From the NCBI GenBank assembly GCA_021846395.1, contig JAJZXB010000002.1, positions 1-64,000 of the forward strand: a stretch of 64,000 nt of DNA, in the 5' to 3' direction. The notes under the pieces were generated by a model. That model ran no database searches, was not told the DNA's origin, and saw nothing but the letters and a program-made list of their open reading frames with translations. The position numbers and the translations under genes are program-made. Positions 1 to 64,000 of this stretch are shown here, in pieces; position 1 is the stretch's first letter, and each line of letters opens with the position of its first letter. Source of the DNA: Thermoplasmata archaeon (GTDB taxonomy: Archaea; Thermoplasmatota; Thermoplasmata; Thermoplasmatales; Thermoplasmataceae).

Positions 1-71
1 TTGTTATTTCATATATATTTTTTTTATAATGACGCATAAACTTATAAATAATGAAATAATTATTAAATTAG

Positions 72-719
72 ATGAGGAGAGTAGGAATTTATACTCATGA
101 CTTTAAATTTTACCATGACATTGTGAGGGATTTAAAAAAATGGAACATACCTTTCTTCAGCATTGTTGATTTATATTCTATTCCCAAGGATATTTCCGTA
201 ATATTGAGCTCCAGTAAAGATCAGTTCAACCTGCCAGAACAGATAAAGGCAGATAATTCCCTGGAAGCAATAAGAATGTCAATATCATTATTACTATATA
301 AGGATAGATTTGTAAATATAATAATAGGCATAGATCCAGGACCGAGGCCGGGGATTGCAGTAATGGCAGATAATGTGTTAATTGAGGCCTATGAATGCCC
401 TACAATTGAAAAAATAAAAAGTGAAATTCTGGATATTTCAAGAAGTTATATGTATGAATATATGACCATTAAAATTGGGAATGGGGATAGGCCAAACAGG
501 GATTTGATTATAAATGAGATTAAAAACATAGCGCCATTGATGATTGTAAACGAAGAAAACACAAGTACTCCACATAAAATACATGATAATGCACTTTCCG
601 CTGCAAGAATTTCACTTATAAACGATAAATACGATGTGAACCGAGTTCCCTTAAAATTCAGCAGGAAAAATATATATGAAAGGGAATTTACGACCCTGAG
701 ATCCATAATTTATTCATAA
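72..719 (+). CDS. RuvC/RNase H-fold protein, predicted nuclease
   Basis: A 215-residue protein. The C-terminal half has the pattern of an RNase H-fold nuclease of the RuvC type: a first strand with IGIDPG (Asp88), a strand ending in VNEEN (Glu161/Glu162) and a helix HDNALSAARI (Asp172), giving a plausible D-E-D metal triad. The first 80 residues do not resemble a domain I know. A TATA-like CTTATAAAT lies about 20 bases before the ATG, so the mRNA may be leaderless. It runs towards the convergent AglB operon with only 3 bases between. I see the fold signature; the substrate (Holliday junctions or other nucleic acid) is not indicated. It is not the usual archaeal Hjc. Confidence 0.6.
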   Translation: MRRVGIYTHDFKFYHDIVRDLKKWNIPFFSIVDLYSIPKDISVILSSSKDQFNLPEQIKADNSLEAIRMSISLLLYKDRFVNIIIGIDPGPRPGIAVMADNVLIEAYECPTIEKIKSEILDISRSYMYEYMTIKIGNGDRPNRDLIINEIKNIAPLMIVNEENTSTPHKIHDNALSAARISLINDKYDVNRVPLKFSRKNIYEREFTTLRSIIYS

Positions 720-722
720 AAA

Positions 723-1541
723 TTATTTTGTATTATTCTTTGGGCTTTTAGTTTTCTTTTGCCTTTTCCACTTTGGTGCTTTAATAGTATTTCTTTTTCC
801 AGATACAAGAATCATGAATATTGCGAAAGCCACTGCAACAGCAGCTATGTAATATATCCAGTTATAGTTGGGCGGATGGCCATAATAGAAGTATGTTGAT
901 TTTGGTGGCGTTACTGCTGGATTGTTTGTGGTTATTGTTAAAAGATCTTTGCCCTTTGGAACAAGTGCCCCAGGAACTGTTATGGTGGCATTATATGAAG
1001 AATTTGCCTTTATTGTAGATATATGAGCGGCACCCATGGGATGCTGATTCCCATTGACAAAAAAGTTAACGGTAATATTATTCGCAGGTGCAGATGATGT
1101 TTTAACTGTGGCATTGAATTTAACAGGATTGCTTATATTGTATGTTTTTTCTGAGCTATATATTGTTGTTAATTTACTGTTGGATTCTTTCATTGCAGTT
1201 TCAGTTATAAATAAGTATAAATTCTCTGACTTCGAAGGGGCCCGGATATTTGTGGTGAAATTTCCATTATTTTTTGAGAAACTATGGTAGCTTAAAGGAG
1301 ACAAACCTGTGTCATTTTTCGCTCCCATTAAAATATTAATGGTATAATTATCATACCCTGCCTTACTGTTATTTACTGATATTGGAAAAATTTCATTTGT
1401 ATATTTATACGCTGATGGTGAACTAAAGCTGGGTGATGAAGCATGGACTGTTTCTGGGGCATTAAATGATGCCAGAACAATAAATGACAATGCCACCAGA
1501 ATAAGTATGACCGTTATTGATAGTACTTTATTTTTAATCAT
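723..1541 (-). CDS. Secreted/membrane-anchored protein coupled to aglB
   Basis: A 272-residue protein with an N-terminal hydrophobic signal or anchor segment (residues about 6-26), a Ser/Thr/Asn-rich extracytoplasmic region with many N-x-S/T sequons, one transmembrane helix near residues 228-246 and a Lys-rich cytoplasmic tail. Its start codon overlaps the aglB stop by 4 bases, so it is translationally coupled to the oligosaccharyltransferase. The topology suggests an Ig-like ectodomain held at the membrane. Not assigned to a family; possible roles are an AglB accessory subunit or an acceptor glycoprotein, both inferred from position only. Confidence 0.6.
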   Translation of the reverse strand: MIKNKVLSITVILILVALSFIVLASFNAPETVHASSPSFSSPSAYKYTNEIFPISVNNSKAGYDNYTINILMGAKNDTGLSPLSYHSFSKNNGNFTTNIRAPSKSENLYLFITETAMKESNSKLTTIYSSEKTYNISNPVKFNATVKTSSAPANNITVNFFVNGNQHPMGAAHISTIKANSSYNATITVPGALVPKGKDLLTITTNNPAVTPPKSTYFYYGHPPNYNWIYYIAAVAVAFAIFMILVSGKRNTIKAPKWKRQKKTKSPKNNTK

Positions 1542-4500
1542 TTTTTACCCTTCCCCGATCTTATTGATGAGCCTATTAATCCAATTAATACTGCACCGAG
1601 TATTATGCCTATACCGATGTAAATTGTCTCCATTGGGTTTAGTGTGTAATTATTAGTTATGCCATTTCCAGAAGATCCAACCGTTGAACTTATGCTGGAC
1701 GTTTCCGGTGAAATTGTCTGGTTATATTTCGCCGTTGAATTGTACTGTGAATATACTTTCACTTTGTCCAGAGAGCTGCTCAATGTAGCCCCCTTGGCAG
1801 GCTGTAAGTAAACGTATACCGTTTTATTTGTTTTTACTGGTATCGTTACACTTGTAACATTTTTTCCATTGGAGTAATAAGCTTTTACCTTATCACTTTT
1901 AAATAATGTGGCTGAATTCAATATGCTGAGATTGACCGTGATTGGTGCATTGCCTGTGTTGTTCAAATATATGGGCAACATATATGCAGTCCCATTTGCT
2001 ATGGCATACTCTTTGGAACTGGCATACATTGTGTAATTATATATCTTTTTCACCGTTGTAACACTTTTTGATATTGATAAACTCGAAGAAGTTCCATTGA
2101 CTATTGTTCCAGTTTTATTTAGATATATGTATGCACCCTTTGAATAAATATCTGTGTAGTAGACTCCAGCAGGTACATTTTTAAATGTGACCTTCCCTGC
2201 GGTCATGTTTCCGAAATATGGAGTTCCATTTTTTGATAACAATGCAACCCTTCCACTATATGGTATGGTTACTGTTCCATTTTTAAATGTTAGTGTAACA
2301 TTGTGGCTTCCCGTTGGAGTGTTGACTGCAGGAGTTAAATTAATTGTGTGTGTTTGGTTGAATGCTGTGAAATTATAATATGCTGAGGCTGTTGCAGTTT
2401 GGCCGTTTTTTGTCTGTGTAACTTTGATCGTATAATTACCCGGCATCAAACCTGCGGTAATTGACCCTAAGGAATTTGTTGTATAACTGTACAATTTCCC
2501 CGTAGCTTTGTCTGTAATGGTAACTGTATAATTTGATAAGCCATACCCGAAAACATTGGTCATTACTGTTAAATTATCCATCTTCACAGTAATATTGTTT
2601 GTAACATTTTGGCCAAGTGGTGCAGAGAATGTGGATATATTTGTAAAATTTTTATCTGTATATGATATTCCATTCATATTGAATGCTGCATTCATTATGC
2701 TAACTTTGTATGTGTAATTTCTCATATCTGGTATATTGTAATGCCCTGAAATTATGTTTACAGTGTATGTTTTGTCATATGTGCTGTTATAGAAAATAAG
2801 ATGTCCAGAGTTTATGCTGTATTTTCCAGTAACATTATTGAGTGCAACCGTTCCCTTTATATCATTTTTTGATATGTTGTAATTTCCAAGTGGTATTTTA
2901 TATGGTGATGCCCTATTAGCTTGATTCTTTGTCACGGTTATATTTTTTTCCGATATTATATTGGAGCCTTCCATCGTGGCACTGTTAATTTTGCCTGTGC
3001 TGTATACGATTTTATCATTTCCTGGCAATCCTGTAAGGTTGTAATACCCTGTACTGTTTGTTGTAACCACCTGATGTGGTATTCCATACTGGTCAAGTAT
3101 TGTAACGTGTATTCCTGATGCCGAGCCCCTATAACCGGTTATATGCCCAGAAATTGCAGCTCCTGGATAATAGTGTATTATCGGATTTTCTATATTTGCA
3201 ACAACCTTCAGGGGAGGCAGCAATATTGATGTGCCCTTGTTTTCCTGTCTGTATTGATAAGCTTTCTGCAATGATACTGGCTTGAAATCATTTAATGATG
3301 TCGGGTGCTTTGATGGGCTCCATAATGATGTGTAATAAGCAAGCTCGAAATGGCTCATATTGAAAGCAGGTGCTGCGGAAGCTCCAGTGCCATAGTTAAT
3401 CCCCGGAAGTCCATTTGTTTGGTTAAATATTGAGGGTGAATAGCCTATGAAAGATTTGTATATGGTTGAATTATAGAAAGCAGGCGTGTATGAAATATCG
3501 TAGGTTAAGATGTTTGCTCCCGAGGGTGTTTTATTTAATGGGTATTCTCGACCACTACTTGTAACAGCGAATATATTGTAATAATTGTATGGAACGACCT
3601 CTCCATTGGATGTGTATGTATTTGTATCGGTTAAATAGGCAGGTGCGTAGAATGTTCCAGTATTATTTCCCGCAAATGGAAATAGGGCATGAGGTGTCTG
3701 TATATAAGAGATAGATGATCCCGTAACGTTTTCAAGGGCAGAATACGCGTTTACTATTGTGTTTAATGAATACTTTGTTGACAGCTGACCCATTATGAGT
3801 GCATGATATGCATTCGATGGGTCAGTTACATTTACCTGATGTTTTCCATAAGCACTTTCCGCAAGCAAAACCTTATCAGAGGATGAAATTTTGCCGTTAA
3901 TCTTTACGTTTTCATACGTCATAGTTATGTTATTTGCTTCTGATTTGCCAAAGTAGGCAGTTAAGGTATTCATTACTGATGTATTGAAATGCCCATTGCT
4001 GTATGCTCCTGGGGTTTCCAGCAGTCTTGAAATGAATAGGGATATCATGTCACTCTGATTCTGTGCAAGTAATACCTGACCTGCACTCACGTATCCCTGC
4101 TGAAAATCATCGGCAACTGCCGGGTGCTTGCCAAGTTGTGATTCCTGGAATCCATAATCCCACCATGATAGATACGCCGGCCTATCTGCTATTGGCAAGT
4201 TTGTATTCTGCTTGGATAACCATAAAAATGACTTGGCCAGATAGGATGTATTGTTGGTAACGAAAAGACCATAATTGCCAAGATATGATGTTGAATTTGG
4301 GCGTAAGAATGGTGGTATGGATGAGCTTATTTTTTTGTTATAATGCGAGGCAGTGTTAGCAGGAACAGCCGCAGATACAGCCCCCATTCCCGAGGGTATT
4401 ATCAATATCAGCACAATTATTAATGCGAATAAAACCTGCAACGCTGTTACATTTGTTTTCAGAGAGCGCTTCATCATATTCTGACGAGATTTTTTTGGAT

Positions 4501-5866
4501 TTTCTCCCTTTTTTAATAGTTCAGCAAAATACATTATCAAACCGCCACCAAGTATTGCATATGCTGGCGCTGCCGTAACATTGAACCTTGATGCTGTAAA
4601 ACTCATAAAAATTGAGAATATTGCAAAAATAAGAATTGCGAGAATTGCCTCGCTTTTTGTCTTAAGCCATTTATATACAATATATGGGATGCCGGCAATA
4701 CCCAGAATGAATACTCCGGGGCCAAAGCCTGCAATATAACTTCCAAGGGCGGGCGCTGCAGCTTCAGCTATTGTTGAATAAAGCCTGGACTTAACAAAGT
4801 AACCGTCTCCGGTTATAAGCTGCTTCAATATAATTGGGTTTGTTTTACTCAATATAAGCAATCCTGCTGCACTTACTAGAATCATTGATGGTATCGTAAT
4901 TATCCATGGCTTCCTTCCAATTATATTCACAAGTAATCCAAAGCCGATAATCAGTAAGCCCATTGCCAGTGGAGGGAAAAACCATGGCATGAGCATGTGA
5001 GTTGAATAATAATAGTAGAATCCGAATGGGAATGAAAAACCTATGAATAATGTTGTTAAATAGGTTAAATAACCTGTTGGCCTTTTTGTTAAAATGTTAA
5101 AAATTAACTGTACTGCAACGTATATCAGTATTATGACTTCTATATACGGATAACCCTGCCATATAAGTATAAGTCCCCCCAGTGATACAGCCGCCAACAA
5201 TGCATATACTGTTGCAAGATTATTTTCACGGTAATAATTACCTATCGATTTGAAATATGATTTGAAATCTGTCAGTTTATTTATTATTTGGCCTTTATTT
5301 GCAGTTTTTATTGCCATCTCAAAGAAATAAATTGCAAGAAAAGCAAATATTAATTCAGGTGTATGTGCCCTGCCATCTGTTAATATACCGGATGTGAGAT
5401 TGCTTGGCATTATTGTATATAAAAGGGCAGACATTATTCCTGCTTTTTTGCCAAATATCTCTTTTGTTATGAGATACACGGGAGCAATCAATAATGCCCC
5501 ATATATGGCGTCAGACTCCTCAAATACAAAATACGCTGCCTTGTTCAATCCAACAAATGGCGATATAACATATGCACCAAAAACAACGCTCCATTGATAA
5601 AATGGGGGTCTGTAATTATAGGAACCCACCGGATAATTTATGATATGAGTATATATAAGCTGAGTGTGGTAGTGTAATATATACGTAACTATATGGTAGT
5701 TAAAATAGGGATCGCTTCCCCCAGATGTGTTCAAAAACGGATATGCGAATGCTACAGACCACGTAAAGTAATTGGCCAGAAATAGATAAATTGCTATCAG
5801 TATGGCCACTATTGGAAATTCGGTATGTCTGAGTATTTTCTCTTTAATGTTTGTTTTAGTATTCAT
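1538..5866 (-). CDS. aglB: Oligosaccharyltransferase AglB (STT3 family), extended
   Basis: Catalytic subunit that transfers lipid-linked oligosaccharide to Asn in N-x-S/T sequons on the outer face of the membrane. The N-terminal half has about 13 membrane helices, an early acidic loop motif SGGSDPYFNY, a DGRAHTPE loop and the STT3 signature WWDYG near residue 567. At 1442 residues it is far longer than the usual archaeal AglB of roughly 600-1000. The extra C-terminal part, from about residue 880, contains at least three beta-sandwich repeats of carboxypeptidase-regulatory/Ig-like type (GYYNL-GLPG, GNYTI-V, GVYYTDIY) and is dense in sequons. One membrane helix and a basic tail end the protein. 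First gene of a two-gene minus-strand operon. Confidence 0.93.
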   Translation of the reverse strand: MNTKTNIKEKILRHTEFPIVAILIAIYLFLANYFTWSVAFAYPFLNTSGGSDPYFNYHIVTYILHYHTQLIYTHIINYPVGSYNYRPPFYQWSVVFGAYVISPFVGLNKAAYFVFEESDAIYGALLIAPVYLITKEIFGKKAGIMSALLYTIMPSNLTSGILTDGRAHTPELIFAFLAIYFFEMAIKTANKGQIINKLTDFKSYFKSIGNYYRENNLATVYALLAAVSLGGLILIWQGYPYIEVIILIYVAVQLIFNILTKRPTGYLTYLTTLFIGFSFPFGFYYYYSTHMLMPWFFPPLAMGLLIIGFGLLVNIIGRKPWIITIPSMILVSAAGLLILSKTNPIILKQLITGDGYFVKSRLYSTIAEAAAPALGSYIAGFGPGVFILGIAGIPYIVYKWLKTKSEAILAILIFAIFSIFMSFTASRFNVTAAPAYAILGGGLIMYFAELLKKGENPKKSRQNMMKRSLKTNVTALQVLFALIIVLILIIPSGMGAVSAAVPANTASHYNKKISSSIPPFLRPNSTSYLGNYGLFVTNNTSYLAKSFLWLSKQNTNLPIADRPAYLSWWDYGFQESQLGKHPAVADDFQQGYVSAGQVLLAQNQSDMISLFISRLLETPGAYSNGHFNTSVMNTLTAYFGKSEANNITMTYENVKINGKISSSDKVLLAESAYGKHQVNVTDPSNAYHALIMGQLSTKYSLNTIVNAYSALENVTGSSISYIQTPHALFPFAGNNTGTFYAPAYLTDTNTYTSNGEVVPYNYYNIFAVTSSGREYPLNKTPSGANILTYDISYTPAFYNSTIYKSFIGYSPSIFNQTNGLPGINYGTGASAAPAFNMSHFELAYYTSLWSPSKHPTSLNDFKPVSLQKAYQYRQENKGTSILLPPLKVVANIENPIIHYYPGAAISGHITGYRGSASGIHVTILDQYGIPHQVVTTNSTGYYNLTGLPGNDKIVYSTGKINSATMEGSNIISEKNITVTKNQANRASPYKIPLGNYNISKNDIKGTVALNNVTGKYSINSGHLIFYNSTYDKTYTVNIISGHYNIPDMRNYTYKVSIMNAAFNMNGISYTDKNFTNISTFSAPLGQNVTNNITVKMDNLTVMTNVFGYGLSNYTVTITDKATGKLYSYTTNSLGSITAGLMPGNYTIKVTQTKNGQTATASAYYNFTAFNQTHTINLTPAVNTPTGSHNVTLTFKNGTVTIPYSGRVALLSKNGTPYFGNMTAGKVTFKNVPAGVYYTDIYSKGAYIYLNKTGTIVNGTSSSLSISKSVTTVKKIYNYTMYASSKEYAIANGTAYMLPIYLNNTGNAPITVNLSILNSATLFKSDKVKAYYSNGKNVTSVTIPVKTNKTVYVYLQPAKGATLSSSLDKVKVYSQYNSTAKYNQTISPETSSISSTVGSSGNGITNNYTLNPMETIYIGIGIILGAVLIGLIGSSIRSGKGKK

Positions 5867-6072
5867 AATCAGTTCTCTTAAATCAAATCTTAATATAAAA
5901 ATTTACTTTTATTTGTTTTGTATTATATTTAACCATATGCATTGTTTAAAAAACTGTATTTTATGTTTAAATATTTTATTCATTACAAATAATTTAAAGC
6001 ATGAAAGCCACTGAGCTTGCGATGTGGATGAAGCACAAATATTCATATTATTGAATTGCATATTTTCGATAT

Positions 6073-6189
6073 ATGAAGATATCACAGCCGATAAAGCCTA
6101 CAGGTCATTTTAAAGATAGGTATTCATATATTGATGCAATAAAAATGGAAACAGTAAATAAACATATTGGGGAACAGAACCATGTCTGA
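6073..6189 (+). pseudogene. IS200/IS605 tnpA remnant (C-terminal tail)
   Basis: The last 39 codons read into a tail METVNKHIGEQNHV then stop, which resembles the end of HUH transposases of IS200/IS605 elements (consensus xGNVsxExVKKYIexQ). The stop codon overlaps the tnpB ATG by 8 bases, the usual tnpA-tnpB arrangement. The HUH and catalytic Tyr parts are missing upstream; the preceding 70 bases give only a short broken frame. Judged a relic; the match is short, so confidence is moderate. Confidence 0.5.
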
Positions 6190-6962
6190 GAAATCAGATA
6201 AAATTAGCAAATCTATACGTGAGACAAGGGAAAGGAGGAAATCACAGACATGCAGATTTTATCCATATATCAACATTTACTGGAATAAAAGATATAACAC
6301 ATTCTGATAATGGCATTGGCATTGATTTCGGTATTAAAAGTTCATTAACACTATCAAATGGAATAATCATTAATGAAGATATACCACTAACAGGGAAGGC
6401 TATAAAACTTCATAAAGAACTATCACGTAGAAAACAGCATGGGAAGAACTGGTATAAAACACTGAATAAGTTGAATAAAGAATATAAGTATATAACACAG
6501 AAGAAGAAGGATGAAATAAATAAGATAGTTAATATTATAACAAATAGTTTTGAGACAATTGCATTCCAGAATGATCCCATAAAAGGGTGGATGAGATTGT
6601 GGGGAAGAAAGATTCGGGGATCAGCAATAGGAGGAATAATGGATGATTTAAAGAGAAAATCACGTACTCCTAAGGTTGTTCCAAGATATACACCCACATC
6701 ACAGGTATGCTCAATATGTGGCCATAGGCAGAAGATGCCTCTGAAGGAAAGAACATTCAACTGTGGATCATGCAACCTTTATATTGATCGGGATCTAAAT
6801 GCATCAATAGATATATTAGAATATATGGTACCTGTGGAACACATGGAATATACCCCTATGGGCATTAAAGCCTATACATCCATGGTGAGATACCTGAACA
6901 GTATTCCATGTGTGAAGGCAAGCTTTGTGGTTGATATAGGAAGCTTCACTGCTTTAGCGTGA
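6182..6962 (+). pseudogene. tnpB: IS605-family tnpB with internal deletion and frameshift
   Basis: RNA-guided nuclease of IS200/IS605 elements, here broken. The ATG at 6182 opens a TnpB-like start (MSEKSDKISKSIRETRERRK) that stops after about 41 codons. A second frame, shifted by one base, then carries the catalytic half: GIDFGIK (RuvC-I Asp), FETIAFQND (RuvC-II Glu), CSICGH...CGSC zinc ribbon and IDRDLNASIDI (RuvC-III Asp). The middle of the N-terminal domain is gone compared with the usual length of about 370-400 residues. The triad and all four Cys are intact, so decay looks recent. A small hairpin (GTTC/GAAC at 6967-6979) follows the stop and may mark the right end. Confidence 0.85.
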
Positions 6963-6995
6963 GGTAGTTCAAATAGAACCAAACAAATGAATGCG

Positions 6996-8309
6996 TCAGT
7001 ATCCCTGTTCAAATTTAATTTTTGAATAAAACTTGCTTTTTACAATTTTGACATATGACAGCAGAATAATGGAACTTGCTACATATAAAATCAAGATATA
7101 ATTTATCATAACAAAATAGCCGGAATTAGATGTAAAACTTAAAATGAATGCCACACTCAAAAAAATGGATGATAATGCCGGAACTATGAATTTTTTTCCC
7201 ATGTGGTATCTTATCAGAGAAATATTTGCAAAGATGTGTATTATAATATACAGAAAACTTATGACTCCTGCTATAATTACAAAGGCCGTAAATGCACCGA
7301 TAAGATATGTGCTGAAAATGGATGTTGCCACTGATAGAATGAATAATAATGCCATCAATTTTTTGATGTTCAATTTACGCCCAAAATTGAAGTCGCTGTG
7401 AAATCTTGATATCATGTGTACAAATGCGTTTAGATATGAGACACTTAGGTTGAATCCACTCATAATGCCGAAAAAAGAGAATACTATCATAAATGGATAG
7501 CCAAATTTATCTTTCAATATGCTTAGTATATAGAGTGGATTTCCCTCATAACTTAACAACCCTTTGGGGCCTATAAAAAATATAAGAGAAAATGCAGAGA
7601 TGCTCATGATTATGCCGGATATTGTAAATGAAATCAAAAGCGATCTGGGAGTGTTTCTTGCCGACATATCAGTCCTTTCTGACAGAAAAATACTGGAACC
7701 GCCTCCTGAAAACGCAAGTATTCCAAATATAATGCCAAAGAAAAATGGATTGAATTTGAATTTGATCATTGATACTGTAAAATCTGGACTTTTGTATATA
7801 AAAAATACCGTACTCAGAAACAGTATGAAAATAATTTCCAGAAATCCTGCAATCAATGTATACTTAATTGAAATTTTCAGACCTCCTGCCACAGTCAAAT
7901 ATACAAGCCCAATAAATACGATGATTATTAAGTACTGTACAATGGCATTGTTGAAGCCTGACATGTTCAGTATTGATGATAGAAAGGCAGAAATAAAATC
8001 AGCTATGTTTGGCACAGTAAGGAGAGAATATCCAACAAAAAGAAGGAATATAAAAATGCCAGCATCCTTCCCAAGGAGATTGCCAACATAGGAATAATAA
8101 CCGCCGTTTGTGATTAATATCTTTGAAAGGCTATATATGGAATAGAGGGTAAAATATGATAGAATGAATGAGAATATTACCACAATGGGCAACATGGTAC
8201 CTGAATATATAGCAATTACGGAAAATAATGCTATAAAATCAAGCATGGGACCTATCGACGTAAATGACTGCATTACAGCATGTTTTAGTGATATTTTATT
8301 CATGATCAA
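6996..8309 (-). CDS. APC-superfamily amino acid permease
   Basis: A 437-residue polytopic protein with about 12 membrane helices. Helix 1 has the broken-helix pattern of APC transporters (SFTSIGPMLDFIALFS) and a conserved-looking loop YSYVGNLLGKDAG. Length and topology fit the amino acid-polyamine-organocation superfamily; substrate cannot be read from the sequence. It sits alone between a degraded IS element and pheT. A second permease of the superfamily lies near 38-40 kb, but the two differ in length and sequence. Confidence 0.8.
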   Translation of the reverse strand: MIMNKISLKHAVMQSFTSIGPMLDFIALFSVIAIYSGTMLPIVVIFSFILSYFTLYSIYSLSKILITNGGYYSYVGNLLGKDAGIFIFLLFVGYSLLTVPNIADFISAFLSSILNMSGFNNAIVQYLIIIVFIGLVYLTVAGGLKISIKYTLIAGFLEIIFILFLSTVFFIYKSPDFTVSMIKFKFNPFFFGIIFGILAFSGGGSSIFLSERTDMSARNTPRSLLISFTISGIIMSISAFSLIFFIGPKGLLSYEGNPLYILSILKDKFGYPFMIVFSFFGIMSGFNLSVSYLNAFVHMISRFHSDFNFGRKLNIKKLMALLFILSVATSIFSTYLIGAFTAFVIIAGVISFLYIIIHIFANISLIRYHMGKKFIVPALSSIFLSVAFILSFTSNSGYFVMINYILILYVASSIILLSYVKIVKSKFYSKIKFEQGY

Positions 8310-8528
8310 AACAGGTATTTCAATATACTATAAGATTTTTTCTTACATAAAAAAACTCATTAAACACCTTTCTATGATGATTTTGATATTGTATTCCATG
8401 TGTTGCCAGGTATTCTTATACCTGTATTCATCATATATGTGGACAATGATTTTTCTCCAGTTTCGCTATTATGCAAATTTAGGGTTTTAAAAAGAAAGTT
8501 TGTGGAAATTATGTTAAATGCATTATTT

Positions 8529-10136
8529 TTACTCAAAAAGACTATCCAGGCGTATTTCAAGAAACGATATGGGGTTTGTTATTCCGTACTGCTCAAGTAT
8601 TATGGGATTTACCTCTCCGATTATGCCGATGTTGCTTTCCATTAATAGAATGTTGCCTCCCCTGCCTTCAATAATCTCTGGGTGCTCATTTGCTTTTATC
8701 TTTAGAGATTTATTTAATATTCTTTTGTTGAGATAATTCAAAACCTGAAAAATATCGGAATAGGATGCCCGGGAATTTGTGAATAAGGCGCATAATTTGG
8801 TTATCTGTTTTCCACCAACAATGACCTCACCAATTTCAAATATTTTTATTGGCAATTTTCTTCTTTTATTAATTCTGATGAGATCCAGCATTCCAGGGAG
8901 CAGGCTGTCCCTTATAACGGAATAATCAAGGCTCTTGGGGTTCTGAATGGAAACACTGCCAGAATAGTTCAGGTTATCATAAAATGATTTTGAGTTTACG
9001 ACAAAGGTTTTAACCTCCTGATAATTTATAGATATCATTATATCCCTTGCAGTTTTGATCTGATCGTTTTTATAATATGGATTTCCGGTTCTGTAAATAT
9101 CTATCTGCTTTTCGTCAATATTTTTGTAACCGTAGGATTTTGCTATATCCTCCACAATATCGACAGGCCCCATAACATCTATTCTATTCCCGGGCACATT
9201 TACTTTATAGCCATTATGTGAAATTTCACAGCGGTAGCCCATTTTTCTTAACAGAGTTACCGGATCATCGATTTTTATGCCCATCAAATTTTTTATTGCA
9301 CTGTTATTTATATCAAATTCCCTGAAATCATAACCAAGTAATGATGACATATTCCCTGATTTCATTCCAGAATCACAGATAGAGATTTTATATCCCATGT
9401 AGGACATCTCATAGGCAAATAGATAAAAAGCATTTCTGGCTGCGTTGTAATCCGTTCCGGTTATATCAAAAAAAAAGTGTTCTGTTTCTTCCGTAACCTT
9501 TGATTTTATGCCGTTTATTACCGGTGGCATAGATAGCACATCATTTTCTGAATCCAGTATTACTGGAACTTTATTTTTTGATGCTATAAGTGATTTGAAT
9601 TCAATGCCTTTTTCGTGTGTATGCATTATATCTTCTGCTGTTCCTGTGAAATTATCATACGTCGTGAATTTTAATTTTGTTCTTTCTTCCATTTTATATA
9701 TAAATGGAGGTTTAATTTTTTTCAAATCATGAATGCCTATTGATACTTTCTTTCTTGATTTGCCAATGCTATCATGAAGCCTTTCCTGATACTCTATGAT
9801 ATGGTTAAAAAGATGTCCTATTTTTTTACCTCTTGCCTCGAAAGCCAGCAAATAGGGCCTTTCATTAAGAACTTCAACATCTGGAATTATGCTGATTTCT
9901 GATCTATCAATTATTCCCTTCAATTTAAAATTATTGTCATAGTATGTTTTTATAGCTTCCTTTAACGAATAGAAGGAAAATAAATCTGGCCTGTCAGGGT
10001 TTAATTCTATTCTTATGGATGATTCATCTTCCTCAATTGAATAACCTATAACTTCTGAAAAATCAAAAAATTTTCTGCAGTAATGTTCACCAATATCATC
10101 CTTTAAAAGTTCTTTATCCTCCTTAATGACTACCAT
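8529..10136 (-). CDS. pheT: Phenylalanyl-tRNA synthetase beta subunit
   Basis: Beta chain of the alpha2-beta2 PheRS that charges tRNA-Phe. The 535-residue length fits archaeal/eukaryotic-type PheT, shorter than bacterial PheT because the EMAP/OB and anticodon-like domains are lacking. Visible features are the N-terminal ELNPDRPDLFSFYSLKEAI stretch typical of the B1 region, the B5 domain (GYRCEIS...VNVPGNRIDVMGPVDIVEDIAKSYGY) and the catalytic-like core ending EIRLDSLFE. pheS is not in this window. It probably forms its own transcription unit; the RHH gene upstream is 25 bases away on the same strand. Confidence 0.94.
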   Translation of the reverse strand: MVVIKEDKELLKDDIGEHYCRKFFDFSEVIGYSIEEDESSIRIELNPDRPDLFSFYSLKEAIKTYYDNNFKLKGIIDRSEISIIPDVEVLNERPYLLAFEARGKKIGHLFNHIIEYQERLHDSIGKSRKKVSIGIHDLKKIKPPFIYKMEERTKLKFTTYDNFTGTAEDIMHTHEKGIEFKSLIASKNKVPVILDSENDVLSMPPVINGIKSKVTEETEHFFFDITGTDYNAARNAFYLFAYEMSYMGYKISICDSGMKSGNMSSLLGYDFREFDINNSAIKNLMGIKIDDPVTLLRKMGYRCEISHNGYKVNVPGNRIDVMGPVDIVEDIAKSYGYKNIDEKQIDIYRTGNPYYKNDQIKTARDIMISINYQEVKTFVVNSKSFYDNLNYSGSVSIQNPKSLDYSVIRDSLLPGMLDLIRINKRRKLPIKIFEIGEVIVGGKQITKLCALFTNSRASYSDIFQVLNYLNKRILNKSLKIKANEHPEIIEGRGGNILLMESNIGIIGEVNPIILEQYGITNPISFLEIRLDSLFE

Positions 10137-10161
10137 TAAAATGCCTATGCCTATTATTTAT

Positions 10162-10452
10162 TTAATTTTTGGTTTTAGCCTTTGCATATTCTCTCAAAAT
10201 AATTCTTATCAAATCCTCTATTGAAACTGCATTACCATTTTTAACTTCTGTTTCCAGTTGCTCATATATTTTGCCTGGCAATTTTAAATCCACATCTGTT
10301 ATTTTGTTATCTTCATTTTTCTTGATAAAATCGTTTATGGCCTCCCTTATTGCATCGGAAATGCTTGAATAGTTTTGTTTATCTACGATTTCCTGCAATT
10401 TTTCTATTAAATCCTCTGATACTCTTATGGTAATTCTATATGGAACTGACAT
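10162..10452 (-). CDS. Ribbon-helix-helix (CopG/NikR-type) regulator
   Basis: A 96-residue protein whose first 45 residues fit a ribbon-helix-helix DNA-binding domain: strand YRITIRVSEDL, helix EKLQEIVDK, helix SISDAIREAINDFI. A second related half (VDLKLPGKIYEQLETEV...SIEDLIRIILREYAK) looks like a second RHH copy, so the protein may be a tandem RHH fold. It faces truA divergently with about 70 bases between and precedes pheT. Target genes are unknown. Confidence 0.75.
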   Translation of the reverse strand: MSVPYRITIRVSEDLIEKLQEIVDKQNYSSISDAIREAINDFIKKNEDNKITDVDLKLPGKIYEQLETEVKNGNAVSIEDLIRIILREYAKAKTKN

Positions 10453-10525
10453 CGATAAGATTAAATTAACTCTTAATATAAAGTTTTCTTAATTAACGAA
10501 TCAGTTTAATATTAGGGGGAAAATT

Positions 10526-11278
10526 ATGTATTATTTGATAAAATATGGCTATGATGGAAAATCATTTTGTGGTTTTCAGAGAAATAATGGTGATAGCAGT
10601 GTGGAAAATGTCATATTGAAAGTTCTTAAAAAATACAGCATTTCAGAGGATATGGAAAGTGCTGCCAGAACAGATAAAAATGTATCTGCGGCTGGGAATG
10701 TGCTTTTAATTAATACAGAAGAAAGCATTGAGAAAATTATGAAAATTTTAAATTCTCAAATAAAAAATATGTTTTTTTACGCATATTTCAAATCAATAGA
10801 GTATATAAATCCAAGGCACAACGAATTGAAAAAATACTCATACATTATTTCCAAAAAATACGATATAAATGCAATTATGGGGACATTAAAAAAATTCATT
10901 GGAACTCATGATTTTATTAATTTCTGCAGGAAAGATAACAGGAATACCATAAGAACAATAGAAAACATAAATTATGATGAATTGCAGGATTTTTTTCTGA
11001 TAAATTTTTATGGCAGGAGTTTCATCTGGCATCAAATAAGAAATATAATGGGTTTTGCACTCAGATATTACAATACAGATATGGATCCGTTTTTAATGGA
11101 ATCTCATTTCAGTTATATTTCTAAGCCGGAGCAATTAATCCTGATGGATATTGAATACAAAAATATAGAATTCAATCGTTTCAGGTCTATTTATTCAAAA
11201 AAGCGCATTGAAGACCACCTATTAAATATCAACACTGAAAAAATTATATACGATGTTTTTTACTATTTAAACAAATAG
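10526..11278 (+). CDS. truA: tRNA pseudouridine(38-40) synthase TruA
   Basis: Isomerises uridines in the tRNA anticodon arm. The 250-residue protein starts YYLIKYGYDGKSFCGFQRN, typical of TruA, and has the catalytic-Asp motif AARTDKNVSA (Asp about residue 50) and the C-terminal FYGRSFIWHQIRNIMG block. An AGGGGGA stretch sits 7-8 bases before the ATG and serves as ribosome binding site. It is divergent from the RHH gene. Confidence 0.93.
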   Translation: MYYLIKYGYDGKSFCGFQRNNGDSSVENVILKVLKKYSISEDMESAARTDKNVSAAGNVLLINTEESIEKIMKILNSQIKNMFFYAYFKSIEYINPRHNELKKYSYIISKKYDINAIMGTLKKFIGTHDFINFCRKDNRNTIRTIENINYDELQDFFLINFYGRSFIWHQIRNIMGFALRYYNTDMDPFLMESHFSYISKPEQLILMDIEYKNIEFNRFRSIYSKKRIEDHLLNINTEKIIYDVFYYLNK

Positions 11279-11383
11279 TTTTTAATTTATTGCAAAATGC
11301 CCAACATAGCGGATTATCATTCTTTATATTTTAAATATAACTTGATAAAAAAATAATGTTAAATATAAAATTGTGCTTAAGTG

Positions 11384-12100
11384 ATGATGGAAACAAAAAA
11401 ATTATTCCTAGATGATTCATATTTAAAAAAATGTGATAGTAAAGCTGTTATGGTTGAATTTACAGATTTAACCGTCGATCAAACAATATTTTACCCCACC
11501 TCCTTCGGTCAGCAGAATGACAGGGGAACGGTGACAATAGATGGAAAAGAATTCCAGATCATTGATGTCTGGGAGGATGGGCAATTTGTCCATTTGATAT
11601 CACTTGATACCTATCCACAGGATATAAGTGGAAAAAGTGTTCATCAGGAGCTTGACTGGAATATCAGGTATGGCCACATGAAGTTGCGATCGGCACTTTT
11701 TATTCTTGGGGGGCTTGCATATAAATTTTACAATGCAAAATCCAGAATAAGTCAAACATATGACGACAAAGCATGGATTGACATTTATATAGATAACCTT
11801 TCCAGTGAAATTGTAAATAAAATACTGGAGGAAGCTAATAAAATCGTTTCAAATAATCTGCCAATAGAGGTTAAATATGCTGATAAAAATGAATTCTCAA
11901 TAGAGAAACAGATGTTTGGCTTTTCAACGGGAAAAATTCCAGATGAAGAGCCATTGAGAACTGTCAATATTTCTGGACTGCCACTGCAGGCTGATTATGG
12001 CAATCATGTAAAACAGACGGGAGAAATAGGTGAAATTGAAGCAAAAACCTCAATGGTAAAGGGCAAAATAGACAAAAGGCTAACAATAACCCTAAAATAA
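11384..12100 (+). CDS. AlaX-like protein with degenerate zinc site
   Basis: Related to the editing domain of AlaRS and free-standing AlaX, which hydrolyse mischarged Ser/Gly-tRNA-Ala. Shared blocks are FYPTSFGQQNDRG (canonical FYPTxGGQxxDxG), RYGHMKLRSALFIL (canonical RxxHMxLHTAxHxL) and a C-terminal NHVKQTGEIG (canonical CGGTHVxxTGEIG). Three of the four zinc ligands are changed: His to Arg102, His to Phe106 and Cys to Asp204; only His208 remains. The fold is kept while the metal-dependent deacylase site is lost. Start chosen at the first ATG of GTG-ATG-ATG, about 25 bases after TTAAATATAA. Function may be tRNA binding or something new. Confidence 0.75.
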   Translation: MMETKKLFLDDSYLKKCDSKAVMVEFTDLTVDQTIFYPTSFGQQNDRGTVTIDGKEFQIIDVWEDGQFVHLISLDTYPQDISGKSVHQELDWNIRYGHMKLRSALFILGGLAYKFYNAKSRISQTYDDKAWIDIYIDNLSSEIVNKILEEANKIVSNNLPIEVKYADKNEFSIEKQMFGFSTGKIPDEEPLRTVNISGLPLQADYGNHVKQTGEIGEIEAKTSMVKGKIDKRLTITLK

Positions 12101-12131
12101 ATATATTTAATCGATTTATGGATAATCTGAA

Positions 12132-13241
12132 ATGGATGAAATTGAAATAATGAACAAAGTAAACAGAGCCTTTTCGTGGCTGGGTATCATTATATCCATT
12201 ACCATATTTATTTATCTTTTACCATCCACTCTCTCAAATATTACCGGGATATCCCATTTATCTTCTTCATACATTTATTTATTTTTTCATCTAAATGCCG
12301 CAGTGGTATACCTGTTGATTTTTTTAACAATATCCCTTATATTCCTATCTGTTGCTTCAATTATATACAAATCAAAAATTTCTGCAAGCTTTGATCAGGA
12401 TAACAATAAATTATTTTTTTCCTTTTTCTCTGTGTACATCTCCGTACTTATTGTTTCTTCTGTAATAATGGAAATAATATACCCACAAATTACCCCTCAT
12501 AGAATATTTCTGTACAATTATGGAACTCAAAACTTTATCTTTTCAGTAAGTTCTGTAATGCAGATGATCGTTGTTGAATTTATTCCAATTACCATTTTAC
12601 TTTTGATATATTTTGCAATTTCAAAAAATTTAAAATTGAGCTCACTTCTTAACCCTTACCGGTATATAAAAAATATAGTGTTTGTATTTATAATCATTAC
12701 CGCAGGAGTGTCTGTTTTTATAGTGGGTGAAAATATATACAGTTCGATATTACTCTATATATATACCGTGATGCTCACCTTCATTTATCTAAGATTTGGA
12801 TTTTTAAGGGCGTTGTTGGTGAACTTTTCTTCAACAGGTATTGATATGGCTCTTTCTTTATTCTCTGGAAATGTTTTTATCAGTACTTCCCTTTCAGTAT
12901 TTCTGTTCATATGGTCTTTTATTGGCATATATACAATAACAATAATATTCGTTAAAACAAGGTCTAATACTATCAGGAAAAATAAAGAAGAGCAGGATAC
13001 TGAAAAAAGCAACACTGAGGAAATAACTAGGGAAAAAAATAACGAAATAATAGACAGAATAACCAAAACAAACCCAAATAAACTCTGGATAAGAAGTTCA
13101 TGTCCCAACTGTGGAAGCGTTGAATTTAAGCTTGATAATGATATGTCACTACAGTGCCTTAAATGTGGTGCAGTAATAGAAAAGGATGCGGTTGGACCAT
13201 ACAACATTGTAATTAATAACTATCCAAATGCAAGAAGATAA
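12132..13241 (+). CDS. Polytopic membrane protein with C-terminal zinc ribbon
   Basis: A 369-residue protein with about seven hydrophobic segments in residues 12-280, then a charged linker rich in Lys/Glu and a C-terminal zinc ribbon CPNCGS...CLKCGAV (around residues 322-345). The ribbon should face the cytoplasm after the last helix. I do not recognise the family; CPBP-protease motifs were looked for and not seen. It follows the AlaX-like gene by 31 bases on the same strand, so the two may be cotranscribed. Zinc ribbons on membrane proteins often serve protein-protein contact or nucleic acid sensing; this is inference. Confidence 0.6.
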   Translation: MDEIEIMNKVNRAFSWLGIIISITIFIYLLPSTLSNITGISHLSSSYIYLFFHLNAAVVYLLIFLTISLIFLSVASIIYKSKISASFDQDNNKLFFSFFSVYISVLIVSSVIMEIIYPQITPHRIFLYNYGTQNFIFSVSSVMQMIVVEFIPITILLLIYFAISKNLKLSSLLNPYRYIKNIVFVFIIITAGVSVFIVGENIYSSILLYIYTVMLTFIYLRFGFLRALLVNFSSTGIDMALSLFSGNVFISTSLSVFLFIWSFIGIYTITIIFVKTRSNTIRKNKEEQDTEKSNTEEITREKNNEIIDRITKTNPNKLWIRSSCPNCGSVEFKLDNDMSLQCLKCGAVIEKDAVGPYNIVINNYPNARR

Positions 13242-13257
13242 TTTTTAACCATAAATG

Positions 13258-13267
13258 TTTATATATT
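13258..13267 (+). promoter_or_regulatory. TATA box of rpl10e
   Basis: TTTATATATT is centred about 31 bases before the rpl10e ATG, giving a predicted start of transcription a few bases upstream of the codon and a near-leaderless mRNA. Confidence 0.55.
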
Positions 13268-13292
13268 CATTTGAATTAATGAATGGATTATT

Positions 13293-13823
13293 ATGGTAAC
13301 TAAACCAGCAAGAATGTATTCAAAGATTTCCGGTCCAGCTTACACCAGAAAGGAATTTATGGGAGGAGTGCCCTACCCTAAAATTACCACATTTGTACAG
13401 GGAAACCAGAAAAAAGATTTTGAAATTGAAATGCAACTAGTAGCAGAGGAGGCATGCCAGGTAAGGCATACGGCCCTGGAAGCTGCAAGAATTTCGGTTA
13501 ACAGGAAATTGCTTGAAGGTGCCGGTGCAGCAGGATATTTCCTTCACATAAGACCCTATCCCCATCAGGTAATCAGAGAGCATAAAATGGCAACAGGTGC
13601 TGGTGCAGATAGGATATCAAGCGGCATGAGAATGGCATTTGGCAGACCTGTTGGAACTGCAGCCAGAGTCCATCCAGGTGAGATAATAATGGAAGCAAAA
13701 ATAGATAGAAACGGTGCTAAAATGCTCAAAGATGCACTGAAGAAAGCATCATTTAAATTGCCCACACCATGCAGGGTTGTTATAACAAAGGGAAAGCAAA
13801 TAACAGAAAGCATGGGTATATAA
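13293..13823 (+). CDS. rpl10e: Large-subunit ribosomal protein uL16 (archaeal L10e)
   Basis: Component of the 50S subunit near the A-site tRNA elbow. The 176-residue sequence has the N-terminal KPARMYSKISGPAYTRKEF, the central VRHTALEAARISVNRKL and the loop PYPHQVIREHKMATGAGADRISSGMR typical of L10e. It has its own TATA box and is convergent with agmatinase, with 17 bases between stops. It lies away from the main ribosomal cluster, as L10e usually does. Confidence 0.97.
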   Translation: MVTKPARMYSKISGPAYTRKEFMGGVPYPKITTFVQGNQKKDFEIEMQLVAEEACQVRHTALEAARISVNRKLLEGAGAAGYFLHIRPYPHQVIREHKMATGAGADRISSGMRMAFGRPVGTAARVHPGEIIMEAKIDRNGAKMLKDALKKASFKLPTPCRVVITKGKQITESMGI

Positions 13824-13840
13824 GTTCAAAAAATTTTTAT

Positions 13841-14755
13841 TTATTTTTCGCGTGATTTTAAAATATTTTCTCTGCTGGCGATAAAATCTTGTATAAATTT
13901 AGCAGCAAGCATTGATGTGTTGCCATTATCATACAATGGTGTTATTTCCACTATATCAAAGCCGATAATTTTATCAGCAAATGCGTTTATTGTTTCCCTT
14001 ACGTCATTCGCGGATAAACCGTATGGTTCAGGGGTTCCAACACCTGGGGCGTACGCAGGGTCTATGCCGTCCATATCTATGGAAAAATATATATTTTTAT
14101 CAAACCTGGATTTAATTTCATTTATTATATTCTTTATTCCCTTTGATCGAACTTCATTTGCTGATACAAATCTCACTTTTTTATACCCCTCATATTCTAT
14201 CTCCTCCTTTGATGTTGATCTTGTTCCAATTGATATTATTCTATCCGGACCAAGCATTTCTAGCGCTCTTCTTGTAACGCATGCATGGTTGAATTTATTT
14301 TCAAAATAAGAATCACGGAAATCAGAATGCGCATCAATGATAATCATATCAATATCCTTCAGATTTCTTATGGCTCCAACGGTTATAGAATGCTCTCCTC
14401 CTAGCATTACTGGTATCTTTTTATCATTGAAAATTAGCCGTGTAACATCCTCCACTTCGCTGAGTGTGTAATTTACATCTTCATATGCAGGCAAATCCCC
14501 CTGATCAATAATGTGGCAGTCCCCAAAATCTATTCCATAATTAACCTCATATGATTCGAGGTTATCGTAAGCAACCCTTATGGAATTCGGTGCAAGCCTT
14601 GATCCCTTCCTATAGCTGGAGGTGTTGTCAAAGGGAACACCAAAAATTACATAGTCTGCAGTGGCATAATCGCTGGTGGCATCAGCTATTTTTAAATGGT
14701 TGAAATGCTCGTTTAGTTCTGCAGCATTATCTTTCTTTTTCCCATTGCTTCCCAA
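13841..14755 (-). CDS. speB: Agmatinase (ureohydrolase family)
   Basis: Hydrolyses agmatine to putrescine and urea, the polyamine source needed for spermidine and for hypusine. The 304-residue sequence has the binuclear manganese motifs [13 protein letters not shown] and [14 protein letters not shown] in order. The start used overlaps the aIF5A reading frame by 43 bases and no in-frame Met follows for more than 90 residues, so either this ATG or a nearby TTG/GTG is real. The pairing with aIF5A links polyamine supply to its consumer. Related members act on arginine or guanidinobutyrate; the name is from family and context. Confidence 0.87.
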
Positions 14756-15102
14756 TATGGCACCTCCATTCCTGCTTTAACCCTGTCAATATTATCCGGT
14801 TCCAGAGGTATTATAAAGGTTTCAAATGTTTCGGAATCCATCAATTGTGCCTCATTATTTGAAATTGATAGGACCTGTGCATTTTTTTTAACTATAATTG
14901 GAACCTTTACTTTGTGCTTTACAGGATAAACAACACTGTGTTTTTGACCGTCAAAAACCCCTATTGCAACAATTCGCCCCTTTGCTTCACCATGCTTGCC
15001 GGGTTTTGACATTGTAATATCTACTATCTTGCATGGGGAATCATCAATTAACATGTATCTGCCTACCTTTAATTCACGTACTTCAGCTTCAGTCCAACTC
15101 AT
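14713..15102 (-). CDS. eif5A: Translation initiation factor aIF5A
   Basis: Hypusine-bearing elongation factor that relieves ribosome stalling. The 129-residue protein has the modification loop [10 protein letters not shown] with Lys36 as the expected hypusine, an N-terminal SH3-like half and a C-terminal OB half ([14 protein letters not shown]...FIIPLEP). A TATA box lies about 33 bases upstream. The 3' end overlaps the agmatinase gene, so the two are one transcription unit; the lysine-modifying enzyme, deoxyhypusine synthase, is 7 kb away on the other strand. Confidence 0.96.
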
Positions 15103-15130
15103 AACTAATCTCTTGGTTAATAATTAAAGG

Positions 15131-15140
15131 CTTTATATAT
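15131..15140 (-). promoter_or_regulatory. TATA box of aIF5A
   Basis: On the minus strand this reads ATATATAAAG, centred about 33 bases before the aIF5A ATG, leaving a leader of only a few bases. A/T-rich sequence precedes it. Confidence 0.55.
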
Positions 15141-15204
15141 TTTTATATTTTTTTAAATCAAAATTTAGTTTTTATATAAAAAACGGTAAATATGTGGTTC
15201 AAAA

Positions 15205-15225
15205 CAGGAGAGATTCTACTCCCTG
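15205..15225 (-). terminator. Hairpin after the deaminase gene
   Basis: The segment folds as CAGG-GAG / CTC-CCTG with one bulged base and the loop TAGAAT. It lies about 25 bases after the deaminase stop and before the aIF5A promoter. There is no U-run directly after it, so a terminator role is only a guess; it could also be a relic. Confidence 0.3.
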
Positions 15226-15249
15226 AAATGTGCATCTCATTCACGGTAA

Positions 15250-16509
15250 TTAAAGATAATTTAGATCCATAAGATTATCTTCATTAAGATTTTTTATAAT
15301 GCCTCTGGACTTTACAATTTCACCGTTGATTATTACATATTCGACATTTTCGGGATTTGCCGAAAATATAACATTGTTTATGGCATTTTGGGTGTTAGTT
15401 GGAATCATATTTACATTGTGTGAATTTATTATAATTATATCTGCGAGATAGCCTGGCTTTATAATCCCTATATTTTTATTTAAAGCAATTCCGGCATTCC
15501 TGGTTGCCATATCAAGTATTTCCTGTGATTTGACTACGGCCGGAGACCATCTATCATTATTTATGCTCAATGATGAAAACTTCATTTCCTCCAGCATGTT
15601 TAGGGAATTATTGCTTCCAGAGCTGTCAGTTCCAAGAGATACATTAACATCATTCTTTAGCATTTCAGGTACTGGGGCCGTACCGCCAGAAGCCAGTTTG
15701 GCATTGCTTGTAGCATTCCATGAAACTCTCGTTCCTGATTTTGATAGCAATTTAATTTCGTTCAATGTCACCCATACACAGTGTGCTGCTATAACATTTT
15801 TATTAAGAAAGCCAATTTTATATAAATGCTCTACCGGCCTTTCCTTTTTTTCCCTGACAAAATCATATACCTCCTTCCTTGTTTCTGATAAATGTGTATG
15901 TATTTTGACACCGTATTTTTCTGATACTTCCCTTACCCTTAAATAATTTTCATCAGAAGAGACGTATATGCCCTGAACACCAATCAGTGGTTCAACAGTG
16001 TCGGGGTGCGTGGCCCTTATGAAATTTTCTGCATTGTTAACTGGATTGCCTTTTTGTGTCGTAAACTCCTCATCCAGTGTTGCCCATGATAAAAATGCCC
16101 TTATGCCTGTTTTTTTAACAGCCTTTTCTATAATATTTTCTGAGTAATATAAATCCAAAAATGATGTTGTGCCGCTGTTTATCATTTCATTTATTCCCAG
16201 AAGAGATGAATTGTATATCCCTTCATCAGTTCGTTTTGAATCGAGTTCTGATGTTTTTATTAAAAATTCATTTAAAACCATATTGTCCAGAATGCCTTTA
16301 AAACCACTCATTGCTATATGCGTATGCGTGTTTATAAAACCTGGCATTACAATTTTATTTTCAGCATTAATTTCAATTGCATTTCCATGCTCCGGCATAT
16401 CCTTTCCAACATATTTAATTACATTTCCCTCAATTAATATATTTCCCCTAAATATTTTTCTATCATCATCTTCCGTTATTATTAATCCATCCTTGATCAA
16501 AACGTCCAT
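15250..16509 (-). CDS. 5'-methylthioadenosine/S-adenosylhomocysteine deaminase family
   Basis: Amidohydrolase of 419 residues that probably removes the 6-amino group from MTA, SAH or 5'-deoxyadenosine. Metal and catalytic motifs appear in order: NTHTHIAMSG (HxH), HTHLSET, AHCVWV and GTDSSGSNNSLNM. The C-terminal IKPGYLADIIIIN closes the composite beta domain as in MtaD/DadD. It lies 30 bases after arcS on the same strand and is probably cotranscribed with it. MtnA, a later step in methylthioribose salvage, is also in this window. Cytosine-type or chlorohydrolase relatives are less likely because of the TDSSGSNNSLN block. Confidence 0.85.
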   Translation of the reverse strand: MDVLIKDGLIITEDDDRKIFRGNILIEGNVIKYVGKDMPEHGNAIEINAENKIVMPGFINTHTHIAMSGFKGILDNMVLNEFLIKTSELDSKRTDEGIYNSSLLGINEMINSGTTSFLDLYYSENIIEKAVKKTGIRAFLSWATLDEEFTTQKGNPVNNAENFIRATHPDTVEPLIGVQGIYVSSDENYLRVREVSEKYGVKIHTHLSETRKEVYDFVREKKERPVEHLYKIGFLNKNVIAAHCVWVTLNEIKLLSKSGTRVSWNATSNAKLASGGTAPVPEMLKNDVNVSLGTDSSGSNNSLNMLEEMKFSSLSINNDRWSPAVVKSQEILDMATRNAGIALNKNIGIIKPGYLADIIIINSHNVNMIPTNTQNAINNVIFSANPENVEYVIINGEIVKSRGIIKNLNEDNLMDLNYL

Positions 16510-16539
16510 AAAGGAAGATGCGGAGATATCTTATAATTT

Positions 16540-18105
16540 TTAGCTTCTTACCTTCACTGCTATGCCTTCATTCAGATCATTCATTGCCAGATACGGCATC
16601 ATTGCTATGCCCACGCCTCTTATTTCTCCATTGTGAACAAGTACCACCTCATCATGCTGCCTTATATCATTCGTGGCATTCTGAATTCCCATTGCATACA
16701 CGTTTGATGTTGGTAGGAAATCATCTATTTTAACGATGTATTTATTTTCTTCAATAAAGAATTTTGCCGATTCCTTTGTTATTGTAAATTTGCCAAGTTT
16801 ATCATTATACACAAATAATATTTTCCCATTCAATACCAGCATATCTTGATGAAAATTGTTTACAACCTTTACATTGCCAGAAACATATTTAAGGATCCAT
16901 TGGCCAAACTGAAATGATAGAATTGATTTATAATCATTTATTTTTGATCCCCTGTTCATGTTTTTATCTATTATTTTTCCCAGCTGTTCATAAAGTGCAT
17001 CAAGATTTTTGGGCTCCGTCACCCTTCCCTCAATTATTATGGAATTATCAGGTATGGCCTCCCTTATAAAATCAAGGTCTTCCGGGAAATATCCAATTAC
17101 CTTCTTATATTCATTTTTACTGAAATAATTACTGATCAGGCCTGCCATCATTTTTTTCTCATCTTCATACCATAGGCCGATAACTGGTATATCGTAATAT
17201 CTTGCAGGATAGCTATTTTCAAGTTCTCTGGGAACAAGCCCCACGGGGGATGTAACTATCAACTCATGTAAATATTTTCTGTATGTAGATATTTTCTGTA
17301 AAATTTTTTGATGTGTTTTGGAGAGAGAGTATGGTTTTTTCGCTGAACATGGCAATAGCAATGCAATGTCTCTTCCCTGGGGTTTTTCATATCCGGAAAT
17401 TGTATTTCTGTATCTTATCAAATCTGGCCTGTAAAGAGCCTCCATTGTAGTTGCCCTGATATATGGCGTTCTGGAAGGAAAATTGCCCTCAACTTCGTTA
17501 AAGTATCCCATGTCGGATAATCTCAACAACTCAACCCCGAGGCTTGAAATGGACATTTTCTCAACCACATCCCTCAGTGTTTGACCTCGTATTGACTCAA
17601 ATAATTCAGATAGGAGATTACCTACGAAATTCATATTTTCCTCAAATGGATCATAATTAACCTTGTGTTTTCCGGAAATACCATATTTAATTTTATCCAT
17701 GCTTTCCCTTCTTATATATAAATCATCAAAAATGTTTATTCCTAGATATATGAGAACTGGCATGATATAGGGATCTGATACTCCCTGAAGATAAAATAAT
17801 TTTGTATAACCATATATTTTTCTCAGTTTAAAAATAAGTTCAATAAATTTTTTTGGCCTTTGCAGCATTTCGACTCCGTTTAGAATTAATACAATATTTT
17901 CCGATTCCAGATACTGTGAATGTTCCAGTAAGTCGGGGTAATATATTTTTTTGGGGAATTCATTCCCTAAAATATTAACGTTGCCATTTTCAATTTTATA
18001 TTCATCTGAAAATGTATTCAATACAAATGGATACTGTTTTTCTTTATAATATCCGCACTGTGCATAACCAAATATGTAATGAAAGTCTGAAATTTTACTG
18101 GGCAT
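16540..18105 (-). CDS. arcS: Archaeosine synthase ArcS (TgtA2)
   Basis: Acts on preQ0 at position 15 of archaeal tRNA to form archaeosine, in many archaea together with a radical SAM partner. The 521-residue protein has the diagnostic signature PCSAKKPYSLSKTH near residue 254 and a C-terminal PUA domain (KIDDFLPTSNVYAMGI...EVVLVHNGEIRGVGIAMM). The N-terminal part resembles the Tgt fold without the Tgt catalytic zinc site. It is the first gene of a unit with the deaminase. Neither Tgt nor the radical SAM partner is in the window. Confidence 0.92.
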   Translation of the reverse strand: MPSKISDFHYIFGYAQCGYYKEKQYPFVLNTFSDEYKIENGNVNILGNEFPKKIYYPDLLEHSQYLESENIVLILNGVEMLQRPKKFIELIFKLRKIYGYTKLFYLQGVSDPYIMPVLIYLGINIFDDLYIRRESMDKIKYGISGKHKVNYDPFEENMNFVGNLLSELFESIRGQTLRDVVEKMSISSLGVELLRLSDMGYFNEVEGNFPSRTPYIRATTMEALYRPDLIRYRNTISGYEKPQGRDIALLLPCSAKKPYSLSKTHQKILQKISTYRKYLHELIVTSPVGLVPRELENSYPARYYDIPVIGLWYEDEKKMMAGLISNYFSKNEYKKVIGYFPEDLDFIREAIPDNSIIIEGRVTEPKNLDALYEQLGKIIDKNMNRGSKINDYKSILSFQFGQWILKYVSGNVKVVNNFHQDMLVLNGKILFVYNDKLGKFTITKESAKFFIEENKYIVKIDDFLPTSNVYAMGIQNATNDIRQHDEVVLVHNGEIRGVGIAMMPYLAMNDLNEGIAVKVRS

Positions 18106-18124
18106 GTATGGACATTAAAATTTA

Positions 18125-18260
18125 TTATATATATCCTTGTGACATATTCTGCAACCTATAAAACGGTAATTATAGTCCTGGTTGGTGCAACTGGCTTCTT
18201 AGGAGAACAATGGTCTATGCATGGGCACTATAGCCCTTCTGAAGAATGCTTAACATAAAA
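18125..18260. other. Structured intergenic segment, possible small RNA
   Basis: Between the arcS start and the lsm stop, about 155 bases are less A/T-rich than other gaps and hold three short hairpins in a row (GTTG-GTG-CAAC, TTCT-TAGG-AGAA and GGGC-ACTATA-GCCC). A TATA-like CTATAAAA precedes them on the plus strand. There is no clear box C/D pair or tRNA shape. It could be an unrecognised small RNA or an insertion-element end. Confidence 0.3.
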
Positions 18261-18273
18261 TATTATTAAAAAA

Positions 18274-18489
18274 TTATTTTGTGGAAATTCTTACAACGTT
18301 GCTTCCACGAATTACAATTTTTCCGATCTTTCTCTGTGTTTCCCCATTTTCCTCTGCATCATTAAGGGTCATATTCATATATTCATCATAGCCCACTAAT
18401 ATGCCATCAAGGCTTCTATTATCTTTCAATAACAAAGTAACTTTCTTATTCAAACTTTCTTCCAACATCTTCATAGGTAGTATTGCCAT
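18274..18489 (-). CDS. lsm: Sm-like archaeal protein (SmAP)
   Basis: Forms ring-shaped RNA-binding oligomers. The Sm fold is seen as KMLEESLNKKVTLLLKDNRSLDGILVGYDEYMNMTLNDAEE (Sm1) and GKIVIRGSNVVRIS (Sm2, IRG-xNV). Start chosen at the ATG of MAILPMKM because a strong GAGGTGA site lies just upstream; the longer frame adds 15 codons that read through that site. The mature length of 71 residues fits the family. Third gene of csl4-52 aa-lsm. Confidence 0.93.
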   Translation of the reverse strand: MAILPMKMLEESLNKKVTLLLKDNRSLDGILVGYDEYMNMTLNDAEENGETQRKIGKIVIRGSNVVRISTK

Positions 18490-18499
18490 ATTTTTCACC

Positions 18500-18658
18500 T
18501 CAATTATATTCATCTTCGTCGTTATACTGATCATTGTGATCCATCATAACTTGAATCAAGCCACTAAGAACTTCCTTCAGACTGTCTAACTCCTTTCTCA
18601 TATTTGTAACTTCCTTTGTAAGCTCCTGTATGTCTTTAACTTTCTCTTCTTCCCTCAT
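18500..18658 (-). CDS. 52-residue coiled-coil protein between csl4 and lsm
   Basis: An ATG frame starts within the csl4 3' end, 23 bases before its stop, and ends 10 bases before the lsm start. The protein begins MREEEKVKDIQELTKEVTNM, is predicted to be one long amphipathic helix with heptad Leu/Ile/Val/Met spacing (residues 7-38) and ends in an acidic Asp/Glu/Tyr/Asn tail. Tight packing on both sides and the lsm ribosome binding site overlapping its stop argue that it is translated. No known family recognised; an RNA-processing partner role is inferred from its neighbours. Confidence 0.6.
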   Translation of the reverse strand: MREEEKVKDIQELTKEVTNMRKELDSLKEVLSGLIQVMMDHNDQYNDEDEYN

Positions 18659-19217
18659 TATTACCACCCAATATATTTATATTGCCATAATCACTGGCAA
18701 TCTTTCTCGTCTCACTTCTCTGACAATTGTTGCAGTACAGCGTATCATCCCTTAATATAAGCTCCCTGCGACATACAAGACATCTGGTTTTCAGCACACC
18801 AAGGTTTGGAGAAAATATTGTCAAATAAAGGGGTTTTACTCCAGTAATTCTTCCCCTTATCATATCTCCCAGGGTGATTATGTGCGAATAGGCATTCTTG
18901 TTCTGAACCGGCAACCTTAATCGAGATTCAATATTCACGGGATAAATATTATTGTTCAGAGAGACTGCAGATATCTGAATTATTGCTTCCTTATTTATTA
19001 CCTTGATTACCTTTCCATAAACAATACTGCCAACAGAAGGTTTGATTTTTTTGTTTTCTGCTATTATAGAAACAACAAGATTCTTGTCGTCCTTATACAC
19101 CTTTCCCATGACAGTAGCATATATATTTCCACCATATTCTTCAGTATTCTTTCCCGGAAGATATTCTTCCTCTATTGCTATTATATCACCCGGAAATGCT
19201 ATATTTTTATCTTCCAT
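18636..19217 (-). CDS. csl4: Exosome RNA-binding subunit Csl4
   Basis: Cap protein of the archaeal RNA exosome. The 193-residue sequence has an N-terminal domain (FPGDIIAIEEEYLPGKNTEEYGGNIYA), a central S1 domain (PSVGSIVYGKVIKVINKEAIIQI...GDMIRGRITGV) and a C-terminal zinc ribbon CLVCRREL...CNNCQR, the domain order of Csl4. A GGGGGAG run stands 5 bases before the ATG. It leads the short operon with the coiled-coil protein and Sm-like protein, which fits RNA processing. Confidence 0.93.
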   Translation of the reverse strand: MEDKNIAFPGDIIAIEEEYLPGKNTEEYGGNIYATVMGKVYKDDKNLVVSIIAENKKIKPSVGSIVYGKVIKVINKEAIIQISAVSLNNNIYPVNIESRLRLPVQNKNAYSHIITLGDMIRGRITGVKPLYLTIFSPNLGVLKTRCLVCRRELILRDDTLYCNNCQRSETRKIASDYGNINILGGNNEGRRES

Positions 19218-19532
19218 TAGTGCTCCCCCAGATTTTCATGTTTCTCTTCGCTCTTACATTATAGAAACTGTTTATTGCCAGATACTCATTATTAAACATA
19301 TTCCATTCACTTTTATGATTTATGACATTGTAGTTAATTATTTATTATTAATCTTTTGCTTGATTACAATGTCAATGTAAAATAAGAAATATAGGTGGAT
19401 TTACCCTTTATATATTGGCATTCACAGGTGAGTGGAGCATTGTCATGACAATAACTAAATTCTCCTGTAGTTCTATTATCGGGTTGCGTGAACACATAAG
19501 TCCAATTGCTTATTATCAAATTGTTTGCATGC
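19218..19532. other. 315-base gap without recognised gene
   Basis: Between the csl4 start and the ctaB stop. The half nearest csl4 should hold the csl4 promoter. The rest (about 19380-19530) has patches richer in G+C, including GGGTTGCGTGAACACATAAG, with broken frames on both strands; it may be a relic of an insertion, but no family is recognisable. Confidence 0.35.
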
Positions 19533-20408
19533 CTAATATATCTTTACAAAATTCATTATCAACACAATAACATAGATAAGGGTCAGGTAAGGTGCTGTAT
19601 AAACAAAAAGTTTGAATGATGATGCACGATCATTGTTTTTTATAAACATATAGGAAAAAACAATAATAGGAATGGATAAAATCAAAACTGTTATTAAATA
19701 TAAATAATCAAAAATGCCAAGAAAATATGGAAATAGGGAGAATACTATAAGCAAAAGCGATGAAAACGATATGGCAAATGCAGTTGTTTTACTGGAATAA
19801 ACTACAGGCAGCATGGGCACTCCCGCTTTTTCATAGTCATCCTTATATCTGTATACCAGGCTCCATACATGCAGGGGTATCCAGAACAAAACAAGAAGGA
19901 AAAGTATCCATGGAAGCCATGAAAATGTGGAGGTTAAAGTGTACCATCCAATCAAAACTGGAAATGCACCTGAGAAACCACCAAGAATAATGCTGTACGG
20001 AGATTTCTTTTTTAAAAGATAGCTGTATATGAAAACGTTGTCGAATATACCAAGAACCATAAAAATAGCAGCAATATACTTAGCAATAATAATCAGCAAT
20101 ATTACAGATAATGCTGCAAAAAAATAGCCAAATGCAAGTGCGTTTTTCTTTTTAATGAGGCCTTTTGGAAGTGGCCTGTTTTTTGTTCTTTCCATAATGG
20201 AATCCATATCATAATCAATATAATTCGTCAATCCTTCCGCACCTATCGACCCAAAGGTAACGGATAAAACCACAATAATTATTAGCATTGCATTGTAAAT
20301 GTTGAATATTTTAGTTGCCAGTAAAGCACCAGCGAACCCTGTGAATACAAGAAGCCACCATACTTTTGGTTTTGAATATTCAAGGTAAATTTTAAATTTA
20401 TTATACAT
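19533..20408 (-). CDS. ctaB: Protoheme IX farnesyltransferase (heme O synthase)
   Basis: UbiA-family membrane prenyltransferase that converts heme B to heme O for terminal oxidases. It has about nine membrane helices, the first Asp motif NYIDYDMDSIMERTKNRPLP and the second polar loop IPLHVWSLVYRYKDDYEKAGVPMLP. Start chosen at MYNKFKIYLEYSKPK: a TATA-like AAATATATAATATATT lies about 30 bases upstream of this ATG, inside the longer frame, and the resulting 291 residues match the family length. The hemLCD operon in this window makes the substrate pathway. Confidence 0.92.
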   Translation of the reverse strand: MYNKFKIYLEYSKPKVWWLLVFTGFAGALLATKIFNIYNAMLIIIVVLSVTFGSIGAEGLTNYIDYDMDSIMERTKNRPLPKGLIKKKNALAFGYFFAALSVILLIIIAKYIAAIFMVLGIFDNVFIYSYLLKKKSPYSIILGGFSGAFPVLIGWYTLTSTFSWLPWILFLLVLFWIPLHVWSLVYRYKDDYEKAGVPMLPVVYSSKTTAFAISFSSLLLIVFSLFPYFLGIFDYLYLITVLILSIPIIVFSYMFIKNNDRASSFKLFVYTAPYLTLIYVIVLIMNFVKIY

Positions 20409-20618
20409 AGACCAGAGTTTATGCTGGTAATATATTATATATTTTCTTAATTTTACTTTTGTGGTATCCTTCCTCATCTAAAATGCTTAAGCTTCCTGTT
20501 TCATAGACCGTAGCCTGCCTTCATCCATCCGATGCTTTATCCTAATCTTGAGGCGGAAAGGCGGGTTTTAGTGTTTCCACTAAAGATTATAACGGCATTT
20601 ATAAAAAATAAGTGAAAA

Positions 20619-20626
20619 TTTATATG
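20619..20626 (+). promoter_or_regulatory. TATA box of the 100-residue protein/METTL5-like operon
   Basis: TTTATATG centred about 25 bases before ATGTCAGAG, suggesting a leaderless transcript beginning at or near that codon. Confidence 0.45.
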
Positions 20627-20646
20627 CAACAAAATAATTTATGTGT

Positions 20647-20952
20647 ATGTCAGAGTCAGATAACATTAATAGAATCATTGAAAAAACAAGAAATCAAAAC
20701 CCCTTAAAGGATATACCTGAAATTCTGGTGCCTGTCTGGCAGATAAAAATAAGAGAAAGATTTGGTATTAATGTTGATAGAGAGATAGCTGAATACATAG
20801 TGCTGGCTGCTCATGAGAGCGGAACGTGGAAAAAGCAGAGAGCCATAAGAAAAATAGAAAAAATATTAATTTCACGCGGCAATGAGAAAACTTCTGCTTA
20901 TTCCATGGCAAAAAATATAGTGGAGATGGCCGTTGGAAACCCACAGAGATAA
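20647..20952 (+). CDS. Small conserved-looking protein of unknown function
   Basis: About 101 residues, mostly helical and charged, with a core RERFGINVDREIAEYIVLAAHESGTWKK and a basic RAIRKIEKI helix. I do not recognise it. Start placed at ATGTCAGAG, the better match to the TATA spacing; ATG six bases upstream is possible. It overlaps the next gene by 20 bases in another frame and is clearly cotranscribed, so a role beside RNA methylation is possible but only inferred. Confidence 0.6.
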   Translation: MSESDNINRIIEKTRNQNPLKDIPEILVPVWQIKIRERFGINVDREIAEYIVLAAHESGTWKKQRAIRKIEKILISRGNEKTSAYSMAKNIVEMAVGNPQR

Positions 20953-21550
20953 TATTACAAAGAAAAAACTTGAAATTTTTCTCCAGAGTCTATCAAAATA
21001 TGAAAGTTATGATATATCTCTTGAGCAATATCCAACAGATTCCATAACTGCTTCAACCCTATTATGGAATGCATTTTTCGATGGTAATATTTTTGAAAAA
21101 AATGTAATGGATCTTGGTACAGGGAATGGAATACTTGCAATAGGTGCAAAATATCTTGGTGCTTCCGCGGTTACTGGAATAGATAAGGATCAAAAAATGA
21201 TTGATCTTGCAAAAGAAAATGCAACAAAAAAAGGTTTAAATGTTAATTTTGTAAATGTAGATATACAAGATGTTGCTGGAAAATATGATACGGTAATTAT
21301 GAATGCTCCCTTTGGTTCCGTTGTAAAACACTCAGATCTGCCATTTATTGACACTGCCTTTATGATAGGCAATAACATATATGGAATACACAATTACAAA
21401 AGTCTTGACTTTCTTAAGGAGTATTACAGTAAAAGAGGCGAGATTAAAAGAATAGACCTGGTGGAGATAAACATCCCTATGATTTATCCACATCATAAAA
21501 AGAAATATTATGGCATTAAATCAGCTGTTTTTAGTGTTGTTAATAAATAA
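20933..21550 (+). CDS. METTL5-like SAM-dependent methyltransferase
   Basis: Class I methyltransferase of 205 residues. It has the SAM motif DLGTGNGILAIGAKYLG, the acidic strand GIDKD and the amino-methyltransferase motif IV as NAPFG, a variant of NPPFG found in METTL5, an 18S rRNA adenine-N6 methyltransferase. It starts with TTG seven bases after a GGAG site. Probably modifies rRNA; the Pro to Ala change in the motif should be kept in mind, since the first Pro of NPPF is usually conserved. Confidence 0.8.
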   Translation: METHRDNITKKKLEIFLQSLSKYESYDISLEQYPTDSITASTLLWNAFFDGNIFEKNVMDLGTGNGILAIGAKYLGASAVTGIDKDQKMIDLAKENATKKGLNVNFVNVDIQDVAGKYDTVIMNAPFGSVVKHSDLPFIDTAFMIGNNIYGIHNYKSLDFLKEYYSKRGEIKRIDLVEINIPMIYPHHKKKYYGIKSAVFSVVNK

Positions 21551-21636
21551 AAATTCAGATAAAAATTATATATATAGATGTAATGATTAACGGAGTTGTG
21601 CAATTTAATAATTCATATTGTATAAACTCTCAACAT

Positions 21637-21710
21637 GGCCGGGGTGGGGTAATGGACATCCTTGGGGACTGTGGATCCCTTGACCCGGGTTCGATTCCCG
21701 GTCCCGGCCC
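21637..21710 (+). tRNA. tRNA-His (GTG)
   Basis: The cloverleaf closes with an 8-pair acceptor stem GGCCGGGG/TCCCGGCC, meaning the extra G(-1) of tRNA-His is encoded. The anticodon stem GGGGA/TCCCT carries the loop CTGTGGA with anticodon GTG, the T arm is CCGGG-TTCGATT-CCCGG, and the discriminator is C, as usual in tRNA-His. CCA is not encoded and there is no intron. Confidence 0.96.
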
Positions 21711-21805
21711 TCAAAAATTTTAACCGATATCTGCATTTTTATAAGCTCTGATGTGAAGTGGGAAATAAGTAAACAATTTTTGATCTTTTTGAAATTCTAA
21801 GAGCT

Positions 21806-21814
21806 TTTATATAA
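21806..21814 (+). promoter_or_regulatory. TATA box of deoxyhypusine synthase
   Basis: TTTATATAA is centred about 22 bases before the ATG used for dys and overlaps the region before a possible upstream TTG. It supports the ATG as the real start of a leaderless mRNA. Confidence 0.5.
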
Positions 21815-21831
21815 TTTTGTTATCCACATCT

Positions 21832-22776
21832 ATGAAGGATACAGTTATACGTGAGAATCTGTTGAAATATCCAGTTAAGGATGAGTTAATCCACAAAAAT
21901 ACAACATTATCTGAACTTATGGAATTGTTCAAAAGAAGTGGTGGTTTCACTTCCAAAAAAATTTATGAAGGGTATTCGATTTTAAAGGAAGAATTTGAAA
22001 GCGATGAAACAACATTTCTATCATTTCCTGCTGATATTATATCAACGGGCACAAGGGGCATTATTAACGAAATGATCAAGAAAAAGCTTGTGGATGTTAT
22101 AATAACAACAAATGGTACGCTTGACCATGATATTGCGAGAACCTATACAGATTATTATTCCGGGTCCTTCAATTTTGGTGATACTCTTCTAAGAGATATG
22201 AAAATTAACAGGCTCGGTAATGTATTCATTCCTGATGAAAGCTATGGCGTAATTATCGAAAAAAAGGTTATGGAAATGCTGGATTCGCTTTACAGGGTCA
22301 AGAAGGAATGGTCAGGATGGGAGCTCATAAAAGAGGTGGGCAAAAAAATCAATGATGATAATTCTATAATTTTTAATGCTGCAAAGAATGACATTCCTAT
22401 TTTTGTCCCTGGCATGATGGATGGTTCATTTGGATCACAGCTATGGTCATTTTATGAGATGCACCATGATTTCAAAATAAATTTGCTGGAGGATGAACAT
22501 AAATTATCGGATATAGTATTCGATGCAAAAAAAACTGGGGCCCTGATGATTGGTGGCGGCATATCAAAGCATCATACAATATGGTGGAATCAGTTCAGGG
22601 ATGGCCTTGATGAGGCGGTTTACATAACAACTGCACAGGAATATGATGGCTCTTTATCCGGTGCAAAGCTTGAGGAAGCCGTTTCATGGAAAAAAATCAA
22701 GGAAAATGCAAAATATGTTAATATTTACGGCGATGCCACTGTTATTTTGCCACTGATAATTGGTCCATTCCTGTAA
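21832..22776 (+). CDS. dys: Deoxyhypusine synthase
   Basis: Transfers the aminobutyl group of spermidine to the aIF5A lysine, the first step to hypusine. The family core GGGISKHH holds the catalytic Lys246, followed by AVYITTAQEYDGSLSGAKLEEAVSWKKI. NAD-binding stretches TGTRG and TTNGTLDHDIARTY are also present. The ATG at the end of a TATA-spaced region is preferred over a TTG five codons upstream. The 314-residue length is normal. The substrate protein aIF5A is in the same window. Confidence 0.96.
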   Translation: MKDTVIRENLLKYPVKDELIHKNTTLSELMELFKRSGGFTSKKIYEGYSILKEEFESDETTFLSFPADIISTGTRGIINEMIKKKLVDVIITTNGTLDHDIARTYTDYYSGSFNFGDTLLRDMKINRLGNVFIPDESYGVIIEKKVMEMLDSLYRVKKEWSGWELIKEVGKKINDDNSIIFNAAKNDIPIFVPGMMDGSFGSQLWSFYEMHHDFKINLLEDEHKLSDIVFDAKKTGALMIGGGISKHHTIWWNQFRDGLDEAVYITTAQEYDGSLSGAKLEEAVSWKKIKENAKYVNIYGDATVILPLIIGPFL

Positions 22777-23090
22777 TTTTTATTTTTAATTTAATTGTTC
22801 CGATCTTTGTTTTGGAACCAATTTTAACATAATACTACATTTATTCAGTTCAAAAATTGCGAAGTGCATTGATATAGCTTTACACATGATTTTTCCTCAG
22901 GGCAGTTCATGTGCTTGTTTACAAAGAAAAGGGCGGGATCGCAACTCCAGATCCTGATGATTGGGGATTAAAATAAAACGGGATCAACAACAATGCATAG
23001 GATAATTTTTCCATACGATTCGGGCTGCTAAAGCAACATATCGTCATTATTACTTATCAAAGAAAATGTGATAATGCCCAAAAAAAGATA
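22777..23090. other. Gap between dys and 5S rRNA
   Basis: No gene found in about 310 bases. At 22793-22823 a hairpin AATTG-TTCC/GGAA-CCAATT with a 12-base loop and one bulge follows the dys stop and may be a transcript end. The remainder has a slightly G+C-richer patch near 22900-22970 with broken frames and no recognisable family. Confidence 0.4.
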
Positions 23091-23102
23091 AAAAATATAT
23101 AG
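23091..23102 (+). promoter_or_regulatory. TATA box of 5S rRNA
   Basis: AAAAATATATAG is centred about 25 bases before the 5S 5' end, the standard archaeal distance, showing that this 5S gene has its own promoter. Confidence 0.6.
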
Positions 23103-23121
23103 TATATCGTAATTCCTATTA

Positions 23122-23241
23122 GACGACGGCCATAACATCGGGGAAATACCAGGTCTCATTCCGAACCCGACGGTTAAGTCCGGTGTGTTGCATATTGTAC
23201 TATCTTCCGCGAGGGGATGGGAACTATGTTTCGCTGTCGTT
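23122..23241 (+). rRNA. rrf: 5S ribosomal RNA
   Basis: About 120 bases whose ends pair as ACGACGG/CTGTCGT (helix I). Internal landmarks are CAGGTCTCATTCCGAACCC (helix III and loop C region) and a GCGAGGGGATGGGAA segment in helices IV-V. No 16S or 23S sequence is adjacent, as in Thermoplasmatales where rRNA genes are unlinked. Confidence 0.95.
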
Positions 23242-23281
23242 ATTTTAATAAAATTAATTAACCAATCATTTATATGGTTTT

Positions 23282-24574
23282 ATGATTAATCCATGGAGCT
23301 CAAAACAGTATTTCGATTATGAAAAATTAAAAAAAGAATTTGGTATAGAGAACATGGACAATTATTTTGACCATTATCTCTTTAAAAGACATCTTATTTT
23401 TGGCCAACGGTCCCTTGATTATATTAAATATGCAGTGGATAACAAATTAAAATTCAATGCTGTTACCGGTTTGATGCCTTCAGGGCATATGCATCTTGGC
23501 AATAAAATAACAATTGACCAGATGATATATTTTCAAAGCCTTGGTGCAGATCTGTTTATTTCTGTCGCAGATCTTGAATCATATGCCACAAGAAACATAT
23601 CATTTGAAAAAGCAAGGGAAATTGCAATCAATGAGTATATAGTAAATTATATTTCAATGGGACTTAAGCCCTGCAATATTTACTTCCAGTCTGAGGATCA
23701 TGAAACCCAAAAACTGGGATATATTTTTTCCAATGAAACCAATATGTCGGAATTAAGGGCTATATATGGCTTTGATGACTCTTCCCCAATACTTCATGTC
23801 AATTCCCCAATAGTGCAGGCATCAGATGTTCTGCATTCACAATTGAAAATATACGGGGGGCCGCGACCCACAATAGTTCCGGTGGGTGTGGATCAAGACC
23901 CGCATATAAGGCTGATGAGGGATATTGCACAGAGATTGAGGATATACAATGTCAAAATTGAAAATAATGGTATTTCCGTATATGTAAAGGGAAAAGAGGA
24001 TCCACATTTATATATAGACTCAGCAATAGAAACTCTGAATAAAAATAATTATAAAACGGATAAGAATTATGAGTATAGATCAATAAAAATAATAAACGCC
24101 AGACCAGAAGATAAAATAAAAATTGACCTAATGCTTATTGAAAATGAAAAACCATATAATGACTATGCTTTTATTGCGCCATCTGCAACATTTCAGAAAC
24201 TTGAAACGGGACTGAAGGGTGGAAAAATGTCATCATCTGTTCCTGATTCACTGATATCGTTGAATGATACTGAAGGGGATGCAACCAGAAAAATAAAAAA
24301 TGCGGTCACCGGTGGGCAGAAAACCATTGAGGAACAGAAAAAATATGGTGGTAATCCTGATATGTGTCCGGTATATGAACTGTATTCTTACCACAATAAC
24401 GATGAAAACTATGTGCAATCCGTTTATGATGAATGCAAAGGTGGTGCTAGAATGTGTGGCCTATGCAAAAAGGAGGCAGGAGAAAATATATCACAATTCT
24501 TAAAAAATATGAGGGAAAAAAGAGATGAATCATTATCAAAAATAAATGATTACCTCATGAATAAATCGCCTTGA
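23282..24574 (+). CDS. trpS: Tryptophanyl-tRNA synthetase
   Basis: Class I synthetase of 430 residues, archaeal/eukaryotic type. Signature motifs are TGLMPSGHMHLGN (HIGH equivalent) and KMSSS near residue 318, with GVDQDPHIRLMRDIA between. C-terminal CPVYELYSYHN and Cys-rich CGLCKK parts belong to the anticodon region. It follows the 5S gene by 40 bases and overlaps the convergent mtnA by 25 bases at the 3' end. Confidence 0.96.
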   Translation: MINPWSSKQYFDYEKLKKEFGIENMDNYFDHYLFKRHLIFGQRSLDYIKYAVDNKLKFNAVTGLMPSGHMHLGNKITIDQMIYFQSLGADLFISVADLESYATRNISFEKAREIAINEYIVNYISMGLKPCNIYFQSEDHETQKLGYIFSNETNMSELRAIYGFDDSSPILHVNSPIVQASDVLHSQLKIYGGPRPTIVPVGVDQDPHIRLMRDIAQRLRIYNVKIENNGISVYVKGKEDPHLYIDSAIETLNKNNYKTDKNYEYRSIKIINARPEDKIKIDLMLIENEKPYNDYAFIAPSATFQKLETGLKGGKMSSSVPDSLISLNDTEGDATRKIKNAVTGGQKTIEEQKKYGGNPDMCPVYELYSYHNNDENYVQSVYDECKGGARMCGLCKKEAGENISQFLKNMREKRDESLSKINDYLMNKSP

Positions 24575-25566
24575 ATTATTTTATATAGTTTTTTTAATTC
24601 CTCGGGTTTGAATATTCCATATTCTGTAATGAAGGCAGTTACATATTCATTAGGTGTTACATCGAACGCCGGATTTCTTGCATGCCCTTCTTTGGGACCA
24701 AGATTTTTATCATTTACAATCAGAACCTCGCTTTCATCCCTTTCCTCTATTGGTATTCCATCTCCACTCTTTAATGAGAAATCAAAAGTGCTTCCAGGGG
24801 CTGCAACATAAAAAGGTATGTTATTGACCTTTGCAAGCACAGCCTTTTCATATGTGCCTATTTTATTTGCAAAATCTCCATTTGATGCTATCCTGTCTGC
24901 TCCAACAATTGCAATATTTATATCCTTTTTTTTCATAAAATAGCCTGCTGCATTATCAGCAATTATGGAATAATCTATGCCCTCTTGTTGCAATTCCCAT
25001 GCAGTTAGCTTTGCACCCTGTAATCTCGGCCTTGTTTCATCAACAAAAACAAATATCTTTTTCCCCTCGTCATGAGCTATTCGCATTGGTGCCAGAGCAG
25101 TACCCCAATCAACAACTGCCAGAGCTCCAGCATTGCAGTGTGTCAAAATTTTATCTCCATTATTTATCAATTCATTGCCATACTCACCTATTTTTCTGGA
25201 TCTTTCAGTAATTTCCATTGCATATCTTTTAGCAGCGGACTCAGAAAACGTATTATCTTTCATATAGCCAATTGCCTTGAATAAATCATATGCAGTTGGC
25301 CTTGAAGAAGAAATTATTTTCATAGCTTTTTCCATATCCTCTTTATTTTTATTTGCCATTGCAAGACCATATGCTGCGGTAACTCCGATCGCTGGAGCAC
25401 CCCTGACAACCATACTCTTTATGGCATTGTATATATCCTCACTATTTTTTGCTGTGAATATTTCAATACTTTCAGGTATCTTTCTCTGATCGATTAACTT
25501 GACTTCGTTATCTTCATACCATACAGCAAGAATTGTTTTTGTTTCTCCATTTATATTTACTTTCAT
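24550..25566 (-). CDS. mtnA: Methylthioribose-1-phosphate isomerase (aIF2B-like)
   Basis: Converts 5-methylthioribose-1-phosphate to the ribulose form in methionine salvage; the fold is shared with eIF2B and ribose-1,5-bisphosphate isomerase. The 338-residue sequence has SMVVRGAPAIGVTAAYG, THCNAGALA with the catalytic Cys and IVGADRIASNGD with the catalytic Asp, and the MtnA-type end GHARNPAFDVTPNEYVTAFITEYGIF. That end favours MtnA over a regulatory eIF2B subunit. Confidence 0.93.
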   Translation of the reverse strand: MKVNINGETKTILAVWYEDNEVKLIDQRKIPESIEIFTAKNSEDIYNAIKSMVVRGAPAIGVTAAYGLAMANKNKEDMEKAMKIISSSRPTAYDLFKAIGYMKDNTFSESAAKRYAMEITERSRKIGEYGNELINNGDKILTHCNAGALAVVDWGTALAPMRIAHDEGKKIFVFVDETRPRLQGAKLTAWELQQEGIDYSIIADNAAGYFMKKKDINIAIVGADRIASNGDFANKIGTYEKAVLAKVNNIPFYVAAPGSTFDFSLKSGDGIPIEERDESEVLIVNDKNLGPKEGHARNPAFDVTPNEYVTAFITEYGIFKPEELKKLYKIIQGDLFMR

Positions 25567-25808
25567 TATTGATTAGTTAAAATTACAATATTAAATTTTT
25601 GTGAAAAGGTGCATATAATAATGCTTTATGTTTTATATTTGAGATATTCGATGCAGCATTGTGATACCTATGCATTACATTGCCATAGTTTTTAAGTGTA
25701 TAGATTCTATGTGATAATTTAAGATCTTTTTTTAATATATCCGCATTTCAGACTCTCCACATGTCTTAAAATATTTTAAATGGGGGAATGATATTTTAAC
25801 CCTAATTC

Positions 25809-26280
25809 TTGCCATTTACCATCATTATAATGGGAGATTCAGAGAATCACGCAGAAGAAAAGAAATTGAACTGTTTATGTTTACGAGAGTGCATTTTATA
25901 CAATGATCCCTCAACAAAGAATACAAAGTACCATTATTCTTATGTTGGCAAAGATGATAATGGAGAGGTAAAAAGGGTTATATCAACTCTGCCAAAACTA
26001 TCCCCGATCTATGGACTATATGCAAGAGTATCCGTCCTTTGCCCATGTTATAAATAGAAACATGGTACAGAGTGGACACACCTAAGCACAGCAATGCCAG
26101 CCAACCCTGCTTCGAAGATAAATAGGGAACTCATGGAAAAGTGTTCCTCTAACTGGAAAAGTTTCACATGATATGGGATAAGAATGGAAAACCCATTGAA
26201 TTTGAGAGAACCAAAAGATATAATGATATCCTTGGACCACGGGGCAAGATATCATGGTGGTAAAATGATGGGGTTTCAGG
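25809..26280 (+). mobile_element. Degraded transposase remnant
   Basis: An 82-codon frame (25809-26057) with KYHYSYVGKDDNGEVKRVISTLPKLSPIYG looks like the N-terminal part of a DDE transposase of IS1634/IS4 type. About 110 bases further on, a second frame reads DKNGKPIEFERTKRYNDILGPRG before stopping. Several stops and frame changes lie between. Family assignment is tentative; that it is a decayed gene is likely. It borders the restriction-modification operon on its 3' side. Confidence 0.45.
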
Positions 26281-27144
26281 CTATATTATTTTAATTAATT
26301 TTTTAGCCAGTGTTAAATTAAAAATATAATCTATCTGTTCAAATCCCTTCTCCCTTTCAATTATTCCCGATTTCCACCCTGGCCCATCAGTAATCCAGAT
26401 AAATTTAATATCCTGGCTATGGGCATCCCTCTGGAGATTTATGTAACTCTGCATTGTTTCTAAAGGTTTACTTCCTACACCGTTGTAAAAATTTACCTCA
26501 ATAAATGCATATATTTCATTGTTTTTATAAAGCAGTATATCTGGCAATTTGCTTCTATTTCCTATATTTATTTTACTTTTAGCCTTCCTGACATCAAGCC
26601 CCTCATTCAATAATATATTTAATGACATTTCTTCAAAAATAAATCCCGATCTATTCTTCCTGGCATTGGTATCACTACCGACTTCCATTCCTGTTAAATA
26701 TGAATACAGGTCTTTTATGCTGCCAAATAAATCAATAATTTTTGTGTATTCACAGAAGTTTATTATTTTATTCACATCGCTATTATGGAAATCAATATCC
26801 AGGTATGATATATTGTATGAATCATCAAGTTTCAATAAATACAGGGAACTATCCCTTACGGAAATTATCAGGGGAATTACATTCCTCGTTTCTGGGTATT
26901 TACTTAAAATATCTCTTAAATGATCTTTTCTTTCATTTTTATCCTTAATAAATACCAGGCTGTTTAATAACGATATTTCATTTATATATTTTCTAACATT
27001 GTTATTTATTTTGCCCCAGTCCACAAAATAATCCTCTGTTTTATTTGACAATAATAATGTATCAAAGAATTCCTTAAAATATTCTTCTTTTGATTTATAT
27101 CCAAATTTATTGTAATCCATTTTGTTCATCCCCATAATTTTCAT
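26281..27144 (-). CDS. DpnII/MboI-type restriction endonuclease (GATC)
   Basis: Type II endonuclease expected to cut before unmethylated GATC. The 287-residue protein has the family block KDLYSYLTGMEVGSDTNARKNRSG and the catalytic PD-(x)n-ExN core LPDILLY...FIEVNFYNG. It overlaps the upstream methylase gene; the start may be the listed ATG or in-frame ATGs 5 and 8 codons later, the last of which follows GGGGATGA. Third gene of a dam-dpnA-dpnII order seen in the Streptococcus DpnII operon. It is visibly more A/T-rich than flanking housekeeping genes, which suggests transfer. Confidence 0.9.
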   Translation of the reverse strand: MKIMGMNKMDYNKFGYKSKEEYFKEFFDTLLLSNKTEDYFVDWGKINNNVRKYINEISLLNSLVFIKDKNERKDHLRDILSKYPETRNVIPLIISVRDSSLYLLKLDDSYNISYLDIDFHNSDVNKIINFCEYTKIIDLFGSIKDLYSYLTGMEVGSDTNARKNRSGFIFEEMSLNILLNEGLDVRKAKSKINIGNRSKLPDILLYKNNEIYAFIEVNFYNGVGSKPLETMQSYINLQRDAHSQDIKFIWITDGPGWKSGIIEREKGFEQIDYIFNLTLAKKLIKII

Positions 27145-27952
27145 AATTTACTATTATACTGCCATTTGCTTTTCCATTGATTCTATTCTTTATTATATTT
27201 ATGTATTCATCGTTATTTTCTATTCCAATACTATTTCTATTATTCTCAATACATGAAACTGCAGTGGTTCCAGAACCCGCAAAGGGATCCAAAACAGTAT
27301 CATATTCATCGCTTGTTGAAATTATTATCCTCCTCAGCAATTCCAGTGGTTTCTGCGAGGGATGGTTTCCATATATTTTTTCCTTTTTAGGGGTCAGGGG
27401 TATTTCCCATACATTTCTGGTCTGTTTATTTTTAGGATTTATATTGTCATATATGTCGCTTTTAGAGATGCCATAATTGAATTTCCATTTATGTTTGCTA
27501 TCATTTTTTGATGCCCATAATAAATATTCCGTACTTTCAGTAAAGAATCTGCATGTTATATTAGGCTGTGCATTTGGTTTGTACCATACTATTGTATTGT
27601 TTATCTTTAAATTAAAAATGTTCTTTATGATGAACCCTATATCAAATATGTTGTGAAATGTTCCTGATATCCAGAAACTTCCCCCTGGTTTCAATGTCCT
27701 TACACATTCACCTATCCATTCCCTATTGAAGTTAAAGAACTCATCCTTATCAAATATATCCCATGGTTCATGCATTGTAACATGACTGCTGTAACTCCAT
27801 TTTAAACCGTTAGTTTTTGACATATTATAGGGCGGGTCTGAAAAAATCAGATCTATTGAATTATCACCTATTGTTTTCAAAACCTTTAGGGCGTCTCCAT
27901 GAATTATCTTATGGACTGTTTTATTTAAAGCATCATTTATCATAAGAACCAT
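27107..27952 (-). CDS. DpnA-like adenine-N6 DNA methyltransferase (beta class)
   Basis: Second methyltransferase of the DpnII system; DpnA relatives methylate GATC and also accept single-stranded DNA. Motif IV DPPYNM comes early (about residue 39) and the SAM motif DPFAGSGTT late (about residue 245), the circular order of beta-class enzymes. The 281 residues are full length. Its start overlaps the preceding Dam-like gene by 13 bases and its end overlaps the nuclease gene by up to 38 bases, so expression is tightly coupled. Confidence 0.92.
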   Translation of the reverse strand: MVLMINDALNKTVHKIIHGDALKVLKTIGDNSIDLIFSDPPYNMSKTNGLKWSYSSHVTMHEPWDIFDKDEFFNFNREWIGECVRTLKPGGSFWISGTFHNIFDIGFIIKNIFNLKINNTIVWYKPNAQPNITCRFFTESTEYLLWASKNDSKHKWKFNYGISKSDIYDNINPKNKQTRNVWEIPLTPKKEKIYGNHPSQKPLELLRRIIISTSDEYDTVLDPFAGSGTTAVSCIENNRNSIGIENNDEYINIIKNRINGKANGSIIVNYENYGDEQNGLQ

Positions 27953-28788
27953 TCTATATTTTTTATTCCTATAATCTCCTTTACATTCCCCCTTTTATTT
28001 TTATCACTGTTAATGAATCTTGGAACATCTTTAAATTCTATTTTATAATTGTATTGTTTATACAATTCTATGATCCTTGGAGTTGCCTGGTTTGATATTA
28101 TTATGGGGTTTTTAAGATTATTTAACCATTTTATTAGCCTTACCTGGTCATCCCATGAGAAATCTTCCTTGGAATATTTTGTGAATTCAACATCATACGG
28201 TGGATCAACATATAAGAAATCATTATGATTTAGATTTAATTCTGAAAAATCCTTATTTACAAATTCCCAGTCCTTCATTATATCTTTGTATTCTGAAAAA
28301 TCATATTTATAATTAATATTTTTGTATTTTCCACATGGCACATTGAATAATCCTGAGGAATTGAACCTGCATAATCCATTGTAATCTGTATGATTCAAAT
28401 AATAAAATAATTGTGCTGCTTCCCCTGTATTATCATTATTATTTTTTATTAATCCATTGAATCTATCCCTGTAATTATAATATGTATCCTTGTCATTCCT
28501 CATGTTTAAATTTATTATTAAGCCATTTTTAACATAATTGTAAAAATTGATTAAATGCTTATTTATATCATTTAAAAGAGCTATATCAGGATTTATTCCT
28601 AAGGTTATGCTCAAGCCTCCGCAGAAGGGCTCAACAAATCTGTAATTTCTGTAATTAACATAAATATTTTTTATAATTGGAACGAGCCATCTCTTGCCAC
28701 CAGCCCATTTCAATAATGGTTTATATGAATTTTCAGAATTTTTTAAATTTATCATTTGATATATTAATACATATTTATTATTTATCAA
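27940..28788 (-). CDS. Dam/DpnM-type adenine-N6 DNA methyltransferase (alpha class)
   Basis: Methylates adenine in double-stranded GATC. The alpha-class order is clear: LLKWAGGKRW (motif X), FVEPFCGGLSI (motif I) and FLYVDPPYDVEF (motif IV, around residue 190). Length 282 is normal for Dam/DpnM. First gene of the three-gene operon, so protection is made before the nuclease. In-frame ATG at codon 12 (MINLKNSENSYKPL) may be the real start, because the first 11 residues look unconserved. Confidence 0.93.
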   Translation of the reverse strand: MINNKYVLIYQMINLKNSENSYKPLLKWAGGKRWLVPIIKNIYVNYRNYRFVEPFCGGLSITLGINPDIALLNDINKHLINFYNYVKNGLIINLNMRNDKDTYYNYRDRFNGLIKNNNDNTGEAAQLFYYLNHTDYNGLCRFNSSGLFNVPCGKYKNINYKYDFSEYKDIMKDWEFVNKDFSELNLNHNDFLYVDPPYDVEFTKYSKEDFSWDDQVRLIKWLNNLKNPIIISNQATPRIIELYKQYNYKIEFKDVPRFINSDKNKRGNVKEIIGIKNIEWFL

Positions 28789-29371
28789 TTTCTTAATTTT
28801 TTCAGATTATAATTATATATTCAATTCATCCTACAATATTGGGGGTAAGATAAAATTCAGATAAATTGCGGTTTTTTGACTTGTGAAAATTCCCATATGA
28901 ATATTTGGCACAAATTCCTCGGATATTAGTGATGGAGTGGTGGATGACTCACTAGTCAAACGTTAATAGCCCAGCCATGCCTGTATATTATTTAACCTCC
29001 TGTGATTCCACATATTTCTTTAGGACATCAAGGGTAACATGCCCTAATGTTGCAAGAGATATTCATCTTAAAATATACCTGTTTGCAATATTTCACAACC
29101 TGTATAAAGTGGTGATATAATGAATATACAGAATATGAAACCTTATCAAAATCGTAAAATAGATGCATGACCTGTTTCAAACATAAACCTTTTGGTTTTC
29201 TTTCATCTACTCAATTGTAGAGTGGAATTCCCTATTCGCAATAGTTAAGATACATATGTTAAATATTATTAAAGGAAGTTGCGATTCAAATCAAAAATTT
29301 CCAGTCAAAAAGTAAAAATTTAAAATACTATTTAGTGATATGGTTTTACGCAAAAAGTTATGGTTAGTAAA
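28789..29371. other. 580-base gap with transposase debris
   Basis: Between the methylase operon and the tRNA-Lys promoter. It holds the dam promoter region, the tnpA relic listed separately and otherwise broken frames (for instance a Phe/Gly-Lys-rich stretch around 29160-29220). No intact gene was found on either strand. Confidence 0.5.
28992..29064 (-). pseudogene. IS200 tnpA remnant (C-terminal tail)
   Basis: The minus strand encodes SLATLGHVTLDVLKKYVESQ followed by three residues and a stop, a good match to the C-terminal helix of IS200/IS605 TnpA, including the GHV/GNV and KKYVExQ positions. Upstream the frame breaks at once (an ILQTGIF stretch resembling the LWSRGYF block is in a neighbouring frame). 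Only this tail survives. Confidence 0.6.
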
Positions 29372-29380
29372 AAAATTATA
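29370..29380 (+). promoter_or_regulatory. TATA box of tRNA-Lys and the RNA polymerase operon
   Basis: AAAATTATAGC centred about 22-25 bases upstream of the tRNA 5' end. Because rpoH begins 13 bases after the tRNA, this promoter may also drive the polymerase genes. Confidence 0.5.
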
Positions 29381-29396
29381 GCGAGCTACATTATAT

Positions 29397-29470
<74 letters not shown>

Positions 29471-29483
29471 TTTTGGTGATAAA

Positions 29484-29744
29484 ATGAGTAAGTTCAATGT
29501 GCTAGAGCACGAAATAGTACCAGAACATCATCTGGTCACAGTTGAAGAAGAGTCAAATGTTTTAAATAAACTCAACGTTTCAAAAGAAAATCTTCCGAAG
29601 ATAAGCATTAATGATCCAGCAATTAAGGCTTTGGAAGAAATTTACGGAAAACTTGAGCCGGGGAGAATAATACGAATAATACGGAAAAGTCCTACGGCCG
29701 GTTATTATGAGTATTACAGAATTATTGTAAAGAGTGTGATATAA
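29484..29744 (+). CDS. rpoH: RNA polymerase subunit H (Rpo5)
   Basis: Small subunit of the archaeal polymerase, homologous to the C-terminal part of eukaryotic RPB5. The 86-residue sequence has [27 protein letters not shown] and [24 protein letters not shown], all typical. GGTGAT precedes the ATG. It is the first protein gene of rpoH-rpoB-rpoA1-rpoA2-nusA, with 2 bases before rpoB. Confidence 0.97.
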
Positions 29745-29746
29745 AA

Positions 29747-32700
29747 ATGAATCCTATTTTAGATGCTTTTTTCAAATCGGAAAGTGTGGTTAATTATCAG
29801 ATAGATTCTATGAATTATTTTTATGCTTCCAAGGGTAATCCAAATAACATAATGCAGCAAATTGTTGATGAAACAAAAATTTCTGATGATTCTGTTCCTG
29901 GGGTTGTGGAATTAGACACATCAAAAACCCATGGAAAGGAGATAAAGATATACTTTGGAAGGGAAAGAGATGAAAATGGGAAACCTGTTGGCGATCCAAC
30001 CATATGGGTTGATAAACCGGAAATAAAAGAGGCATCTGGTGCATCAAACCAGATAACCCCACAGGAGGCAAGATTGCGGGATCTTAATTACATGGCACCA
30101 ATAAGCATCAGGTTAAGGGTTGTTGAAGATGGTGTGGAAAAGGAGGTAAATACCATTAAAGTTGGAGAAATACCGGTTATGATAAGATCCAGAATATGCA
30201 CATTATCAGAACAGAGTCTTAATTCATACATTGATAAAAACGGTGGCCCAATAGATGGCACAAGGGAAGAAAAATTGAAATATGTTGATGAAGATCCCAC
30301 AGATCCAGGAGGATATTTTATAATCAAAGGAACAGAGAAGGTTATTGTTTCCCTTGAAGATCTGGCACCCAATAAAATTCTGGTAGAATACGAGGAAAAA
30401 TATGATACAAGGGTAGAGGTTGCAAAGGTATTTTCACAGAAAGGAGGATTCAGAGCTCTAATATCAATGGAGAAAGGAAATGATGGAATAATTAATGTTT
30501 CAATACCAACTGTGGCCGGTGCTGTACCTCTTGTAATATTGATGAAAGCACTTGGAATTGAAAAGGATGTTGACATACATAATGCCATTTATTCTGATAT
30601 CAGAATGGATCCTTTAATATACGCAAATATAGAGGATTCAAAAAACTTAAAAATACTACCGCCAAATGGAATCAATACGCACGATGATGCAATATCATAC
30701 CTTGAAAAGAGATTTGCTGCCGGACAGGCCAAGGAATTTAGGGACAAAAAAATTATTCAGATGCTTGATAGGGCATTGCTTCCACATCTTGGCGGCGATG
30801 ACTCCGATAGATTGAAAAAAGCCATATATCTTGGAAGAATGGCAAGATCTTTGCTGGAACTTAACCTGGGCATCAGGAATGTTGATGATAAGGATCATTA
30901 TGCAAATAAAAGAATTAAGCTGTCGGGAGACCTTCTTGATGAACTTTTCAGAAATTCGTTCCAGTCCGTTATGAAGGATTTAAAATACCAGTTGGAAAAA
31001 ACATACAATAAAAAAAGAGGAGTTAGATTGAAACCCGCTATAAGACAGGATCTGTTAACTCAGAAAATTTTGCATTCAATGGCAACAGGAAACTGGATAG
31101 GCGGTAGAACTGGAGTATCACAGCTTCTGGATAGAACATCAAACATGGCAACTCTCAGCCACCTGAGAAGGATAATATCGCCATTAACCAGATCACAGCC
31201 ACATTTTGAAGCGAGGGATTTGCACCCCACACAATGGGGAAGGATATGCCCAAATGAGACACCAGAAGGACAAAACTGTGGACTGGTGAAAAATGCATCA
31301 CTTATTATAAATGTTACGCAGGGTATTGATCCAGATATTGTGTATAATGAACTTAAAAATATGGATATATATGATATCACAAAGGAAGAATTTTCTGGTA
31401 GAGTTTACCTTAACGGTGATTTTGTGGGATATCATGATGATCCCGTAACACTGACTGAAACGCTAAGAAATTTAAGGAGATCCGGGAAAATATCAAATGA
31501 AGTGAATGTTAAATATGATAAAAATACCAATGAGGTCATAATAAATTGTGATAGGGGAAGGTTGAGAAGGCCCCTTCTTGTAATTGAAAATGGAAGGACA
31601 CGCTTGAATGGTGACATGGTTGAAAAACTGAAAATGGGAGAATATACAGTAAATGATCTTGTGAATAATGGAGCTATTGAATGGGTTGATGCCGAAGAGG
31701 AAGAAAATGCATATATAGCTGTTTTTCCGTTCAATTATCCAGAAGTATGCCCCAACTGTGGAGAGGTTCTTTATCGCAACAGTATCACATGGATAAACCC
31801 CAGTGAGGATGATATCACTCTGGAATGCGAAAAATGCCATGCAAGAATGAAGGGCACAAACCTTATTAAAAATGATCACACTCATTGTGAGGTTGATGCA
31901 TCAATGATACTTGGAGTGGTTGCATCACTTATACCCTATCCAGAACATAATTCCTCACCAAGAATCACCATTGCATCTGCAATGATCAAGCAATCAATAG
32001 GTTTGCCCGCTGCCAATTACAGGATAAGAACCGATACAAGGGGCCATTTATTGCACTATCCTCAGGTTCCGCTGGTCACAACAAAGGTTATGGACTTCAT
32101 AAAATATTACAGAAAACCTGCAGGACAGAATTTTGTCGTGGCTATTCTTTCCTATCATGGATACAATATGCAGGATGCTATTATAATGAACAAGGCATCA
32201 ATAGAACGTGGTCTTGGAAGGAGTTCTTTCTTCAGAACCTATACTGCTGAGGAAAAAAGATATCCAGGTGGCCAGGAAGATCGTTTTGAAATCCCAAGCC
32301 ATGATGTTCTTGGTGCAAGAGCCGAAGAATTCTATAAAAGCCTGGGAGAAGACGGCGTAATACAGCCAGAAGCAAAGGTTGAAAGTTCTGATGTTCTGGT
32401 TGGAAAAACATCTCCACCAAGATTCCTTGAGGAAGAAAATGCTGACAAACTTGGTCCTCTGAGAAGGAGAGAATCATCCATTACAGTAAGACCAAACGAG
32501 TCGGGTTATGTTGATGATGTTTTCCTGACGGTATCTGAAAGCAATAGCAAAATAGTAAAGGTTAAAGTTAGAAGCGACAGAATTCCTCAACCAGGGGATA
32601 AATTTGCTTCTAGACATGGTCAGAAGGGAGTTATAGGCCATGTAGTTTCACAGGAGGATATGCCGTTCACTGAGGAGGGAGTTATACCGGATTTATTATT

Positions 32701-33333
32701 CAACCCACATTCGGTTCCGTCCAGAATGACACTGGGTCATGTTCTTGAAATGATGGGAGCAAAAATTTCAACGATGACAGGCGAGAACATAGATTCAACA
32801 ATATTCAACGGCCAGCCTGAAAAAAGCCTTAGAGACGAACTCAAAACATATGGGTTCCGTGAATCTGGAAATGAAGTAATGTATGATGGCATTACAGGTA
32901 AAAAATTCAAAGTTGATATATTTGTTGGTGTGATCTATTATCAGAAGCTTCACCATATGGTTGCAAGCAAATTCCATGCCAGATCAAGAGGGCCAATACA
33001 GATACTGACAAGACAGCCGACAGAGGGCAGGTCAAGACAGGGAGGTTTAAGATTTGGAGAAATGGAAAGGGATACATTGATTGCACACGGTGCTTCCATG
33101 GTCATTAAAGATCGACTGTTGGACCAGAGCGATGGCACCATTCTTTACGTTTGCGGCAACCCATCATGTGGGCATATTGCAATTTATGATTTCAAAAAGG
33201 GCACATTAAAATGTCCTGTATGTGGCAATACTGGCAATATTTATCCAATAGAAACCAGCTATGCATTCAAATTAATGAGAGATGAATTGAGTTCCATGGG
33301 TATAGTTATGAGATTAGAATTGGGTGATATGAA

Positions 33334-33337
<4 letters not shown>
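29747..33337 (+). CDS. rpoB: RNA polymerase subunit B (unsplit)
   Basis: Second largest subunit, 1196 residues, with B'' and B' fused as in Thermoplasmatales and crenarchaea, unlike the split gene of many euryarchaea. Landmarks include the N-terminal protrusion and lobe, [25 protein letters not shown], the hybrid-binding [13 protein letters not shown] and two zinc-binding clusters, CPNCGE...CEKCHA and CGNPSCGH...CPVCGN. Its TGA stop overlaps the next ATG as ATGA. Confidence 0.98.
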
Positions 33338-37511
<4,174 letters not shown>

Positions 37512-37520
37512 AGTGATTTT

Positions 37521-37952
37521 ATGAATGAAATAACTCTGAATAACCAGACTTTAGGATATATAAAATTATTTGAAAGCTATACTAGAACAAATGTATACGA
37601 ATGCCTTGAGAATGAGGAAATGGTGTTATTTGTTGTTGGAGAACGAAAACTGGCAGAAATCTTTAAAAAACATGAAAAAATTATAACTGATCTAAAGGAG
37701 AAAATAAATAAAAGAATAATAATGGCTGAGTTCTCACCGGATTTATTAACATTTACAAGAAATTTGTTTTATAGATATGAGGTAAGGGAAATAGATTTAA
37801 TATGGAAGGAAAATACCACAAATATATTCATATCAATTGCACCGGAAAACATAGGTAAAGCAATAGGCAAAGATAGCAGAAACATAAAATTGATGAGGGA
37901 TGGCATAGCTAGATATTTCAAAATCAAAAATGTCATAATTAAACAAAGGTAA
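37521..37952 (+). CDS. nusA: NusA-like KH-domain transcription factor
   Basis: Archaeal NusA homologue of 143 residues containing two KH domains without the bacterial S1 and N-terminal parts. The second KH has the loop IAPENIGKAIGKDSRNIKLMR. It ends the polymerase operon. The rpl30e gene usual between rpoA2 and nusA, and the rps12-rps7 genes usual after it, are missing here. Confidence 0.93.
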   Translation: MNEITLNNQTLGYIKLFESYTRTNVYECLENEEMVLFVVGERKLAEIFKKHEKIITDLKEKINKRIIMAEFSPDLLTFTRNLFYRYEVREIDLIWKENTTNIFISIAPENIGKAIGKDSRNIKLMRDGIARYFKIKNVIIKQR

Positions 37953-38170
37953 ATTTTTAAATTTCTTTTTTATTACACGTTTTATCCTTTAAAGTTATTT
38001 TTTTGTGCTGTTTTTTATTATTACAAAATAGATATGCTTCGTTCCATCTATAATTAAAAGCCATAACGGATTGGGCGCAACACTTGTACTGTATTTCTTT
38101 TATTAAAAATATTTTCACAATAAATTTTAAAAAATTTTCAATTGTTTAAAAAAATAAAAAATATTTATAT

Positions 38171-39934
38171 TTATTCTTTTGCTTCGCTTTTTGCTTCACT
38201 TGCGGGTTTTGTTTCGGTCTCCTCAATTATATACTGTGTTCCTGATTCTATTATATCTGATATTTCCTCTGTTTTATATCCAGAATAAACAGATAATAAG
38301 TAGAATATGATTGCAACAAGTATTACAACAACAAAGTCAAATGGATATGGAAGAGTTCCTGTACCGCCATAGCCCTTTTCTCCAAGATAGGATAACACGA
38401 CTAGCACAAGTATGTACAGTGGTACCCAGTATCCGGATTTTATGTTCTGCATTGTGAATACATTTGTTACTTTGCCAGTAGCCAGTAAAATGAGATATAC
38501 AACTAAACCAGCGAATATGCCTATTGCAAGATAGGGGACGGTTGGCCAACCAGACCAGTAGACGATCAATGTTGCTCCAACAAACGCTATTGGCGCCAGT
38601 ATTTTAGCATATGGCAGCTTGAATGGCCTTTTCAACTGATCTGCTTCCCTTCTGAATACCATTAATGCTGATCCTCCCACTATATATGTGAATGCTGTTG
38701 CACCTGTTATCAAACCCACAAGGGCGTACCATGATGGGAATGGGGCAAGGAATATTAGTCCAATTATTAAGGATATCAATACTGACATTGTTGGTATTCT
38801 TGTTTTTTTGTTAACCCTGGACAATGCTGCTGGGAAGTAACCGTTTTCTGCTAAACCGAATAAAGTTCTTGTTGATGTTCCAGCATATACATTTAAAGTA
38901 CCTGCCGGGGATACATAGGCATCTGCATATAATATATATGTCAATACCACAAGGGCAAAGATTCCAGAGGATTTTGCAAGGAATGCAAAGGGAGCTGCAC
39001 TAACGCTTTGGACATATGATGTTGAAGCTGAACCCAGACCAACCCAGCCACCACTGGCAGCCAGCTTTGAGGGATCTATAGCGCCAATAAAGACAACCTG
39101 CAATAATACATATAAAAATATACCAGTTACCACAGAGAATACGGTTGCAAGGGGTATTGATCTCTGGGGTGTTTTTGCTTCTCCTCCATAATCAAGAGCC
39201 TGCCTGAATCCAAGGAATGAGAAAACTATACCATCAGTAGCTACGGCCTCAAATATCAAAGAGGTTTTATGCGTTGGAAGGAATCCACCCAGGGAAGGGT
39301 TTGTGAAATTTGAGGAGTGAAATACAAAGGCAGCAAGCATGATCACCGTAACAGAGGGTATAATTAATTTCCACCATGTCATGCCTGTATTTGTTTTTCC
39401 CATCAATCTCACACCTGTATAATTTAGTAGGAAGAATGCAACAATTAAAATAGCAGCCAGAGCTATTCCACTGGCAGACAGCAATGTAACATTTATAGCG
39501 GGGTCAAGTGGGTTTGGAGCACTGTATGATAATGATGGAATGTATGAGCTTGCGTATGTTATCACTGCCTCGGCTTCTATTGTTGGCACGGAAACCGCGG
39601 ATAAGAAATAGGTCCATCCAAAGAATAGACCTGCGACTCCACCGTGCGAATAATGGCCATATCTGCTTATGGCCCCCGATCTCGGTATCATTGCTCCTAG
39701 CTCTGCGTATACCAGAGCTATAAACAATACAATAATACCACCTATTAACCAGGATAGTATGGATGCTGGACCTGCGGTTGTTGCGGCAGCGGATGCGGCA
39801 AATAACCATCCAGACCCAATTATACCACCCAAACTAAGAAAATACAAATCCCACGTATTTAAGGATTTGCTTAATCTTTTATCCTGTCTTAAACTATTAC
39901 TTATAGAACTTTCTGTAGCTTTTTTTTCAGCCAT
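38171..39934 (-). CDS. APC-superfamily amino acid permease
   Basis: A 587-residue polytopic protein with about 12-14 helices. Helix 1 has the characteristic unwound glycine motif SLGGIIGSGWLFA, then SWLIGGIIVLFIALVYAELGAMIP, and helix 6 carries FSFLGFRQALDYGGE. A long hydrophilic Lys/Glu/Ala C-terminus follows. Family level is clear; substrate is not. Divergent from aIF1A. Confidence 0.88.
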   Translation of the reverse strand: MAEKKATESSISNSLRQDKRLSKSLNTWDLYFLSLGGIIGSGWLFAASAAATTAGPASILSWLIGGIIVLFIALVYAELGAMIPRSGAISRYGHYSHGGVAGLFFGWTYFLSAVSVPTIEAEAVITYASSYIPSLSYSAPNPLDPAINVTLLSASGIALAAILIVAFFLLNYTGVRLMGKTNTGMTWWKLIIPSVTVIMLAAFVFHSSNFTNPSLGGFLPTHKTSLIFEAVATDGIVFSFLGFRQALDYGGEAKTPQRSIPLATVFSVVTGIFLYVLLQVVFIGAIDPSKLAASGGWVGLGSASTSYVQSVSAAPFAFLAKSSGIFALVVLTYILYADAYVSPAGTLNVYAGTSTRTLFGLAENGYFPAALSRVNKKTRIPTMSVLISLIIGLIFLAPFPSWYALVGLITGATAFTYIVGGSALMVFRREADQLKRPFKLPYAKILAPIAFVGATLIVYWSGWPTVPYLAIGIFAGLVVYLILLATGKVTNVFTMQNIKSGYWVPLYILVLVVLSYLGEKGYGGTGTLPYPFDFVVVILVAIIFYLLSVYSGYKTEEISDIIESGTQYIIEETETKPASEAKSEAKE

Positions 39935-40078
39935 ATGTGATTATGTGGCAGATGTATTTAAATTTTTCTTAATAAATATTGATTAATTTCACCTTAATGC
40001 GAGGAAAATTAGCAATTCCCTTTATTGTTATAAATAAACTTAATGGTAAAATAATAGCATTTCTAAGTTTTAAAATTG

Positions 40079-40091
40079 CTTATATTTATAT
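40079..40091 (+). promoter_or_regulatory. TATA box of the aIF1A-rio1-pno1 operon
   Basis: TTATATTTATA-type element centred about 31 bases before the chosen aIF1A ATG; it falls inside the longer upstream frame, which argues against that frame being translated. Confidence 0.5.
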
Positions 40092-40116
40092 TATTGTAAC
40101 GAATTATGTATTATAT

Positions 40117-40449
40117 ATGAACAATGAAAGTAAGAATAATGATGAAAATATTACGAGGGTGATAACCCCTAATAAAAGAAAGGGAGAAATTTATGGAATA
40201 GTGGAAAAATTATCAGGTGCATCAAGACTTACTGTAATGTGTGAGGATGGGCTGTCAAGAAACTGCAGAATACCGGGAAAAATGAAAAAAAGAATGTGGA
40301 TCAGGGAAGGAGATCTTGTTATTTTGAAACCGTGGGATTTTCAGAATGAAAAGGGCGATATTGTATATAGATATACCAGAACTCAGGCTTCATATTTAAG
40401 CAGGAACAGGATGCTGCCAGAAATTATAGATGTATTCAATGAACGATAA
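40117..40449 (+). CDS. eif1A: Translation initiation factor aIF1A
   Basis: OB-fold factor that binds the A site of the small subunit and aids initiation. The sequence GEIYGIVEKLSGASRLTVMCEDG and CRIPGKMKKRMWIREGDLVILKPWDFQ...GDIVYRY is diagnostic. A frame extends 46 codons upstream, but that part is hydrophobic and covers the promoter; the ATG at MNNESKNN gives the normal 110 residues. First gene of a unit with Rio1 and Pno1. Confidence 0.95.
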   Translation: MNNESKNNDENITRVITPNKRKGEIYGIVEKLSGASRLTVMCEDGLSRNCRIPGKMKKRMWIREGDLVILKPWDFQNEKGDIVYRYTRTQASYLSRNRMLPEIIDVFNER

Positions 40450-41203
40450 AAGTGCATTAAAACAGCTGATAGATGCTGATGAATTTTCAAATAAACTAAA
40501 CCTTGATAGGAAGACCTATGGACTTGTGTTTGATAAACGAACATTAAATTCCATATATTATATAATAAAGAAGTTTAATATTGACTTTATTGATTTCCCT
40601 ATATCCAGTGGAAAAGAATCGCTTGTTTTCAAGGTGATTGATATAAAAAGGAAAGCATTTGCATTAAAAATTTATAAAATGTCAACACTTAAATTTTCAA
40701 ATACGTTTGAATATATACGAGGAGATTATCGATTTGATAAGGAAAGAATAAACAGAAGCAATATTGTGTATATATGGGCACAGAAGGAATTTACAAATCT
40801 AGAGGATATGAGAAAAGCAGGGGTCAAAGGGCCAGTGCCTTATGGATACCATAAAAACGTCCTGCTCATGTCCTACGTGGGCTCAAAAAATGAGCCTGCA
40901 CCGCAGATTAAGAATATTGATACCGATTTTGATATTTTATACAATAAATTGAAATTAAATATAAAAAATATGTATAAAAAGGCAAGACTGGTGCATGCAG
41001 ATTTAAGCGAATACAACGTATTATATTACAGGAAAAATCCATATGTTATAGATGTGGGGCAATCCGTATCAGCAAAACATCCAAGGGCAGATGAATTTTT
41101 AAGAAGGGACATAAAAAATATTACTGCGTTTTTTTTAAAGAAAAATGTTAAATGCAATGAAAGTGATTTGTACAGGTATATAAAAGGTGAGGAATATGAT
41201 TGA
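40430..41203 (+). CDS. rio1: RIO1-type atypical protein kinase
   Basis: Kinase/ATPase of small-subunit maturation. The ATP-binding loop is SSGKESLVF, the Lys strand is FALKIYK, the catalytic loop is LVHADLSEYNVL and the metal loop is IDVGQSV followed by HPRADEFLRRDI, all typical of Rio1. It overlaps the aIF1A 3' end by 20 bases and the following KH gene slightly. ATG at codon 4 is also possible as start. Confidence 0.95.
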   Translation: MYSMNDKSALKQLIDADEFSNKLNLDRKTYGLVFDKRTLNSIYYIIKKFNIDFIDFPISSGKESLVFKVIDIKRKAFALKIYKMSTLKFSNTFEYIRGDYRFDKERINRSNIVYIWAQKEFTNLEDMRKAGVKGPVPYGYHKNVLLMSYVGSKNEPAPQIKNIDTDFDILYNKLKLNIKNMYKKARLVHADLSEYNVLYYRKNPYVIDVGQSVSAKHPRADEFLRRDIKNITAFFLKKNVKCNESDLYRYIKGEEYD

Positions 41204-41744
41204 GACCGGTAATGTAAAGGTACCGCAGAATAGGATAGCCATAATAATAGGAAAAAATGGCAGCGTTAAAGATGAAATAGAAAAATATGGTGATTCAAAA
41301 ATATCCATAGATACTGAGAATGATACGGTTGCAGTTTATCAAAAGAATAATGCTTTAAAATCGCTAATAGCATTTAACGTTGTGCAGGCAATTGCAAGGG
41401 GTTTCAATCCAGAAAAAGCAATGATTCTTTTCAATGAAGGGATGCAATTTGAAATTATATCAATAAAGGAGTTTACCAATGGAAATGCAAGGAGAACCAC
41501 GGAACTCAAGGGGAGAATTATAGGCAGAGAAGGAAGAACTCGGGAAATAATAGAGTCATTAACTGGTACATATATTTCTGTCATGGGAAACACCGTTGCA
41601 GTGATTGGCGATTATATTTCAATTCAATACAGTAGGGAGGCAATAAATATGCTATTGCAGGGCAGAAAACATAAAACCGTTTATTCATATTTAGAGAAAA
41701 ATGCCGGAGAATTGAAATTCAAAAAAATGGAGGGATCCTTTTAA
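41196..41744 (+). CDS. KH-domain ribosome biogenesis protein (Pno1/Dim2-like)
   Basis: Two KH domains: IAIIIGKNGSVKDEIEKYG and GRIIGREGRTREIIESLTG, separated by the Pno1-type linker with VVQAIARGFNPEKAMIL. The eukaryotic homologue guides small-subunit rRNA processing and partners with Rio kinases; the gene order rio1-pno1 fits this. Start chosen at the ATG following GGTGAGG; an upstream ATG adds three residues. The 3' end lies 44 bases before tRNA-Met. Confidence 0.92.
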   Translation: MIETGNVKVPQNRIAIIIGKNGSVKDEIEKYGDSKISIDTENDTVAVYQKNNALKSLIAFNVVQAIARGFNPEKAMILFNEGMQFEIISIKEFTNGNARRTTELKGRIIGREGRTREIIESLTGTYISVMGNTVAVIGDYISIQYSREAINMLLQGRKHKTVYSYLEKNAGELKFKKMEGSF

Positions 41745-41758
41745 TTTCTTTGTTAAAG

Positions 41759-41766
41759 TTTATATT
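41759..41766 (+). promoter_or_regulatory. TATA box of initiator tRNA-Met
   Basis: TTTATATT centred about 26 bases before the tRNA 5' end, between the pno1 stop and the tRNA. Confidence 0.6.
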
Positions 41767-41788
41767 CCTTTTAGCAATAGAGAACTGA

Positions 41789-41863
41789 AGCGGGGTAGGG
41801 TAGTCAGGAGATCCCGACGGGCTCATAACCCGTAGATCAATGGTTCAAATCCATTCCCCGCTA
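41789..41863 (+). tRNA. Initiator tRNA-Met (CAT)
   Basis: Acceptor AGCGGGG/CCCCGCT begins with A1-U72, and the anticodon stem ACGGG/CCCGT holds three consecutive G-C pairs next to the loop CTCATAA; both are initiator features. T arm AATGG-TTCAAAT-CCATT, discriminator A. Its last three bases, CTA, are read on the other strand as the hemD stop TAG. Confidence 0.95.
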
Positions 41864-42565
41864 TTTATCAACGTCCCTGTCTATTATTTCAACAATATTT
41901 TTGAAATTTGAGTCATCATTGAATAGAACGGGATTGCAATTGTATTTGCTTAATGTTTCTCTGGTTATTTTGCCAATTGCATATACTGTTTTATCTATAA
42001 ATTCTGTAATTTTAAAAAAAACATCAACCTCCATTGACGAAGTAAACAGAATACCGATACAATTTTCACTGTCTATATATTCTTTTATGTTGTTGCTGTA
42101 TATGGCTTCAATTGAATAAATAAAATATTCGCGGTAATTGTATCTATTCTTTTCAAGAAAATTTCTTATTATTTCATTTGATTTATCACTCCTGAATAAC
42201 CCAATCTTATTTTTCTTATAATTTTTAAGCAGTGATATGACCCCATAGGAATTTTTTTCAACTGGAACAGTGGAATCATGATGGTATTTTTTTATGATGT
42301 TTGCAGTGCTTTCACCAATGGCAATAAAAACTGGCTCATATTTAAACAGTTTAAAATAATATTCAAAAAATACTTTTGCCCCATAGGAACTGGTTAAAAT
42401 AACAACATCAGGGGTATCGTGCAATAGCAAATTTCTTTCATTTTCACCCACTTTAATTTTTTTTATCCTTGTAAGTGGAATATTCACAATTTTTATATTT
42501 TTCAATGATACGGGCTCATACTTATCTTCTGGGCGGGTTGTAATAAGAAATTTAGAAATATCCAT
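41861..42565 (-). CDS. hemD: Uroporphyrinogen-III synthase
   Basis: Closes hydroxymethylbilane to uroporphyrinogen III. The family is weakly conserved; the 234-residue length, two Rossmann-like halves (start [26 protein letters not shown]; second half ILFTSSMEVDVFF...YAIGKITRETLSKY) and position after hemC support the call. Its start overlaps hemC by 14 bases. The stop codon is made by the 3' end of tRNA-Met on the other strand. Confidence 0.87.
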   Translation of the reverse strand: MDISKFLITTRPEDKYEPVSLKNIKIVNIPLTRIKKIKVGENERNLLLHDTPDVVILTSSYGAKVFFEYYFKLFKYEPVFIAIGESTANIIKKYHHDSTVPVEKNSYGVISLLKNYKKNKIGLFRSDKSNEIIRNFLEKNRYNYREYFIYSIEAIYSNNIKEYIDSENCIGILFTSSMEVDVFFKITEFIDKTVYAIGKITRETLSKYNCNPVLFNDDSNFKNIVEIIDRDVDK

Positions 42566-43409
42566 AATCCCTGATCTCCTCCTTTATTTTATTTACCATT
42601 TTTTGCTTATCTTCATTATAAAAAAATATGTTTTTATAATCTCCTGATTTCAGTGAATAAAACCGTGTTAAAACATTTTTATTTCTTGAAAGTATTCCTG
42701 CTGGCATGGAACAGCCAAGATTCAATTCCCTTACAATGAATCGTTCAACTGTAAAATCCTCATATGTTTCAATATCATTTACATTTTTAATAATATCAGA
42801 ATATTTGGAGCCTCTCATGGCAACAATAGCTATTATGCCCTGGTTTGGTGCTGGTACAAAGTCCTCCACTGGCAACGTAAAATGCGGCTCTGTTAAATTC
42901 ATCCTATCGTAAGCAGCTTTTGCAATAACAATGCCATTATATTCTCCGTTTTTATATTTATTAAGTCGGGTATCAATATTCCCCCGTATATCCTTAATTT
43001 CAATTTGTGGATTCATGGTCTTCAATTCCCTTATTCTCCTATAGCTTGATGTTCCAATTACATAACCTGCTGGCATGGAACCTATATCCATTTCAGAGAT
43101 CAATGCATCGCGGTAATCCCCTCTTTTTAATGTGCCGGCAATTTCAAGATTTTTCCCCATGTTTGATGGTATGTCCTTTCCACTATGAACGGCTATATCC
43201 ACAGTATGATTCAGTACCAAATTATTAAGCTCCTCAACAAATACTCCGGTGGAACTGCTCCTGTATAAAGGTGTCTGCACATCAACATCTCCTCCTGACG
43301 TGTACCCCTTTATAATGCAATCATAACCAATATTTTCAAGCTCATCCTTAACTTTCTGGGCCTGTATCATTGCAAGTTTGCTTTTCCTTGTCCCAATTAT
43401 TACAGGCAT
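42552..43409 (-). CDS. hemC: Porphobilinogen deaminase (hydroxymethylbilane synthase)
   Basis: Polymerises four porphobilinogens. Signatures: [16 protein letters not shown] at the N-terminus, VHSGKDIPS (canonical HSLKDxPT), [19 protein letters not shown] and [12 protein letters not shown] with the cofactor-binding Cys. Length 285 is near normal for archaea. Sits between hemL and hemD with small overlaps on both sides. Confidence 0.95.
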
Positions 43410-44662
43410 TTTAGCACCGTGTCATATGCATCCATTGTTTTTTGAAGGTCATTATCATCATGTGCAAAACTGATAAATTGCGTTTCAAACTGACTGGGAG
43501 GGACATATATGCCCTTCTTAAGGAGCTGATCAAACATTCTCTTAAATTTGCCCGCATCAGAATTTTTTGCAATGCCATAGCTATTAACTTTTCTATCATT
43601 GAAAAATATCTGAAACATGGAATATGCACGATTGACGGATCCATTTATTTTATAATCATTAATTATATCATTAAGAGATTTTTCCATTCTTTTAGCATAG
43701 TTATTGATGTAATTATAATTCTTGCCCTTTAGTGTGTTAAGGGCAGCTATACCTGTTGCCATTGATAGGGGATTTCCGGAAAATGTGCCTGCTTCATATA
43801 CATCACCATATGGGCTTATATTTTTCATTATCTCCTCTCCAGCACCAAACAGCCCAATGGGCATTCCTCCACCTATAATTTTACCCATGGTTGTAATATC
43901 AGGCTTTATATTAATTATATCCTGATATGCCCCAAAACCAAATCTAAAGCCAGTAATAACCTCATCAAAAATTAAAAGGGAGGAGTGCTTCTCTGTAATT
44001 TCCCTTAAAAATGGCAGAAAATCATTTTCAGGGTTTATAACACCGATATTGCCAAGAATGGGTTCTGTTATCACAGCAGCTATGTTATTCCCATATTTTT
44101 TAAAGATATTTTCAATGCTTTCCTTATCATTATACTGGCCCACAACAACAGTTTTTGATATTTCTTCGGGAACTCCATCGGACGAGGGTTTTCCAAATGT
44201 CATGGTACCACTTCCGGATTTAATCAGTGAATAATCATGTGCACCATGATATCCTCCCTCCATTTTAAGTATAAGATTTTTTTTGGTATATCCCCTTGCC
44301 AATCGCATTGCGTGCATTGTGGCCTCCGTTCCTGAGTTGGTAAAACGCATCATTTCTATAGATTTCACCGAATTTTTTATAATTTTGCCAAGCTGTATTT
44401 CGTTCTCTGTAATTGACCCAAAAAGTATGCCCTTATCAATCTGTTCATTCATTATTCTGACTATTCCTTCATTTGCATGCCCCAGTATCATTGGGCCAAA
44501 GCCAAGAGAATAGTCAATATATTGTTTATCGTTAACATCAAATATTTTTGAACCCATGCCACGCTTGAACATTACCGGAATCGGCGAGTAATATCTCACT
44601 GGTGAATTGACTCCCATTGGGAATAAATTTAAGGCTTCCTTAAAAAGTTCCTCCGATTTCAT
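43400..44662 (-). CDS. hemL: Glutamate-1-semialdehyde 2,1-aminomutase
   Basis: PLP enzyme that makes 5-aminolevulinate from GSA. Key parts are NSPVRYY near the start, [44 protein letters not shown] and the PLP Lys in [13 protein letters not shown]. Length 420 is typical. First gene of hemL-hemC-hemD; hemA and hemB are outside the window. Confidence 0.95.
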
Positions 44663-44937
44663 GACTCATAATCTTATATTATAATTTAGAATTTTTGATT
44701 GAATGTATTACCCCCAACATTTTTTGGCCATCATGTTCAATCGATAATGATTGATTGTCAAATTTTATCCAGTACAATACAGTTACCTTATTTTTAAAAG
44801 GACTTCATGAAAATTGGTAATGAGTGCACCTGTCCTGACTTTAATTATTTTCCGATTTAATGGGATAATTGTTTATTGCTTAAAATGTAATTAATTAAAT
44901 TTAAAAAGAATTTAATTAATTATAACAATTAAGTTTC
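44663..44937. promoter_or_regulatory. Divergent intergenic region of hemL and the methyltransferase
   Basis: About 275 A/T-rich bases separate the two divergent genes. AATTTAAAAAGAATTTAATTA-type sequence about 30-45 bases before the methyltransferase ATG is the best promoter candidate. No small gene or RNA recognised. Confidence 0.4.
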
Positions 44938-45918
44938 ATGAAAAAATATTGCATAAGAGTTGAAAAGCAAAATGCAAAAATTACGATAAATCATTTAATC
45001 GAAAAAAATTTAATTGACCTTAATTATATCATAAATCAGGACAAAAATTTTGTATATATCCCTTTAAGGGAGAAAACAGATGGTAGTACCGTACACAGTT
45101 TTAAAGCCTACGTTAGGCCTATGAATTATATAAAATTGCATTTAAAAAATATAGATATCAAGAATATCCGGTACATTAAATTTGACGATACGATTATATT
45201 CAATAAAAATAGCAAAATAACAAAAAGAATTGCGAAAATTTATGCAGAAGGATTCAAAGCCAAAAATATCTATATAAATAGGGGAGATGTAACAGGAATA
45301 TTGAGGCAGCCTTCATTAAAAAAAATTTATGGTCCAGGTGGAGATGTGAGAAATGTTGAATATGGTGTTAAATATTTTTTTGACCCATTGAAAATAATGT
45401 TTTCACCCGGGAATATTAACGTGAGAACATATATGAAATATGCAAATGTTGATGATAAAATCGTTTTGGATATGTTCGCAGGAATTGGATATTTTTCACT
45501 TCCTGTCCTGAAATATAAAAATCCACGGATGCTATATGCCTGCGATCTAAATCCTGATTCCATTTTTTATCTGGAAAAAAATATAGGAGAAAATGGAATA
45601 AATAGGGATAAAATAAAAATTATCACTGGGGATTCAAGAAAAATGTGCCCTTATATCAGCGCGGATTACATTATAATGGGAAATTTTGAATCCATTAACT
45701 TTCTTGCTTCATCATTGATCCGATCGAAAGAGGGGGCGGTAATTTCAATGCATTATTTGATCTCTAGATCCACTTCCAACAGTGCGCAACAGGTTGTAAA
45801 TAAAGGGAGAAGGCTGGGGTATATACTGGCATTGATTAAAATGTATGAAGTGAAAACAATTTCCCCGGAATTAATTCATGTCAATTCAATATTTCGGGTT
45901 ATAAATATTATAAGGTAA
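44938..45918 (+). CDS. Trm5/TYW2-family tRNA methyltransferase
   Basis: Class I SAM enzyme of 326 residues whose relatives modify G37 of tRNA (Trm5, m1G) or transfer aminocarboxypropyl in wyosine synthesis (TYW2/Taw2). The SAM motif LDMFAGIGYFSLPVLK lies around residues 176-192 and the acidic strand is YACDLNPDSI. At the motif IV position it reads IIMGNFESINFL rather than the NLP of Trm5, which favours Taw2. The N-terminal 150 residues contain the conserved GDVTGILRQPSLKKIYGPGGDVRNVEYG block of this family. Monocistronic by position. Confidence 0.83.
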   Translation: MKKYCIRVEKQNAKITINHLIEKNLIDLNYIINQDKNFVYIPLREKTDGSTVHSFKAYVRPMNYIKLHLKNIDIKNIRYIKFDDTIIFNKNSKITKRIAKIYAEGFKAKNIYINRGDVTGILRQPSLKKIYGPGGDVRNVEYGVKYFFDPLKIMFSPGNINVRTYMKYANVDDKIVLDMFAGIGYFSLPVLKYKNPRMLYACDLNPDSIFYLEKNIGENGINRDKIKIITGDSRKMCPYISADYIIMGNFESINFLASSLIRSKEGAVISMHYLISRSTSNSAQQVVNKGRRLGYILALIKMYEVKTISPELIHVNSIFRVINIIR

Positions 45919-45970
45919 ACTTTAAAATAAAATATTATCATATAGTTAATGTTTAATAAAGGGTTAAAAT

Positions 45971-46429
45971 ATGAATGGCAGGGATATGAATGATAGATTC
46001 ATTCGCATAATTTCGATTTTGTTAAAATTGGTTCTATTCACAGCTATAATATTCATTTTGATTCATATGTTTCTGGCAATATATACCGCAATGCTGGTAA
46101 CTCCGTTTTCAATTTCAGGAGTTGAAAATTTGCTTTATTCAGCCGTGAATATAATTGTTGAAGATTCCCTTTTGGCCATTGTTGTGTTTGAAATATATGA
46201 AAGTGTTCTGGACTTTTTTGCAGGGAAGGGCAAAACAATAACTTATATTTTAGGTGCAGCCATATCATTCACTACAAGGGAGATTATACTTTTAATTTTT
46301 ACAGCCCATCTATTCAGCCAGATAAATTTCTATGAAATAACAGGCCTATCAATACTCATAGTTTCAATTTCAATTTCATATTATCTGTTATTAAAAGCAA
46401 GTTCGGTCAATGTGAAAAATGAACTTTGA
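45971..46429 (+). CDS. PsiE-like small membrane protein
   Basis: A 152-residue protein with four predicted membrane helices (about residues 14-42, 56-75, 84-108, 117-140) and a charged FEIYESVLDFFAGKGKT loop. Topology and the VEDSLLAIVVFEIYESV block resemble the phosphate-starvation-inducible PsiE family found in many archaea and bacteria, whose biochemical role is unknown. Assignment is by pattern only. Confidence 0.55.
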   Translation: MNGRDMNDRFIRIISILLKLVLFTAIIFILIHMFLAIYTAMLVTPFSISGVENLLYSAVNIIVEDSLLAIVVFEIYESVLDFFAGKGKTITYILGAAISFTTREIILLIFTAHLFSQINFYEITGLSILIVSISISYYLLLKASSVNVKNEL

Positions 46430-46533
46430 ATTACTATCCATGACAAAAAAATAAATTATTTGATAAAAGTTATTATATTATTTTCTTATCAGGTTATAGT
46501 TGATAATAAAATTATCAGGATGGTGAAAATAAT

Positions 46534-46788
46534 ATGGTCAATAATAATAGATCAACATATGCGGCACGACCGATGGATACTTTAAAAAATTCGCTTGAAA
46601 AAAATGTCATGATAGATGTAAGAGGCTCCAGAAGTTATTCCGGAATATTGCAGGGATATGATGTATACATGAATCTTGTTCTTAAAAATGTATCGGAAAC
46701 AATAAATGGAGAAAATAGGGGAGTGTTTGAAAAAATGTTATTAAGAGGAGACAATATTATCTTCTTATCTCCATCTGGAGGCGATTAA
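46534..46788 (+). CDS. lsm: Sm-like archaeal protein (second paralogue)
   Basis: Second Sm-fold protein in the window. Sm1: MDTLKNSLEKNVMIDVRGSRSYSGILQGYDVYMNLVLKN; Sm2: KMLLRGDNIIFLS. Length 84. It is one base from the L37e gene, an arrangement common in archaea. The other paralogue near 18.4 kb is linked to csl4. Confidence 0.95.
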   Translation: MVNNNRSTYAARPMDTLKNSLEKNVMIDVRGSRSYSGILQGYDVYMNLVLKNVSETINGENRGVFEKMLLRGDNIIFLSPSGGD

Positions 46789-46789
46789 A

Positions 46790-46954
46790 ATGAGTAATGG
46801 CACATCCTCAATGGGCAAAATGAATAATAAAAAGATCCATATTAGATGCAGACGATGTGGGCATGCTAGCTATAATGTAAGGGAGAAAAGGTGTTCTTAC
46901 TGTGGTTTTCCATCACCAAAAATCAGACATTACAATTGGGCAAAAGTTAAATGA
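46790..46954 (+). CDS. rpl37e: Large-subunit ribosomal protein L37e
   Basis: A 54-residue zinc protein: the CRRCGHAS...CSYCGFPSPKIRHYNWAKVK pattern with two CxxC pairs is diagnostic. It was read directly because it is too short for routine ORF tables. The start (MSNGTSSMGKMNNKKIHIRC) follows the lsm stop directly, and its 3' third overlaps the 5' end of purF in another frame. Confidence 0.96.
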   Translation: MSNGTSSMGKMNNKKIHIRCRRCGHASYNVREKRCSYCGFPSPKIRHYNWAKVK

Positions 46955-48299
46955 AGACTGTGCTGTGGTTGGATACCTTGGCACAAATGCATATGCCAAC
47001 ATCCTTTTTGGATTGAAGGCATTGCAGCACAGAGGCCAGGAAACTTCCGGTATGGCAACATATGATGGGAAAATACACATAAAAAAGGGCATGGGCCTTG
47101 TTTCAGAAGTTTTTAAGGAAGGTAATCTTGAAGGGAATACAGGCATAGGCCATAATAGATATTCAACAGCAGGATCAAAGGGTGTTGAAAATGCCGGTCC
47201 ATTTATAATATCTGGATCAATAGGCTATGTTGGTTTATCCCATAATGGGGAAATAACCAATGCACATTACCTGAGAGAAGAGTTGAAAAGCAAGGGGTAT
47301 ATTTTTACTAGTTCAAGCGACACTGAGGTTATGCTGATTACCCTTATCAGTGAAATAAACAAATATGGCATATATGATGGAATTAAGAAAACAATGTTGA
47401 AGTTAAAAGGGGCATATGCCGTTGCTATCATGATAAACAATACACTGTATGCACTCAGGGACCCATATGGTTTCAGGCCATTGATATATGGCAGAACCAG
47501 TGATGGATATATTGTTGCCTCAGAAAGTGCTGCTATTGATGCAGTTTCTGGAGATGTTATAAGGGATGTAAATCCTGGTGAATTGATTGAGATAAATGAG
47601 CACGGTATCCAGAGCGTGTTTACCATGAATCATGAAATAGCACATTGTATGTTTGAATATGTTTATTTTGCAAGGCCTGACAGTGTAATTGACAATAAGG
47701 AGGTCTTCAATGTTAGATACAACCTTGGCACAATTCTTGCAAGAGAGCATCCATGTAAGGCAGATGTTGTAATTCCTGTACCTGACTCCGGTAGAGCACA
47801 GGCCCTGGGGTATTCAGTTGAATCGGGAATAGCTTACAGCGAAGGGCTGATAAAAAACAGATATTCAGATAGAACTTTTATTTTGCCTGACCAGAAGAGT
47901 AGATATGATGCAATAAAAATCAAATTGAATCCAATAAAATCGGCTGTAAAGGATAAAAACATAGTGCTGATTGACGATAGCATTGTCCGTGGGAATACTA
48001 TGAAATACATAATTTCCCTGCTAAGAAAAGAAGGTGCAAGGGAAATACATGTAAGGGTTGGATCCCCAGAAATTGTTGCGGCTTGCTACTTTGGTGTGGA
48101 TATGAAAACAAGCAATGACTTCATAGCCTATAATAAAAGCACTGATGAAATAAGGGATGCTATTGGAGCTGATTCTCTTGGGTATGTGTCAATTAATGGC
48201 CTAAAAGAAGCTATTGGCATGAGTTCCCTATGCCTGGGTTGCCTTACAGGCAAGTATCCTGAGGATATACCTCCACATGCAAAGCCAAACTACACCTAA
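46902..48299 (+). CDS. purF: Amidophosphoribosyltransferase
   Basis: First step of purine synthesis. The Ntn glutaminase nucleophile is the Cys in LNEDCAVVGYLG, followed by ALQHRGQETSGMATY, GIGHNRYSTAG and SHNGEITN; the PRPP site is VLIDDSIVRGNTMK. No ATG stands before the Cys. The only usual start is GTG at 46902 inside L37e, giving a 19-residue propeptide that would be cleaved, as in Bacillus PurF. The 53-base overlap with L37e is therefore needed. Stop overlaps the convergent nop5 stop. Confidence 0.94.
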   Translation: MVFHHQKSDITIGQKLNEDCAVVGYLGTNAYANILFGLKALQHRGQETSGMATYDGKIHIKKGMGLVSEVFKEGNLEGNTGIGHNRYSTAGSKGVENAGPFIISGSIGYVGLSHNGEITNAHYLREELKSKGYIFTSSSDTEVMLITLISEINKYGIYDGIKKTMLKLKGAYAVAIMINNTLYALRDPYGFRPLIYGRTSDGYIVASESAAIDAVSGDVIRDVNPGELIEINEHGIQSVFTMNHEIAHCMFEYVYFARPDSVIDNKEVFNVRYNLGTILAREHPCKADVVIPVPDSGRAQALGYSVESGIAYSEGLIKNRYSDRTFILPDQKSRYDAIKIKLNPIKSAVKDKNIVLIDDSIVRGNTMKYIISLLRKEGAREIHVRVGSPEIVAACYFGVDMKTSNDFIAYNKSTDEIRDAIGADSLGYVSINGLKEAIGMSSLCLGCLTGKYPEDIPPHAKPNYT

Positions 48300-49102
48300 T
48301 TTTTTATTTTACTGTTTATGTAGGATATCAGGGAATCAACATCCCCTGTCCTGTGAAAATAATCCATTTTAATGGTGATTGCCATTTTATTTGCTATTAT
48401 TCTTGATATCTGTCCCCTTTTACCCACAGGAAGCGATGATAGACCGGGATAATTAAAAATTATTCCGTGTTTAGGAGGTGGAGTCCCATTTCTCATATGC
48501 TTGAAAAATGCCTTCTCTGCACCAAGTATTTGAAGTGTGCTCGATGGAAATTTTACAAGATTCTTTAACCCCCCACTCTTCAGCAAAAAATCAAGGGTCA
48601 AATCTGGCCCAATTAATTTAGAGGTATTTGGCATATAATTTTCCAATTCATTATAAAGATAATTCATTATCTGTGACCTGAATTCACATATCTGTGATCC
48701 AAATTCAGCGGTTTTAATTTCGATGTCATTGAGGTTGGATGCTTTCAATTTATTAAAATATGAACATGGATCGTTATTATACGGTATATCAAATATGGTA
48801 AATATTGATATCAATCTTTCCAGATACAGGTTGATGATTTCATCCATTTCCTTTTTAATCGAATAAATTTTTAGAATGTACTGGTCACCTGAAAATTCCT
48901 CACTTATCCTTTCTTTTTCGTATTTTAGAAGTATTTCTCTCAAATCCGGAATGCTTTCCGAAGGATTTGTTTCTATTTCCGGTTTTATTCCCTTCCTTAG
49001 CATGTTGAAAATTTCCATGTAATCTTTTTCCAAATTTTTGAACAGGTATATTTTCCCGTTTATCCTTTCCCCGTACCACAATATTTTTTCCACTATCCTC
49101 AT
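48296..49102 (-). CDS. nop5: Box C/D sRNP core protein Nop5 (Nop56/58)
   Basis: Scaffold of the archaeal 2'-O-methylation particle with fibrillarin and L7Ae. The NOP domain is clear: LIGPDLTLDFLLKSGGL, FPSSTLQILGAEKAFFKHM, GTPPPKHGIIFNYP and RGQISRIIANKMAI. About 268 residues, with no KKE tail. Start is uncertain: ATGAGGATA immediately after GGAGGAG, or GTG nine bases later at better spacing. It overlaps the 3' end of cbf5 by about 200 bases in a different frame. Fibrillarin is not adjacent. Confidence 0.93.
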   Translation of the reverse strand: MRIVEKILWYGERINGKIYLFKNLEKDYMEIFNMLRKGIKPEIETNPSESIPDLREILLKYEKERISEEFSGDQYILKIYSIKKEMDEIINLYLERLISIFTIFDIPYNNDPCSYFNKLKASNLNDIEIKTAEFGSQICEFRSQIMNYLYNELENYMPNTSKLIGPDLTLDFLLKSGGLKNLVKFPSSTLQILGAEKAFFKHMRNGTPPPKHGIIFNYPGLSSLPVGKRGQISRIIANKMAITIKMDYFHRTGDVDSLISYINSKIKN

Positions 49103-49955
49103 CTCCTCCAATAAGCACATTGTCAATATCTACTACCTTTAAATCCTTGACTTCATTCACTAGCATCGTACCATATGCTATAAGTTCATTTTTATCTGTA
49201 TATATGGCTATTTTGTCTCCCTTAACCGGTTTACCAATTAATGTTATTATTCCAGGTGGATATATGTCTGAACCGTTTTCTATATTTTTTATGGCTGTTT
49301 TTTTAACTATCATTTTGGGATAATCCATGAATACAAAATCCATTGGCAATAAAATTTTATTGAACAATTCAGGTTTTCCCTCATTCTTCAAGAGAGCAGC
49401 ATCACTTAATTCCTGCAGGCTATGAGCCATATCTTCTTTAAAATTTCCAGTGGATATTCTTCGTAAATCCGCCATTTGAGCGCCAGTTCCAATCACGTAT
49501 CCCATATCCGTACATAGCGTTCTTATATATGTGCCCGATTCGCACTTCACATGGAATAATACCAGTTTATCCTTAATTTCAATAATATCCATATTGTAAA
49601 TTGTCCTGATTCTCAATTCCCTTGCCACAGCAGATCTCACAGGTGGAAGCTGGTATATCCTTCCTGTGAACTCCTGAAAAACATGTTTTATATCCTCTTC
49701 AGGAACATCTGAATACAATCTCATAATGGATATGTATTCTTTGGGTTTTTCATGAACTAAATCTATAAGTTTTGTCGCCTTGCCAAGAGCCATTACAAGC
49801 ACGCCTGAAACATTCGGATCCAGTGTTCCTATGTGCCCAACTCTTCTTTCCCCTGTTATATCCCTGACCCATGAATCGATCTGGTGACTTGTGGGCCCCG
49901 CAGGTTTATCTATAACTATGAATCCATTAATGTTTTGTCCTTTTATTTTTTCCAT
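48900..49955 (-). CDS. truB: tRNA/rRNA pseudouridine synthase Cbf5 (TruB family)
   Basis: Catalytic subunit of H/ACA RNPs. Catalytic Asp in GHIGTLDPNVSGVL, then KPKEYISIMRL, LPPVRSAVARELRIR and CESGTYIRTLC; a PUA domain follows (ENGSDIYPPGIITLIG...KGDKIAIYTDKNELIAYG) ending near residue 275. A further 75 residues, rich in Lys, Arg, Asn and Gly, run on entirely over the nop5 start region in another frame. Core assignment is firm; whether the tail is functional is open. Confidence 0.95.
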   Translation of the reverse strand: MEKIKGQNINGFIVIDKPAGPTSHQIDSWVRDITGERRVGHIGTLDPNVSGVLVMALGKATKLIDLVHEKPKEYISIMRLYSDVPEEDIKHVFQEFTGRIYQLPPVRSAVARELRIRTIYNMDIIEIKDKLVLFHVKCESGTYIRTLCTDMGYVIGTGAQMADLRRISTGNFKEDMAHSLQELSDAALLKNEGKPELFNKILLPMDFVFMDYPKMIVKKTAIKNIENGSDIYPPGIITLIGKPVKGDKIAIYTDKNELIAYGTMLVNEVKDLKVVDIDNVLIGGDEDSGKNIVVRGKDKRENIPVQKFGKRLHGNFQHAKEGNKTGNRNKSFGKHSGFERNTSKIRKRKDK

Positions 49956-49983
49956 TTGTCATTCAATATTCATAATATGATTT

Positions 49984-50508
49984 TTAACTTTTCTTTTTTA
50001 TAGAGAACATTATTGAGGATAGAACATTTTCTATTGATAAATTGTCAGTTTTTATTATCAGATTGTAATACTGGTAATTTCTGTAATCTATCCCGTAAAA
50101 AGTCATGTATCTTCTAAGTTCCGATCTTTCTCGCTTTATTATGTTTTCCTTTGAGGCACCATCATCCCTGCCAAGTAACCTGTTAATCCTTGTATCTTCT
50201 TCAGCATAGAGAAATATTCTATATGAATCGATGCTCTCCTTATGTGATAAATAACCACACAATCTTGACTCTATAACAATATTATCATGATTTTTAATGA
50301 AGTCTGTTATCAGTTTATCTTCTTCAAGGTCTATTTCCCTGTGTCTTTCGGCATATGTGCTGAATTCAATAATGTCCATTTTATATTCTTCTGCTTTTTT
50401 CCTGAAAAAATAACCTCCAGAATAAAAATTATAATTGAGATTTTTTGCTAGCATCTCCCCAACTGTTGTTTTACCTGACCCCGATTCTCCGCTTATGGTG
50501 ATTTTCAT
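49984..50508 (-). CDS. cmk: Cytidylate kinase (archaeal type)
   Basis: P-loop kinase of 174 residues: GESGSGKTT at residues 6-14, YSGGYFFRKKA CMP-site helix, IVIESRLCGYL and a lid GRDDGASKENIIKRERSE. Family length is about 180. Typical neighbour of AdkA and Cbf5 at the 3' end of the archaeal ribosomal super-operon. ATG overlaps the DUF106 stop. Confidence 0.95.
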   Translation of the reverse strand: MKITISGESGSGKTTVGEMLAKNLNYNFYSGGYFFRKKAEEYKMDIIEFSTYAERHREIDLEEDKLITDFIKNHDNIVIESRLCGYLSHKESIDSYRIFLYAEEDTRINRLLGRDDGASKENIIKRERSELRRYMTFYGIDYRNYQYYNLIIKTDNLSIENVLSSIMFSIKKKS

Positions 50509-51194
50509 ATTGATTGCGCTTCTTCTTCCTCTAATTTTCTTATTTTATAAGTAAAATCGATATATTTCATTACCATTGTCACAAAATATCCCACAGCAAG
50601 ATTGCCCAGTGTGTATAATCCCATCCAAAATGGCATTACATATAACTTGGTCGTAACTATATTAAGGTTCATATCCCATGGAACTGAAACATACTGATAA
50701 TGCAATGATAGAATGAATACATAAAGCCAGATAAATATAAGGAAAAAGAAAACCTCAGTTACAAATAAAGGTTTCATTGTATTCATGGACATTGCAGCCT
50801 GATCCATCTGTCTCTGCATTGACATTTTCTGTAACTTTTGCTGTCTTGCCCTATCACCGGATTTCATGGCTTCTCTCATTGCTTTTTGATACGCTCTGCT
50901 AACAGATTGAACCTTGCCCATCTTAATCCAGTCAGTGAAAAAATACCTTGGTATTGAAGATATTAAGCCAAGGATAATGCCTGTCAACATTAAAGTTAAT
51001 ATGGGAGAGGAATGATTGAACCCAAGAAGTGGCATGAAGACAATATTCATTGCATTTCCTATTGGATTCCTTATTGCTGGATCGCCTATGATAAATATAA
51101 GACCCAAACCTGCAAACATGAAAATAAACTGTATCATCATCATTTTTTGCATTTGTGGTTGTCCTGAAACTGGTTGATTATTACCTCTTTGCAT
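50505..51194 (-). CDS. DUF106 membrane protein (archaeal YidC/Oxa1-like)
   Basis: A 229-residue protein with three to four membrane helices, a positively charged cytoplasmic coiled region (SRAYQKAMREAMKSGDRARQQKLQKM) and a Met-rich N-terminus. This is the DUF106 family, distant relatives of YidC/Oxa1, Get1 and EMC3 thought to insert membrane proteins. Its place beside secY and adkA is standard in archaea and fits the role. Confidence 0.92.
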   Translation of the reverse strand: MQRGNNQPVSGQPQMQKMMMIQFIFMFAGLGLIFIIGDPAIRNPIGNAMNIVFMPLLGFNHSSPILTLMLTGIILGLISSIPRYFFTDWIKMGKVQSVSRAYQKAMREAMKSGDRARQQKLQKMSMQRQMDQAAMSMNTMKPLFVTEVFFFLIFIWLYVFILSLHYQYVSVPWDMNLNIVTTKLYVMPFWMGLYTLGNLAVGYFVTMVMKYIDFTYKIRKLEEEEAQSI

Positions 51195-51195
51195 T

Positions 51196-51738
51196 TTATA
51201 ACCTCCTTATGATATTTTCTGCTGCTATTTCTGGATGATTGTCTGGATTATATATAAAGTTAACTGTGGCTCCAGAATAAACAGAATATGCAATAGCATA
51301 GTATCTGTTTATTTCCTGCTGTTCCTTTATATCATCCGCTTTATCCTCATCTCTGCTACGTGATGGGTCATTTAATCTGTGTTTCAAAATTTCCTCAGGT
51401 GAGGATTCTATTAAAAAATATGAAGATATGTTTAGCTCGTTCAAAACCCATTGAGGCAAACCGGGTAAATAACCTTTGGGGGATTTAATTGACATGTGGG
51501 TGTCTATTATTATATTATCCATCTGCCCCAATTTGACTGCTGCCTTTTTTTGAAGGTCTATTTGCTCTGGTATTGCCAATTTTCGTATTTCATCCCTGTT
51601 TTCAATGAGGCTTAAATCCCTTCCCATTTCAAACATAAGCGTCCCGAAATTAAGAACTTTGTATTCGGATTTCTTTACAACCATATCAATAACAGTAGAT
51701 TTACCCACTCCTGGTATTCCTGAAACTATCACTCTCAT
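51196..51738 (-). CDS. adkA: Adenylate kinase (archaeal AdkA)
   Basis: Archaeal-type AMP kinase of 180 residues with P-loop GIPGVGKST (residues 7-15), NFGTLMFEM AMP-site helix and IIDTHMSIKSPKGYLPGLP. The short LID contains DPSRSRDEDKADDI. It abuts secY with no gap. Confidence 0.95.
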   Translation of the reverse strand: MRVIVSGIPGVGKSTVIDMVVKKSEYKVLNFGTLMFEMGRDLSLIENRDEIRKLAIPEQIDLQKKAAVKLGQMDNIIIDTHMSIKSPKGYLPGLPQWVLNELNISSYFLIESSPEEILKHRLNDPSRSRDEDKADDIKEQQEINRYYAIAYSVYSGATVNFIYNPDNHPEIAAENIIRRL

Positions 51739-53499
51739 TTACCCACCAATAAAGAATTGCCTTATCATTGGATGCATTTCCATTAATTGCTCTCTGCCCA
51801 TTGCCTCGTAAAACTGTATAACTATTCCAACTGCCAGAAGCAGGCCGGTACCACTGGTATTGCCCACGGTTCCGATTAGATCTGCACCACCTGCCAGTAC
51901 GCCAACGATAGCTCCACTGAATATTGTTATTGCGGGAATGTATTTGCTTAGAACCTTTTCCATGACTTTAGGGTCTCTTCTAAATCCAGGAATTTGCATG
52001 CCGCTGGATCTGATCTGCTTGGCCACAGCACCAGCCCCCATATTTGTGGTTTCTATCCAGAATTTTGCAAAAAGTATACTGAACCCAATGATGAATGCCA
52101 TAAATACCAGAACGTGTATTACTTCCTCCAGAGGTGTGTGACCCAGCAATTCAGCCTGTGATGCCCCCGGTTGAAGTATTGGGAACAACCACCCTGCCAG
52201 GCCATTGGGTGTGAAAAGGTAAAAAGCGAGGCCACTCATGGGGGTTGTATTTGAAATGCCCAGTGACGATACCTGCGTTGGTGTGGGGTATGACCCGAGG
52301 AGATAACTGTGCCCCAAAATTGGTATTTTACTTAAAGTAGGGCTACTCCAGAATAATAATGTCCACATGGATATATTTGCCAGCAATGCAGTTGCAAGTA
52401 TTACTGGTATGTTTGAGGCATACAATAACTGTAATGGATATCTGCCCCTTGCACCCCTTACTCTCTCATGCGCTATTGGCAATTCTATCTTACTGCTCTG
52501 GAAATATGCCACGATGAAGAATATAAGCAATGTACCAACTAATGCAATCATTGGATTTGGCTGTGCAAATAATATCTGTTCCATACCAGTATTTGTTAAA
52601 TATGAACCGGGTGCGTTAAGGAACAGGTATAAAGCCTTTGGTATGGCACCTGCCGGGGGATTTGATATTGATAATGGTGATGATATTGTTGATGGTACCC
52701 AGTTGAAGGTTCCGGTAAATAATTGCTGAGATACGCCTGCAGCTATGAACAGTGATATACCTGAACCTATGCCGTATTTAGACACAAGCTCGTCCATCAA
52801 AAATACCAGATATGAACCAAAGAATAGCTGAGCTATTATAATGGACTGTGCAAGAAATGTTCCATAACCTGGAGCAAAGAGGCCGAGTCTTGACACCAGA
52901 CTAGTATCTGGTACCAGGAAGCCAAAGGCTTGGGGTATGGCTTCAACAAATATCATAATTATAACAAGAAGTTTCTGGACACCTTGATATATTGCCTTAT
53001 CTGATGAGTCTGAAAGGTTAAGGTTGAATATTTTTGCACCTGCAAATAATTGCATGACAATACTTGCCGTTACTATTGGGCCGATACCCAGGTCCATCAA
53101 TGAGCCGGATGCACCTGCAAATATTGCGCGGAATGAGGCAAATACATCAACTGTGTTTTTGGTATTTAAACCATATATGTATATGTTTGTGAGTGCGAAA
53201 TAAAGAATAACAACAAGTGCAGTCCACATTATTTTATATTTGAATGGAACGTGCCCTGATGCTTTTTTAATTGCAGGTAATTTCGCTGTTAGATTTTCCA
53301 GACCATATAACCTGCTTTTTTTAGGTCCATTATAACTTAACAGCAAATAAGCAATTAGAAACAGTGGTGAAGTTAATAATCCAACTATAAATATTTTTAA
53401 ACCAGTATAATGTTCAAAATAGTATACCGTGGCCAGGAAAATAGCGAATACAAATATTATAGGGATTGCGGCCCCCTTATTCCTTTGAATCTCTGTCAT
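51739..53499 (-). CDS. secY: Protein translocase subunit SecY
   Basis: Channel subunit with ten membrane helices. Recognised by GIGPIVTASIVMQLFAGAKI, YGIGSGISLFIAAGVSQQ, the cytoplasmic loop ELPIAHERVRGARGRYPLQLLYASNIPVIL and the end EAMGREQLMEMHPMIRQFF. At 586 residues it is longer than the usual archaeal 430-490; extra residues are in external loops (for example residues 270-310 and 385-440). Its start overlaps rpl15 by 23 bases. Confidence 0.97.
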   Translation of the reverse strand: MTEIQRNKGAAIPIIFVFAIFLATVYYFEHYTGLKIFIVGLLTSPLFLIAYLLLSYNGPKKSRLYGLENLTAKLPAIKKASGHVPFKYKIMWTALVVILYFALTNIYIYGLNTKNTVDVFASFRAIFAGASGSLMDLGIGPIVTASIVMQLFAGAKIFNLNLSDSSDKAIYQGVQKLLVIIMIFVEAIPQAFGFLVPDTSLVSRLGLFAPGYGTFLAQSIIIAQLFFGSYLVFLMDELVSKYGIGSGISLFIAAGVSQQLFTGTFNWVPSTISSPLSISNPPAGAIPKALYLFLNAPGSYLTNTGMEQILFAQPNPMIALVGTLLIFFIVAYFQSSKIELPIAHERVRGARGRYPLQLLYASNIPVILATALLANISMWTLLFWSSPTLSKIPILGHSYLLGSYPTPTQVSSLGISNTTPMSGLAFYLFTPNGLAGWLFPILQPGASQAELLGHTPLEEVIHVLVFMAFIIGFSILFAKFWIETTNMGAGAVAKQIRSSGMQIPGFRRDPKVMEKVLSKYIPAITIFSGAIVGVLAGGADLIGTVGNTSGTGLLLAVGIVIQFYEAMGREQLMEMHPMIRQFFIGG

Positions 53500-53899
53500 T
53501 TTCTATCGTAATACCGTAATTGGAAAGCTTATTAATAGCCTTTTCGGTAGCCTTTCCTATGATTATTTTGGATTTAATGTTAAAATCACCTGATCCAAGC
53601 AATTTTGTATAACCTGCCCTATCAAGGTCTATGATGTCGTTTTCAATGTAGCCTCTGTTTTTCAGATCATCATATAAAAACTCCAGCTGACCAAGGGTTA
53701 TTGAATTTGTTTCTGTCCTTGAATGGGATGTAAAGCCATGTACACCATAATGGTTCCTGTCATTTTTTATCAACCATGTTTTTCTATGTCCACCAAGTCC
53801 GGCCATACCATTTCCTCCTTTTTTGCCCTTTCCACGACCCGACTTCATACCTCTACCGTAATGTCCTCCTCTTAATTTCTTAGTTCTGGTTCTTACCAT
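53477..53899 (-). CDS. rpl15: Ribosomal protein uL15
   Basis: N-terminal basic, Gly-rich [29 protein letters not shown] is typical, followed by GHRKTWLI and the C-terminal L15 beta domain. 140 residues. Overlaps uL30 by 20 bases and secY by 23 bases. Confidence 0.97.
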
Positions 53900-54374
53900 T
53901 TAAATCAATCCCCGCTGTTATCATTTTTTTGATAAGTGCATTTATTTCATTTCCTCTATATCCCGCAGAACCCTGCTGTTTGAATGGCTTTTGAATTGCT
54001 TCATACCCTCCTTTTGGTGGATTCAATCGTATTACAGGAATCAGTGAATTTAATGATTTTATGGTTATTTTATTCTCATTAAGAGCCTCAGCCATTTCCC
54101 TGTATGATGAGAAACCGAACTCTTTTAATTTTTCCTCATCTATTTTTTTTCTTCCCTTTAACAATATTCTATTTTTCAATAAAAGTTCAAGGGTATCGGT
54201 ATCGATCTCTCCCCATGTTATATAGTCCTTCGCAATCTGCAACATACCATTTATGCTGGGTGATTCCGTGTAAAGTACCATGTGATTGATGCGATTTAAA
54301 TTTAAAAGCTCAGCAGTCTTTTCAATTCCCGGTTTAATTCCTGTACTTCCTCTAATTCTGATTATCGCTATCAT
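53880..54374 (-). CDS. rpl30: Ribosomal protein uL30
   Basis: Archaeal-type uL30 of 164 residues, longer than the 60-residue bacterial one: [33 protein letters not shown] and the archaeal extension with NPPKGGYE...[12 protein letters not shown]. Overlaps uS5 by 23 bases. Confidence 0.97.
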
Positions 54375-55017
54375 TTCCTATACCTCCAATATATATGGGC
54401 GTTGTAAGAGTGATCTTTGGGTTAATTTTCATAGACACTGTTTTTTTAAGAGCGTCAAATGTTGCCAGTGCATAATTCACTGTTGTCTTTGTATGACCAG
54501 ATGCAAATCCCCATGCATCATCTATACCTGCCATTTTTAATATGGTTTTAGCCACATCCCCAACTGCCATGCCAACTCCCTGTGGTGCGGGCTTTAATTT
54601 AACTGTTACTGAGCCGGATTTTCCAACAATGTGAAAGGGTAGAGAATGTGGCCTACCACAACCGCATTCCCATGAGCCACAGCCTCTCTTAATTTCTATA
54701 ATATTTGTCTTAGCATTATTTATTGCTTTTCTTATTGCCGGTGCTGCTTCTTTGGCTTTTCCCCTACCGATACCAATATATCCATTTGAATTACCAACTA
54801 CAGCCGTTATTGAGTAATTCATTCTCCTGCCAGAATCGGTCATTCTCTGAGCTCTTTCAATGTTTATGACCTCATCTTTCAAATCGGGTACAAGATAATC
54901 TACTATCTGATATTCTTTTAATGGTAATTTCGTATGTAAGGCTTCTCCAATACTGTGTATTTGATCATTGGCAACAAGCCTTCCAAGTTCTGTTTTTGGC
55001 ACCCATTCTTCATCCAT
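54352..55017 (-). CDS. rps5: Ribosomal protein uS5
   Basis: Double-stranded RNA-binding-like N-domain ([41 protein letters not shown]) and C-domain with [36 protein letters not shown]. 221 residues, archaeal length. Confidence 0.97.
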
Positions 55018-55019
55018 AT

Positions 55020-55499
55020 TTATACACCTTTATTTTTATATTCTTCAAGATTTATTCTATTTTTTAAATGCTCCCCATTCAATCTTGATTCATCAGGAAA
55101 TACATCTTCGTCTGCAGGAATGTCAATACCTGAATCAATTATCCCCTTCAATGCAGCTGCAATTCTTCCTCCATGTTGAAATTTATATCTTCCTGTATCC
55201 AGTATGGCAGATTCAATTCCTTTATTTTTGGCCAATTTGCCGGCCAGATATCCTCCAAGGTAGAGGGATTGTATGTTGTTTCCAGTTAAATTATAGGTCT
55301 TTTTCAGTGTTTCCTGCGTAACTGTTAAGACTATACTGTCACCAACTGGGTTATAGTTAATAAATTGAATTGAAAATCCCCTGTTACTTGGTCTTATGAC
55401 TGCCCTTGTAATATCTGATTTTAATAATTTATATCTTTTGCCGTAATCTGTTATCCCTGCCTTTCTTCTTTTAAGAACTCTTATTGTTTTCATTTTCAT
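55020..55499 (-). CDS. rpl18: Ribosomal protein uL18
   Basis: 5S rRNA-binding protein: RRKAGITDYGKRYKLLKSDITRAVIRPSNRGFSIQFINYN, GGYLAGKLAKNKGIESAILDTGRY and GIIDSGIDIPADEDVFPDESR, all archaeal uL18 blocks. 159 residues. Confidence 0.97.
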   Translation of the reverse strand: MKMKTIRVLKRRKAGITDYGKRYKLLKSDITRAVIRPSNRGFSIQFINYNPVGDSIVLTVTQETLKKTYNLTGNNIQSLYLGGYLAGKLAKNKGIESAILDTGRYKFQHGGRIAAALKGIIDSGIDIPADEDVFPDESRLNGEHLKNRINLEEYKNKGV

Positions 55500-55947
55500 C
55501 CTCCTTTATTAATGATGATGATTTTAGATGAGAAACCAGCTGTGCTCTTGAAGTGAATGAACCACTTTTGATTATTCTGTAATACTTTCTATATGCCTCC
55601 CCATCTATCTTATTTTTTTCCTTTAATGTTTTCAGTTCGGATCTTAAAGCCCTTATCAGGGATATCCACCTTCTTTTTCTCGGGTATCTTGCATATTTTG
55701 TCCCTCTTACTGACCCTGGACCACGCCTCCTGCCTTTCTGAAGCTGCGTAATTCTCTTCTTTAATCTCATATTTGAGTTTCCCTTTTTGTTCTTCTTTTT
55801 AATAATATTTAAATTTATAAGTTTTTTAATATCATCACGTGTTGTAACATCCAGAACCTTATCCAGATTGTTTGTGTCTATCCACACTCTGGATTTTCCA
55901 ACTTTAAGTTCATCGGAAGCTATATTTTTTATGCTGTTCATTTTCAT
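55471..55947 (-). CDS. rpl19e: Ribosomal protein L19e
   Basis: ASDELKVGKSRVWIDTNNLD at the start and the Arg-rich RRRGPGSVRGTKYARYPRKRRWISLIRALR in the middle are diagnostic. 158 residues. The 3' end overlaps uL18 by 29 bases. Confidence 0.97.
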   Translation of the reverse strand: MKMNSIKNIASDELKVGKSRVWIDTNNLDKVLDVTTRDDIKKLINLNIIKKKNKKGNSNMRLKKRITQLQKGRRRGPGSVRGTKYARYPRKRRWISLIRALRSELKTLKEKNKIDGEAYRKYYRIIKSGSFTSRAQLVSHLKSSSLIKEDENENNKSS

Positions 55948-56348
55948 TTTACCACCTTATTGAACACATGTATGCCAAGATTTTCAGCCTCTTCTTCTAT
56001 ATCTATCCTCTTTTTATATCCCACTGCTGAAGCAATTCTTGCACCTTCTATATCAGGATTTAGCTTTTGTAATTCTGCAACATTGTGAACAAGGACTTCC
56101 TTGAACCCAGAAGGATGTAGCCCTCTTACTTTTTTTGGTGTCCTGTATCCGGGATTTACTACGGGAGGCCTGTATCCAAGATGGTTTGCAAGCTTTGAAT
56201 GCTTTCCTCTTGGTCGTCTCCATGAATCATCAAATTTTTTGTATCTGAACCATTCCTGGCGATGGAATTCTACTCTTCTTCTATTGACTTCATTTTTCTT
56301 TTTTAATAATTTCTTTTGTTCTTTTGTAAGCATTGGCTTATAACTCAT
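55944..56348 (-). CDS. rpl32e: Ribosomal protein L32e
   Basis: Archaeal/eukaryotic L32e, 134 residues: FHRQEWFRYKKFDDSWRRPRGKHSKL, the PGYRTPKKVRGLHPSGFKEVLVHN block and the C-terminal ASAVGYKKRIDIEEEAENLG. ATGA overlap with L19e. Confidence 0.97.
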   Translation of the reverse strand: MSYKPMLTKEQKKLLKKKNEVNRRRVEFHRQEWFRYKKFDDSWRRPRGKHSKLANHLGYRPPVVNPGYRTPKKVRGLHPSGFKEVLVHNVAELQKLNPDIEGARIASAVGYKKRIDIEEEAENLGIHVFNKVVK

Positions 56349-56886
56349 CTGGATTCACCCCCTTTAAAAGATAAATTCCATCCTGAAATACTCTGGAATC
56401 AAAATGCCTTATATAAGTGGCTTTTTCAATGTTTGCTGCAGTATCTCCCATATCTCTTTTATCAATACCTTCTATTGAAACACGATCGCCTTTAACAGAA
56501 ACTTTGCAATTGTTTAAAATTTTTGCCACTCTTGGGGCCTTACTTCCCAGAAAATTTTCAATGTATAATGAATTTCCCCTGACAGAAACCCTCATGGGGA
56601 AATGCGTAAAATCTATTTTCATTTCATATTTATAGCCTTCAGTTACACCAGTAAACATTGATTTTGATTCAGAATGCCATGTTCCAACGATACCATTTAT
56701 AAATTTATTTGCTTTGCTTGCTGATATAACAAGATAATTATCTATTTTTTCTACCTTTACGTATTTATCTCTGAAATTTCTTGATACTTCACCAAGCTTC
56801 CCCTTAACTTTAACAATTGTCCCTTCCAGCGAAACCTGGATGCCGTTTGGTATTTCCAGTCTTGTTTTTTCTTCCCATTTTATCAT
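56338..56886 (-). CDS. rpl6: Ribosomal protein uL6
   Basis: Two-domain L6: IPNGIQVSLEGTIVKVKGKLGEVSRNF and the C-terminal VSVKGDRVSIEGIDKRDMGDTAANIEKAT. 182 residues, archaeal length. Overlaps L32e by 11 bases. Confidence 0.97.
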   Translation of the reverse strand: MIKWEEKTRLEIPNGIQVSLEGTIVKVKGKLGEVSRNFRDKYVKVEKIDNYLVISASKANKFINGIVGTWHSESKSMFTGVTEGYKYEMKIDFTHFPMRVSVRGNSLYIENFLGSKAPRVAKILNNCKVSVKGDRVSIEGIDKRDMGDTAANIEKATYIRHFDSRVFQDGIYLLKGVNPDEL

Positions 56887-56898
56887 TTATATGCACCC

Positions 56899-57288
56899 TT
56901 AATATACATAAGCCATTAACTTGCCACCTATTCCGTACTTTCTGGCTTCCAGATGGCTCATAATGCCCTTTGTTGTTGTGAGTATGATTATCCCAAAATC
57001 CTGAGCTGGCAAGTATCTTGATTCATATTTTTCTATATTTGTCTTTTTTACTGACAATCTTGGCTTTATTACACCACAGTTATTTATGGTATCACTCAAT
57101 GTAACTTTAAATTTTCCACCACGTTCTTCATCAATAACTTCAAAGCTTTTTATATAGTTATAATCCTGCATAACTTTTAAAACTCTTCCTATCACTATGG
57201 ATGCGGGTGAAATACTCACTTCATTCCTTCCAATCTTCGAAGCCATTTTTATTGTGTTTATTACATCATTTAAAGGATCACTTTTCAT
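56899..57288 (-). CDS. rps8: Ribosomal protein uS8
   Basis: DPLNDVINTIKMASKIGRNEVSISPASIVIGRVLKVMQDYNYI at the N-terminus and the TTTKGIMSHLEARKYGIGGKLMAYVY end are diagnostic of archaeal uS8. 129 residues. Confidence 0.97.
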   Translation of the reverse strand: MKSDPLNDVINTIKMASKIGRNEVSISPASIVIGRVLKVMQDYNYIKSFEVIDEERGGKFKVTLSDTINNCGVIKPRLSVKKTNIEKYESRYLPAQDFGIIILTTTKGIMSHLEARKYGIGGKLMAYVY

Positions 57289-57300
57289 TTAAACATCATC

Positions 57301-57462
57301 TCAACTATATTTTCTGAAACCGATCTTCTCAGCGGTTTCCCTGAAACATTGCCTGCACATATTTATCCCATATCTTCTTACTATCCCGCGTTTTCTTCCA
57401 CAACGAACGCATCCTTGATTGTGTCCGAAATTCTTTTTTGGCTGTAATTTAATCTGCCCCAT
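57301..57462 (-). CDS. rps14: Ribosomal protein uS14 (zinc type)
   Basis: A 53-residue gene read directly: [17 protein letters not shown], then [25 protein letters not shown] with the four zinc Cys, then a basic end. The GGTGATGAT site overlaps the uL5 stop region and stands before the ATG. Position between uL5 and uS8 is standard. Confidence 0.97.
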
Positions 57463-57466
57463 ATCA

Positions 57467-57997
57467 TCACCCTATAATTTTAGCTCCAAAATTCTCTTCA
57501 AGAAATTTAACCGATTCATCTTTAGTAACTCTAATTTTATTAGGAATGCCTTTCTTGCTGATTCTTCTTTTTGAAAGTCTATATCCTCCAGATCTTTTAA
57601 GCACTATTGCTATATCCATGCCAAATATGCCTATATCTGGATCATACTTCATGCCTTTAAAATCTGTATAATCAGTTATGCCAAAATATGCATTTCCCTG
57701 TTTATCAAATGAATATATGGGAATTTTGTAATCCTTTGCATAAAATGCCTCTTTGAGAAATTTATATGCATCGTCCTTTCTCAGCGTAACTTTGACACCA
57801 ACACTGAGCCCTTTTCTAATATTGAAGTCTCTGATGGTCTTTTCTGATTTTGTAATTACTGGTTTGTGATGTGTCAATAACTCTATAACTTTTGAGGCTT
57901 TTGTCAATCTTTCACCAGCAGCACCAACGCCAATATTTATCATCACTTTATCTATTACAAGTTTAGTCATTGGATTGCCAGTTTTTTCACTCATCAT
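57467..57997 (-). CDS. rpl5: Ribosomal protein uL5
   Basis: 5S rRNA-binding L5: [42 protein letters not shown]-type block and [29 protein letters not shown]. 176 residues. GAGGTGA lies 6 bases before the first of two consecutive ATGs; overlap with S4e is 11 bases. Confidence 0.97.
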
Positions 57998-58688
57998 ATA
58001 CTTTCACCTCTTTTTCAGGAATTTTAAAGCTGTATTTAGAATTTCCAATAACAAAAACATAATTTTTAACTGTGGAGAAACCTTCATTGAATGAAACCGT
58101 ATTTTTACCTGATGATTTATTAATATCAATAGATTTTATTGTGCCTACCTCTCCTACATGAGATCCTCCAATTATAAATGCCTTGTTCCCGGGTACCATT
58201 TTCAATACGTCCTGTATTTCCATATTTGGCAATTTAATAAGTAAGGTGTCATCATTCTTAAGGTCTTTACGGTCAGTTATCATTGAATGCCCATTATGGA
58301 ATCCAAGCTGTATTTTTCCTTTTTCTATTATAGATTTACTTTTTATGCGTAAAAGTTTTACATCATTATTCTCTTCTGGATTTGCAGATATTATAAGCTT
58401 GCCCTTATTGTCATATAAAACTATAAATGTATTATCAATGGATTTTATCGAAATAACATCCATAAAACCAACAGGAAATCTTCTATCTTTTATTATTTTT
58501 CCATCTATTTTTACATCCCCATTATTTAATATTCTTGTAATCTCTCTTTCCTTGTCACCTAGTTTCAGATAATCCCTTAAAGCGATAAGAATGGGTATTG
58601 ATTCTTCTTTTTTGTGTGGACCAGGTGTGGGTGTTACTGACCAGAAATTTGTTTTTCTTGGTATTTTTAGCTTGCTTGACGCCATCAT
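57987..58688 (-). CDS. rps4e: Ribosomal protein S4e
   Basis: Archaeal/eukaryotic S4e with an S4 RNA-binding region (YLKLGDKEREITRILNNGDVKIDGKIIKDRRFPVGFMDVI) and a KOW-like C-terminus (GNKAFIIGGSHVGEVGTIKSI). Start is unsure. I take MMASSKLKIPRK because it matches the family N-terminus; a TTG five codons upstream sits at ideal spacing from GGTGA and a longer frame overlaps uL24. Confidence 0.95.
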   Translation of the reverse strand: MMASSKLKIPRKTNFWSVTPTPGPHKKEESIPILIALRDYLKLGDKEREITRILNNGDVKIDGKIIKDRRFPVGFMDVISIKSIDNTFIVLYDNKGKLIISANPEENNDVKLLRIKSKSIIEKGKIQLGFHNGHSMITDRKDLKNDDTLLIKLPNMEIQDVLKMVPGNKAFIIGGSHVGEVGTIKSIDINKSSGKNTVSFNEGFSTVKNYVFVIGNSKYSFKIPEKEVKVYDE

Positions 58689-58692
58689 TATT

Positions 58693-59181
58693 TTAGTCTT
58701 CAATATCATCACCTTTTTCATCATTTGAGTTATTCTCAGATGAATTTTCTATTTTCTCTTCATCTGAATTTTCGGTAGTTTCTTCAGGTTCGTCCTGATT
58801 TTCTATCGACTCTTCTATATATTCTCCAACTGAACCCTGGTCTTCCTCTCTTTCAACCACAGGTGGTGGGAGATTCTTCCTTGCAGTTATTTCTCTTAAT
58901 TTATTTTCCCTACCAGGTCGGGATAGATCAAGTTTTGTTATAACAAGATTGCTATGATCAACGTAATATTCTACCTGTTTTCCATCAGCTTTTGCAATTG
59001 TTATGCCTTCTATCGATATTTTTTTATTTTTATGGTTTACGCCAATAACCTTTCCTCCCTCTCCCTTTCTTGATCCTGAATTTATGGTTACAACATCACC
59101 TTTCACCACAGGAAAGTTTCTGATACCATATTTCTTTCGTAATTCCTTGTTAAGGGATATGTTAATTTTATTATTCATCAT
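58693..59181 (-). CDS. rpl24: Ribosomal protein uL24 with acidic C-terminal tail
   Basis: KOW-motif protein: VVKGDVVTINSGSRKGEGGKVIGVNHKNKKISIEGITIAKADG. Start taken at the ATG seven bases after GAGGT. The normal archaeal length is about 120; here about 50 extra residues made almost only of Glu, Asp, Asn, Ser and Gly follow the domain. An acidic tail on an rRNA-binding protein is unusual and may be disordered. Confidence 0.95.
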   Translation of the reverse strand: MMNNKINISLNKELRKKYGIRNFPVVKGDVVTINSGSRKGEGGKVIGVNHKNKKISIEGITIAKADGKQVEYYVDHSNLVITKLDLSRPGRENKLREITARKNLPPPVVEREEDQGSVGEYIEESIENQDEPEETTENSDEEKIENSSENNSNDEKGDDIED

Positions 59182-59191
59182 TTTAATTACC

Positions 59192-59590
59192 TCACACAAT
59201 AGTTGATGCTATTGCGGCTATTCTCGGCCATCTTTCCGCAGCCTCTCTTGCAACAGGACCTTTTATTTCAGATCCTCTGACTTCACCTTCAGGTGTAACA
59301 AGCACAACAGCATTATCTTCAAACTGGATTACATTGCCATCAGCTCTGCGAAATGGTCTTTTTTGCCTGACCACTACAGCATATACTACCTTTGCTCTCA
59401 TTTCAGGAGTTCCACGCCTGACACTGGCGATCAATAAATCGCCTATTCCTGCTGCGGGAATTCTTCTTGCGACAGTATGAAGAGCCTTAACTCCAATTAA
59501 ACTCACTATTTTTGCTCCCGTATTATCTGCACATGTAATTATTGCCCCCAGAGGTAACCCACGTGACTCATTTCCAGAAATCCCCTTCAT
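59192..59590 (-). CDS. rpl14: Ribosomal protein uL14
   Basis: LPLGAIITCADNTGAKIVSLIGV, RRIPAAGIGDLLIASVRRGTPEMR and GNVIQFEDNAVVLVTPEGEVRGSEIKGPVAREAAERWPRIAAIAS are diagnostic. 132 residues. Confidence 0.98.
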   Translation of the reverse strand: MKGISGNESRGLPLGAIITCADNTGAKIVSLIGVKALHTVARRIPAAGIGDLLIASVRRGTPEMRAKVVYAVVVRQKRPFRRADGNVIQFEDNAVVLVTPEGEVRGSEIKGPVAREAAERWPRIAAIASTIV

Positions 59591-59920
59591 TTATTCCACC
59601 TTCTCAACAACGACAAAACTAATAGTTTTGGCCAATTTCCTGCATTCTGCAATTCTGACCCGATCTCCCACATTTACACTTATACAGTCGGGCAGATGTG
59701 CATGGTATTTGGAAAATTTAGTTGCATATCTCTCATATTTCTTGATAAATTCCTTTGTTTCCTTTTTTATAACCACACTTTTATTCATTTTTGTAGATAC
59801 AACATCTCCTGTTATCATCTGTCCTCTAACATTAAGATTTCCATGAAATGGACAATTAATATCATTGCATTCATTTTTTGGGGGTTTAATATCCAAGCCT
59901 ATACTTTTCATTTTTATCAT
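59591..59920 (-). CDS. rps17: Ribosomal protein uS17
   Basis: Archaeal uS17 with the N-terminal extension IDIKPPKNECNDINCPFHG-type stretch and the OB core GDVVSTKMNKSVVIKKETKEFIKKYERYATKFSKYHAHLPD and VGDRVRIAECRKLAKT. 109 residues. Overlaps Rnp1. Confidence 0.97.
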   Translation of the reverse strand: MIKMKSIGLDIKPPKNECNDINCPFHGNLNVRGQMITGDVVSTKMNKSVVIKKETKEFIKKYERYATKFSKYHAHLPDCISVNVGDRVRIAECRKLAKTISFVVVEKVE

Positions 59921-60203
59921 ATCTCCTTATTTTTTTATATATTTTTCTTTTCTCTTTTGTTCTTTCTTCGGGTCTTATCCTAATAAAATCACCATTAATA
60001 TTATGCATCTCATTGCCAAACTCAATTGTAAATATTGTTTTTTCCTTGGGAATTTTACATATCTTTCCCTTGCTGTAAATTGTGATCATATTTCGGGTTT
60101 CATCAACAATTTTGCCTTTAATATTTACATTATTGGGATTTGGAGAATCCTTTATTATGACATTATTGCCTATAAATTCCTGAAGATAGAACTCATTATT
60201 CAT
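59886..60203 (-). CDS. rnp1: RNase P protein component 1 (Rpp29/Pop4)
   Basis: Sm-like protein of archaeal RNase P, 105 residues: FIGNNVIIKDSPNPNNVNIKGKIVDETRNMITIYSKGK and FGNEMHNINGDFIRIRPEER. Location between aIF1 and uS17 is conserved in archaea. Confidence 0.94.
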   Translation of the reverse strand: MNNEFYLQEFIGNNVIIKDSPNPNNVNIKGKIVDETRNMITIYSKGKICKIPKEKTIFTIEFGNEMHNINGDFIRIRPEERTKEKRKIYKKIRRYDKNEKYRLGY

Positions 60204-60499
60204 ACCAATTGCACCTTGAATCCCATCGATTCTAATTCCTTTTTCATTGCGTCTCTGTGATCGCCCTGAAGTTCTATGGACCTACCATCCTTAACAGTTC
60301 CCCCTGAAGCAGCTTTTTTCTTTAATATTTTTGCAATTTCATTTATATTCTCAGATTTTGGATCTATACCATCAATTATTGTTACCATCTTACCATATCT
60401 TCTTTTATCGACACTTACCTTAACCACTTCGTTGTTCCTGTTGAATCCTTCCCAGGGTTGTAATTCTTTGGGCATACCAGTAAAATCTTTATCTTTCAT
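60200..60499 (-). CDS. Translation initiation factor aIF1 (SUI1)
   Basis: SUI1-domain protein of 99 residues: VVKVSVDKRRYGKMVTIIDGID, KILKKKAASGGTVKDGRSIELQGDHRDAMKKELESMGF. Helps start-codon selection on the small subunit. ATGA overlaps with neighbours. Confidence 0.96.
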   Translation of the reverse strand: MKDKDFTGMPKELQPWEGFNRNNEVVKVSVDKRRYGKMVTIIDGIDPKSENINEIAKILKKKAASGGTVKDGRSIELQGDHRDAMKKELESMGFKVQLV

Positions 60500-60696
60500 T
60501 CCTTTTTTTCCTCCATTATTGTTAATATTCTAGCAATTTGGCGTCTTACGGATCTCATCTTACCAGGGCTTGCAGGTGCACCACCCATGGCCACAGACGC
60601 CCTTTCCCTTAGCAAGGATTCCTTTAATGATTTTAATTTTTGATTTAATTCTTCATTATTCATATTTCTGAGGTCTTTAGTTTTTAACTCCGCCAT
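60496..60696 (-). CDS. rpl29: Ribosomal protein uL29
   Basis: 66-residue two-helix protein: [37 protein letters not shown], archaeal uL29. GGAGGTGG precedes the ATG; overlaps uS3 by 20 bases. Confidence 0.96.
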
Positions 60697-61339
60697 TATC
60701 GTCCACCTCCTCTTTTTCCTTTGTATTTTCAGTGTTTACAACTCTTACATCGCTATTTATATGTATCTCATCTGGCAATTCATAGTCTGTTCTAAGAAGC
60801 TTTACATATATGCCAATTACGCCTGTTTTAAGCATTGCTGTTGAAAATCCGCCCTCAACACCAGATCTTGCAGGTTCTCCGGAATATTTTATTTCTCCAA
60901 ACATGAACTTCTGTGTTCTTGCTCTTTCACCGGATATTTTGCCCCCTATTCTTATTAATACACCTCTAGCATGTTGATCCATTATGCGCCTTAATGTAGT
61001 ATTTCCAGCTTTTCTGTAGTTCCATCCTTTTTCAAGAGATAGTGCTATCTTCTTTGATATTATCTGTGGATTTAGATCGGGATTTTCCACTTCCTTTACC
61101 TCTATCTGTGGAGATTCAAGTCCATATTTCTTCTCAAGGATTTCTGTCATTTCCTTTATTTTAACTCCGTGACGCCCTATTACTAGACCTGGCCTGTTTA
61201 CATGAAGTGTAATATTTGTTCCAAATGGAGTTCTTTTCATTTCCATGCCTCCAAATCCCGCATTATCATTTTCACTTCTCAGGTATTCAGTTACGAGCAG
61301 TTTCTTTATATTATCACTTACAAATTTTTTCTCCTTCAT
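60677..61339 (-). CDS. rps3: Ribosomal protein uS3
   Basis: KH-domain protein: [35 protein letters not shown], archaeal C-domain [33 protein letters not shown]. Start at MKEKKF, preceded by a GAGTGAT site; an upstream in-frame GTG is less likely. A charged Glu/Asp/Lys tail ends it. Confidence 0.97.
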
Positions 61340-61344
61340 CGCAA

Positions 61345-61788
61345 TCACTCTTCCTCCACAACTACAACTTCAAGATTTACCAGATCCTTGAAAAATGCGC
61401 CAGCTCTGCCATATGCCTTTGGAGTAAATTTTTTAATCATTCTGCCCTTTGAAACTGATAGGGAAACAATTACAAGATTTTCTGACAATCCCTTAAATTC
61501 AGCATTGGCTGAAACATCATCCAAAAGTTTCTTGAACACTTTTGATTCTTTTACTGGATATCTGCCGGGCCCAATGCCTTTTCTATGAGATATTGAATCA
61601 AGATACCTGAAATACGGTATGGCTGTTTTTTTTGCCATAACGTTATCAAGTATATCTTTGGCTGATTCAAGTTTTTTCCCACGCAGAAAATGAGCTATAT
61701 TAACTGCGTCTTTAACTGATATGTCTTCTTCTCTTATTCTCGATCTTGCATGTTTTTCTGGAAATTTATCAATACTGTATCCTTTCAT
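61345..61788 (-). CDS. rpl22: Ribosomal protein uL22
   Basis: Archaeal uL22, 147 residues: [57 protein letters not shown] and [14 protein letters not shown]. Between uS19 and uS3. Confidence 0.97.
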
Positions 61789-61792
61789 AATA

Positions 61793-62248
61793 TCACTTCA
61801 ACGGTAAGAACTTTGAGGATCTTGTTGCCCCTACACCGGGTCCAGAATGTTTTACTTCCTTTCTTGTTGGAGCGAATTCGCCCAGATAATGCCCTATCAT
61901 TTCTGCCCTTATTTCAAACTTTAAATATGTGTGCCCATTATACAGTTCTATTGTTTTGCCCACAAATTGTGGCAATATTATTACATCCCTGACATGTGTT
62001 TTGATATTTTCCTTATCTCCCAGAAGGTCATCAAATAATTTTTTCTGTTCATGATTCATTTCCCGATTATATGACCTCCTTATTCTTGCAGGAAATAATG
62101 GAAGCAATTGTGAAAGCTCCATATCCTGTAGTTCCTCCAGAGAGTGCCCACGATAAAGGAACTCCCTCGCTCTACCTGTTATGGCTTTCTGAGCTTTTCT
62201 TGATCTTCTCTTTATTGACTTGACCGATGCCTGTTTTCTAACTACCAT
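61793..62248 (-). CDS. rps19: Ribosomal protein uS19
   Basis: Archaeal uS19, 151 residues: [86 protein letters not shown]. Overlaps uL2 by 7 bases. Confidence 0.97.
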
Positions 62249-62940
62249 GATTTCTTCCTCCTTTTAGGAGATAATCTCCCAACTTTTGCTCCTGGTGGAG
62301 CTCCTCTGGCAACAGTGCTTGGTCCTCCAACGTGCTGATGGTTTCCTCCACCATGCGGATGATTAACTGCATTCATTGCAACCCCCCTGACACTGTATGC
62401 CTTTCTGGCTTTACTTTTTAAGTATTTAATATGTGTACCTGCCTTCAGCATGGGTATATCACGTGCACCTGAACCTGCAACAACCCCAACTGTTGCCCTG
62501 CACCCAGGATTGAATTCTTTTGTTGAACCGGAAGGTAATTTAATTGAAACATAGTTTCCATGACTTATAATAAGTCCAGATGAACCAGCTGTTCTGCAGA
62601 ATTTTCCTCCATCTCCTGGAATGCTCTCTATATTGTATACCAGTGCACCATCTCCAATTTTTGAAAGAAAATTTGTGGCACCGGTTTTTGCTGGCACTGA
62701 ATCGCCAACAGCAATATCCTGCCCAACGTATGCACCATTAAATGCCAGCATGTAACTCTTCTCATTTCTCTCATTTTTTAAAACCAGAAAAGGTGCATTT
62801 CTTCCTGGTGCCTGAACTATATCATCCACTTTGTAATTTCCATCTCTCAGGTGTTTTATTTCTGAAATATGCCTAAAACCTGGACTTCTATAGGTTAATG
62901 ACCCGTGACCTCTTCTCTGTGCTACTATATGTTTACCCAT
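62242..62940 (-). CDS. rpl2: Ribosomal protein uL2
   Basis: Peptidyl-transferase region protein of 232 residues. Key blocks: [59 protein letters not shown] and [38 protein letters not shown] with the conserved histidine near the active site. Confidence 0.98.
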
Positions 62941-62949
62941 CTCTTCACC

Positions 62950-63198
62950 TCAGAATATTCCTATTCTTCCTCCAATTTCCTCAGCAGAAAAATTATCTGT
63001 AAGTTTTACAATTGCTTTTTTGCCATTTTTTGTGATCAGTATATTAATGTGTGCAACTTTTACATCGAACCTTTCTTCTATTTCCTTTTTTAAATCGGCT
63101 TTTCGACCTCTTCTATCTACCAGAAATGTCAACTTATTTTCCTTTTCCATCATCAATGTCGTTTTTTCTGTGATAACAGGCGTAATTATATAATCCAT
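62950..63198 (-). CDS. rpl23: Ribosomal protein uL23
   Basis: 82-residue protein at the tunnel exit: ITPVITEKTTLMMEKENKLTFLVDRRGRKADLKKEIEERFDVKVAHIN. Archaeal length; shares a base overlap with uL4. Confidence 0.97.
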   Translation of the reverse strand: MDYIITPVITEKTTLMMEKENKLTFLVDRRGRKADLKKEIEERFDVKVAHINILITKNGKKAIVKLTDNFSAEEIGGRIGIF

Positions 63199-63977
63199 TA
63201 CTCTACACCTCTCATTTTTTCAATTATTCCCTCTGTATAAATTGTTAATCTCCCGGGATTTCCTCCTGGTGCAAGTTTCCTGATGCTCAAACTATTAAGT
63301 GAGGCAACATCAACACCTGGCAGTGAGGCAAATGCCCTTAAACTTTCCTGTGAAGATCCTACAATAAGTATGCTTTTTGGTTGTTTATATGTCCTGTTCC
63401 TCATTTTACCTCTTCCTGCCCTTATTTTTTTGCCTTCTTTGGCTCTCAATATATCATCATACAAACCAAGATTGTTTAAGATTGTTATTGCATCTTTTGC
63501 ACGTGTTACTGTTTCAATCTCATCTTCCAAAACTATAGGAAATGTAATATTTTTAAGGGTTTCATCTGATATTCTATGCCCTCTTTTTATAATATATTCT
63601 TTGTTTGATGTGAGAGCTATAGCACTTAATCTTGCTAGTTTTATTTCCTTTTTGTTAATTTTTTTGTAAAGAACTTTATCGCTTCTTGGCGATAATGCGC
63701 TTCTTCCGCCAACGGTACTAGCAAGAAGAACACCTCTTGATCCTCCAGATATTCTGGGAATTCTGGATATACCATGATTTGGGCCCAAATTATGTCCTAC
63801 TCTTCTGGATCCTGCCAGAGGACTTGAACCATAGGGCTGCCTTAACGATAATGAAATTGCCTTGAAAGCTTTATGAATTAAGTCTTCCCTTGGATTTATC
63901 GAGAAGACTCCTGGTAGCTCCAATTCTTTTTTTACTTCTCCATCAATTGTATATACATTTGCTTTCAGATTAATCAC
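63198..63977 (-). CDS. rpl4: Ribosomal protein uL4
   Basis: Archaeal uL4 of 259 residues: SLRQPYGSSPLAGSRRVGHNLGPNHGISRIPRISGG, GKMRNRTYKQPKSILIVGSS and LAPGGNPGRLTIYTEGII. The start codon is GTG and overlaps the uL3 stop as GTGA. Confidence 0.97.
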   Translation of the reverse strand: MINLKANVYTIDGEVKKELELPGVFSINPREDLIHKAFKAISLSLRQPYGSSPLAGSRRVGHNLGPNHGISRIPRISGGSRGVLLASTVGGRSALSPRSDKVLYKKINKKEIKLARLSAIALTSNKEYIIKRGHRISDETLKNITFPIVLEDEIETVTRAKDAITILNNLGLYDDILRAKEGKKIRAGRGKMRNRTYKQPKSILIVGSSQESLRAFASLPGVDVASLNSLSIRKLAPGGNPGRLTIYTEGIIEKMRGVE

Positions 63978-64000
63978 CCTGTTTTGATTCCTTTGATATA
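63974..64000 (-). CDS. rpl3: Ribosomal protein uL3, C-terminal end (partial)
   Basis: The final eight codons (YIKGIKTG) and TGA stop of the gene directly upstream of uL4. Identity is inferred from the invariant uL3-uL4 order; the fragment alone is too short to identify. Confidence 0.55.
   Translation of the reverse strand, partial: YIKGIKTG

Follow-up and report, generated by a model that had tools for sequence, protein, structure and literature searches.

Retention of a zinc-less AlaX paralogue across an archaeal family of the Thermoplasmatales

AlaX proteins are usually treated as redundant proofreaders with a defining zinc site. The acceptor-stem-reading element of the editing domain lies on a beta-hairpin (reviewed in PMC3158927). 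The AlaX-like domain (AXD) of Plasmodium TrpRS has neither the HxxxH nor the CxxxH motif. Those who described it consider editing improbable and suggest that the domain aids tRNA binding, although on its own it produced no tRNA shift (PMC3680381). MRPL39 (mL39) offers a remoter parallel: it is no synthetase but a ribosomal protein related to the N-terminal region of ThrRS (PMC4099522). The Plasmodium TrpRS domain is the one described precedent of a zinc-less AlaX that was found. The literature consulted, most of it outside subscription journals, contained no paper on a zinc-less archaeal AlaX group, and none on a free-standing, ancient, family-wide archaeal version tied to a membrane protein.

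The window analyzed here is a stretch of 64,000 nucleotides from a Thermoplasmata archaeon. It encodes an AlaX paralogue at 11384-12100 on the forward strand, with 238 amino acids from ATG 11384. GTG 11381 and ATG 11387 are also possible starts, giving 237-239 amino acids before the stop that ends at 12100. The ORF matches NCBIfam AlaXM (E 6.5e-52) and the archaeal AlaRS model (E 7.8e-31), in both cases over the editing domain, and at the sequence level this homology to AlaX/AlaRS is far above chance. Pfam tRNA_SAD, which holds the CxxxH part, gives 15 bits, below its cut-off of 24. The score on the AlaX-M family NF040865 is 176.6 bits, under the curated cut-off of 300; the canonical paralogue of the same genome, at 297.9 bits, likewise falls just below it. 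At all loci the gene is a stand-alone ORF without TrpRS fusion.

An AlphaFold model, made with an input alignment of 35 orthologues, has a pLDDT of 89.7. Its best PDB matches in Foldseek are AlaRS editing domains, with a TM of 0.86, together with Pyrococcus AlaX-M. Coordinates, NCBIfam matches and structural searches thus agree with the original prediction of an AlaX-type ORF that retains the editing fold. Model, Foldseek and length together give the AlaX-M architecture of an editing fold plus an N-terminal beta domain, about 210-240 amino acids, without C-Ala.

Compared with AlaX-M (NF040865; PDB 2e1b, 9iuw), the protein is alike in length, in its two domains without C-Ala, in the acceptor hairpin, in the GQPxD loop and in fold (TM 0.83-0.88 by target length). 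It differs in that its clade has no HxxxH, has mostly lost the last His, has replaced the pocket glycines and carries Trp131 in place of an invariant Arg. The archaeal AlaRS editing domain (2zze, 2ztg, 3wqy) shares the fold and is the best structural match, but the present protein is free-standing and has no zinc site. The apicomplexan AXD can be regarded as the closest precedent, as both have an AlaX fold without zinc motifs. However, the AXD is fused to a synthetase, resembles the short AlaX type and has Asp, Ser, Asn and Val at the ligand positions (PMC3680381), whereas the present protein is archaeal, free-standing, AlaX-M-sized and linked to a membrane-protein gene. An mL39 chain is also among the Foldseek matches (E about 1e-4). 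It belongs to the ThrRS lineage, has extra domains and shows only about 10% identity and a TM of about 0.4. The active AlaX paralogue yields the same Foldseek matches, so mL39 was rejected as a specific relative and serves only as a superfamily marker.

The zinc motifs are replaced as had been read from the DNA, with RSALF at 11687-11701 in place of HxxxH and DYGNH at 11993-12007 in place of CGGTH. The count of three lost ligands out of four depends on the reference. It stands against the AlaRS of the same genome, which has HSATH and CGGTH (ligands H, H, C, H). The canonical AlaX of that genome lies about 66 kb further on the contig, outside the window (C22:77853-78572; L003:928-1647), and reads HTAVH and DGGTH; against it, two ligands are lost. 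Asp stands where AlaRS has its Cys ligand in this canonical paralogue and in 27 of the 36 canonical AlaX sampled across the class, and for that reason the Asp of DYGNH was probably inherited and the count is corrected. Relative to its canonical relatives, the window protein has lost both His of HxxxH and kept Asp204 and His208, while most orthologues are without the fourth His as well. DGGTH is the form of canonical AlaX across much of the class, and AlaRS and other families have Cys (CGGTH, CAGTH). Proteins with such a His-His-Asp-His metal site may constitute an AlaX subtype of their own.

The four ligand positions were read in 55 zinc-less orthologues and in the 36 canonical AlaX. Canonical proteins have His at the first, second and fourth positions in every case, and Asp (27) or Cys (9) at the third. 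In the zinc-less clade the first position is Arg in all 55 (R102), and the second is Phe (19), Lys (16), Arg (11) or Tyr (9). The third is always acidic, with Asp in 31 and Glu in 24. The fourth is Gln in 18, Asn in 16, His in 8 and other residues in 13; both motifs are strictly lost in the 47 orthologues lacking this last His, while the second motif of the window protein retains its Asp and His. The clade has gained no conserved His or Cys of its own; its two conserved His, 70 and 98, also occur in canonical AlaX. ThrRS-type editing uses a His/His/Cys/His set of active-site residues without metal. This set is absent: in none of the 55 orthologues is either of the first two residues His. In the raw counts, the second and third ligand positions pair as Phe or Tyr with Asp (28), Lys or Arg with Glu (24) and Arg with Asp (3). 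This co-change was dropped as proof of a remodeled site, as an independent-pairs test on the tree reduces it to a single event with no statistical weight.

Changes extend to the pocket around the old site. In the loop T39-S-F-G-Q-Q-N-D46 (11498-11521; canonical xGGGQPxD), the GGGQ Gly at position 41 is mostly Asp, Phe, Glu or Tyr in the zinc-less clade, and G42 and D46 are kept. At position 205, the Gly or Ala that follows the Asp or Cys ligand in canonical proteins is mostly Phe, Met, Tyr or Ile. The segment from R121 to W131 (11744-11776) holds R121, T125, Y126 and W131, all invariant in the clade. Of these, R121, T125 and W131 are new, and the site of W131 is Arg in 36 of 36 canonical AlaX. 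Position 124 of the canonical site is retained as Gln in 46 and Glu in 9. E25-F-T-D28 is an invariant motif specific to the clade. The hairpin K226-G-K-I-D-K-R232 (12059-12079) matches by position the acceptor-stem-reading element of AlaRS and AlaX, and from this correspondence is presumed to be the same beta-hairpin. Its conservation is high: K226 is present in 54 of 55, and G227 and R232 in all 55.

The zinc-less gene is a family-wide trait. A search with the single protein reached close relatives only, and distribution was therefore taken from whole-genome searches. Among 101 relatives searched, almost all genomes belonging to the family carried a distinct gene with a higher score. Profile searches located a single-copy orthologue in 69 of 77 family genomes, including all 35 of high completeness, and none outside the family among 390 genomes of the phylum or 250 of the class. 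Full-length members score at least 359 bits and the next proteins at most 185. Named relatives include a Ferroplasmaceae MAG. Genus g4 (L163, L172) is without the gene; the two genomes available for it are incomplete, at about 1.1 Mb each.

In the tree a single clade, with 100/100 support and a long stem (1.31 changes per column), unites the zinc-less proteins. The canonical AlaX of the family form their own clade, and the deeper branching order is without resolution. The simplest reading of this topology would be one duplication and one loss of the site, with vertical inheritance thereafter. Comparisons within genera give a dN/dS of about 0.02-0.11, and the gene is under strong purifying selection. 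The original prediction had asked whether orthologues keep their zinc ligands, a result that would have pointed to decay in one strain or a sequencing error. All 55 lack HxxxH, and the protein is the product of neither decay nor error. A pseudogene or an assembly artefact has nothing but the missing motif in its favor and is excluded for practical purposes by intact orthologues from 18 genera in many separate assemblies and by the low dN/dS.

The gene has a near-constant neighbor, which the original prediction did not mention. In 53 of 55 loci the next recognized downstream gene is a homologue of 12132-13241 (forward strand), which encodes a multi-pass membrane protein of 369 amino acids. It contains a number of hydrophobic stretches, and its C terminus carries an invariant C4 zinc ribbon (C324, C327, C342, C345). 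No Pfam family could be assigned to it; zinc-ribbon matches fall below threshold, and a Pfam-based name was discarded. Of the two loci without the partner, one is a contig end and the other has no recognizable partner. The two genes lie on the same strand in 48 loci and are convergent in 5, the convergent ones being those of the genus Thermoplasma, so an operon arrangement is not universal. Same-strand spacing is mostly 20 to 190 bp, and six pairs are 0.7-1.4 kb apart, some with an ORF between. One such ORF in G001 (L171:550-1752) has 400 amino acids and is 31% similar to window 6219-6962.

Other neighbors vary, with truA and pheT in close relatives of the window and different genes elsewhere. 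Genes for uL16, an agmatinase-like protein and eIF5A are often near, which makes part of the linkage general synteny; in Thermoplasma the partner alone remains. The whole family conserves the partner, and a second family of the order has a distant version of it. In that second family and in g4 it occurs without the zinc-less AlaX-like gene. In G005, of genus g4, it is kept beside uL16.

A change of function is well supported by the single origin, near-universal retention in the family, strong purifying selection and new invariant residues. This part of the original prediction, that loss of the metal on a retained fold suggested a new function, is upheld. Of the two roles it offered, tRNA binding without deacylation is favored over a different chemistry by the filled pocket and the kept hairpin. 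On balance, the reading preferred here is that the zinc-less protein binds the 3' end of tRNA without deacylating it and most likely acts with the adjacent membrane protein. The non-hydrolytic part of this reading is likely. Every orthologue has lost the HxxxH ligands, and bulky residues have taken the place of the pocket glycines, which makes ester hydrolysis by the known route unlikely, and likewise the metal-free His-based route of ThrRS. Conservation of the hairpin and the fold suggests that contact with a tRNA end persists. Editing duties are covered elsewhere, as the genome's own AlaRS and canonical AlaX keep their motifs and a canonical AlaX is present in most genera. Two observations count against the preferred reading: the Plasmodium TrpRS domain alone shifted no tRNA, and the partner gene of Thermoplasma is convergent.

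By this non-hydrolytic account, the catalytic metal site of an AlaX-M-type trans-editing protein disappeared a single time, in the common ancestor of the Thermoplasmatales family, and a protein of the same fold was then retained. The four former ligand positions would have become a charged or polar cluster that stands in structurally for zinc, Arg 102 lying opposite Asp/Glu 204. These two side chains should be close because the canonical ligands all converge on a single zinc ion. Judged from the canonical site, the amino-acid pocket would be filled by the bulky side chains that replace the two glycines. The C-terminal hairpin may still bind the acceptor end of tRNA-Ala or of another tRNA. Possibly an aminoacylated end is bound with its ester left uncleaved, and the zinc ribbon of the partner could hold the zinc-less AlaX and its tRNA at the membrane.

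The residues around the old pocket also bear on other accounts. R102, R121, T125 and W131 are invariant near it and could serve a new ligand rather than a plug. The pocket might have been rebuilt from these residues and D/E204 into a metal-free enzyme for another charged tRNA or acyl ester. This would fit the new residues in or next to the former active site, invariant in 55 of 55 orthologues. It would also fit the survival of G42, D46 and Q124 (Q or E) from the canonical site and the persistence of the gene in genus g3, which has no recognizable canonical AlaX. In that genus the zinc-less protein could still be the trans-editing enzyme. Against such an enzyme, the four former ligand positions have no conserved His or Cys, the two pocket glycines are now bulky, and positions 2 and 4 vary across chemical types, unlike catalytic residues. 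It is therefore held to be unlikely, though worth real weight. That the protein is still an AlaX, binding metal through other ligands or editing slowly with its remaining Asp and His, is very unlikely. Asp204 and His208 are present in the window protein, but 47 of the 55 orthologues lack the fourth His, none has His at either of the other two His sites, and the clade shows no newly conserved His or Cys.

The neighboring gene suggests a role away from tRNA, in which the protein would be a ligand-sensing or scaffold subunit of the membrane protein and its pocket would accommodate a partner-derived peptide or an anionic small molecule. In its favor are the adjacency, seen at 53 of 55 loci and still intact in Thermoplasma although the other neighbors changed there, and the invariant, clade-specific E25-F-T-D28 motif. 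The tRNA-binding residues of the hairpin, though, are conserved to the same degree as in active AlaX, and the membrane protein, which g4 and a second family encode without the zinc-less gene, does not depend on the partnership. This role is considered rather improbable. More speculative still, and a long shot, is that the dead editing domain and the zinc-ribbon membrane protein might form a membrane-anchored docking module for tRNA or ribosomes in acidophilic archaea. The idea cites the frequent position of the partner gene beside the uL16 and eIF5A genes, and is drawn by likeness to mL39, a synthetase-derived domain near the exit site of membrane-bound mitoribosomes.

An acidophilic archaeal family, several members of which have sequenced genomes, thus keeps a zinc-less, free-standing AlaX, as old as the family itself, alongside working editing enzymes. 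Its task is probably not to clear wrongly attached amino acids from tRNA. The locus offers a compact case for the role of an editing fold after loss of hydrolysis, with a named candidate partner. The search of genus g3 (L105, L167, L169) found AlaRS, ThrRS and the zinc-less protein, with no recognizable canonical AlaX, and the zinc-less gene is the sole AlaX-like gene detected. Automatic annotation as an 'alanyl-tRNA editing protein' would consequently credit this genus with trans-editing that is possibly absent. In its zinc-less protein, the two former zinc motifs read RTALR and DHGTH.
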